From Magnetococcales bacterium (GTDB taxonomy: Bacteria; Pseudomonadota; Magnetococcia; Magnetococcales; JADFZT01): a stretch of DNA of 36,029 nt. The stretch lies in the NCBI GenBank assembly GCA_015232395.1, contig JADFZT010000049.1, forward strand, positions 1 to 36,029, given 5' to 3'. The position numbers and the translations under genes are program-made. Shown here piece after piece: positions 1-36,029 of this stretch. Each line of letters opens with the position of its first letter. Positions within the stretch are counted from its first letter, which is position 1. The notes below the pieces were generated by a model that was not told the DNA's origin, did no database searches, and was given only the letters and a program-made list of their open reading frames with translations.

Positions 1-75
1 CTGGATTCCCGCATTCGCGGGAATGACAGAAAAAATACAGCGGCATATGTCCAATTCTTGATTTGAATTGCTATA
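1..75 (+). repeat. Right end of palindromic MITE-like element, copy 1 (cut by window start)
   Basis: These bases match the right-hand third of the full-length copies at 5459-5700 and 25366-25608, in the same orientation. They begin inside the internal hairpin (CCCGCATTCGCGGG) and end with the terminal inverted repeat ...GAATTGCTATA. The left part lies outside the window. The element encodes nothing visible. Its terminal TATAGCA and TA flanks resemble elements mobilised by IS630/Tc1-mariner transposases (family knowledge; no transposase is in the window). Confidence 0.85.
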
Positions 76-147
76 AATATAAGGGGATCGTCGCTTTCGG
101 AGGAGGCTCCTGGAGCATTACCGTTTGAGAGATGATGGATTTGAGCG

Positions 148-993
148 ATGCATGAAGCCGACAAGAGCCTGAAAAAGTCCGTCAGTGGCCAGGGGGGAAT
201 CAATCCTTTTGCCACCAGCGCGGCTCTCTCTTGTGCCCCTGATCCCTCCGGGCAACCTGCGGCTTCCATGGAATTGCCCCCCCCTTCCGACTCAGCTGGT
301 TTATCCGGGGAAGCTGACCCTGAGAGGGCAGGGCAGCGATTTGAGGGGTTGGTTGCCTATAGAGAGGTGGCTACCACCCTGGTTGCCTTGTTGGAGCAGG
401 CCCGCACCCGGGAATCCGCCCCCGGGGAAGATCACGCCGCCACCCGGCTCCAGGCTTCTGATACCCAGCTGGAACCAGAACCGGAGCTGGAACCAGAACC
501 GAAACCTGAAAAATCGACCTCTTCCCAAGGGATTCCCTCCCTGGATGATCCCCGCTTTCAATTGCGAGACGTCTCAGAATTTTTTCCCCCAAGCCAAACG
601 GGGGATCTGCCTGCCTGGACCACCCTTCCCCCCCCACATCCCCCCTCCTTTTCAGGAGAGATGGTTCCCATGGAGAGCTTGGGAGCCGGGGTGGTGCGGC
701 TGATGGTGCAGGTGGTGGATGGGGTGGTCAAAACCGGTCGCCGGGCCGGGCGGCTCATGGTCGGTGAGGGAGAGGGGGGGGCCAGCTCTCAGAGGCTTGC
801 TGACCAGCCAGAGATGCCATCCCCATTACCGGCTTTCGATCAGGAGATGCGCCACCCCATGGCTTCCCCTCTGACCCTGGAGACCAACCGGACAGCCCGT
901 GGAGGGGGGCAGGGGGCTCATGGCGGTCTGTCGGTGATCGGGAGTGCCATCGAAGGGGTGGTTGGCAAGCTTCGGATGCGGCTTGGTGCCTGA
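148..993 (+). CDS. Pro/Glu-rich hypothetical protein sharing an N-terminal motif with the MamK-like protein
   Basis: I do not recognise a family. The 281-aa product is largely low complexity. It contains a short acidic Glu-Pro repeat around residues 106-118, encoded by an 18-bp imperfect tandem repeat near 470-510. Residues 64-84 (starting RFEGL and ending LLEQ) match residues 23-43 of the 757-aa MamK-like protein at 14 of 21 positions. This is the only non-trivial similarity I see. Two predicted amphipathic helices follow, around residues 176-200 (VVRLMVQVVDGVV) and at the C-terminus (IGSAIEGVVGKLRMRLGA), and could bind a membrane or a partner. It is the first gene after the copy 1 repeat. 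The start is the ATG at 148 and no strong ribosome site is visible. A functional link to the actin-like gene downstream is inferred, by analogy with the acidic MamJ/MamK pair of magnetosomes. Confidence 0.6.
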   Translation: MHEADKSLKKSVSGQGGINPFATSAALSCAPDPSGQPAASMELPPPSDSAGLSGEADPERAGQRFEGLVAYREVATTLVALLEQARTRESAPGEDHAATRLQASDTQLEPEPELEPEPKPEKSTSSQGIPSLDDPRFQLRDVSEFFPPSQTGDLPAWTTLPPPHPPSFSGEMVPMESLGAGVVRLMVQVVDGVVKTGRRAGRLMVGEGEGGASSQRLADQPEMPSPLPAFDQEMRHPMASPLTLETNRTARGGGQGAHGGLSVIGSAIEGVVGKLRMRLGA

Positions 994-1184
994 CTTGCAG
1001 GACTTGCCTGATAGATGAAATATTGTCTGATAGGCCTGATTGATGGTGAGGCCTCGGTTTTTTTTCTTATCTCAGCTCTCTCGTTGGACGATAACGTAAC
1101 AGGTGCCGGGATCAGTGATCCCCTTGGGTGACATCGACCCAGGGGTTGAACAGGACGGTGCAGGACATGGGGGATCCATAAACG

Positions 1185-1640
1185 ATGCAGACAGACATCA
1201 CTTTGCAGGAGCTGATCCATTTTCTCCAGAAGGTTCCGGGATTCAGCGAAATGCCGGAGATGGACCTGGAGACCTTGATCGCCCCCATCACCTCCATCGC
1301 CATCTTTGAACCGGGGCAATATATCATCCGCCGGGGCACGGAAGGCCGCACCCTCTATATCACCTACAAGGGCCGGGTGCGTATCAATGTCCCGGCTCCC
1401 CACGATCCGGATCAGCACTTTTTTGTCGATGAAGGCAATCTGTTTGGTGAGATGTCGCTGGTATCCAACCAAAAACGGGGCGCGGATGTGATCGCAGCCA
1501 GTCAGGTGATCTGCCTCACCATCGATGTGGAGACCTTTCAGTCGGTGATGCGCCACTATTGGCGGGTGACCAAAGCCATCGCCGGTCTCATCGGTCAGCG
1601 GATTGTCACCAACGAGATCTCCAAAAACAGGAAAAGCTGA
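1185..1640 (+). CDS. Cyclic nucleotide-binding domain protein (CNB only)
   Basis: The 151-aa protein is essentially one CRP-type CNB fold. It has the beta-roll (FEPGQYIIRRGTEG), the glycine turns, and the phosphate-binding-cassette region around LFGEMSLVSNQKRGAD. In canonical cAMP-binding cassettes this stretch carries FGE(L/I)AL and an Arg that contacts the cyclic phosphate. Here FGEMSL is followed by KRGAD, so a basic residue is retained. There is no helix-turn-helix, so it is not a transcription factor. It probably passes a ligand signal or localises to a partner. The SPOR-like gene starts 6 bp after its stop, so the two are very likely co-transcribed. Two further CNB proteins occur in this window. 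The ligand (cAMP, cGMP or none) cannot be told from sequence. Confidence 0.85.
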   Translation: MQTDITLQELIHFLQKVPGFSEMPEMDLETLIAPITSIAIFEPGQYIIRRGTEGRTLYITYKGRVRINVPAPHDPDQHFFVDEGNLFGEMSLVSNQKRGADVIAASQVICLTIDVETFQSVMRHYWRVTKAIAGLIGQRIVTNEISKNRKS

Positions 1641-1646
1641 CCAACC

Positions 1647-2777
1647 ATGGATAGAAAACAGTCAGTCCCCCTGATCGAAGTGGTGATCAGTGTGTTGTTC
1701 CTCTTTCTGATCGTGGTGGTCGGCTGGCACCTCCACGATCAAGGAGTCAAACTGACGGTTGAATCCAATTCCCCTGGCACAGGGCAGCCTTTCCCACAAC
1801 AGCCGGCAGCCAATGCAGCAGGACAACCTTTCGGGCAACAGCCAGCAGCCCATACAGCCCCCGTTGCTCCATATCCACAAACACAAGCTGGGCGTGGTGC
1901 CGTCAGCCCCTATCCCCAGCAGCAGGTCTTGGCTGCTCCTGCTCCCGTTGTTCAAGTTCAAGCCCCACCTCAGCAGCCCGCACCGGTGGCTGCTCCGGTT
2001 TATGCACAAGCGCCCGTCGCCTCTGCTGGATTAGCCCGGGATACCGCCCTGATCAAAGCTCTGGAATCCCGCCTGGCGCGGATGGAAAAGTTGCTGGAAG
2101 AGAGCAACGCCATTCCCAAATGCATTCCCAACGACAACCAACATCTGCTGGCTCCGGCCCCGGCTCCGATAGCAGCTCCCGTCGTGCCCCAACAGAGCTT
2201 GGCCCAACCGGTCATACCAGTATCCCCGGCACCAACCGAACGGCCACAAATCCCAGCCTATTCCCAGAGAAAAGGTGCCGACTCCTGGAATGCCTCCGCT
2301 GAGGTGGCGCTGATGGAGGTGCCCACCAAATCCATCGGTGAGCCTGCCCGCATCATCCAAGCCCCGACCAACCTCAGGAACCATCCAGCCACCGTCATCA
2401 ATACCCCGGCTCCGGCTGCAAAGGTGGCGGTTGTGGAAGCGGCACCTCCCATCAAGGTGGCCCCGGTGGAAGAGATGATGCTCGAGGAGACCATCCCCAC
2501 CAAAGAGCCTCCGGTGGAAGCTGAAAAGCTGGGATATTTCATCCATTCCGGCTGTTTTTCCTACTCCCCCTATGCCAATGCCCAGGAGCAGCGCATCATT
2601 GCCCTGGATATTCCCGTCTATCAGAAAAAATCCCTCTCCCGGGGACGCACCCTCCACTGTGTCTTCGCCGGTCCCTTCGCTACCGAATCAGTCGCCAGAG
2701 AGTACGATCAGATCATCCTTGAAAAGGGTGGGATCAATTCCACCTATGTACAAAAATATCGCCCTGAAACCGATTGA
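1647..2777 (+). CDS. Membrane-anchored SPOR-like domain protein with Pro/Ala/Gln-rich linker
   Basis: The 376-aa product has an N-terminal membrane segment at about residues 7-27 (VISVLFLFLIVVVGWHLH). A long Pro/Ala/Gln-rich spacer follows, with repeated QPFGQQPAA-like units at about 45-66. A short coiled segment lies near 130-153. A compact C-terminal domain at about 293-372 (LGYFIHSGCFSYSPYANAQ to INSTYVQKYRP) has the length and pattern of SPOR repeats: Y/F-x-x-GCF, a helix, VYQKK, and CVFAGPF with a second helix. SPOR domains bind denuded peptidoglycan at division sites, so this predicts an inner-membrane protein reaching into the periplasm. It is the second gene of a pair with the CNB protein. 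The SPOR call rests on pattern and size and is not certain. A rho-independent terminator candidate follows at 2864-2908. Confidence 0.7.
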   Translation: MDRKQSVPLIEVVISVLFLFLIVVVGWHLHDQGVKLTVESNSPGTGQPFPQQPAANAAGQPFGQQPAAHTAPVAPYPQTQAGRGAVSPYPQQQVLAAPAPVVQVQAPPQQPAPVAAPVYAQAPVASAGLARDTALIKALESRLARMEKLLEESNAIPKCIPNDNQHLLAPAPAPIAAPVVPQQSLAQPVIPVSPAPTERPQIPAYSQRKGADSWNASAEVALMEVPTKSIGEPARIIQAPTNLRNHPATVINTPAPAAKVAVVEAAPPIKVAPVEEMMLEETIPTKEPPVEAEKLGYFIHSGCFSYSPYANAQEQRIIALDIPVYQKKSLSRGRTLHCVFAGPFATESVAREYDQIILEKGGINSTYVQKYRPETD

Positions 2778-2863
2778 TTCCCCCCATTTTGAGCCCATGT
2801 GGCATTGGATTTGCTTTGTTACTCGATGCTTCCTGATGCTTCGGTTTTATCACGTCGCCAGCC

Positions 2864-2908
2864 CCCCCTGATGTCGTCAGTCATGGCAAAATGAGGGGGA
2901 TTTTTTTT
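2864..2908 (+). terminator. Candidate rho-independent terminator after the SPOR-like gene
   Basis: CCCCCTgAT (2864-2872) pairs with ATgAGGGGG (2891-2899). One G/G mismatch interrupts the stem, and an 18-nt loop separates the arms. The sequence A then eight Ts follows directly (2900-2908). The loop is long, so folding strength is uncertain. The position, between the SPOR-like stop and the MamK-like gene, is appropriate. Confidence 0.5.
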
Positions 2909-3040
2909 GGGCTGTGAGAGGGTGGAAAAGAGCTTCCTTCTGAATCAAGGTTCAAAGCGGCTTATTTTAATGTTAAAGTGATCGGTTAATGACAATGAAA
3001 CCTGGGAGGCTTAACCCGGGTCGAGAGGGATGGCAACACC

Positions 3041-5314
3041 ATGAGCGATAATACCGCAACCGTAATGAAGCCTTCGGCCGCACCCGAAAAGGATGGGGGG
3101 CAGGCCCGCTTCGAGGGATTGCAGGCCTTCCAAGAGGTGGCTGGCCAGCTGTTGACGCTTTTGGAGCAGGGGCAAAAATCACCCCCGCCGAAGAAATCCG
3201 ACCCCTCTCCCCAGGCTGCTCCTGTGGCAGAGACCAAACCCGTTGCCAAAACCCCGAAACCGGCTATCGTGCCCCTCAGGGAAGCTCTGCCGGAGCCGGA
3301 CAAAGCGATCCTGTTGCCAGGACTTGTGGCTGCTGAGCCAGCTCCCACCCCAGAGGCTGCCTCTGCCAAGAGTCGGGTGGTTGTTGAGGAAACTGTTTTG
3401 ACAGAAGGTGTCACCAGCAGCACACCCGCTCCCCTGACACCCCGCTCCGATCCAGCCCCTTTTCCCGCCATTCCCAACAATCCCTTCCGGTCCAACGATG
3501 GGGATTCATCGGTTGGTCAGACCCCTCGGGGGATCAAGGAACTGCCTGAAAATCTCAAGGATTTTTACCAAAATCACAACGTCCTGACCCCCCCGGTCTC
3601 CCCGGAACCCGCCGCAGCCCCCCCCCAGCCTGAAAAACCGGCCCCGATGGCGGCGGAAAAAAGCCCGGCTGCAAAAACCGAAGCCCGAAGCCAAAAGGCG
3701 GCTTTTGCGGCTCAGGTGAGCGCTTCCACCACCCTGGCAAGCTCGGTCAAAAGTGAAAGACCCCTGGGGGCGGTTCGCACGCGCAACAGCGCCACAAGCA
3801 GCCCGGAGCTGCCCCAGCGTCGCGTTCCCCAGCCGATATTGGGTGAGCCCATCGTTGGCCGCAAAATGAAACAAGCCACCCAGGCTGAGGCTGCTCCTGA
3901 GCCTGCGCCCATGGCCAAACGCGCTGAACAGGCCCCAAAAAAACCATCCCTGGCCAGAGGCTTTATTCAACCTCCCCCGGTTCCTGAAGTAGAGCAGATC
4001 ACGACCGAGGCCGAACAAGCTCCGGCTGCTACCCCCGAGGTCGAACAAGCTCCGGTTGCCGCCCCCAAAGCCAAAACCTCACCTCTGCCCCCCCGGGCCG
4101 ATAAAGAGTCTCTGGAGCTGGAGAATCCCTTTGTGGAGTCCACGGCCCCCACGGGTAGGCTTTCCCAAAAGAGCGTTCGCGCCAAACCAGCCGCCCAACC
4201 GGTAGAGAAGGAACAGTCCGCTCCCAAACCGGAAAGAAAACAGCCGGAACCGACTCTCCTGCCCCCGCTTTTCGTGGGGATTGATCTGGGTACCTCCCGG
4301 ACCACCATCATGTCGAGCCGGGGCGCCAAGGGTTTGGTCCGCACCGTGGTGGGATACCCCAAGGATATCATTGGCGTCATGCTCACCAACTCCACTCTGA
4401 CCTTCGGTGACGACGCCCTGGAGCGGCAATCCTATCTTGATATTCACTACCCCCTGGAAAACGGCCTGCTCAAGGCAGACGAACTCCACACCCAGGCCGC
4501 CCGGGAGTTGATGGAACATGCCATCTTTTTGGCCAAACCCCAGCCGGGTGAAAAAATCTTCGGCATAGTCGGCGTTCCGGCCGAAGCCTCCATCACCAGC
4601 AAAAACCAACTCCTGGCCATCGCCCAGGAGCTGATGGATGTGGCCATGGTCATCTCCGAGCCCTTCATGGTGGCCTACGGTCTGGTGAAGCTCAAAAATG
4701 CCATTATCATCGATATCGGTGCCGGTTCCATCGATATTTGCGCCATGAAAGGCAACATTCCCGGCCCGGACGATCAAATCACCCTCTTTAAGGGGGGGGA
4801 TTTTGTCGATCAGTGCCTAGCCCGATCCATCACCGAAAACCATCCCAAGGTGCAGATGACCCCGGTGCTGGCCCGCAAGATCAAAGACCAGTTCGGCTTT
4901 GTCGGCAAGCCCCGGGAGAAGATTCTGGTCAACCTCCGCGCCGATGGACGCCCGGTCACCCTGGATCTGACCCGGGAGATCCGTGGGGCGTGCGAAACCC
5001 TGGTAAAATCCATCCTCGACGGGGTAGAGGCGCTCATCCAATCCTTTGATCCGGACGATCAGGGAGAGGCGGTGGAAAATATCGTGCTGGCTGGTGGGGG
5101 CTCCAATATCAAAGGTCTTGATGTGGCTTTGGCGACCCGGCTGCGGGATTATGGCCAGGTGCAGGTCCACCGGGTGGCAGATCCAGACTATGCCGGTTCT
5201 GCCGGGGCTTTGAAGCTCGCCTCAGAGCTGCCACCGGAATATTGGAATCAGCTGGGGGATGTGGCTGGAAACCCCGAAGAGCAATCCGCACAGATGGCCC
5301 GCTTCGGCGGGTGA
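3041..5314 (+). CDS. MamK-family actin-like ATPase with ~400-residue disordered N-terminal extension
   Basis: The C-terminal part, at about residues 408-740 of 757, is a bacterial actin. Phosphate-1 is VGIDLGTSRTT (412-422). Phosphate-2 is IIIDIGAGSIDICAMKG (555-571; Asp558 and Asp565 flank the turn). The adenosine motif is IVLAGGGSNIKGL (681-693). Family signatures such as GVPAEA, ISEPFMVAYG and DPDYAGSAGALKLA match the MamK group, which forms the magnetosome filament, more closely than MreB, ParM or FtsA as I know them. MamK is normally about 350 aa. Here it follows about 400 residues of Pro/Ala/Glu-rich, probably disordered sequence with EVEQ-type repeats (about 320-345). Residues 23-43 carry the RFEGL...LLEQ motif shared with the 281-aa protein at 148. 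NPF tripeptides occur in both proteins. The start ATG at 3041 follows a weak GAGAGG. A mobile-repeat copy lies 145 bp downstream. Whether it acts on magnetosomes or on another cargo is open. Confidence 0.85.
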   Translation: MSDNTATVMKPSAAPEKDGGQARFEGLQAFQEVAGQLLTLLEQGQKSPPPKKSDPSPQAAPVAETKPVAKTPKPAIVPLREALPEPDKAILLPGLVAAEPAPTPEAASAKSRVVVEETVLTEGVTSSTPAPLTPRSDPAPFPAIPNNPFRSNDGDSSVGQTPRGIKELPENLKDFYQNHNVLTPPVSPEPAAAPPQPEKPAPMAAEKSPAAKTEARSQKAAFAAQVSASTTLASSVKSERPLGAVRTRNSATSSPELPQRRVPQPILGEPIVGRKMKQATQAEAAPEPAPMAKRAEQAPKKPSLARGFIQPPPVPEVEQITTEAEQAPAATPEVEQAPVAAPKAKTSPLPPRADKESLELENPFVESTAPTGRLSQKSVRAKPAAQPVEKEQSAPKPERKQPEPTLLPPLFVGIDLGTSRTTIMSSRGAKGLVRTVVGYPKDIIGVMLTNSTLTFGDDALERQSYLDIHYPLENGLLKADELHTQAARELMEHAIFLAKPQPGEKIFGIVGVPAEASITSKNQLLAIAQELMDVAMVISEPFMVAYGLVKLKNAIIIDIGAGSIDICAMKGNIPGPDDQITLFKGGDFVDQCLARSITENHPKVQMTPVLARKIKDQFGFVGKPREKILVNLRADGRPVTLDLTREIRGACETLVKSILDGVEALIQSFDPDDQGEAVENIVLAGGGSNIKGLDVALATRLRDYGQVQVHRVADPDYAGSAGALKLASELPPEYWNQLGDVAGNPEEQSAQMARFGG

Positions 5315-5458
5315 TCAGTCGCTTTTTTAGCCAGTTTCAATCATCTGACCCATAGTCTTTGGCGGTCTTGTTTAGTCGGCTGCCTGGCTTTTCCTCTTAT
5401 CCACGATAAATTTTGAGATGGGCACTGTCGGTGTGCCCACTTCTTCTTCCCAGCAGTC

Positions 5459-5700
5459 TATAGCAGTTCTATCTCAAAATTGGACACTCTTCCCTGACTC
5501 GTCATCCCCGCGAAGGCGGGGATCCAGGGAGTGATGATTGCCCTCAAGGAAAAACCAAATCTTCAAGAAAGGCCGGTGTTTTGCTGAAAGTGAAGCAAGA
5601 TTTGGAAAGGTTCGTGCCAGACACTCTGGATTCCCGCATTCGCGAGAATGACGACAAAAATGCAACGGCATATGTTCAATTCTTGATTCGAATGGCTATA
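5459..5700 (+). repeat. MITE-like palindromic element, copy 2 (full length)
   Basis: This 242-bp non-coding element differs from the copy at 25366-25608 at only a handful of positions plus one single-base indel. The ends form imperfect terminal inverted repeats: TATAGCAGTTC on the left, and the complement of GAATGGCTATA on the right. Inside lie two GC-rich hairpins (CCCCGCGAAGGCGGGG and CCCGCATTCGCG...) that are inverted relative to each other, so the whole element could fold into one long hairpin. The flanks fit a TA target duplication. It sits between the MamK-like gene and the small minus-strand gene at 5804. The rest of the 5315-5803 interval shows no gene. Confidence 0.9.
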
Positions 5701-5803
5701 CAAAAACGATCACTCTGGAAACAGGGAATGGCAGCAGGGACGAAAGCAGCTGGGGATCAATCAGGGAGGGGATGGTTTTTGCTGGGTGAGGAGGGGCTTG
5801 GTT

Positions 5804-6067
5804 TCAGATTTCAGGCAGCTGGGGCAGCTGGTTGAGCCAGCCAACATAGCGTTGGACATCGTGGGGTTTGCCGGACTGAAGCACCACAGACATTTCACAA
5901 ACAAGTGCAGCCGCAATCAATCGCCGGGCTTCTTCCTCGGTGTGGCCTTGTGCAATGAGGCGATCCAGGGTGGCGCGGGCTTCGGGAGGGCTGTTTTCCT
6001 GCAGCTGTGTATCCACTGCCCCCAGGATGGCTTCCGTTACCTCCGGGGGAGCTTGTTCATCTCTCAT
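5804..6067 (-). CDS. Small conserved hypothetical protein (87 aa)
   Basis: The 87-aa acidic, helical protein contains PPEARATLDRLIAQGHTEEE followed by a hydrophobic-patterned helix (ARRLIAAALVCEMSVVL) and a C-terminal RYVGWLNQLPQLPE. Small proteins with this general pattern (PPE.R.TL.RL...GH...EA.RLIA...) occur in many proteobacteria as uncharacterised families. I cannot name a function. A GAGG ribosome site lies 7 bases before the ATG at 6067. It stands alone between the copy 2 repeat and the histidine kinase, on the same strand as the kinase and downstream of it by about 270 bp. Confidence 0.7.
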   Translation of the reverse strand: MRDEQAPPEVTEAILGAVDTQLQENSPPEARATLDRLIAQGHTEEEARRLIAAALVCEMSVVLQSGKPHDVQRYVGWLNQLPQLPEI

Positions 6068-6227
6068 GCCTTATCCTCGCGTTGCCGTTGACGATCACTC
6101 GAAACTTTCTGCTGGTAACCGCCTACGCCTTTTTTGTTGACGACCCTTTGTGCCTCTGGATGCTGATCAATTCCCATAGGATAGCCTGCCCCAGAAGCCT
6201 TGGCGACCCTTGGCAGTGATGTGGGAT

Positions 6228-6250
6228 AAAAAAAACAGCCCCTTCAGGGG
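6228..6250 (-). terminator. Weak candidate terminator downstream of the PAS histidine kinase
   Basis: Read on the minus strand, CCCC-TGAA-GGGG is followed two to three bases later by eight Ts (complement of the A-run at 6228-6235). The stem is only 4 bp with a 4-nt loop, so this is tentative. Confidence 0.3.
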
Positions 6251-6333
6251 ATGGCCCGGTTTGGAATTGAATATTTCAATAAATCATAAGCTTGCCTTCT
6301 GAGGGAAAACACCATCACCCTCCAGCTCTGATT

Positions 6334-7659
6334 TTATAATTCCCTTTCCCAACCACCCGGGAGGGTGACGGTCAAGGTGGTGCCATCCCCTTCGGTAGAG
6401 ACCATCTCAATTTTCCCCCCCAAGGTTTTGGCCATCATATGGGCGGAATAGGTGCCCAGACCCGTGCCATATTTTTTACCCATCGTGACATATTTTTCGA
6501 AAAACCGCTCCCGGATCTCTTCAGGGACCACCCCAAAATTGTGGATTTTGATCACCGCCAAGGCATCGCCATCCAGAGTGATGGTGACGGGTTGGTCGTT
6601 GGGGGAGGCTTCGGCGGCATTCTTGATCAGATTGGCAAACAGGTTGTAGCAGAGGGACTCTTCCCCGGATATGAAAAGAGGGACCGGGGGGGCTCCCGGG
6701 GCTTCGCCCATATGGATGCGGGTCGTTAGACTCTTCGCCTGAATTTGGCTTTCCAGACCCATTATAATTTCTTCCAGCAGGGGAACTACCTCGATTTTTT
6801 CAGCCATCACCTGATAGGTGCCTTTCTCCATTTTAAAGATATCCAGGGAAAGGTTGATCATCCGGTTGGCCTTGAAACCGGCCTTATAAATGATTTTCAG
6901 CAGCTTTTTATGCTCCTCGGCCATACGCTCGTCATGGAGGAGAATGTCGGAAAAGCCGATGATGGAGGTGAGGGGGGATTTTAGATCGTGGCGGGTGATT
7001 TGCTCCACATCCCGGCGCAAATTTTCCAATTCGTTTAAAGCGGTATATTGCCGTTCGATTTCGGCGGCTTTTTTTTCAGGGGTGACATCCCGGGAATAGC
7101 CCACCGAACCGATCACATCCCCCATGGTGTTGTGGAGCTGGGAAGCGATGAGGCGCATGGGGAAGGAATTACCATTTTTCCGGCGTCCCGCTATTTCGCC
7201 GTGGAAAAACCCCTGCCGGGCCATGGTCTCTCTCACCAGTTTGGCTTCTTCCGGGCTGCTGTAGAGAATCGATACCGGTTTGCCCCGGACTTCACGGGTT
7301 TGGTAGCCATAAACCCGCTCGGCGGCTTTGTTGAAGACGTTGATACCCCGATCATCATCTGCGGAGACGATCATATCCTCGGAGAGATCGATCACCTTGC
7401 GGACATATTCGCTCTCTTCGGTCAAAAGCCGGATCACTTCCCGATATTTGATACCCCGAAAACTGCGGCGGTTCATCTCCAGTTTGTCATTATCCTGATC
7501 CAGTGAGGTAAATTCGTCTGAATCGAGATATTCCCCAAACCCGTCATCATCCTGTTTCCCTGGAGAGGCCGGGGCACATTTGTCCATCAATCGATCCCGT
7601 TGTTCGGGAGCGAGATCGTTCAGTCTGGCCAGCCATTTTTTGAACGCCTTTTTTTTCAT
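6334..7659 (-). CDS. PAS-domain sensor histidine kinase (cytoplasmic)
   Basis: The 441-aa protein has no membrane segment. After a charged N-terminal region (about 1-85), a PAS domain with its PAC motif spans about 90-205 (VIDLSEDMIVSADDDRGINVFNKAAERVYGY, GEIAGRRKNGNSFPMRL). A HisKA dimerisation domain follows with the phospho-acceptor in ITRHDLKSPLTSIIGFSD. Then comes a HATPase domain with the N-box NLIKNAAEAS and the late motif GTGLGTYSAHMMAKTLGG. No response regulator is adjacent, so it is an orphan kinase. The ATG at 7659 is chosen because AGGAGGTGGC lies immediately before it; an upstream TTG at 7674 is less likely. The mRNA leader contains a stable hairpin (7694-7723). Confidence 0.93.
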   Translation of the reverse strand: MKKKAFKKWLARLNDLAPEQRDRLMDKCAPASPGKQDDDGFGEYLDSDEFTSLDQDNDKLEMNRRSFRGIKYREVIRLLTEESEYVRKVIDLSEDMIVSADDDRGINVFNKAAERVYGYQTREVRGKPVSILYSSPEEAKLVRETMARQGFFHGEIAGRRKNGNSFPMRLIASQLHNTMGDVIGSVGYSRDVTPEKKAAEIERQYTALNELENLRRDVEQITRHDLKSPLTSIIGFSDILLHDERMAEEHKKLLKIIYKAGFKANRMINLSLDIFKMEKGTYQVMAEKIEVVPLLEEIIMGLESQIQAKSLTTRIHMGEAPGAPPVPLFISGEESLCYNLFANLIKNAAEASPNDQPVTITLDGDALAVIKIHNFGVVPEEIRERFFEKYVTMGKKYGTGLGTYSAHMMAKTLGGKIEMVSTEGDGTTLTVTLPGGWEREL

Positions 7660-7693
7660 GCCACCTCCTAGCAAAGACTGTTTGCCAACCGCT

Positions 7694-7723
7694 ACCCCTT
7701 GGCGTAAAAGACGCCCTTTGGGT
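7694..7723 (-). other. Two-tier hairpin in the leader of the histidine kinase gene
   Basis: ACCC (7694-7697) pairs with GGGT (7720-7723), and GGCGT (7701-7705) pairs with ACGCC (7711-7715) around an AAAAG loop. A small internal loop separates the two stems. It lies about 35 bases before the kinase start and is not followed by a T-run in either direction, so it is not an obvious terminator. It could be an RNA-level control element or simply a structured leader. I match it to no known riboswitch. Confidence 0.4.
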
Positions 7724-7842
7724 AAATCAGGGTCAATTTAGTCCAAAATACCACCGATGAATGATTGGGATCAAAATAATGAATGCCGGGTGGTTTAAAA
7801 AGGAGTCCAAGCTCTGGAGCGGTTAAGGAAGGGACGGAACAA

Positions 7843-8421
7843 TCAGCGGATGACGAGACCGGCCAGGACCAAAAAGATCATGCCCGCCATCCCCCCGAGA
7901 CGAAAGGCCTTTCGCCAACGGATGCCAAAAACCGCATGGAGCCCCACCATGGTCAAGACCGCCTCGATGCCAACGATGGCCACATGCCAGGGAATGATCA
8001 CCTCCGGCCCTCCCCAACCCAGATAAACCAGCACCGAGTCGATGAACAGGCTCGGCAGCCATGGTCCGAAAAAGGTAAGCCCCACCAGTTCCCAACATTT
8101 GGCATAGGTCACCGGACCGATGGTGGCGTGGGGGGCGCCGTGGATATAGATAAAATAGGCGATGACGGAAATGATGAGCAGCCCAAATGGGCCGTAGGCA
8201 TAGATCTCCACATAGCGATAGAGGGATGGGTCGATGCCGAAAGGCACCGGCAAAAACATCGGGGCATCATAGCGGTAGAGATTGACCACCGTGGTGAGCG
8301 CCGTCCCTTCCCAGCGAAAAATCTGTAACACCAGCGCCCAAATCAAAAAGGAGCGCGCCCGCATGCGCACAAAAAGATCGTTGGGGCGAAACAGGATCAG
8401 GAGGAGGAGACTCTTCAGCAT
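7843..8421 (-). CDS. Multi-pass membrane protein, possibly Yip1-like
   Basis: The 192-aa hydrophobic protein has about five membrane segments, including ARSFLIWALVLQIF, YGPFGLLIISVIAYFIYIHG, LTFFGPWLPSLFIDSVLVYL, AIVGIEAVLTMVGLHAVFGI and MAGMIFLVLAGLVIR. The opening (RPNDLFVRMRARS) and the arrangement of helices vaguely resemble Yip1-type proteins, but I am not confident of the family. The ATG at 8421 is preferred over an in-frame upstream start that would overlap the CNB gene. An AAGGAG overlaps the end of that gene, whose stop lies 13 bases upstream. It is the last gene of a minus-strand operon with a CNB protein and an FAD oxidoreductase, suggesting a membrane partner of that enzyme. Confidence 0.7.
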   Translation of the reverse strand: MLKSLLLLILFRPNDLFVRMRARSFLIWALVLQIFRWEGTALTTVVNLYRYDAPMFLPVPFGIDPSLYRYVEIYAYGPFGLLIISVIAYFIYIHGAPHATIGPVTYAKCWELVGLTFFGPWLPSLFIDSVLVYLGWGGPEVIIPWHVAIVGIEAVLTMVGLHAVFGIRWRKAFRLGGMAGMIFLVLAGLVIR

Positions 8422-8434
8422 GATTTGCCCGTCA

Positions 8435-8830
8435 TCACTCCTTGGACAATTGTTGACGCAAACGGATGGTTTCGGCGATGAGGCCACGCACCCGTTCGGA
8501 CATTTTCAGCAGAATGCGCAGAGTGAGGGTCGGGTCTTCCTGGAGCCAACGTAAAAAACCCCGTTGATCCACCGAGAGCACCCGCACCTGGGTTAAGGCT
8601 CTGGCTGTGGCAGCGCGGGGGGTTTTATGAAAGAGAGACATTTCACCAAAGACGTGGTCCACGCCCAAAACAGCCAGCCGTTCCAGGGGGTCGGACTCCC
8701 CCGCCACCAAAATTTCCACCTCCCCTTCCAAAATCACATGGAGGCAATCCGCTTTATCCCCTTGGCGAAAAATGATCTCTCCCGGAGAAAATTCTTTGCC
8801 CAGTGTGTGGGGGTTGCGATGAAAAAGCAT
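8435..8830 (-). CDS. Cyclic nucleotide-binding domain protein (CNB only)
   Basis: The 131-aa protein is a single CNB fold: FSPGEIIFRQGDKADCLHVIL, EGEVEILVAG, and the cassette VFGEMSLFHKTPRAATARA. The cassette retains the FGE-x-S and PRxATARA pattern typical of ligand-binding members, including the Arg that usually contacts the phosphate. A C-terminal helix (KMSERVRGLIAETIRLRQQLS) may dimerise. There is no DNA-binding domain. It lies 40 bp after the FAD oxidoreductase and 13 bp before the membrane protein gene, so all three are probably one transcript. The likely role is nucleotide-dependent control or docking of the neighbouring enzyme (inferred). Confidence 0.88.
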   Translation of the reverse strand: MLFHRNPHTLGKEFSPGEIIFRQGDKADCLHVILEGEVEILVAGESDPLERLAVLGVDHVFGEMSLFHKTPRAATARALTQVRVLSVDQRGFLRWLQEDPTLTLRILLKMSERVRGLIAETIRLRQQLSKE

Positions 8831-8870
8831 GCCTTGGCTCGCTCCTTTTCAGGCCTCACGCTGGATGCCC

Positions 8871-10208
8871 CTAAGACCCGTTTTTGGGGGAAGTGAAAAA
8901 AGATTTGATCGTCTCTGTCAGCAGCTGCATCACCACGGATGGATGTCCCGCACGGGCCAGGATATTACGATAAGAGGCACTGCCAGTGAAGGTGTCCCAC
9001 AAAGCTCCCCCTAAAAGAGGTTCCTTGTCCGGGCTGTTCTGTTCTCGACGAATGACATTTAAAATGGCTGTGCGGATGGCGTCGTGGCCCAAAAGATGGC
9101 GATCCACGTCGAAAAAAAGGTGGCCCAGGCGATTATCCCAGGCCATATCCCGGCAGCTGGGCCAATAGTGTTTTTCAAAATGTTGGGCGGAAACCCCGTG
9201 GGTGAGGGCGGTAAAAGCGCAAATCTTGCCCAGCCGATAGGCCGCACCAATGCCATCCTTGTAGAGTCGGGAGACCCCGCAATCCCCCACCATCACCACC
9301 CGGTCCCCATAGGGTTTGACAGGGGGGCCGATATTGATCCGGGGTTGGCAGTGGCAGGGCTCCACCGGGATTTCCCAACCAGGGGGCATGCAACGCTGTA
9401 CCTGGGGTTGGGCATAGACCCGCTCCACCAGCTCCCGGTCGATTTTATCCCCCAAAATAATGAAGGTGGCATAGTGGCCTTTGGGGGTCATGGCGGCAAA
9501 TTTGAGGCCGGGCATGTCCAGCAGAAAGACATGCATGGCATGCCCCAGAAGCCGCTCCACCTGCTCTTCGCCAAAATAAAATTCAGCAATGAAGGCTTTG
9601 GTGGTTTTGGGGGGCTTATAGCCGAAATCAAGCTCCTCGAAAAGCCGCATGCCGGGGCCGTTGATGCCCACCGCCCCCACCAGAAGATCGTAGGTGCGGG
9701 TTTGGCCATCTTCGGTATGTACCTGGGGTCGGCCATCCTCCCGGCTGAGGCGTACCACCCGTTGCTGGATGTGTCGGGCGCCTTTGCAGCAGGCCAGATG
9801 GAGTAGAAAGGCGTCGAAGCTGTCCCAGGGCAGGGGCATTTGCGTTTCTGAACCCCTGGGGCCTCCTCCCCGAAAGATGGAGGCGATGCGCATCTCCTGA
9901 CTGGGTGTTTGGATATCCACCGAGCCTGCCCGGGTGTGGAGGGTGTAGGTGTCGATGGTGTCGAGAATTACTTCGGAAGGGAGGTGGATCCCCTCGGTGG
10001 CCATCATTTGCACCAGGGATTCGGAGATGATTCCCCCGCACATGTTACACCCTTTGGGGCCGGAATCCATGAAATCCCGGGGTTCGATGATATCCACCTG
10101 GGGAGAAAGATCCAGCCGCTTGGCCAGATCCAGCAAAAAATAGGCGGTGAAGGTTCCAGCCGGTCCACCCCCCACCACACCGATTCTGGAATATTCTCCC
10201 AGTTCCAT
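8871..10208 (-). CDS. FAD-dependent oxidoreductase, geranylgeranyl-reductase-like
   Basis: The 445-aa flavoprotein opens with a Rossmann dinucleotide motif, IGVVGGGPAGTFTAYFLLD (about 9-27). A C-terminal FAD motif, VVMVGDCGVSRLYKDGIGAAYRLG, lies at about 315-338. This is the GD...G pattern of the geranylgeranyl-reductase/PHBH-like superfamily. KGCNMCGGIIS near residue 53-63 places two Cys close to the flavin motif, reminiscent of the CxGG signature in prenyl reductases. The substrate is unknown. The Cys pair could be redox active or bind metal. It is first in a minus-strand operon with a CNB protein and a membrane protein, which is unusual company for such enzymes. The start ATG at 10208 follows AGGGGA. 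Confidence 0.85.
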   Translation of the reverse strand: MELGEYSRIGVVGGGPAGTFTAYFLLDLAKRLDLSPQVDIIEPRDFMDSGPKGCNMCGGIISESLVQMMATEGIHLPSEVILDTIDTYTLHTRAGSVDIQTPSQEMRIASIFRGGGPRGSETQMPLPWDSFDAFLLHLACCKGARHIQQRVVRLSREDGRPQVHTEDGQTRTYDLLVGAVGINGPGMRLFEELDFGYKPPKTTKAFIAEFYFGEEQVERLLGHAMHVFLLDMPGLKFAAMTPKGHYATFIILGDKIDRELVERVYAQPQVQRCMPPGWEIPVEPCHCQPRINIGPPVKPYGDRVVMVGDCGVSRLYKDGIGAAYRLGKICAFTALTHGVSAQHFEKHYWPSCRDMAWDNRLGHLFFDVDRHLLGHDAIRTAILNVIRREQNSPDKEPLLGGALWDTFTGSASYRNILARAGHPSVVMQLLTETIKSFFTSPKNGS

Positions 10209-10611
10209 CCCGATATTCCCCTACGGTTCCTAAATGTGGCCCCACTGTTTTTGAGTGTGGCTTGGATTGTGCCACCCCTTGCGGCCATTCCCGTCACCAT
10301 TTTAAGGGGACGGTGAGAAAAAAAACAGAAGAAGACTCTACGTTTGCCAGGGGGTGAATGCAAGAATGAGCGATAGATGGTCGCTCTTGGGTCTGCTTCT
10401 GGCCGCTATCTGGAGAGCTGCGCTGGCTGCTCTCAATCAAAACCCTGAAGAGATGACTGTTCCAGGGTTGATGGGGAGGAATCCAGGATGGAACGGGGGA
10501 TGGGGGCGTTCTGGCTTTATGAAGGGGGGGAAGGTGCCAGGCTAAGAAGTGGGCTTGCCAGAGTGGCGCATGGGGGACTGGTTGGATAAACGGCCAGCCC
10601 CCCCCAGGGGT
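10209..10611. other. Intergenic region, 403 bp
   Basis: This lies between the divergently placed start of the FAD oxidoreductase and the end of the metallo-hydrolase gene. It should hold the promoter of the minus-strand operon, but I see no convincing -35/-10 pair. A short inverted repeat, CCGTC...GACGG, lies near 10289-10313, before a run of eight As. A 59-codon hydrophobic reading frame from the ATG at 10366 is possible but unsupported. Confidence 0.4.
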
Positions 10612-11574
10612 TTAGCGGCCTCCCGGCACCATCTTGTCAAGCCAGGCATCGAGACCTTGGGCGTTGATTTCGATATCCATGGCCAGCAGCTCCAATATTT
10701 GCTGGCGATTCAGAGAGGAGCCCAGGCGGTTAAGGCGGGAGAGATAGATTTTTTCCAGCCCGGCTACGAGTTTGGCCTTGCGGGTTTTTTTGTCCCGCAT
10801 CTGCCCCCGGGAAAAAATCCGGATGCGATCCAGGAGACGATGGAGATCATCGGCCAGCCCACGGTGAAAGGGGATGGGGCCAAAATGGGTGGGGCAGATC
10901 CATTGGGGCTTCAAGGCGGCGATTCGATCTATGGAGATGTGGGCCGCTTCGGGATCAAAATCGATGGGGGTGGTGGCGGGAAAGAGAAAGATCCCGGCAG
11001 GGGTGTCCAGCTCCCGATAGGAGATGCCGAAGGTATCCCCGGTGAAAGCTGTCATACTCGCCTCATCCCAGATACAGTGGTGATGTTTGGCGTGACCGGG
11101 GGTATCCAGAAAGAGCAGTTCCCGCTCTCCCAGAGAAAAAGAAAAATTGTCTTCAGTTGTGACGATGCGTTCGGGGTCGATGGGGCGGACCTCACCGAAG
11201 AGCCGCTGGAATTCCGCCTCACCGTAGACCGCTGTGGCACCGGCGATGAGTTTTTCAGGCTCAGCCATATGCCGGGCCCCCCGGGGATGCACCAGGAATT
11301 TGGCATTGGGGAGCTGGGCCATCAATTCACCGGCAGCGCCCGCATGATCCAGATGGATGTGGGTGACGATTACAGCGACGACCGACTCTCTGGAAACGCC
11401 TTTTTCATCAATGGCTTTCAGCACTATTGGCGCAGCCGGACCGGGGCCTGTATCGATCAAAACGGCCTGGTCGGCTTCTTCCAACAGGTAGCAGGCCCCA
11501 AGCTTGGGGCGAAAGTATTGCGTATCAATGGGGGTGATTCCCCGCCCCGGACCGGGTAGATTGTTCGTTATCAT
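10612..11574 (-). CDS. MBL-fold metallo-hydrolase
   Basis: The 320-aa metallo-beta-lactamase-fold enzyme has the metal-binding motif HIHLDH in VTHIHLDHAGAAGEL. Upstream is VLIDTGPG, which provides the first strand Asp. Downstream metal ligands lie in FLVHPRGARHM, FLDTPGHAKHHHC (His) and AFTGDTFG (Asp). The C-terminal third (PTHFGPIPFHRG, then helices) is common in glyoxalase-II-like and RNase Z-like hydrolases. The substrate is not predictable. The start is the ATG at 11574, because GGAGGAGGAG lies 9-10 bases upstream; the GTG/ATG pair at 11632-11637 has no such site. The start codon overlaps that of the divergent glycosyltransferase within TCATGA. Confidence 0.9.
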   Translation of the reverse strand: MITNNLPGPGRGITPIDTQYFRPKLGACYLLEEADQAVLIDTGPGPAAPIVLKAIDEKGVSRESVVAVIVTHIHLDHAGAAGELMAQLPNAKFLVHPRGARHMAEPEKLIAGATAVYGEAEFQRLFGEVRPIDPERIVTTEDNFSFSLGERELLFLDTPGHAKHHHCIWDEASMTAFTGDTFGISYRELDTPAGIFLFPATTPIDFDPEAAHISIDRIAALKPQWICPTHFGPIPFHRGLADDLHRLLDRIRIFSRGQMRDKKTRKAKLVAGLEKIYLSRLNRLGSSLNRQQILELLAMDIEINAQGLDAWLDKMVPGGR

Positions 11575-12598
11575 GAATAATATCTCCTCCTCCCCCAAGG
11601 TGACGGTTCTTTTGCCGTTTCGCAATGCTTCCATCACATTGGAAGAGTGTTTTTCCTCAATTCAAGTTCAATCTTTACCTGATTTTGAGCTATTGGCTGT
11701 GGATGATGGCTCAGATGACGGCTCGGATGAGCTGGTTAAAGCCTATGGCAAGGGGGATGGGCGAATTCGTCTGTTGAGCCCGGGTCGGGTGGGGCTGGTT
11801 GAAGCGCTCAACCTGGGGATAAAAGCGGCCAGAACGCCGTTTATTGCCCGCATGGATGCTGATGACCGCATGCATCCTGAGCGTTTGGAGCTCCAGTGGC
11901 GTTATCTGTTGGACAATCCAAACATCGATCTTGTTTCCTGTCGGGTCTCACTTTTTCCTGAAGAGATCATCAAGGGGGGCTTTCGGGAATATATTCGTTG
12001 GCAAAATGAGTGCCTGACACCCGCCGATTTGGCGGACGAAATTTATTGGGAATCCCCGGTGGCTCACCCCTCGGTGATGTTTCGCAAACAGGTGATTGTG
12101 GAGCTGGGAAGCTATCGGGATGGGGATTTTCCCGAGGATTATGAGCTTTGGCTGCGCATGGTGGCTGCAGGTAAAAAAATGTCTAAACTCAAGGAGATAC
12201 TGGTCGATTGGCGGGAGGGTGAAAACCGTTTGAGTCGCCAGGATCCCCGCTATTCCCGGGAAGCTTTTGATCGTTTGCGGGGGGCCTATCTGGCACGGGA
12301 TCCCCGGCTTCACGATGGTCGGGAATTGGTGATCTGGGGGTCGGGCCGGGTGACTCGAAAACGGGTGCGCCACCTGCTTTCATACGGCTTCAAGGTTTCT
12401 GCCTGGGTGGATGTCAGTCCCCGAAAAATTGGCCACATGATACTGGATGCTCCGGTGGTATCACCCGAATGGCTGATGCGTAAAAAACGACCACTGGTAC
12501 TCAGCTATGTGGTTAAACATGGGGCACGGGATGATATCAAAGGGACTCTTGAAGAGATGGGTTATGAACGGGGGCGGGATTATTTGATGGTGGGCTGA
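11573..12598 (+). CDS. Family 2 glycosyltransferase with C-terminal Rossmann-like domain
   Basis: The 341-aa protein has a GT-A fold at about 1-230: KVTVLLPFRNASITLEECF, the nucleotide-binding AVDDGSDDGS, the metal-binding MDADDRMHP (DxD-type), and the late EDYELWLRM motif expected in GT2 enzymes. About 90 residues follow, starting VIWGSGRVTRKRVRHLLSYG. They look like a small nucleotide/sugar-binding Rossmann half-domain and include AWVDVSPRKIG and APVVSPEWL. It probably builds a cell-surface polysaccharide or modifies a glycan. No other glycan genes are nearby. The ATG at 11573 is preferred because homology begins at KVTVLLPF, though no Shine-Dalgarno site precedes it. An in-frame TTG at 11504 would overlap the divergent gene. 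Confidence 0.88.
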   Translation: MNNISSSPKVTVLLPFRNASITLEECFSSIQVQSLPDFELLAVDDGSDDGSDELVKAYGKGDGRIRLLSPGRVGLVEALNLGIKAARTPFIARMDADDRMHPERLELQWRYLLDNPNIDLVSCRVSLFPEEIIKGGFREYIRWQNECLTPADLADEIYWESPVAHPSVMFRKQVIVELGSYRDGDFPEDYELWLRMVAAGKKMSKLKEILVDWREGENRLSRQDPRYSREAFDRLRGAYLARDPRLHDGRELVIWGSGRVTRKRVRHLLSYGFKVSAWVDVSPRKIGHMILDAPVVSPEWLMRKKRPLVLSYVVKHGARDDIKGTLEEMGYERGRDYLMVG

Positions 12599-12661
12599 TG
12601 GGGTGGGGAGGAGCGGTTTCTACTGAGAAAAAAACCGGGTGTTACCTGGGAGGAGGCTGTT

Positions 12662-12849
12662 TTTTTCTTGGCAACGGCATGCATCGAAAGTGAAACTATG
12701 CCGGGAAAGGTTTTTTATCGGGAATGGTTTTTTATCGGGAATGGGGAGCTGTAAATTTTTCTTGGTAACGGCATACATCGAAAGTGAAACTATGCCGGGA
12801 AAGGTTTTTTATCGGGAATGGTTTTTTATCGGGAATGGGGAGCTGTAAA
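12662..12849 (+). repeat. 94-bp tandem duplication with nested 17-bp repeats
   Basis: Copy 1 (12662-12755) and copy 2 (12756-12849) differ at two positions. Each contains two adjacent copies of the 17-mer GGTTTTTTATCGGGAAT, and a hairpin GGCAT(G/A)...TATGCC around CATCGAAAGTGAAAC. The copy difference changes a wobble pair (G-U) to a true pair (A-U), so the stem survives in both. It lies between the convergent ends of the glycosyltransferase and the hypothetical gene at 12855. It does not match the 242-bp elements. Confidence 0.9.
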
Positions 12850-12854
12850 AGAGT

Positions 12855-13406
12855 TCAGGAGATGAGGGGCTCTGCCGCCAGAGGCAGAGCCTGTTGATCG
12901 TGATCGGCCTGATTCAAGGCGTTTTTGAGCGGTGAGTGCAAAATTTTCAGGGTTTCCTGCATCAGCAGATTGGACTCTTCCACAGAGAGGCCCAGCCCTT
13001 TTTCAATGATCAAAATACGGTCCCACTGCTCCAGGGGAGCCCCCATCCAGAGATGAAAAAACCAATCCCGTTGGCGCCAGTGGCGTATGCGGGGCAGGGG
13101 GCTGTCTATCACGGACCAAGTGGTGTGAAGGATGGCGCTTTTGTCCACCGTGTCGTCACCACAGATCAGATAACTCTTGCGTCGCCTGGGGTTCCAATAG
13201 GCCACCAATTCCACGCTGATGGTGCCGTGCAGCCATTTGGAAAGGGCACCGATAATCCGGTGGGGATCGGCCTGATCGTTGACCAATGTTGCCAGATTTC
13301 CAGTATTGAATGTCTTTATGTCACCCACCACAAGAGGGCTGGGAAGAGATGATCTCTTGGTTCCGACGCACTTCCCGTCAGGGCTTGGCTCTCTTTTCGG
13401 ATCCAT
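12855..13406 (-). CDS. Hypothetical protein (183 aa)
   Basis: I do not recognise this family. The protein has no signal peptide or membrane segment. It appears globular, with Trp-rich central sequence (SKWLHGTISVELVAYWNPRR, RQRDWFFHLWMGAPLEQWDR) and a C-terminal helix region (VEESNLLMQETLKILHSPL). An in-frame stop lies just upstream, so the ATG at 13406 is the first available start. A GGAAAG lies 9 bases before it. It ends next to the 94-bp tandem duplication. It stands alone on the minus strand. Confidence 0.6.
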   Translation of the reverse strand: MDPKREPSPDGKCVGTKRSSLPSPLVVGDIKTFNTGNLATLVNDQADPHRIIGALSKWLHGTISVELVAYWNPRRRKSYLICGDDTVDKSAILHTTWSVIDSPLPRIRHWRQRDWFFHLWMGAPLEQWDRILIIEKGLGLSVEESNLLMQETLKILHSPLKNALNQADHDQQALPLAAEPLIS

Positions 13407-13807
13407 GAAATAAACTTTCCATCCATTTTAAGCGCTCGAATTTTCTGGAACGCACTGGGCCATTGATCTTTTTCTGGTTCTGTGGAAACTTTGTAAGCAA
13501 ACCTGGTACCAACTAGAAACAAGCCTGGGTTTTCAACTGTCCATTTATGTTGAATCATGGGCAATCAGCTGAAAAGAAAAGACAATCACTCCAAAAAAAA
13601 TAATCCGCCCAAGGCGCGTCGGGTGATGGAGGTCGGGGTGATTGAACAAAATGTGCTGTCACGTCAATAAAATGTCGTAGGCCGCCGGGCAAAATATCCC
13701 CTGAATAGCCGGATGAGACGGTTTGGATTTTGCGGTGACGGGGGTATGCTGCCTGAAAAGGGGTCTTTGGATCGCTCCCGGGGGCCGCTGGAATATGATG
13801 GAGGTGT
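13407..13807. other. Intergenic region with possible small ORF and lolA promoter
   Basis: The 401-bp stretch upstream of lolA contains a 37-codon plus-strand frame (listed separately). It also holds a weak promoter-like pair, TTGGAT (13723-13728), then 16 bp, then TATGCT (13745-13750), pointing at lolA. Nothing else is recognisable. Confidence 0.35.
13557..13670 (+). CDS. Possible small basic protein (37 aa)
   Basis: ATG at 13557 to TAA at 13668 encodes a very basic N-terminus (MGNQLKRKDNHSKKNN, PPKARRV) with a short hydrophobic tail. There is no Shine-Dalgarno site and no family match I know. It is listed because the composition is protein-like and the region is otherwise empty. Confidence 0.2.
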   Translation: MGNQLKRKDNHSKKNNPPKARRVMEVGVIEQNVLSRQ

Positions 13808-14527
13808 ATGGTGAAGGTATTGGATGGACATCGGGTTTTTGTTCGGCTTTTGGGTCTGTGGATCGGAGTTGTCTGTTTGGGCTGGGGGATGGCCTGGGAG
13901 AACGCCTGGGCGGAAAATGCCCCCCCAACCCCAACAGCCCTGCCAGCTCCCCTGGAAAAACTGCAAACCTTCATCGACCGTTTGGTCTCGGTGCAAGGGG
14001 GGTTTCAGCAGCGGGTCGTTTTCGCTGATGGCGCGCCGGGAAAAATCAGCAAAGGGCACTTTATCGCTCAAAAGCCGGGCCGCTTTCGTTGGGATTATCA
14101 GAAACCTTTTGAGCAGTTGATCCTCTCCGACGGGGAGACGGTCTGGTATTATGAGCCGGATTTGCTGCAGGTGACCCGGGGGCGGGCGGATCGACTGCAG
14201 GAGACGCCAGCCGCTTTTTTGGTCTCCGACATCTCCCTGGTGGAGACCTTTAACTGGAAAATCGCCCGGGATCGCACCTGGGGATTGCCCGCCGTACGGC
14301 TTTGGCCCCGGCAGGAAGAGGCCCCTTTCCGGGAAATTTCCATCACCCTGGATGAAGCCGGGCTGTTACTGCTCAACCTGGAGGTGGAGGATGCCCTGGG
14401 ACATCGCTCCTTTTTTACCTTCGAGGATCTCCTCTACAACAGCCCCGTGGATGAGAGCCGTTTTGCCTTTCAGGTTCCCCCGGGGGTGGATATCGTCAAT
14501 GGTCCAGGGTGGTCGCAAAAACCCTGA
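13808..14527 (+). CDS. lolA: Outer-membrane lipoprotein carrier protein LolA
   Basis: The 239-aa precursor has an N-terminal signal peptide (FVRLLGLWIGVVCLGWGMAW, cleavage probably after AWA near residue 37). LolA features follow: LEKLQTFIDRLVSVQGGFQQ, the GHFIAQKPGRFRWDYQKP strand pair, LILSDGETVWYYEPDLLQVT, and the late PREISITLDE-like region (APFREISITLDEAGLL). LolA carries lipoproteins across the periplasm from LolCDE to LolB. It is followed 73 bp later by yajQ and rimO on the same strand. GGAGG lies just before the ATG, and the GTG one codon later has better spacing, so the exact start is uncertain by one residue. Confidence 0.9.
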   Translation: MVKVLDGHRVFVRLLGLWIGVVCLGWGMAWENAWAENAPPTPTALPAPLEKLQTFIDRLVSVQGGFQQRVVFADGAPGKISKGHFIAQKPGRFRWDYQKPFEQLILSDGETVWYYEPDLLQVTRGRADRLQETPAAFLVSDISLVETFNWKIARDRTWGLPAVRLWPRQEEAPFREISITLDEAGLLLLNLEVEDALGHRSFFTFEDLLYNSPVDESRFAFQVPPGVDIVNGPGWSQKP

Positions 14528-14600
14528 GCATCCTATCCAGCACTCTTTAGAACAGCTGATGACCGCCATCCTTTACCCTATTTTTTTCAGGAGAACGCCA

Positions 14601-15086
14601 ATGCCATCCTTTGATTTTGTCTCCCAGGTGGAGCTCCAGGAAGTGGACAATGCCGTCAACCAGAGTATCAAGGAGATCGGCAACCGCTACGATTTTAAAG
14701 GCTCCAAATGCAGCCTGGAGCAGAATGAAATGGTGATCACCGCCACCGGTGACGACAACTACAAGCTGGAGCAGGTGGTGGAAATTTTGAAAACCCGCCT
14801 GGTGCGGCGCAAGGTGGATACCCAGGCTTTGGAGTTTGGCAGCATCGAAAATGCATCCGGCGGCCTGGTTCGCCAGACCATCACCATCCGCCAGGGGGTG
14901 GATCAGGACAACGCCCGCAAAATCGTCAAAAAGATCAAGGATGCCAAAATCAAGGTGCAAGCCGCCATTCAAGGGGATCTGGTGCGGGTGACCGGCAAAA
15001 AACGCGACGATCTGCAAAAGGTGATTGCTCTGGTCAAGGGGGCTGACATCGGACTGCCCTTGCAGACCATCAATTTTCGCAACTAG
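14601..15086 (+). CDS. yajQ: YajQ family nucleotide-binding protein
   Basis: The 161-aa protein starts MPSFDFVSQVELQEVDNAV, contains the family hallmark IGNRYDFKGSK and ends with KGADIGLPLQTINFRN. Length and motifs match the YajQ/UPF0234 family throughout. Some members bind c-di-GMP (XC_3703 in Xanthomonas) and others have been linked to tRNA or rRNA binding; which applies here is unknown. CAGGAG lies before the ATG. rimO starts 2 bp after the stop, so both share a transcript. In a window rich in c-di-GMP-type proteins, the c-di-GMP link is of interest. Confidence 0.95.
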   Translation: MPSFDFVSQVELQEVDNAVNQSIKEIGNRYDFKGSKCSLEQNEMVITATGDDNYKLEQVVEILKTRLVRRKVDTQALEFGSIENASGGLVRQTITIRQGVDQDNARKIVKKIKDAKIKVQAAIQGDLVRVTGKKRDDLQKVIALVKGADIGLPLQTINFRN

Positions 15087-15088
15087 AC

Positions 15089-16450
15089 ATGAACAAATCA
15101 AAAGCTTCCGGGGGTAAGGTGGGGGTGGTCTCCCTGGGCTGCCCAAAAAATCTGGTGGATACCGAAACCATGCTGGGGCGCTTGCAGCTGAAGGGTTACA
15201 CCCTGACCCAGGATCCGGAAGAGGCGGATGTGTTGGTGGTCAACACCTGTGGTTTCCTGGCTGAGGCGGAAGCGGAATCCCGGGGGGCGATTGAGGAGAT
15301 GGCCCAAATCAAACGGGACCACCCCGGCACGCGCCTGGTGGTGACCGGTTGCCTGGCCCAGCGTCACGGGGAAGCCTTGACCCGGGAGATGCCGGACATC
15401 GACGTGTTGTTGGGGGCAGGGCAGTATGATCAGCTGATTCCCATGATAGAGGCGGAAAAGCCCTCCGATGCGCCTCTGCTGGGGCTGGGAGATCCTGAAG
15501 CCAACGACATTTCCGGCACCCCCCCAAGGCTCCTCACCACCCCACCGCACACCGCTTATGTCCGCATCGCCGAAGGGTGCAACAACACCTGCGCCTTTTG
15601 CATCATTCCCAAGCTCAGAGGGGCGTTTCGTTCCCGCACCCCTGAAGATATCGAAGCCGAGGTGCAAAATCTCGCCGGGCAAGGGGTCAAGGAGATCAAT
15701 CTGGTCTCCCAGGATACCACCCTCTATGGTCGGGATCTCTCCCCACGGAGCGATCTGGCAGGCCTGCTCACGCGTCTTGCCCGGGTGGAAGGCATCGCCT
15801 GGATTCGTTCTCTCTATCTCTATCCCACTCTCATTACCGATGAATTGTTGCAGGTGATGGCCCGGGAAGAAAAAATTCTGCCCTATCTGGATATTCCCCT
15901 GCAACACAGCCACTCCGAGGTGCTGACCCGCATGCGCCGGGCTGAGCGTTCCCATACGGTGGAGCGGCTTGTTTCACGCATCCACGAACATTTACCCGAA
16001 GCCTTCATCCGCACCACCTTCATCGTCGGCTTTCCCGGGGAGAGCGAGGCGGAGTTTCAACACCTTTATGACTTTATCGCCCAAGCCCGCTTCGACCATG
16101 TGGGGGTCTTTACCTATTCCGATGAAGAGGGGACGCAGGCCTTTGAGATGCCGGACAAGGTGCCTGAGGAGATCGCCCAGGAGCGCCGCCATCTCCTGAT
16201 GACTCTACAGCAGGAGATCAGCCGGGAAAAATTGGCCGCTCGGGTGGGGCAGACCCTGCCGGTGTTGGTGGATGGGATCTCGGAGGAGTTTGAATGGTTG
16301 GTGGAGGGGCGGACCCAGGGGCAGGCACTGGAAGTGGACGGCGTGGTGCATATCAACGACGGCTCACCGGAGGCGGGCCAAATCGTACAGGTGCAAATCA
16401 CCGATTCCCACGAATACGACCTGGTGGGCCATGTGGTGGAGGGGGCGTGA
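15089..16450 (+). CDS. rimO: Ribosomal protein S12 methylthiotransferase RimO
   Basis: The 453-aa protein is a radical-SAM methylthiotransferase that converts an Asp of ribosomal protein S12 (Asp89 in E. coli, equivalent residue here) to 3-methylthio-Asp. The N-terminal UPF0004 domain carries SLGCPKNLVDTE and cluster Cys in NTCGF and TGCLAQR. The radical SAM Cys triad is in EGCNNTCAFC (Cys164, Cys168, Cys171). A C-terminal TRAM-type domain follows (about 380-450). SLGCPKNLVD and the PRLLTTPPHTAYVRIAEG stretch favour RimO over MiaB. It is the third gene after lolA and yajQ. Confidence 0.96.
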   Translation: MNKSKASGGKVGVVSLGCPKNLVDTETMLGRLQLKGYTLTQDPEEADVLVVNTCGFLAEAEAESRGAIEEMAQIKRDHPGTRLVVTGCLAQRHGEALTREMPDIDVLLGAGQYDQLIPMIEAEKPSDAPLLGLGDPEANDISGTPPRLLTTPPHTAYVRIAEGCNNTCAFCIIPKLRGAFRSRTPEDIEAEVQNLAGQGVKEINLVSQDTTLYGRDLSPRSDLAGLLTRLARVEGIAWIRSLYLYPTLITDELLQVMAREEKILPYLDIPLQHSHSEVLTRMRRAERSHTVERLVSRIHEHLPEAFIRTTFIVGFPGESEAEFQHLYDFIAQARFDHVGVFTYSDEEGTQAFEMPDKVPEEIAQERRHLLMTLQQEISREKLAARVGQTLPVLVDGISEEFEWLVEGRTQGQALEVDGVVHINDGSPEAGQIVQVQITDSHEYDLVGHVVEGA

Positions 16451-16632
16451 GCGGCTGTTGTTACTGGGAATAAGCCTTGGAGATGCGCAGCATTGGTGTT
16501 GGCTGCAATGGGTTGGAAAGAGCTTGGGGGGAGGGCGCTCCCTATCGTAGAGAGGATACCCTGGGCACGGGGGGTTGGGCCTGGGTTGTCAGGCAGGTAG
16601 TCAAGCCTCAACCTGATGGTGAAGAGGGCAGT

Positions 16633-16977
16633 CTATGCCAGGGTGGTGCGGCGGGATTTCAGCCCCTTCAGGCGGCCATTGAAATAGCGAAAGATCAGCA
16701 ATCCCAGGTCGCTTTGGTGGTTGCGAATTTGCAGCACCATGCCTTTTTCCGTACGTCGGGAGACCGAGCAGGTGAGGGCTACCTGCCCCTCTTCCCAATC
16801 CACCAGCAGGCGTCCCGGTTCCCCCGGTAGAGGCATGGTTTCGTCGCTGTCGGATTCGGTATTGAAAAAGACCGAATCGAGACTGACATCCCGGGTCGTG
16901 CCAGCCAGACGCACCTCGCCGGTTTCCAGAATCATGGTGACCTGATAGTCGTAGCGTGTTGATTTGCGGCGATCCAT
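16633..16977 (-). CDS. PilZ domain protein (single domain)
   Basis: The 114-aa protein is a stand-alone PilZ domain, a receptor for c-di-GMP. The RxxxR motif is present in RRKSTRYDY (Arg4-Arg8 region). The second motif D/N-x-S-x-x-G reads DVSLDSV, so the final Gly is Ser here, which may weaken or alter binding. It stands alone between rimO and rarA, convergent with rimO. A promoter-like pair is visible upstream at 17022-17052. The effector partner is unknown. Confidence 0.85.
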   Translation of the reverse strand: MDRRKSTRYDYQVTMILETGEVRLAGTTRDVSLDSVFFNTESDSDETMPLPGEPGRLLVDWEEGQVALTCSVSRRTEKGMVLQIRNHQSDLGLLIFRYFNGRLKGLKSRRTTLA

Positions 16978-17021
16978 GGTGGGTGTCCTGAGGCAACCTT
17001 GGGTGAACTTGAGAATGTTTT

Positions 17022-17052
17022 TATATAAGCATATTCTAATTCTTTATGGCAA
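17022..17052 (-). promoter_or_regulatory. Candidate sigma-70 promoter for the PilZ gene
   Basis: On the minus strand, TTGCCA (17052-17047) is followed 18-19 bases later by TTATAT/TATATA (near 17028-17022), about 45 bases before the PilZ start at 16977. The spacing is slightly long. The region is AT-rich compared with its surroundings. Confidence 0.4.
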
Positions 17053-17213
17053 GCGTTCATCGTGCTGGCAGGCTCGATTTTTTTCCTTTTGAGAGAAAGG
17101 GTTACACGATGTCAGGGGCGTAGTCTGTTTTTTTGTCGATTTTTTTTAAAGAATAGCTCCGGGGCTTGAGAATCAGCTGTTGCTCCTTGTGGTGCCAGCG
17201 TTAAGGGAGGAGC

Positions 17214-18695
17214 TTGAGAGAACCTCTTGGAGGGCTCAACCAGTCAGGTTTGATCGAAGGGCCATTTGAGAGGCTTTCCTCACATGGGGAAGGCTCTTTT
17301 TTTGGGGAGAAAACCCACTTGTCCAGGAAAAAGACCCGTCCAACCAAAAGAGAAGCCGCGCCCTTGGCTGATCGCATGCGCCCGGAAACCCTGGATGAAA
17401 TATTGGGCCAGGATCATCTTTTGGCCCCCGGCAAGATCATTCGGGAGGCGATTTCAGCGGATCGTTTGCCCTCCCTGGTTTTTTGGGGGCCCCCAGGGTG
17501 TGGCAAAACCACCCTCGCCCGGGTGATTGCCCGCCACACCCACTGTCACTTTGAATCCCTTTCTGCGGTGCTCTCCGGAGTCAAGGATGTGCGGCAGGTG
17601 GTGGAGCGGGCCCAGGTGAATCGGGAAAAGGGGGCTTTTGGAGCAGGTGAGGCCGAGGGGGAGAGTGGCGAGGAGGAGGGGAGTGCCGGGACCATTCTGT
17701 TCGTCGATGAAATCCATCGTTTCAACAAAAGCCAGCAGGATGCTTTTTTGCCCTTTGTGGAGGATGGCACCATCATTCTCATCGGGGCCACGACCGAAAA
17801 CCCTTCCTTCGAGCTGATCAGCGCACTTCTCTCCCGTTGCCGGGTGGTGGTGCTGAAATCCTTGGAAAAGGCCCATCTGACAGCGCTGCTCAAGCGGGCG
17901 GTGGCGGATTCTGAACGGGGTTTGGGCAAGCTGTCCGTCCAACTTGCTCCGGAGCTGTTGGAGCTGATAGCCGATCAGGCCGGGGGAGATGCCCGCTACG
18001 CCTTGAACCTTCTGGAAACCTTTGTGGGGCTCTCCCGGGAGGCGATCGAACAGGGAAAAGTTCTCCAGACCGAGGATCTCCTCCAGAGCCTCGACCGCCG
18101 GGCTGCGCTTTATGACAAGGCCGGGGAGGGGCACTATAATCTCATCTCCGCCTTTCACAAATCTCTTCGGGGTTCTGATGTGGATGCCAGCCTCTACTGG
18201 CTCTCCCGGATGCTCGCCGGGGGAGAGGATGGGCTCTATATCGCCCGGCGGATGGTGCGGTTTGCCAGTGAGGATATCGGCAACGCTGATCCCCAGGCCC
18301 TCACCCTCACCCTGGCTGCCAAGGAGACGTTCCATTTTTTGGGCCATCCGGAAGGGGAGCTGGCCTTGGCCCAGGCAGCGGTCTATCTGGCGACGGCTCC
18401 CAAGAGCAACAGCGTTTATATGGCTTTCAAGGCGGCGCAAAAGTGTGCGGCCAAAAGCGGCTCCCTCTCGCCCCCTGCCCATATATTGAATGCCCCCACC
18501 AAGCTTATGAAGGAGCTGGGCTATGGCAAGGGCTATCGCTATGCCCACGACCACGAAACAGGTTATGTTCGTCAGGACTATCTGCCTCCAGCCCTGGAAG
18601 AGACCCGCTTTTATGAGCCGGTCAATCGGGGGTTTGAGCGGGAGATCAGCCGTCGTCTGGACTATTGGCGCAAGCTGAAGGCCCAGGGAGAATAG
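17214..18695 (+). CDS. rarA: Replication-associated recombination protein A (RarA/MgsA AAA+ ATPase)
   Basis: This is a clamp-loader-like AAA+ ATPase that works at stalled forks. Family features: PLADRMRPETLDEILGQDHL, Walker A GPPGCGKTTLAR (Lys98 of the long form), Walker B ILFVDEIHRFNKSQQD, sensor 1 LIGATTENPSFE, and the C-terminal MgsA domain (RGSDVDASLYWLSRML, NADPQAL, LNAPTKLMKELGYGKGY). An acidic insertion (GEAEGESGEEEG) lies between Walker A and B. The 493-aa long form starts at a TTG at 17214 with GGAGG three bases upstream. A TTG at 17319 gives 458 aa, closer to the ~447 aa of E. coli RarA, with GGGGAGA 10 bases upstream. The start is therefore uncertain. Confidence 0.94.
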   Translation: MREPLGGLNQSGLIEGPFERLSSHGEGSFFGEKTHLSRKKTRPTKREAAPLADRMRPETLDEILGQDHLLAPGKIIREAISADRLPSLVFWGPPGCGKTTLARVIARHTHCHFESLSAVLSGVKDVRQVVERAQVNREKGAFGAGEAEGESGEEEGSAGTILFVDEIHRFNKSQQDAFLPFVEDGTIILIGATTENPSFELISALLSRCRVVVLKSLEKAHLTALLKRAVADSERGLGKLSVQLAPELLELIADQAGGDARYALNLLETFVGLSREAIEQGKVLQTEDLLQSLDRRAALYDKAGEGHYNLISAFHKSLRGSDVDASLYWLSRMLAGGEDGLYIARRMVRFASEDIGNADPQALTLTLAAKETFHFLGHPEGELALAQAAVYLATAPKSNSVYMAFKAAQKCAAKSGSLSPPAHILNAPTKLMKELGYGKGYRYAHDHETGYVRQDYLPPALEETRFYEPVNRGFEREISRRLDYWRKLKAQGE

Positions 18696-18739
18696 TATGA
18701 ACCATCTTCGCAAACCCCGGCATCGGGTATAAGGCAACC

Positions 18740-19936
18740 ATGGCTGTCAGCATCGCACTGATTCTCCTGCTGGGACTTTTGGCGGATCATTTTTTTACCA
18801 AAATGAAAATTCCCGGGCTTCTGGGGATGCTCCTGGTGGGGATTGTGTGCGGCCCCTATGTGTTGGATATCCTGCAACCGGAGCTTTTGCGGGTGTCGGC
18901 GGATTTGAGAATGGTCGCGCTGGTGGTGATTCTCCTGAGAGCCGGGCTCAAACTGCGGCGGGACACCTTAAACCGGGTGGGAAAGAGTGCGATATTCATG
19001 GGGATGGGGCCGTCTCTCGCCGAAGGGGGGGTGGTGGCGCTTTTGGCTCCGTTTTTTTTCGAAGTCAGCTGGCTGGAAGCGGCCTTGCTGGGCTCAGCGG
19101 TGGCAGCGGTCTCCCCGGCGGTGGTGGTGCCTTCCATGCTGGGCTTCATGGAGCGGGAGGTGGGCGCCAAAAAGGGCGTGCCCACCCTGATCTTGAGTGG
19201 CGCTTCGGTGGATAACGTTTTTGTGATTGTGATCTTCTCCATCCTGCTGGGGCTTTTTACCGGGGGGGAGGGGGCGCCCCTCATGAAGCTGTTGGAGATT
19301 CCGGAATCGATCTTTGCCGGCATGGCCTTGGGCACCGCTGTGGGTCTGCTTCTGCATATGCTATTCAAGCATTTCCACCTGCGGGCCACCAAGATGACCA
19401 TCACCGTGGTGGCGGTGTCGGTGCTTTTTACCTGGCTTGAAGGGCTGGTCAAACCCTGGCTTGCCCTCTCCGCCCTCATGGGGGTGATGACGGTGGGGTT
19501 TGTGCTGTTGGAAAAAGCCGAAGCCAAGGCCCACCTGATTTCCAATAAACTTTCCAAAGTGTGGATTTTTGCCGAGATTCTGCTTTTTGTGCTGGTGGGA
19601 GCCCAGGTCAACATTCATGTCATCTGGCAGGCGGGGCTTTTGGGAGCCGGGTTGATTTTTTTGGGGCTGGTGGGTCGCTCCATCGGGGTGTGGTTTTCGC
19701 TCCTGGGTAGCCACCTCAATACCCGTGAGCGGCAGTTTTGTGTGCTGGCTTATGTGCCCAAGGCGACGGTGCAGGCGGCGATTGGTGCGGTTCCCCTGGA
19801 AATGGGGGTCGCTTCGGGTGATATTATTCTGGCGGTGGCGGTGCTCTCCATCATTCTCACCGCACCTCTGGGGGCCATGGCGATTCATTTGACCGGGGAT
19901 CGATGGTTGCAGGAACAGGAGCAAGTGCAGACGTAG
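18740..19936 (+). CDS. Cation:proton antiporter (Na+/H+ exchanger family)
   Basis: The 398-aa protein has about 12 membrane helices and belongs to the monovalent cation:proton antiporter family. Signatures: the N-terminal IPGLLGMLLVGIVCGPYVL, the VAAVSPAVVVPSML helix, and the ion-site region GASVDNVFVIVIFS. In relatives I remember, this last motif is ASVDDVFVIV, so the second Asp appears as Asn here, which could affect ion coupling (from memory, to be checked by alignment). A late KATVQAAIG helix matches the family. It starts 44 bp after rarA on the same strand. Its likely role is pH and sodium homeostasis. The soluble tail is short, with no RCK/TrkA regulatory domain. Confidence 0.9.
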   Translation: MAVSIALILLLGLLADHFFTKMKIPGLLGMLLVGIVCGPYVLDILQPELLRVSADLRMVALVVILLRAGLKLRRDTLNRVGKSAIFMGMGPSLAEGGVVALLAPFFFEVSWLEAALLGSAVAAVSPAVVVPSMLGFMEREVGAKKGVPTLILSGASVDNVFVIVIFSILLGLFTGGEGAPLMKLLEIPESIFAGMALGTAVGLLLHMLFKHFHLRATKMTITVVAVSVLFTWLEGLVKPWLALSALMGVMTVGFVLLEKAEAKAHLISNKLSKVWIFAEILLFVLVGAQVNIHVIWQAGLLGAGLIFLGLVGRSIGVWFSLLGSHLNTRERQFCVLAYVPKATVQAAIGAVPLEMGVASGDIILAVAVLSIILTAPLGAMAIHLTGDRWLQEQEQVQT

Positions 19937-20036
19937 GAGCAAGTGCAGGAGCCGTAGAGGTGAAGCTACCTGTTGTGAAGGCGTTATCCGATATTCCCTG
20001 ACACTGTTTTATAATCGAAACAAGATTGGCTTAATC

Positions 20037-20819
20037 ATGGCTATGTCCACCCTGCAACTGCTCGAAAAAGTCCCGTTCTTTGCGGGTCTCGGCCACAGCG
20101 ACCGACAAAAGATTGCCGACCTGCCCCACGCCTTCATCCGTTTTGACAAGGGGGAATATATCCTTCGGGAAGGGGAGATGGGCAACGCCCTCTATATCAT
20201 GATCAACGGTCAGGCGGATGTGTTTCAGGGTGAAAAGGTGATTTCCCGCATTGCCAATGGCCAGCTTTTTGGCGAGATGGGTTATCTCAACCCCGTCTCC
20301 CGCCGCCTGAACAATGTCGTCAGCTCCACGGACCAGGTGGTGGTGATGAAAATCACCGATAAATCGTTTCACCAGCTGGGCATTCCGGTCCGGGAAAAGA
20401 TTCGCGATGAATTGATTCGCCTGCTGCTTTTCCGGGTGGAATGGAAAAACCGGGAAGCGCGGATGTATCAAAAAATCATCGATCTATCCCTCATTCTCCA
20501 CCAGGAGGCCAGAGGGGATGACGGGAGCGATCCGGGGGGGGCATTCAGCGGGGATAACCGTCGCCGCAAAGAGCGCTATCCCTTTCAGGTTGAAACGAGT
20601 CTGTTTTTGTCGTCCCAGTCGGTTTCGGGCCGGTTGGGCAATATTTCCACCTATGGTGCGTTTATCGTCACGCCAACCCCCATGGGAGAGGCGTTGCTGA
20701 ATCAATCCGGAAAGCTCTCATTCCAATCTGAACAGATGGGGGATGAGAAGGAATTTACCCTCTCTTGCCAGGTGGTGCGGGTGGATGATGATGGCTTTGC
20801 CGTGTTGTGGCGGGATTAG
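20037..20819 (+). CDS. Cyclic nucleotide-binding domain fused to PilZ domain
   Basis: The 260-aa protein has an N-terminal CNB domain (about 5-125: FDKGEYILREGEMGNALYIM, then GQLFGEMGYLNPVSRRLN as the cassette). An EKIRDELIRLLLFRVEWKNRE helix linker follows. A C-terminal PilZ domain (about 172-258) has intact c-di-GMP motifs: RRRKERYPF (RxxxR) and NISTYG (N-x-S-x-x-G). One polypeptide can thus in principle read two nucleotide signals. There is no DNA-binding or enzyme domain. A TATAAT lies at about 20010 but with no clear -35. It stands as a single gene between the antiporter and yraN. Confidence 0.88.
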   Translation: MAMSTLQLLEKVPFFAGLGHSDRQKIADLPHAFIRFDKGEYILREGEMGNALYIMINGQADVFQGEKVISRIANGQLFGEMGYLNPVSRRLNNVVSSTDQVVVMKITDKSFHQLGIPVREKIRDELIRLLLFRVEWKNREARMYQKIIDLSLILHQEARGDDGSDPGGAFSGDNRRRKERYPFQVETSLFLSSQSVSGRLGNISTYGAFIVTPTPMGEALLNQSGKLSFQSEQMGDEKEFTLSCQVVRVDDDGFAVLWRD

Positions 20820-20833
20820 GGTGTTTTCTGCTG

Positions 20834-20976
20834 AGAGGCTGTTTGGTGATTGCGTCCTGCTTGCCGCAGCGGCGTTAAAATCGTGCTCAAATCCTCACGT
20901 ACTGGAGTACGCTCCGGTTTTCCGCGCGATTTTGCCTTGCCGGGGCGGTGCAATCCACAATCACCAAACAGCCTCT
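20834..20976. repeat. 143-bp palindromic element (MITE/REP-like)
   Basis: The first 19 bases (AGAGGCTGTTTGGTGATTG, 20834-20852) are a perfect reverse complement of the last 19 (20958-20976). Inner arms carry AAAATCG/CGATTTT. A central hairpin CGTAC-TGGA-GTACG (20898-20911) sits at the midpoint. The entire element could form one long cruciform or an RNA hairpin. It occurs once in the window, between the CNB-PilZ gene and yraN, and encodes nothing. Its sequence is unrelated to the 242-bp elements. Confidence 0.88.
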
Positions 20977-21017
20977 GAGAGAGCCAGGGGTTTGAGCTTG
21001 TCAGCGATCCTGGTGCG

Positions 21018-21389
21018 ATGATTCCCTGGCGGCTTTTGATCGGCTCCAGGGGAGAGCGTTTGGCTGCCCGGCATCTGAAGGGGCTTGGCTACCGGATTAT
21101 CCAGGCCAACCACCGCTCCCAATCAGGGGAGTTGGATCTGGTGGCGGTGCAGGGGGATGTTTTGGTATTTTGTGAGGTCAAAACCCGATCTGGGGTGGAT
21201 TCCGGGCATCCGGGCGAGGCGATCGATCATTTCAAGCGTCAGCAACTGCTGCGGGAGGCGGAAGTTTTTCTGCAAAGCCATCCCCAGTGGTCCCGGCACG
21301 CTTGTCGGTTTGATGCGGTCCTGCTACATCGAAATGGCAAGGCGTGGCGGGTAGAGGTCATAAGCGATGCCTTTCAACCTGGTTGGTAG
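21018..21389 (+). CDS. yraN: YraN family protein (UPF0102), endonuclease-fold
   Basis: The 123-aa protein matches the YraN/UPF0102 family over its length: GSRGERLAARHLKGLGYRI, NHRSQSGELDLVAVQGDVL, FCEVKTRS. The E-x-D...E-V-K pattern is that of PD-(D/E)XK nucleases of the Holliday-junction-resolvase type; activity is unproven for the family. It precedes a BON-domain lipoprotein, the same neighbourhood as yraN-diaA-yraP(dolP) in E. coli, minus diaA. The ATG at 21018 has no strong ribosome site. Confidence 0.92.
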   Translation: MIPWRLLIGSRGERLAARHLKGLGYRIIQANHRSQSGELDLVAVQGDVLVFCEVKTRSGVDSGHPGEAIDHFKRQQLLREAEVFLQSHPQWSRHACRFDAVLLHRNGKAWRVEVISDAFQPGW

Positions 21390-21477
21390 GGATTGGCCGG
21401 TCTGTTGGATGCATGCTTGACCCCTTGAATGTTTGAATCCGAGAATACTTGAATCCGATCCAAGAGGATTTTTCATC

Positions 21478-22095
21478 ATGTTCAGAAGCGCTTTAAAAGC
21501 GATTGCGGTTGTGGTTTCTCTTTCTACTCTCTCCGCTTGTGCCCCGGCTGTGATGGTGGGAGGGGGATTGTTGGGCACCAGTATGGTGGGAGAGCGGCGA
21601 AGCGCGGATGAATATGTCGAGGATAACTGGGTGGCCTGGCAGCTGCGGCGCTACTACGTGATGAGCGATATTGTCCGGGTGGCCAACGTCAATGTGTCGG
21701 TCTTTCGGGGCAAGGTGCTCCTGACCGGGGCAGCTGGCAGCCAGGAGGAGATCGACGAGGCGGTACGCATCGCCAAGGCGACCCGAGGGGTGCATGAGGT
21801 GGACTCGGAGCTGCGGGTGCAACACGAAACCGCCTTGGAGTTGGCCGAAGATGCTCTGATCAGCAACCGGGTCAAGGTGAAGCTTTTGGCTGATACCCGG
21901 GTTCGAGGGCTCGATATCAAGGTGGAAACCACCAAAGGGGTGGTCTATCTCACCGGACTTGCCCAAACCGTGGCCGAGCGTGACCAGGCGGTGGTGCTGG
22001 CCCGAGAGGTGCCGGGGGTGAAGGAGGTGGTCTCCTACATTGAGGTGAGCTATGGGACCTATCCGGTGGAGTCCCATGATTCGGTCATTCCCTGA
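21478..22095 (+). CDS. BON-domain outer-membrane lipoprotein, DolP/YraP-like
   Basis: The 205-aa precursor has a lipoprotein signal peptide ending in the lipobox LSAC (Cys21). Two BON domains follow, at about 60-125 (NVSVFRGKVLLTGAAGSQEE, VHEVDSELRV) and about 135-195 (ISNRVKVKLLADTRVRGLD, GVVYLTGLAQT, GVKEVVSYIEV). This is the arrangement of DolP (YraP), which supports outer-membrane integrity and BAM in E. coli. Position directly after yraN supports that identity. The start ATG at 21478 follows AAGAGGA and gives a proper signal peptide; an upstream in-frame start at 21433 would spoil it. Confidence 0.88.
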   Translation: MFRSALKAIAVVVSLSTLSACAPAVMVGGGLLGTSMVGERRSADEYVEDNWVAWQLRRYYVMSDIVRVANVNVSVFRGKVLLTGAAGSQEEIDEAVRIAKATRGVHEVDSELRVQHETALELAEDALISNRVKVKLLADTRVRGLDIKVETTKGVVYLTGLAQTVAERDQAVVLAREVPGVKEVVSYIEVSYGTYPVESHDSVIP

Positions 22096-23536
22096 GTCGC
22101 TTGCCCCCCCCCAATCGGCCCTGTCTGACATGACCAGCCGCTCTTCAGCCCTCCCGCCGCTGCCTGGGGGATTTTTGCAAAACCTGGCCCGGGCGCTGCC
22201 CCCGGGCCGGATTCTGGAGGGGAGCGCTGAGTTGGAATCCTATGCCTGGGACAATACCGGGCTGCGCTTTCCTCCCCAAGCCGTCATTTTGGCTGAAAAC
22301 CGGGAGGAGGTCGCCACCACCCTGAAGCACTGCTCCGACGCCTCAGTACCGGTGATTCCCCGGGGGGCGGGTACCGGTAACGTGGGCGGCGTGTTGCCGG
22401 TGCAGGGAGGGGTGATTCTCTCCACCCAGCGGATGAACACCATCGTTGAAATAGCAGCTGAAGATCGCCTGGCGGTGGTGCAGCCGGGGGTGGTCAACGG
22501 CGACCTCCAAGCTGCTCTGGCCCCCCACGGACTTTTCTGGCCTCCCGATCCCTCCTCCTCTCGAAGTTGCACCATCGGCGGCAATATCGCCATGTGTGCC
22601 GCTGGTCCCCGGGCCGTGCGGCATGGGGTGACCCGGGATTGGGTGTTGGGTCTGGAAGCGGTCCTGGCTGATGGTCGTGTGATCCATACCGGGGGGCGCA
22701 CCAGCAAGGGGGTGGTGGGATATGATCTGACCCGTCTGTTGATCGGCTCTGAAGGGACTCTGGGCGTGGTGACCGAAGCCACTCTGAAACTCTCGCCCAT
22801 TCCCCGGGTGCGTCGTCTGGCCAGGGGGCTTTTTGCCTCGGTGGCTGACGCGACCCGCACGGTGTCTGCGTTGATGGCCAGCAATATCCCTCTGTGTGCC
22901 ATCGAATTTCTCGACCCCGCCTCCTTGGACCTCTTGCGCCAGGATGGCCGGGTCGCCATTCCCCCGGAAGGGCAGGCGATGCTGCTCCTGGAAATGTGTG
23001 GCAGCCGCTCCGAGGTGGAAGAGGCTCTCCAAAAAGCCCGGGATCTCATCGAGCCTTTTAATCCTTTGGAGTGGCGTCACGCCCGGAGCGATCAAGAAGC
23101 GGCGCAAATTTGGGAAGCCCGCTACGTTCTTTCCCCCATCCTTAAAAAATTGGCCCCCCGGCGCATCAATGAGGATGTGGTGGTGCCGGTCTCCAGGCTG
23201 CCGGAGTTGATAGCTGGTCTCCAGGATATTTCCAGGGAGAGTGGATTACCTATTGTTAATTTTGGTCATGCGGGCAACGGCAACATTCACGTCAATCTCT
23301 TGGTGGACCCCAAGGATCCCCAGGTGATGGCCCAGGTTTCCCCGGCTCTTGATCGGGTGTTTCGTTTGGTGCTCGATCTGGATGGATCGCTCTCCGGGGA
23401 GCATGGGGTGGGCTCCCAAAAATTGCCTTATGTGGCTTGGGAGTTGGATGAGGGGGTGGTGGATCTCCATCGGCAGATAAAAAAAGTGTTCGATCCCAAA
23501 GGAATCATGAACCCCGGGAAGGTGTTTCCAGCTTGA
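22076..23536 (+). CDS. glcD: FAD-linked (S)-2-hydroxyacid / glycolate oxidase subunit GlcD-type
   Basis: This is a FAD_binding_4/FAD-oxidase_C flavoprotein of about 470-486 aa. FAD-domain motifs: PRGAGTGNVGGVLPVQGGV, PDPSSSRSCTIGGNIAMCA, RTSKGVVGYDLTRLLIGSEG. C-terminal motifs: NFGHAGNGNIHVNLLVD, GSLSGEHGVGSQK, and FDPKGIMNPGKVF. These match GlcD; D-lactate and other 2-hydroxyacid dehydrogenases are close relatives. No glcE or glcF follows, so the substrate is uncertain. The ATG at 22076 has GGTGGAG 4 bases upstream and overlaps the lipoprotein gene by 20 bp. An ATG at 22130 also fits family length but lacks a ribosome site. Confidence 0.88.
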   Translation: MIRSFPESLAPPQSALSDMTSRSSALPPLPGGFLQNLARALPPGRILEGSAELESYAWDNTGLRFPPQAVILAENREEVATTLKHCSDASVPVIPRGAGTGNVGGVLPVQGGVILSTQRMNTIVEIAAEDRLAVVQPGVVNGDLQAALAPHGLFWPPDPSSSRSCTIGGNIAMCAAGPRAVRHGVTRDWVLGLEAVLADGRVIHTGGRTSKGVVGYDLTRLLIGSEGTLGVVTEATLKLSPIPRVRRLARGLFASVADATRTVSALMASNIPLCAIEFLDPASLDLLRQDGRVAIPPEGQAMLLLEMCGSRSEVEEALQKARDLIEPFNPLEWRHARSDQEAAQIWEARYVLSPILKKLAPRRINEDVVVPVSRLPELIAGLQDISRESGLPIVNFGHAGNGNIHVNLLVDPKDPQVMAQVSPALDRVFRLVLDLDGSLSGEHGVGSQKLPYVAWELDEGVVDLHRQIKKVFDPKGIMNPGKVFPA

Positions 23537-23708
23537 TGCCGGAGGAGATGGAAATGGTCCCTCTGGAGGCGACTGTCCAAAATAATCCGTAGCTGCTGAT
23601 GGCCACCAGGAATGCCAAGGGTTTCACTGTGTTTTGAACGGATTTTTCCTCTGGAACAAGGAACCCATCGGCTCTGAATTCCGACTCCAGGCTGTTTTTC
23701 TTCCTCAA
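23505..23708 (-). CDS. Possible small membrane protein (67 aa), TTG start
   Basis: This frame has protein-like composition with one hydrophobic segment (LAFLVAISSYGLFWTVA). Its TTG start overlaps the TGA stop of a 36-codon frame just upstream (23705-23815) in TTGA, as in translationally coupled genes, or as a frameshifted single gene would look. It ends 32 bp inside the convergent glcD gene. No family is recognised and the call is tentative. Confidence 0.3.
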   Translation of the reverse strand: MRKKNSLESEFRADGFLVPEEKSVQNTVKPLAFLVAISSYGLFWTVASRGTISISSGIKLETPSRGS

Positions 23709-23967
23709 TGGGCCAGCTTGCGCTCTTCTTTGACTTTTTGTTGAATTTGTTTGATAATAGCGGGTGGGATTGCCTGCAGGTCAGGATGTTTCTCGCTTTC
23801 AAGAGGGAAGCGCATACCCTTTCAGGGTAGAAGCGTTTTCAAGATGAAAGTGAAATGAAATCGGGCCAATGCCAATGTCTCCCGGTATCACTCGGGAGGA
23901 GATGGGGGGGAGTTGTCTGGAAGGGCGCTCAAAACGGCCCCCCGCTTTGGTAGGATGGAGAAATCAA
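23537..23967. other. glcD-dksA intergenic region, 431 bp
   Basis: Apart from the two tentative minus-strand small frames, I see no element here. The 150 bp before dksA should contain its promoter. An inverted pair TACCCTTTCAGGGTA lies at 23815-23829, and CTCCCGG...CGGGAG near 23879-23896. Neither is followed by a T-run. Confidence 0.35.
23705..23815 (-). CDS. Possible small protein (36 aa) overlapping the 67-aa frame
   Basis: The ATG at 23815 opens MRFPLESEKHPDL; then comes AIPPAIIKQIQQKVKEER and the stop TGA, which overlaps the next start. GAAAGGGT precedes the ATG. The helical, charged composition looks real for its length. It may be the N-terminal half of one ~100-aa protein split by a frameshift. 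Confidence 0.3.
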   Translation of the reverse strand: MRFPLESEKHPDLQAIPPAIIKQIQQKVKEERKLAH

Positions 23968-24417
23968 ATGGACAAAATAGGCAAAATTTCTGATATCAAA
24001 CTACCCAAGGGCTATGTTCTTTCCGATGACGAGCCCTATATGAGTCCCAACCAGCGGGCCTTTTTCATGAGGCTGCTCAATGAGTGGAAAGTGCAACTGC
24101 TGGATGAGGCCGAAAAAACCGTTTCAGTGATGACTGAGGAAAAGGCTGTTTTTGCCGATCCCACTGATCGGGCTGCTTTGGAGACCGACCGCAACTTTGA
24201 ACTGCGCACCCGGGATCGGGAACGCAAGCTCATCTCCAAAATTGATCGCACCATCGAAACGATCGAACAGGACGATTATGGTTACTGTGAGGATTGTGGC
24301 GTTGAAATAGGCCTGCAAAGACTTCAAGTGCGTCCGGTGACCGATCTGTGTGTCGGCTGTAAAACCCAGGAGGAGCAACAGGAAAAGGTCCATCGTTCTG
24401 AAGATGCGTCTACCTGA
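23968..24417 (+). CDS. dksA: RNA polymerase-binding transcription factor DksA
   Basis: The 149-aa protein has the DksA coiled-coil core, NQRAFFMRLLNEWKVQLLDE through DRTIETIEQDDYG. Family signatures include DPTDRAALETDRNFELRTRDR, which carries the acidic tip residues. The four-Cys zinc finger is CEDCG...CVGC. DksA enters the RNA polymerase secondary channel and, with ppGpp, adjusts rRNA and amino-acid promoters. The ATG at 23968 has GGAG 7 bases upstream; a longer in-frame start at 23869 is not needed for the family length. Confidence 0.95.
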   Translation: MDKIGKISDIKLPKGYVLSDDEPYMSPNQRAFFMRLLNEWKVQLLDEAEKTVSVMTEEKAVFADPTDRAALETDRNFELRTRDRERKLISKIDRTIETIEQDDYGYCEDCGVEIGLQRLQVRPVTDLCVGCKTQEEQQEKVHRSEDAST

Positions 24418-24634
24418 TTTCCACCCTCATTGACCCCCACCAAATCTACCGGGTCCGGTCTGCTTGAACGATCCGGGTCCGGTTTGTGGATATTTATCGG
24501 ATCCGATTTTTCAGTCAGTCGGAGCTGTTCTGAATCAGGCGGATCCAACCCTACCTTTTATCACGAGTAGGCACACTCTCCTCCCGGCCCCCCTCACCGA
24601 TAAATTGGATGGCCTCTCCCCTTGAGGTGATGGT

Positions 24635-25366
24635 TTATGACGGATGCCAGGTCGTTACCGCCTGGGTCAGCTTGTCCGTCTCCCCTCTCGGAAAGAGCGC
24701 GCTGATCATCGCTGCCGCTGCGGCACCGCTCTTGGCAATCTCTGGTAGTTGATCCACCCCAATCCCGCCGATGGCCACCACTGGTAAAGGGCTCATCCGA
24801 CAGATTTGCTCAAGCATGGACAATCCCCGAGGGGAGAGGGCGTCGGATTTGGCCCCCGCCTGATAGACCGGCCCATAACCAAAATAGTCTGCACCACTGC
24901 CGATGCCCCGGGTCAGCTCTTGTGGTGAATGGGTGGAAAGACCAATGATTTTGCCAGGCCCTAAAAGCTTCCGGCACACCTGGGGCGATAGATCCTCCTG
25001 CCCCACATGCACCCCGTCTGCATCCAGCGCCAAAGCCAAATCCACCCGATCATTGATGATCACCTTCAGGTTGGGAGAGTGGCTGCGTAATATCGACATC
25101 CAGGAAGCCATAAAGCGATAAGCCTCTCTGGCGGTGGTTTTGGCGCGGAGTTGCACCAGGGGAATGGGGAGTTCTCCCAGTTTTTGGGCGACGATCACCG
25201 GATCGATGCCGCCAGAGTCGAACCAACCGGCATCGAGAATGGGATAGATGCCACCAATGACGGCGGCAGAGGATGGGGCCAGGGGAGTGGGTTGAGCCGA
25301 ATCGGTGGTATCCAGCTCCCCCGTAGCCGATGGTCGGGATCTGTCAGGCCCAGGGGGAGGGGTCAT
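24635..25366 (-). CDS. thiE: Thiamine-phosphate synthase ThiE
   Basis: This enzyme joins HMP-pyrophosphate and the thiazole phosphate to give thiamine phosphate. Motifs: VQLRAKTTAREA (QxRxK), VIINDRVDLALALDADGVHVGQEDL, IGLSTHSPQE, YFGYGPVYQAGAK, and VVAIGGIG. At 243 aa it is about 30 residues longer than usual because of a Pro/Ser-rich N-terminus before GGIYPILDAGWF. Its ATG (25366-25364) abuts the terminal repeat of the mobile element at 25366-25608. Removing the element with one TA copy restores CTATGACC, in which this ATG overlaps the PilZ stop. So thiE was probably the last gene of the cysQ-kinase-pilZ operon and has lost its native leader. No ribosome site lies in the element end. Confidence 0.92.
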   Translation of the reverse strand: MTPPPGPDRSRPSATGELDTTDSAQPTPLAPSSAAVIGGIYPILDAGWFDSGGIDPVIVAQKLGELPIPLVQLRAKTTAREAYRFMASWMSILRSHSPNLKVIINDRVDLALALDADGVHVGQEDLSPQVCRKLLGPGKIIGLSTHSPQELTRGIGSGADYFGYGPVYQAGAKSDALSPRGLSMLEQICRMSPLPVVAIGGIGVDQLPEIAKSGAAAAAMISALFPRGETDKLTQAVTTWHPS

Positions 25367-25608
25367 ATAGCAGTTCTATCTCAAAATTGGACACTCTTCC
25401 CTGACTCGTCATCCCCGCGAATGCGGGGATCCAGGGAGCTGATGATTGCCCTCAAGGAAAAACCAAATCTTCAAGAAAGGCCGGTATTTTGCTGAAAGTG
25501 ATGTAAGATTTGGAAAGGTTCGTGCCAGATACCCTGGATTCCCGCATTCGCGGGAATGACGGTAAAAGCGCAACGGCATATGTCCAATTCTTCATTCGAA
25601 TTGCTATA
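25366..25608 (+). repeat. MITE-like palindromic element, copy 3, inserted at the pilZ/thiE junction
   Basis: The 243-bp element is nearly identical to 5459-5700 and in the same orientation on the plus strand. It has terminal inverted repeats TATAGCA(G/A)TTC. Two internal arms of ~29 bp (GTCAT(C/T)CCCGCGAATGCGGG...) are inverted copies with two mismatches. The PilZ stop codon (TAG, 25606-25604) lies in its right end, and the thiE start codon uses the first base at its left end. This is what a TA insertion into a former ATGA overlap would give. Confidence 0.92.
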
Positions 25609-25984
25609 GAGAGGCGAAAAACTCTTCATCTATCTGCTCGGAGTCGCCGATATTGAGTCCGATCAAGCGCCTCAGGTGGCTGAAACTCTCCACATCCATC
25701 TCTTTAAAGCGGATAGCCGCGCCCCGTTCGCCTTCAGCCCACAGCACCTCACCGCGAATCACCAGAGAAAAATCTCCCAAAGGCATGGTGCCGCTGACCA
25801 TATCCCCCACCGGTGGCAGGGTTTCAGCATGAAAGAGCATTCCCTTGAGGCTGACATCGTTGAAGGCTCCCGGATAGCTTCGGTCTTTGGAATCTTTCAG
25901 GGTGAGTTGGTGCTGAAAGGTGACCCGGGAAAACTTTCGGCGCTCGTGGGGACCGTCGTCCCGCTGTCGTTTTTTCCTGCTCAT
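25604..25984 (-). CDS. PilZ domain protein (single domain)
   Basis: The 126-aa PilZ protein has both c-di-GMP motifs intact: RRKFSRVTF (RxxxR) and DVSLKGM (D-x-S-x-x-G). A basic N-terminus precedes them (SRKKRQRDDGPHE). Its start ATG overlaps the stop of the upstream kinase gene in ATGA, so translation is probably coupled. The stop codon is supplied by the mobile element at its 3' end, but reconstruction shows the protein end (FASL) is unchanged by the insertion. It is the third gene of a minus-strand operon after cysQ and the kinase. Confidence 0.85.
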   Translation of the reverse strand: MSRKKRQRDDGPHERRKFSRVTFQHQLTLKDSKDRSYPGAFNDVSLKGMLFHAETLPPVGDMVSGTMPLGDFSLVIRGEVLWAEGERGAAIRFKEMDVESFSHLRRLIGLNIGDSEQIDEEFFASL

Positions 25985-26979
25985 ACATGTTCCTCAAAAG
26001 AGGTAATGATTCCCTGTGCCTGACCTTGGGAGAGGCGGGCACCATATTGTGTGACTAACAAGGATGAAGCCTCAATGGCCAATTTTCCCGCATTTTCGAA
26101 AGAAAATCCATTGGAAACGGCATAGAGAAAGGCCCCGGCAAAGGCATCCCCGGCACCATTGGTATCGATGGCGGTCACAGAGCGTCCTGGCAGATTGAGG
26201 CTGTTTTGGCCATCGAAAAGAGCCGCCCCTTGTGCGCCCAGGGTAATGACCTGGGCTTTTGCATGCTTTTTCAGTGCTTCCCGGGCTTCATCCGGGTCGT
26301 TACAGCCGGAAAAGTTGATCGCCTCCTGGGCGTTGCAGAAGAGCAGATCCACCCCTTCTCCAACCATTTCCATGAGCCCATCCCGAAAAAATTTGACGAT
26401 GTTGGGGTCGGAAAAAGTCAGGGCGATTTTGACGCCATGCTGACGCGCCAGTCTGGCCGCTTCCAGAGCCGCCAGCCGGGTGGCGTCCGCTGTGACCAGA
26501 TAACCCTCAATATAGAGATATTGGGAATTTTTAAGGGTGGATTCCACCAGGTCGTCCGTGGAAAAGGTTTCGGATATGCCCAGATGGGTACACATGGTGC
26601 GTTCTGCATCGGGGGTGATGAAAACCAGGCAGCGCCCGGTTACCCCTGGGGAAAGGTGGGCGGCCAGTTCGTTATCCACGCCATTTTTCAGCATGTCTTC
26701 CGCAAAAAAACGCCCGGCCTCATCATCGGCTACTTTACAGGAGTGAAACCCCCGGCCACCAAACTGGGCGACACCAATCACCGTGTTGGCAGCGGATCCA
26801 CCGCAGGAACGTTTTTGCTCGTAGCCCTGGGCAGCCGCCAGTAGTTCTTCCTGCCGGGCTTGATCCACCAGGGCCATGGTGCCCTTTTCCAGCTTCATCT
26901 CAGTGAGGAATTGATCCGGCACCACCAGTTCCGTATCCACCAGGGCGTGTCCGATTCCGTAGACGTCATGATTTTTCAT
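25981..26979 (-). CDS. PfkB-family carbohydrate/adenosine kinase
   Basis: The 332-aa ribokinase-fold kinase shows GIGHALVDTELVV at the N-terminus, the substrate loop RSCGGSAANTVIGVAQFGG, and the C-terminal signature DTNGAGDAFAGAFLYA with the catalytic Asp in GAGD. The pattern (GGSAANT, TFSDPNIVKFFRD, ITLGAQGA) resembles adenosine-kinase-like PfkB enzymes common in proteobacteria. The substrate is not proven. It starts 13 bp after cysQ, whose product makes AMP from PAP, so an adenosine or nucleoside substrate would fit the neighbourhood. The ATG at 26979 has TAGGA 12 bases upstream. The in-frame extension to 27024 would overlap cysQ. Confidence 0.9.
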   Translation of the reverse strand: MKNHDVYGIGHALVDTELVVPDQFLTEMKLEKGTMALVDQARQEELLAAAQGYEQKRSCGGSAANTVIGVAQFGGRGFHSCKVADDEAGRFFAEDMLKNGVDNELAAHLSPGVTGRCLVFITPDAERTMCTHLGISETFSTDDLVESTLKNSQYLYIEGYLVTADATRLAALEAARLARQHGVKIALTFSDPNIVKFFRDGLMEMVGEGVDLLFCNAQEAINFSGCNDPDEAREALKKHAKAQVITLGAQGAALFDGQNSLNLPGRSVTAIDTNGAGDAFAGAFLYAVSNGFSFENAGKLAIEASSLLVTQYGARLSQGQAQGIITSFEEHV

Positions 26980-26992
26980 TGCTGGTCTATTC

Positions 26993-27817
26993 CTACTTGT
27001 GCCGCATCGGTGAGAGGGGAGCATCCTTCAGACGTGCCAAAAGCGGGGCGTGCAGGGGGCCGTTGCTGGCCAATACCGTGCGTACCCGGATATCCTCCCG
27101 GTTGAAGAGAAAGGGTTCCCCCTCCCGGTTGGTCACCTGACCGCCAGCTTCCTTGACCAGGAGTTCGCCTGCACAAAAATCCCACTCGCTTTTGGGTGCC
27201 AGGGTGAATGTCATGTCGAAGCGGCCTACCGCCACCAGGGCGAGCTTATAGGCGATGGAGCCCATGGTGGTGATAACGAACTCTTTTTTAAAATCGTCCC
27301 ACTCACCCCGTTTGGTTTCGGAGTTGGAGGCCAGGCAGGTGGCTCCGGAAAGATCCTTCCGGGGGGAGGTGCTGACGGGCTGACCATTGAGTTGGACGCC
27401 TTGGCCTTGGGCTGCGGTGAAGAGTTCGTCTGCGGCGGGATTATAGACACAGCCAGCAATGGTTTTGCCATCTTCAACCAATCCGACTGAAACGGCAAAC
27501 TGGGGCAGTCCCATGATAAACTCTTTGGTGCCGTCGATGGGATCCACCACCCAGGCCCGCTTACGGGTGAGGCGATTCAGGTCGTCGGCGGTTTCTTCGG
27601 AAAGCCAGCCATAGTCGGGCCGGGCGGCGAGCAGGGTTTCCCGTAGGATGGTGTCGGCTTCCAGATCGGCTTGTGTGAGGGGATTGTCTGCACTTTTTTC
27701 CCGCACGTTGGCAGCTGAGGAGACTTGTTTCCCGGGACGATGGTAACGCATGGTGGCGGCACCGGCCCGTTTGGCCGCGTCTACCATGAGGGATAGATCT
27801 GATTCCAGGGTGTTCAT
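26993..27817 (-). CDS. cysQ: 3'(2'),5'-bisphosphate nucleotidase CysQ
   Basis: The 274-aa protein belongs to the inositol-monophosphatase fold. Metal-site motifs: SEETADDLN, WVVDPIDGTKEFIMGLPQF (DPxDGT), and the late SEWDFCAGELLVKEAGGQ (WDxxAGxLL type). CysQ hydrolyses PAP to AMP, protecting sulfate assimilation from product inhibition. The ATG at 27817 is preceded by AGAAGGAGA. It heads a minus-strand operon with the kinase, PilZ and, originally, ThiE. It is divergent from the methyltransferase at 27968. Confidence 0.94.
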   Translation of the reverse strand: MNTLESDLSLMVDAAKRAGAATMRYHRPGKQVSSAANVREKSADNPLTQADLEADTILRETLLAARPDYGWLSEETADDLNRLTRKRAWVVDPIDGTKEFIMGLPQFAVSVGLVEDGKTIAGCVYNPAADELFTAAQGQGVQLNGQPVSTSPRKDLSGATCLASNSETKRGEWDDFKKEFVITTMGSIAYKLALVAVGRFDMTFTLAPKSEWDFCAGELLVKEAGGQVTNREGEPFLFNREDIRVRTVLASNGPLHAPLLARLKDAPLSPMRHK

Positions 27818-27967
27818 GATTTGAAAAGATTCTCCTTCTACTGTCAAGATTCGTTACGGGTGGCGTCAATTTACTCTTTTTTAGTGGTTTTGTCAGCCTT
27901 TTTTGCTGAAAAATTTAAGGTTTGACGGACGTTTTGACACCCATTTTCTGGGGAGGTTCGAAACCGG

Positions 27968-28654
27968 ATGACAAAAAAGGCCCATACAGGGGGGAAGGGG
28001 GGTGACCGGGAGGGATTGACCACCGTTGCCACGCTGCTTCTGGCAAGTGGGGTGAAGCCTGAAAATGGTTTGCGTTTGGCGGAGTTGGGGGCAGGGTCGG
28101 CCGAAGCGGCCATCAGGGTGGCCAAACGTCTCCCCCAAAGCCGGATCGATTGCCTGGAGCGGCAACCCCCCCTGTATGAAATGGCCCGTGAGCGCATTGA
28201 TCAGGAAGGTCTTGGGGATCGGGTCAGAATTTTTTTGGGGGATGTACGTGCCCCTCCTGCCGGGATGCGTCGGGAAAGCTATGATCAGGTGTTTTGTAAC
28301 CCCCCTTTTTTTAAGGTGGGTGAGGGGCGCCTCCCTCCTGATCCCATTCGAGCCCACGCCCGCTTTGAACTCTCCGGCACCCTCCATGATTTTATCCGCT
28401 GTGGGGCATCTCTTCTCAAAACCGGCGGTCGGTTTCATCTGGTACATCTCCCCAGACGCCGCCAGGCGCTTTTAACCTGCCTCACCTCTGTGGGCCTCAC
28501 CCCTGACCGATTGACCCCGGTGGCCCATGCTTCCGGCAGGCTTCCCTTTTTGGATTTGGTGCGTGGCTGCAAGGGTGGAGAGGCTCCGTTGCGTTTGGAT
28601 CCAATCCATTTGTTGGGGGATATGGAAGAGGCTGCCATGGATACGTTTTTTTAG
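27968..28654 (+). CDS. N6-adenine methyltransferase, TrmN6-like (tRNA1Val A37)
   Basis: The 228-aa SAM-dependent methyltransferase has motif I LAELGAGSAEAAIRVAKR, the acidic end of strand 2 in DCLERQPPLYEMARER, GDVRAPP, and the catalytic motif IV QVFCNPPFF (NPPF), which marks N6-adenine methylation. Family organisation matches TrmN6/YfiC, which modifies A37 of tRNA1Val, though RNA/DNA methylases of other substrates share it. GGGGAGG lies 11 bases before the ATG. It is divergent from cysQ. Confidence 0.82.
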   Translation: MTKKAHTGGKGGDREGLTTVATLLLASGVKPENGLRLAELGAGSAEAAIRVAKRLPQSRIDCLERQPPLYEMARERIDQEGLGDRVRIFLGDVRAPPAGMRRESYDQVFCNPPFFKVGEGRLPPDPIRAHARFELSGTLHDFIRCGASLLKTGGRFHLVHLPRRRQALLTCLTSVGLTPDRLTPVAHASGRLPFLDLVRGCKGGEAPLRLDPIHLLGDMEEAAMDTFF

Positions 28655-28794
28655 CCAATCCATGGAATTAGAATGCAATTGTTGCTTGTTTATATAATAA
28701 TGAAGGCTTTATCGGACAGGCAGACAAGAGATCACTGTCAGGCTTCTTTTCGATTCCCCGTGATCGATCTGCCATCCCCGCTGGGGAAACCGTC

Positions 28795-31143
28795 ATGAAT
28801 CGGTATTTTGTTGTTGCCGCACTCCTCTGGACCGCTCTTGTGGGCGGTTCTTTAGCCTGGAATATTTTTAACGCCCAGCAACAAACCTTCGAAACCGTCA
28901 ATTTTGCGGCCCGGGCTCATTTTCAAAAAGATACCGCTTTTCGTTTTTGGGGAGCCTCCCATGGCGGCGTCTATGTGCCGATCACCGAGCGCACCCCACC
29001 CAACCCCAGTCTCTCTCACATCCCCGAACGGGATATCGAAACCCCTTCCGGCCGCAAACTCACTCTGATGAATCCCGCTTACATGCTGCGGCAGTTGATG
29101 AGCGAGTATGCCGGGCTCTATGGGGCTCGGGGGCGGATTACCAGCCTGAAACCCCTCAATCCCATCAATGCGCCGGACCCTTGGGAAACCAAAGCCCTCA
29201 AGGCTTTTGAAGAGGGGGTGGAGGAGGTGTTGGAAGTGACCACCAAGGATGGCGCCCCCCACTTGCGTCTCATGCGCCCGATGAGCACCAAAAAAATCTG
29301 CCTCAAATGCCATAGCCATCAGGGCTACGAAATGGGGGATATTCGGGGAGGAGTCGGGGTTTATGTCCCCATGGCTCCCTATCTGGAAATCGAAAAAAAT
29401 GCCATTCATGTCATGCTCTGGTCCCATGGCCTCTTTTGGCTTTTGGGGCTTGCCGGTATTGCCTACGGCTCCCTCCGTCGGCAGCAACGATTGGAAGAGC
29501 AGCATCAAGCCCGGGAAGCTCTCACCCAGGTCAACCGTAACCTGACCAAAAGTGAAAAAAAATATCGCTCCATTATAGCGACCACCGCAGAAGGTTTTTG
29601 GTTGTTCTCCTTGGAAAATTTTCGGATTCAGGAAGTCAACGATGCCATCTGTCACATGCTGGGGTATGGGCGGAGCGAGATCGTGGGCCGAAGGCCTCCC
29701 GACTTTGCCCATCCAGAAAATTTGCCCGCCATGCAGGCGATGGAAAAATCAATTCTTGATACCGACGAGCGGAAATTCAATACGGTTTTTTTGGCCAAGG
29801 ATGGCAGCCATATTCACGCCCAGGTCCATTGCACCACGGTGCGTGACGAGCAGGGGCGACCAGAGGTGGCCTTTGCCTTTATTACCAATGTTTCAGACCA
29901 TAAAATATTGGAAAGTCGGCTTCGTCAGGCCAAGGAAGAGGCTGAAACCGCCAATCAGGCCAAATCCGCCTTTTTGGCCCATATGAGCCATGAAATCCGC
30001 ACCCCGTTAAACTCCATTCTGGGTATGAATGAATTGCTGCTGGAGAGCGAAGTCACCTCCCGTCAGCGCCACTATCTGGAAACTTCCTGCAAGGCCAGTG
30101 AAACGTTACTTTCAGTGGTGAACGATATTCTCGATCTCTCCAAAATCGAGGCGGGCCAGCTGGATCTGGAGGCAACCACCTTCGACCTGCCCAATCTGCT
30201 CTCTGAAACCACTGAAATTTTAAGTCTGAAAGCCCAGGATAAGGGCCTCCGGCTGGTTCATGAAGTGGATTATCAACTCCCCCAATGGATCTCCGGAGAT
30301 CCGGGGCGGCTGCGTCAGGTGCTCCTCAATCTGCTTGGTAATGCCATCAAGTTTACCGATGCCGGTGAGGTGGTGGTCTTGGTCAAACCCATGCAGGAGA
30401 GCGATATCCAGTTTTCTGTGGCTGATACCGGTATCGGGATTCCTGCGGCCAAACAGGAAGCCATTTTTCAACCGTTTAATCAGGTGGACTCCTCCACCAC
30501 CCGTCAATTTGGCGGGACCGGATTGGGGCTCACCATCTGCCGTCGTCTGATCCAAAACATGGGGGGGGATATTTGGGTCGAAAGCCGGGCGGGCGAGGGC
30601 AGTGTTTTTTATTTTACCATTCCTCTGGTCCAGGGAACCCCACAGCCTGCAAGCCTTTCCCGGGGGCGTGCTGGAAATGGAAACGCCTCGCTTCAGGGAG
30701 AGATGGCAGCGGCTCAGGCGAGGGGGCTGGCTATCCTGTTGGCTGAAGATGCTGTGGATAACCGGATTTTGATTCAGGCCTTTTTGGGTAAAAGCAGTCA
30801 TACCCTGGAGATGGCGGAGGATGGGCTGGAGGCACTGAAAAAAGCCCAATCGGGCCACTATGACCTGATCCTGATGGATATTCAGATGCCTGGTATGGAT
30901 GGCTATGAGGCGACCCGAAAAATCCGGGCGTGGGAAAAGCAGCAGGAGTTGGAGCCAACCCCCATCATCGCCTTGACCGCCCACGCCATGAAGGAAGCCG
31001 TCAAGGAGGCTCAGGCCTCGGGGTGTGACTATTTTCTTTCCAAACCCATCAAAAAAAGCCGCCTGCTGGAGGTTCTCGATCAGTTTGCCCGAGGAGAGAA
31101 TCCCCCCCAGTGGCACAGTCACAGTCGTGGGCAGATGAGCTGA
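28795..31143 (+). CDS. Membrane hybrid histidine kinase with c-type-heme-like sensor domain (DUF3365-type)
   Basis: The 782-aa protein has a membrane helix at about 4-23 and a periplasmic region with a CxxCH heme motif (CLKCH, Cys169-His173) typical of DUF3365/Tll0287-like sensors. A second helix lies at about 206-226. Then come a PAS domain (about 255-370), HisKA with His399 in MSHEIRTPLNSILGMNE, HATPase_c with NLLGNAIKFTD and GGTGLGLTICRRL, and a receiver domain near 645-765 with Asp695 in LILMDIQMPGMDGYE. It probably senses redox, oxygen or a ligand via heme. It has no adjacent regulator. An isolated TATAAT at 28693-28698 lies about 100 bp before the ATG, with no good -35. Confidence 0.92.
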   Translation: MNRYFVVAALLWTALVGGSLAWNIFNAQQQTFETVNFAARAHFQKDTAFRFWGASHGGVYVPITERTPPNPSLSHIPERDIETPSGRKLTLMNPAYMLRQLMSEYAGLYGARGRITSLKPLNPINAPDPWETKALKAFEEGVEEVLEVTTKDGAPHLRLMRPMSTKKICLKCHSHQGYEMGDIRGGVGVYVPMAPYLEIEKNAIHVMLWSHGLFWLLGLAGIAYGSLRRQQRLEEQHQAREALTQVNRNLTKSEKKYRSIIATTAEGFWLFSLENFRIQEVNDAICHMLGYGRSEIVGRRPPDFAHPENLPAMQAMEKSILDTDERKFNTVFLAKDGSHIHAQVHCTTVRDEQGRPEVAFAFITNVSDHKILESRLRQAKEEAETANQAKSAFLAHMSHEIRTPLNSILGMNELLLESEVTSRQRHYLETSCKASETLLSVVNDILDLSKIEAGQLDLEATTFDLPNLLSETTEILSLKAQDKGLRLVHEVDYQLPQWISGDPGRLRQVLLNLLGNAIKFTDAGEVVVLVKPMQESDIQFSVADTGIGIPAAKQEAIFQPFNQVDSSTTRQFGGTGLGLTICRRLIQNMGGDIWVESRAGEGSVFYFTIPLVQGTPQPASLSRGRAGNGNASLQGEMAAAQARGLAILLAEDAVDNRILIQAFLGKSSHTLEMAEDGLEALKKAQSGHYDLILMDIQMPGMDGYEATRKIRAWEKQQELEPTPIIALTAHAMKEAVKEAQASGCDYFLSKPIKKSRLLEVLDQFARGENPPQWHSHSRGQMS

Positions 31144-31189
31144 ATTTGGCCCAAGCTCTGTTTTTGACCGGTTGTGGTGATCAGGAAGC

Positions 31190-32449
31190 TTATCGAGAGA
31201 GCTGTTCCAGGGGATTGATTTTTTTCTTGCCCGGGGTGGGGATCTCTTTGATGTGATAGCCGACCTGATCCTGCAGGTCCGCCAGGTTGAGCCATTTACC
31301 GTGGGTTACGCGCTTGCCGGTCTGGTCCATCACCACCCGGATGATGGGGTGGAGCAGGTGGCGGCCATTGTTGCTGATCACCATGCCGATCAGGTTGTTT
31401 TTCAGGCGAACCAGGGTACCGATGGGATAGACCCCGATGCATTTGACAAACTGTTGGGTCAATTTGGGGTCGTAGGCCTGTTTTCCCCAGGACATAATTC
31501 GCTTGAGAGCGGTGTGGGCATCAAGCTTGGGCCGGTAGGGGCGTTGGGAGGTGATGGCTTCGAAGGTGTCTACCAGTGTGGCGGCCTGCCCCTCCCGGTT
31601 GATGGTTTGGCCGGTCAGTTTGCGGGGATATCCGCTGCCATCCCAGCGTTCGTGGTGCTGCGCTGCGATGCGCAGTTCCAACTCCGTAATGCCCGGGATG
31701 GATTCGAGTTGTTGCAGGGTGGCCTCTACGTGGCTTTGAACCAGCTTTCTTTCCGGGGGAGTGAGGAGCCCTTTTTTGGCTATAATATTGGGGGGAATTT
31801 TGGCCATGCCCAGGTCGTGGAGCATGCCGGCTGTGCCGACAGTCGCGAGTTTGTCCCCCCGGAATCCCAGGGTTTTGAAAAACACCATGAGCAGGCAGCT
31901 CATGTTGACGGAGTGGGAAAAGAGGTGGTTGCCTTTGTTTTTCAGCATTGCCAACCCCACCAGGGCCTGCTCCTGGCGCATGACGGAATCCCGCAGATGG
32001 TTGACCGCATCCTTGACGGCTACCCGATCCACCTTGCCCCCGGTTTGAACGGCTTCCAGCGCCTTGGCGACAATTTCGTTGGCTTTGGTCTGGAGGTTTT
32101 CGGCGTGGGCGAGTTCTTTGGTGAAGGCTTCTTCAGAAAAAGGTTCTGAGGAGGGCTCGTCCGGCAGGATTTCCTCTTCCTCTTCCTCCTCATCATCCTC
32201 TTCCAAAGCCGCCAGCTGAGCTTCCAGAGCGGCTTCCACATCTTTGGCGGTGGAAGCGCCGCCATAGGCTTCCTTGTCGCCAGCTTGAATGAAGAGTTCT
32301 TTGATGCCTTTGGATTTGAGGCCGGATATTTCTGTTTGATTTTTGATGGTACGGCTGAAAAATTGGCCTGTTTCTTTGGGCCAGTTACCCACGAAGCTTT
32401 GGATGACCATTCCGGGCTTGAGTTGGTCGATGGAGATTTTTTTGATCAT
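31190..32449 (-). CDS. HD-GYP cyclic-di-GMP phosphodiesterase with N-terminal DUF3391-like domain
   Basis: In the 419-aa protein, the N-terminus (MIKKISIDQLKPGMVI...) is the DUF3391-like domain. An acidic linker at 83-98 (EEDDEEEEEEE) follows. The HD-GYP domain (about 160-400) carries HDLGMAKI (His211-Asp212), HHERWDGSGYP (265-275) and DTFEAITSQRPYRP. These preserve the HD and GYP motifs that hydrolyse c-di-GMP to pGpG or GMP. With three PilZ domains nearby it would set the signal level they read (inferred). The start ATG at 32449 opens the usual K-I-x-x-x-x-L-x-P-G-M pattern. It is convergent with the hybrid kinase, 46 bp apart. Confidence 0.92.
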   Translation of the reverse strand: MIKKISIDQLKPGMVIQSFVGNWPKETGQFFSRTIKNQTEISGLKSKGIKELFIQAGDKEAYGGASTAKDVEAALEAQLAALEEDDEEEEEEEILPDEPSSEPFSEEAFTKELAHAENLQTKANEIVAKALEAVQTGGKVDRVAVKDAVNHLRDSVMRQEQALVGLAMLKNKGNHLFSHSVNMSCLLMVFFKTLGFRGDKLATVGTAGMLHDLGMAKIPPNIIAKKGLLTPPERKLVQSHVEATLQQLESIPGITELELRIAAQHHERWDGSGYPRKLTGQTINREGQAATLVDTFEAITSQRPYRPKLDAHTALKRIMSWGKQAYDPKLTQQFVKCIGVYPIGTLVRLKNNLIGMVISNNGRHLLHPIIRVVMDQTGKRVTHGKWLNLADLQDQVGYHIKEIPTPGKKKINPLEQLSR

Positions 32450-32600
32450 TGAGCAGGCTCACGCAGGTACGGTTTGGATGAAGATGAATTTTTAAATCCG
32501 CGCATTTGCTGGTTGAATTGAGCTGACGTTCAAACACGCACATTTAAGTCGAATCATTCTAACGTAAGTGAGGGGTGATCTCCAACCTCATTTACATCCA

Positions 32601-33113
32601 TTAACACGATCTCTCCCCCTTTTCTTGTTCTTCTTCCGTGCGTTTGCGGATGAGGCGTTTGAGGGACATTTTCAGCAGCACCGCCTTGAGGGGGGGGTGG
32701 GGAATTTTTTCCACCAGTTTTTGTGCTGCCGCGATCTCATAGGGGAGGGCTTCGGGGAGCGGGGGAGGGGGCTTTTTGCGGGTGATTTTGAGGCGGGAGG
32801 TGAGGGTTCCGGTTTGAAAGCGAATATCCTTGATGCGGTGTTTGGCATCCAGGCTGTTGAGCTTTTGCAGGAGTTGGGGCTTCAGGAAGGAGAGCTGTGT
32901 TGCCCAGGCGGGGGAGTCCACCCGGATGGTGAGGGTGCCTTCCTTGAGGCGGGTGGGCTCGGTGTGGCTAGCCAGTGTTGCCCCCACGGCTTCTCGCCAG
33001 GGCTTCCAGATTTTCATGGCGCGATTGCGGGGGTTGTCGAGAAATCTTCCCGCAACCGCTTCGATCAACGATCCCACCGCCACAGGCTTGCCGGATTTGC
33101 GTTTTTTGGCCAT
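32601..33113 (-). CDS. DciA-like (DUF721) replication helicase-loading protein
   Basis: The 170-aa protein contains a DUF721 domain at about 15-125: VGSLIEAVAGRFLD, IWKPWREAVGATLASHTEP, GTLTIRVDSPAWATQLSFL. DUF721 proteins of this type (DciA) interact with the replicative helicase in bacteria lacking DnaC. The C-terminal Arg/Lys/Pro-rich part is probably flexible. The start at 33113 (MAKKRKSG) fits the family's basic N-terminus; a longer frame to 33152 is not favoured. It is divergent from the cyclase-CHAT-STAND gene, sharing a 192-bp intergenic region. Confidence 0.82.
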   Translation of the reverse strand: MAKKRKSGKPVAVGSLIEAVAGRFLDNPRNRAMKIWKPWREAVGATLASHTEPTRLKEGTLTIRVDSPAWATQLSFLKPQLLQKLNSLDAKHRIKDIRFQTGTLTSRLKITRKKPPPPLPEALPYEIAAAQKLVEKIPHPPLKAVLLKMSLKRLIRKRTEEEQEKGERSC

Positions 33114-33237
33114 GCCTGGATGATTCCCCCAAATCCCCTGCCCGTCAAGCAAATCCCGCCTGTTTGGTGCATCCCGGCTCCTTGATTCCCTCTTTTTTCA
33201 GCTATTTTTCCCAGCCGCCCCCTTTTTTTGGCTGCAA

Positions 33238-33266
33238 TTGGTTCCTGAAAACAAGCATGATATAAA
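33238..33266 (+). promoter_or_regulatory. Candidate sigma-70 promoter for the cyclase-CHAT-STAND gene
   Basis: TTGGTT (33238-33243), a 17-bp spacer and TATAAA (33261-33266) form a good sigma-70-type match about 40 bases before the ATG at 33306. The ribosome site is weak (GGTGA at 33298). No operator-like repeat is seen. Confidence 0.5.
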
Positions 33267-33305
33267 CAAACATCATCCCAGCGGTTTATTTCATGACGGT
33301 GATTT

Positions 33306-36029
33306 ATGTCCCAATTTCTTAAAAACGCCCCCATTCTCTGCATCGATGTGGCGGGCTTTACCAAGCTCGGATCCATCCCCAAGCAACGGCTGCTGATTGA
33401 GCGGCTGCAAGGGATCGTGACGGAATCCGCCCGGTTTTTCATGGCCTATGGCAACGTCTGGAAAAAGTGGCGGCGGCATGGCACCGGGGATGGTTATTAT
33501 TTTATGCTGGATAATCTGCCCCCGGCGGTGGCGCTGAAATATGCCGATAACGTCGCCCGTGGGGTGGAAGCCCATCACCGGGAGCATGGGGAGAGCTTGC
33601 CGATTCAGCTGCGTATGGTGCTGATGTTTGGCGATGTGGAGCTGGTGGAGGATCAATATTTGGGGGATCCCCTCTCCGATGGCGAACGTTTTTTAAGCTA
33701 TCCCCCTTTGAAGGATCTCCTGGCCACCTCTGAACAATCCAGCGTGCTCATTCTTTCCGATCTGTTCTACACCCAGTGGCGTTTGGATCCGGCGCGTAAT
33801 GATCCCGAACTGGCTGTGGGGGATCCAAAATGGCAGCTTTTTTCCTTTGCCGACAAGCACGACAAACCGCACCAAGGCTATGTACCAGCCCCCGGCTTTC
33901 CGGAAACAGTCCCCTCACCAGACGCTGAACCCGAGCCACCTCCCCAGCTGCGGGTGTTGATCCTGCTCGGTCATTTTTTGGAGGAGCCGCTGCCGGAAGC
34001 GGTTCATAGCGCCCGATCCATGGTGAATGGTTGGCTGGCTTCGGGTTTGAACGTGGAGATTCGGGTGGAGCAGGCTTCTCTTGCAGCTCTCAAGCGGGAG
34101 GCGGGGCAGGGGATTGATCTACTCATTTTTTATGGCCATGGGGATGCTGGGGGGCGGCTTTTGTTCAAGGAAGGGGGGCTGGATTATGCCCGGCTCAAGG
34201 TGGGGGATCTGTGGGATAATTTATCCGCCGCTTTCATATTTGCCTGCCACGGCGCCACCTTTGCCCGGGAGCTGCCCTCCCCGTGGTTGGCTTTTACCGA
34301 CACCATCTGGCGGAGCGCCCCAAGGGGGTTCATGCAGGCGCTGATCCGCCACTTGCCAGGCAACACCCTCTCCCAGGCGATAGATCAGGCCAAGGCATCG
34401 ACTGAGGAGTTTATGGCGTCAAAATTCCCGGAGCTGCTCACCACCTCCACCCCCGATCCGGAGCTGCCCCCAATTTCAGCAGGAACGCCCACCCTGACCC
34501 GCCTCTCCCCGGGGCTCGCCACGGATCGGGTGGAGATGGATTATTATACGGTCTATTCCGAACGGGTCGATTATCCCGAGCATGACCCTTTCGTGGGGCG
34601 GATCGAAGCGTTGGAGACCTTGCTCAAAATTCCGGAGCTGGATGGGGATGATGATCCCCAGCGGGCGGTGTGGGTGAGTGGGGATGCCGGGTTGGGCAAG
34701 TCCGCCCTGCTGCGTCAGTTGGCTTTTATGGCGCGGGATATGGTGTTTCACGAAGCGGATCAGCCCCTGCACCTTTTCCAGATGAACTGCTGGTCCTACA
34801 CCAACGCCGAAGATCTGGAGCGCCAGATTCGAAAAAAAATCAGCCCCTTCTATGGCTTGGAAAAACCAGCCCACGCCTTACCCGCCCTCTTCAACCACCT
34901 GGCCGCCACCCCCCACGCCCGGCACCTGTGGATTTTGGATGATCTCACCTATCTTTCGGTGAAGCTGGATGGCACCAGTGAGGCACAAAAGTTGGTGACG
35001 CGGATTTTGCAGGGGGCGGCTGGGGCGGGGGTGGTGTTGCAGCTGGTGGTGAGCGCCAGACGCCCCGGAAGTAAACGATGGCCCGCCATTCCCCTGGGTC
35101 CATTGAGCCCCCATGAAGCCCAGGTGCTGGCACAAAACGTCATGAACCGGCTCTACGAATCCCCCCCCGATGAACCCGTTGAAGAGCTGCTCATGGGGGC
35201 GGAGCGTATTTTCCAATTTGTCCGGGGTTCTACCGCCCTCTATAAACGCGCCCTCTTTTTGGCCGCTGAAAATGGCATGGGCTTTCGGGAGCTGGCGGAG
35301 CGGCTGGAAACAGATGGTGATTTGGATCAGCAGTCCATCCATGAGCTGGCGGTTGCCATGGCCCGCTTTGAGGTGGAGCAGCTGAAGGAGCTGGAATCCC
35401 GCCACGGCTTTGCCTACCGCCACTTCATGGGGCTCTGCTACTCCCTCATGACCCGTACCGCTGGATTCAGCGAAGAGGAGCTGAAAACCTGGTTTGGCGA
35501 TCATTTCCAAGTCCCCGGATCCCGGGTCACATGGCAGATCGGCTGCAAAAACGGCCTCCGCCTGTTAACCCGACTGGGTTTTTTAAGCTTGCAGCGGGAT
35601 GGGGAGCAAAAAGGCCGCTACATCATGCCCCCCAACCAACGCCTCCCCCTCCGCTCCCTCCAGGATCCGGAAGCAACCCTCCCCGAACAAAAAATCCCCC
35701 TGCGTGGGGTAAGGGAGCGGGTTTCATTGGCTTTGGAGCGTGCAAAATCTGTTGGATTTGCAGCTGCCGGGGATTTTCAGGCTCTCGTTCAAGATTATAA
35801 AGACAATCTTCACGAGAGTGAGGCCGCTGGGGCGGTGTTTCAGGGGATGTTGGTTCAAGCCGAGTTGGAGTGGAAATATAAAAGGCCGGAGGCTGGAATC
35901 TCCATCTATGATGAAATCGTTGCCCTTTTTTATCAACACCGTAACCACTACCCATCCACAGAGGTGGTTGCTTCGGAGCCAGTGGCGAAGGCGCTTGTCA
36001 ACAAGGGTGTTCGATTGGGCCAGTTGGGA
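33306..36029 (+). CDS. Class III cyclase-like / CHAT protease-like / STAND NTPase / TPR multidomain protein (3' end beyond window)
   Basis: The frame is open for 908 codons to the window edge. Residues 1-190 resemble class III nucleotide cyclases: CIDVAGFTKL (metal Asp14) and GTGDGYYFM (second Asp62). In GDPLSDGERF the usual Asn of VNxAAR is Ser and the Arg is kept, so activity may be altered. A Pro/Glu linker (about 200-213) follows. Residues 215-375 look like a CHAT caspase-fold domain with the His/Cys dyad in FYGHGD (His278) and FACHGATFA (Cys314). Residues 425-560 hold a P-loop: Walker A GDAGLGKS (Lys465) and Walker B LWILDDL (Asp545-546), then helical STAND-type sequence. The end (GISIYDEIVALFYQH, VAKALVNKGVRLGQLG) is typical TPR. 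Such proteins are ligand-sensing switches. The gene is divergent from the dciA-like gene. Confidence 0.85.
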   Translation, partial: MSQFLKNAPILCIDVAGFTKLGSIPKQRLLIERLQGIVTESARFFMAYGNVWKKWRRHGTGDGYYFMLDNLPPAVALKYADNVARGVEAHHREHGESLPIQLRMVLMFGDVELVEDQYLGDPLSDGERFLSYPPLKDLLATSEQSSVLILSDLFYTQWRLDPARNDPELAVGDPKWQLFSFADKHDKPHQGYVPAPGFPETVPSPDAEPEPPPQLRVLILLGHFLEEPLPEAVHSARSMVNGWLASGLNVEIRVEQASLAALKREAGQGIDLLIFYGHGDAGGRLLFKEGGLDYARLKVGDLWDNLSAAFIFACHGATFARELPSPWLAFTDTIWRSAPRGFMQALIRHLPGNTLSQAIDQAKASTEEFMASKFPELLTTSTPDPELPPISAGTPTLTRLSPGLATDRVEMDYYTVYSERVDYPEHDPFVGRIEALETLLKIPELDGDDDPQRAVWVSGDAGLGKSALLRQLAFMARDMVFHEADQPLHLFQMNCWSYTNAEDLERQIRKKISPFYGLEKPAHALPALFNHLAATPHARHLWILDDLTYLSVKLDGTSEAQKLVTRILQGAAGAGVVLQLVVSARRPGSKRWPAIPLGPLSPHEAQVLAQNVMNRLYESPPDEPVEELLMGAERIFQFVRGSTALYKRALFLAAENGMGFRELAERLETDGDLDQQSIHELAVAMARFEVEQLKELESRHGFAYRHFMGLCYSLMTRTAGFSEEELKTWFGDHFQVPGSRVTWQIGCKNGLRLLTRLGFLSLQRDGEQKGRYIMPPNQRLPLRSLQDPEATLPEQKIPLRGVRERVSLALERAKSVGFAAAGDFQALVQDYKDNLHESEAAGAVFQGMLVQAELEWKYKRPEAGISIYDEIVALFYQHRNHYPSTEVVASEPVAKALVNKGVRLGQLG

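Follow-up and report, generated by a model that had tools for sequence, protein, structure and literature searches.

Does a single Magnetococcales reading frame join a nucleotide-cyclase fold to a CHAT protease, a STAND ATPase and a TPR sensor, and would such a protein serve immunity or ordinary signalling? The frame lies at the end of a 36,029-nucleotide stretch of DNA, the window, which is an entire contig (G000:C49); the gene is therefore truncated by the contig edge. The original prediction, made from this sequence, had read all four modules in the frame and proposed a signalling or defence effector.

Architecture of the truncated reading frame

The features of the locus are given below with their window coordinates, strand and supporting evidence.

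33306..36029, + strand: whole reading frame, 908 aa, open at the 3′ end, with no stop codon before the contig end
33306..33896, + strand: class III nucleotidyl-cyclase-like domain, residues 1–197 (AF2 and Foldseek; profile match to 3MR7, 2.5e-11)
33345..33347, + strand: codon of the metal-binding Asp14, invariant in 21/21
33477..33491, + strand: H58-G-T-G-D62, holding the base-reading position (His for Lys, 19/21) and the second metal Asp62 (21/21), in a register set via the 3MR7 alignment
33654..33689, + strand: Q117 at the canonical adenine-reading Asp position (Gln in 19/21), S124 at the canonical Asn position (Asn in L054 only) and R128, the transition-state Arg (21/21)
33942..34505, + strand: CHAT/caspase-fold (clan CD) domain, residues ~213–400 (AF2; Foldseek to SAVED-CHAT, 7e-7; weak Pfam)
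34137..34139, + strand: predicted catalytic His278 (YGHG), 12/12
34245..34247, + strand: predicted catalytic Cys314 (FACHG), 12/12
34584..35165, + strand: STAND/NACHT P-loop ATPase core, residues ~427–620 (Pfam NACHT at 453–574, E 1.5e-6, over the cut-off)
34680..34703, + strand: Walker A, GDAGLGKS; G462 and K465 invariant in 12/12
34929..34943, + strand: Walker B, WILDD; D546 in 11/11 rows reaching that point
35166..35837, + strand: post-ATPase helical/winged-helix-like region ending in a conserved PPNQR motif and flank, conserved among homologues, with weak similarity to the C-terminus of the Sll1717 ATPase
35838..36029, + strand: start of the TPR array, a first repeat and then the contig end, placed by alignment with complete homologues whose TPR units measure 129 bp
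32604..33152, − strand: divergent neighbour DciA (DUF721), outside the system (Pfam DciA, 4.5e-22)

The start codon agrees with that of homologues, M1 being shared by 20 of the 21 rows of the cyclase alignment. A frameshift or artefactual fusion was considered and rejected because several MAGs, independent of one another and belonging to different phyla, share the identical domain order.

The N-terminal domain adopts a class III cyclase fold in the AF2 model of residues 1–205 (pLDDT 82, pTM 0.84). Foldseek returned 126 PDB matches at E ≤ 0.001, the best at 3e-9, and the best 50 of the 126 are all class III adenylate or guanylate cyclases. A profile built from 21 relatives of residues 1–205 matched the PDB sequences of cyclase 3MR7 (2.5e-11) and Ma1120 (3e-5). 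Alignment profiles were needed for this, as phmmer with the single sequence found no match in the PDB. A Pfam scan of the window protein recognised the NACHT ATPase as its sole domain. The cyclase-like assignment predicted for residues 1–190 is thereby confirmed by structural matches.

The second domain is caspase-like in fold. The AF2 model of residues 207–433 (pLDDT 82, pTM 0.80; well modelled to about residue 406) retrieved SAVED-CHAT filament chains first (E 7e-7), then caspases and MALT1, as expected from the prediction of a caspase/CHAT fold at residues 215–375. In the predicted secondary structure, His278 follows directly after β3 and Cys314 after β4, as in caspase folds. Both residues of this dyad, located at the positions originally predicted, are invariant in all 12 sequences of the CHAT/STAND core comparison, including copies that lack the cyclase. 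By sequence, the resemblance is slight: the Pfam CHAT family PF12770 scored 13.8 bits against a cut-off of 24, below the curated threshold; scans of the 12 core members gave weak hits to Peptidase_C25 in seven and to CHAT in four; and a CHAT profile found only a chance match among PDB sequences. Profile–profile comparison with canonical Magnetococcales CHAT was non-significant, though His was paired with His and Cys with Cys. With so little sequence resemblance to canonical CHAT, the assignment rests on the fold search and on conservation, and the domain at residues ~213–400 is best treated as divergent CHAT-like.

The STAND-type ATPase is the module most readily recognised by sequence, with a NACHT match at residues 453–574 of 28.5 bits (Pfam cut-off 26.7) and Walker A and B motifs conserved as listed above. 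The region that follows (residues ~620–850) is helical and is not TPR. About one TPR unit falls inside the window, and the array is certain only through complete homologues (e.g., L029, L030, L031 and L055); the predicted TPR sensor region is thus upheld by these arrays, whereas the window itself contributes only the first repeat. Complete homologues in G024 and G019 measure 1126 and 1043 aa, respectively. With the proviso on the TPRs, the four-part architecture holds in its folds and motifs.

In L029, L031 and L055, the TPR arrays consist of 6.6–10 copies of 129-bp units that are 84–87% alike in DNA. Several homologues also stop at contig ends inside such near-identical arrays, which probably break assemblies; among the contigs of genome G000, no other was seen to carry the rest of the TPRs. 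The arrays of L029, L031 and L055 are likely a copy-number-variable sensor as well as a source of contig breaks.

A conserved but altered cyclase site in a separable module

The original prediction held that the cyclase-like domain keeps both metal-binding Asp residues and lacks the catalytic Asn, and the 21-row alignment bears this out. Asp14, Asp62 and Arg128, which are characteristic of active class III cyclases, are invariant throughout. The catalytic Asn position is occupied by Ser, Thr, Ile or Val in 20 of 21 rows (Ser124 in the window protein), with Asn retained in L054 only. In the register set through 3MR7, the base-reading positions carry His58 and Gln117 (19/21 each), replacing the canonical Lys/Asp; neither this purine-reading pair nor Glu/Cys is found. 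In PycC, an aromatic base-reading residue (Y50/F100/F60) is used, and F100 of EaPycC precedes the first metal Asp, D102, by two residues (PMC11224242); the corresponding position here is Cys, Leu, Ala or Thr across the 21 rows, never aromatic. Because the metal Asp residues, Arg, His58 and Gln117 are kept though Asn is replaced, the domain is, as judged from the alignment, a subfamily that conserves a site of its own, not a randomly decayed enzyme. These conserved residues speak for a maintained nucleotide site, whereas the lost Asn speaks against normal catalysis.

The distribution of the protein reveals that this domain is separable from the rest. Searching for the architecture in other genomes, as originally suggested, identified the CHAT-STAND core in 7 of 48 Magnetococcales genomes; a sample of 398 genomes of the phylum contained none in other orders. 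The core also turned up in single MAGs assigned to Chloroflexi, Planctomycetota and the deltaproteobacteria. Alignments were required here too, as a single-protein search of genome contigs gave no match. Of the 12 cores compared, 8 have the cyclase and four, all CHAT-STAND-TPR homologues, do not. The Magnetococcales copy in G034 (L030:8512-8565) is a natural deletion mutant, in which an in-frame loss has left strand 1 running directly into the CHAT linker. The other three are copies from elsewhere: L053 and L055 have no cyclase, and the N-terminus of L051 has in its place a hydrophobic stretch resembling a membrane helix. To account for cyclase presence on the core tree takes three changes, and well-supported branches force at least two of these. 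By this phylogenetic evidence, the cyclase is an optional part of CHAT-STAND-TPR proteins, gained or lost at least twice.

The same domain also heads proteins of ~1020–1100 aa with a NACHT ATPase and a C-terminal FGE domain (by Pfam for L034; by aligned N-termini, common length and C-terminal sequence for the others). A reverse transcriptase (RT) gene adjoins these genes in G012, G031, G028 and G020, and the L034 locus (L034:7406-13400, G012:C9) includes a bAvd gene. Comparison of repeat pairs, between the 3′ end of the gene and the RT-side region, placed the differences at template A in 17/17 cases in L034, 10/10 in L035 and 14/15 in L043, with a weak 12/21 in L037. These repeat patterns identify the cyclase-NACHT-FGE genes as targets of diversity-generating retroelements (DGRs) in the loci checked (L034, L035 and L043; less clearly L037). 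A second target lying beside them is a TIR-NACHT-FGE gene, so that in the paired targets, the cyclase-like module occupies the place of TIR in the partner. In a third setting, the domain opens a 531–608 aa protein, in which Pfam gives nothing beyond a sub-threshold cyclase, next to a MoxR-like AAA ATPase (bpMoxR match) and a double-FGE protein (L032:7306-13794, L039:3981-10015).

How the altered site is used may be explained in two ways beyond a purely accessory role. The domain could be catalytically active with a changed specificity and provide the protein's main output, CHAT then acting on its own protein or a partner. The invariant metal Asp and Arg residues, together with the near-invariant His58 and Gln117, are what such an enzyme would keep, and the domain is the sole N-terminal module of cyclase-NACHT-FGE proteins, whose partner bears TIR. 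This is hard to reconcile with the missing Asn in 20 of 21 rows, the non-PycC-like residue two before the first metal Asp and the four homologues devoid of cyclase, and we hold it to be rather unlikely. The domain could instead be a non-catalytic homotypic adaptor, similar to effector-associated domains, that recruits other carriers: several domain-bearing proteins coexist in G024 and in G019, and Kaur et al. 2020 report inactive cyclases in ternary conflict systems, in their vWA components (PMC7159879). An adaptor would have no need for strictly conserved metal and Arg sites, however, and some genomes carry cyclase-NACHT-FGE alone, with no CHAT carrier, which leaves this explanation rather doubtful as well.

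Gene neighbourhoods and the proposed receptor

In the window, no defence gene was recognised beside the gene, whose neighbours are DciA, divergently upstream, followed by HD-GYP and histidine kinase genes (the latter two named from sequence). Other loci have no synteny with the window beyond weak HD-GYP and kinase similarity, and neighbourhoods are not conserved between loci. Two loci have HD-GYP genes nearby, a possible sign of a role in ordinary signalling. The protein would then be a signalling or transcription-linked STAND ATPase like soluble adenylate cyclase, with CHAT serving regulated processing, not immunity. The cyclase-STAND-TPR order does resemble that of ADCY10-like proteins, of the soluble adenylate cyclase kind, and the HD-GYP and histidine kinase neighbours in the window are signalling genes. 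Against such a role, the cyclase is dispensable whereas the CHAT dyad is invariant, the canonical Asn and base-reading residues are missing, and defence-type partners are fused or adjacent at several loci; overall, we consider it unlikely.

The defence-type partners are of three kinds. The candidate defence genes HEC-01A/B are fused or adjacent in two of the seven Magnetococcales loci: in G042 (L029:270-5611), the cyclase-CHAT-STAND-TPR protein has a HEC-01A ATPase (4e-132) fused behind its TPRs, and HEC-01B (DUF4276) is the next gene, overlapping the end of the fusion gene; in G034, a HEC-01A/B pair lies ~2 kb upstream of the CHAT-STAND-TPR gene. Next to the gene in G024, and on the same strand, lies one for a TPR-CHAT protein; this adjacency may be due to chance, because a close paralogue in G019 lies away from that genome's cyclase-CHAT-STAND-TPR gene. 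In a Planctomycetota locus (L055:5159-7877), the CHAT-STAND-TPR gene has two others directly upstream, one caspase-like and one of 554 aa with no match. Separately, the caspase-like and CHAT-STAND-TPR products of L055 could form a proteolytic cascade.

Plasmid, phage and viral collections yielded no relatives of the protein and hence no link to mobile elements. PADLOC holds no model for the protein itself, nor was an Avs or bNACHT family match obtained. No CRISPR effector, Cas7-11/gRAMP included, was recognised among the neighbours scanned, the downstream side being missing as the window ends inside the gene. The conflict or defence role originally envisaged is thus supported in part: HEC-01 and caspase neighbours, the DGR-diversified NACHT-FGE kin with their TIR-NACHT-FGE partners and the occurrence of the cyclase-like module beside MoxR argue for it, whereas the window, with no defence gene, does not.

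We conclude that the protein is probably a bacterial immune-type receptor of the NLR-like (STAND) kind, in which the CHAT protease is the output and the cyclase fold an accessory module. This reading follows from the folds, Walker motifs, TPR arrays, the dyad in 12/12 and the Avs/bNACHT-like order, and also from the HEC-01 loci, the G024 TPR-CHAT gene, the L055 caspase, the DGR/TIR pairing and the gain and loss of the cyclase. Counted against it are the lack of a defence neighbour in the window, unconserved neighbourhoods, no mobile-element link, no PADLOC model, weak CHAT similarity, the possibly chance adjacency in G024 and HD-GYP genes near two loci.

For such a receptor, with a putative anti-phage role, we infer the following sequence of events. 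The C-terminal TPR array would sense an invader-linked protein or complex, upon which the STAND ATPase would switch and oligomerise. Clustering would turn on the CHAT protease through His278/Cys314, and cleavage of a target protein could lead to cell arrest or death, or start a cascade. The N-terminal cyclase-like domain would be a second, separable module retaining a metal/nucleotide site; oligomerisation may also bring these domains into the obligate cyclase dimer, where they would either make an unusual cyclic nucleotide or bind a nucleotide that gates the complex.

More tentatively, and with the balance still against it, the domain may be a new Magnetococcales immune signalling module, a class III fold in which His/Gln read the base and Thr/Ser stand in for Asn, and its task would be to make or sense a non-canonical (cyclic) nucleotide. 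The module would be common to CHAT-STAND-TPR proteins, DGR-hypermutated NACHT-FGE proteins (with TIR-NACHT-FGE) and the MoxR-type system, and one oligomerisation switch would gate both proteolysis and a nucleotide signal. The window protein itself combines two candidate outputs of different chemistry, proteolysis of the caspase type and a domain with a nucleotide site, on a single NLR-like switch, and one modified cyclase domain is passed among several putative immune chassis, including receptors with a retroelement-hypermutated sensor. An active cyclase may define a defence nucleotide of a new kind, and an inactive one would be a clean example of an enzyme fold turned immune adaptor.

Relation to known conflict systems

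Each part of the protein is known. We found no description in the open-licence literature of the four-domain combination, the conserved altered cyclase site or its sharing among chassis. The overall order of N-terminal effector, central STAND ATPase and C-terminal repeat sensor (here TPR) is that of the antiviral Avs/bNACHT proteins (reviewed in PMC10907252), from which it differs in an effector part made of CHAT plus a cyclase-fold module, and in matching no PADLOC model by sequence. TPR-CHAT (Csx29) of Craspase shares a caspase-fold CHAT protease with a His/Cys dyad (H585/C627; PMC9729208) and TPRs. However, Csx29 has no STAND ATPase or cyclase, is under Cas7-11/gRAMP control, and carries its TPR before CHAT, whereas here it follows STAND. 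SAVED-CHAT, the top structural hit of the CHAT domain, is a protease switched on by filament assembly; it differs in its SAVED sensor for cyclic oligoadenylate and in lacking STAND and TPR. Pycsar PycC has in common the class III cyclase fold, two metal Asp residues and, for PycC, use in phage defence; the window protein departs from it in having Leu/Cys/Ala/Thr at the aromatic position, and no receptor partner was seen.

The DGR and MoxR loci match conflict-system types of Kaur et al. 2020 (PMC7159879) and Dore et al. 2024 (PMC10907252). Like the DGR-diversified STAND-FGE sensors of Dore et al., the Magnetococcales NACHT-FGE proteins with a cyclase-like module come with RT, Avd and A-specific changes in the variable repeat; the window protein, in contrast, has a TPR sensor instead of FGE, plus CHAT. 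Magnetococcales are not named in the main text of Dore et al. In the portions of Kaur et al. consulted, where the four-part protein is not described, cyclases and caspases are known conflict-system modules, and VMAP/MoxR ternary systems reuse cNMP cyclases, caspases, STAND and FGS(FGE). Those are three-gene systems built around MoxR-vWA, whereas the window protein is a single polypeptide built around STAND with cyclase and CHAT. The three-gene cassette of L032 and L039 resembles a MoxR ternary conflict system.
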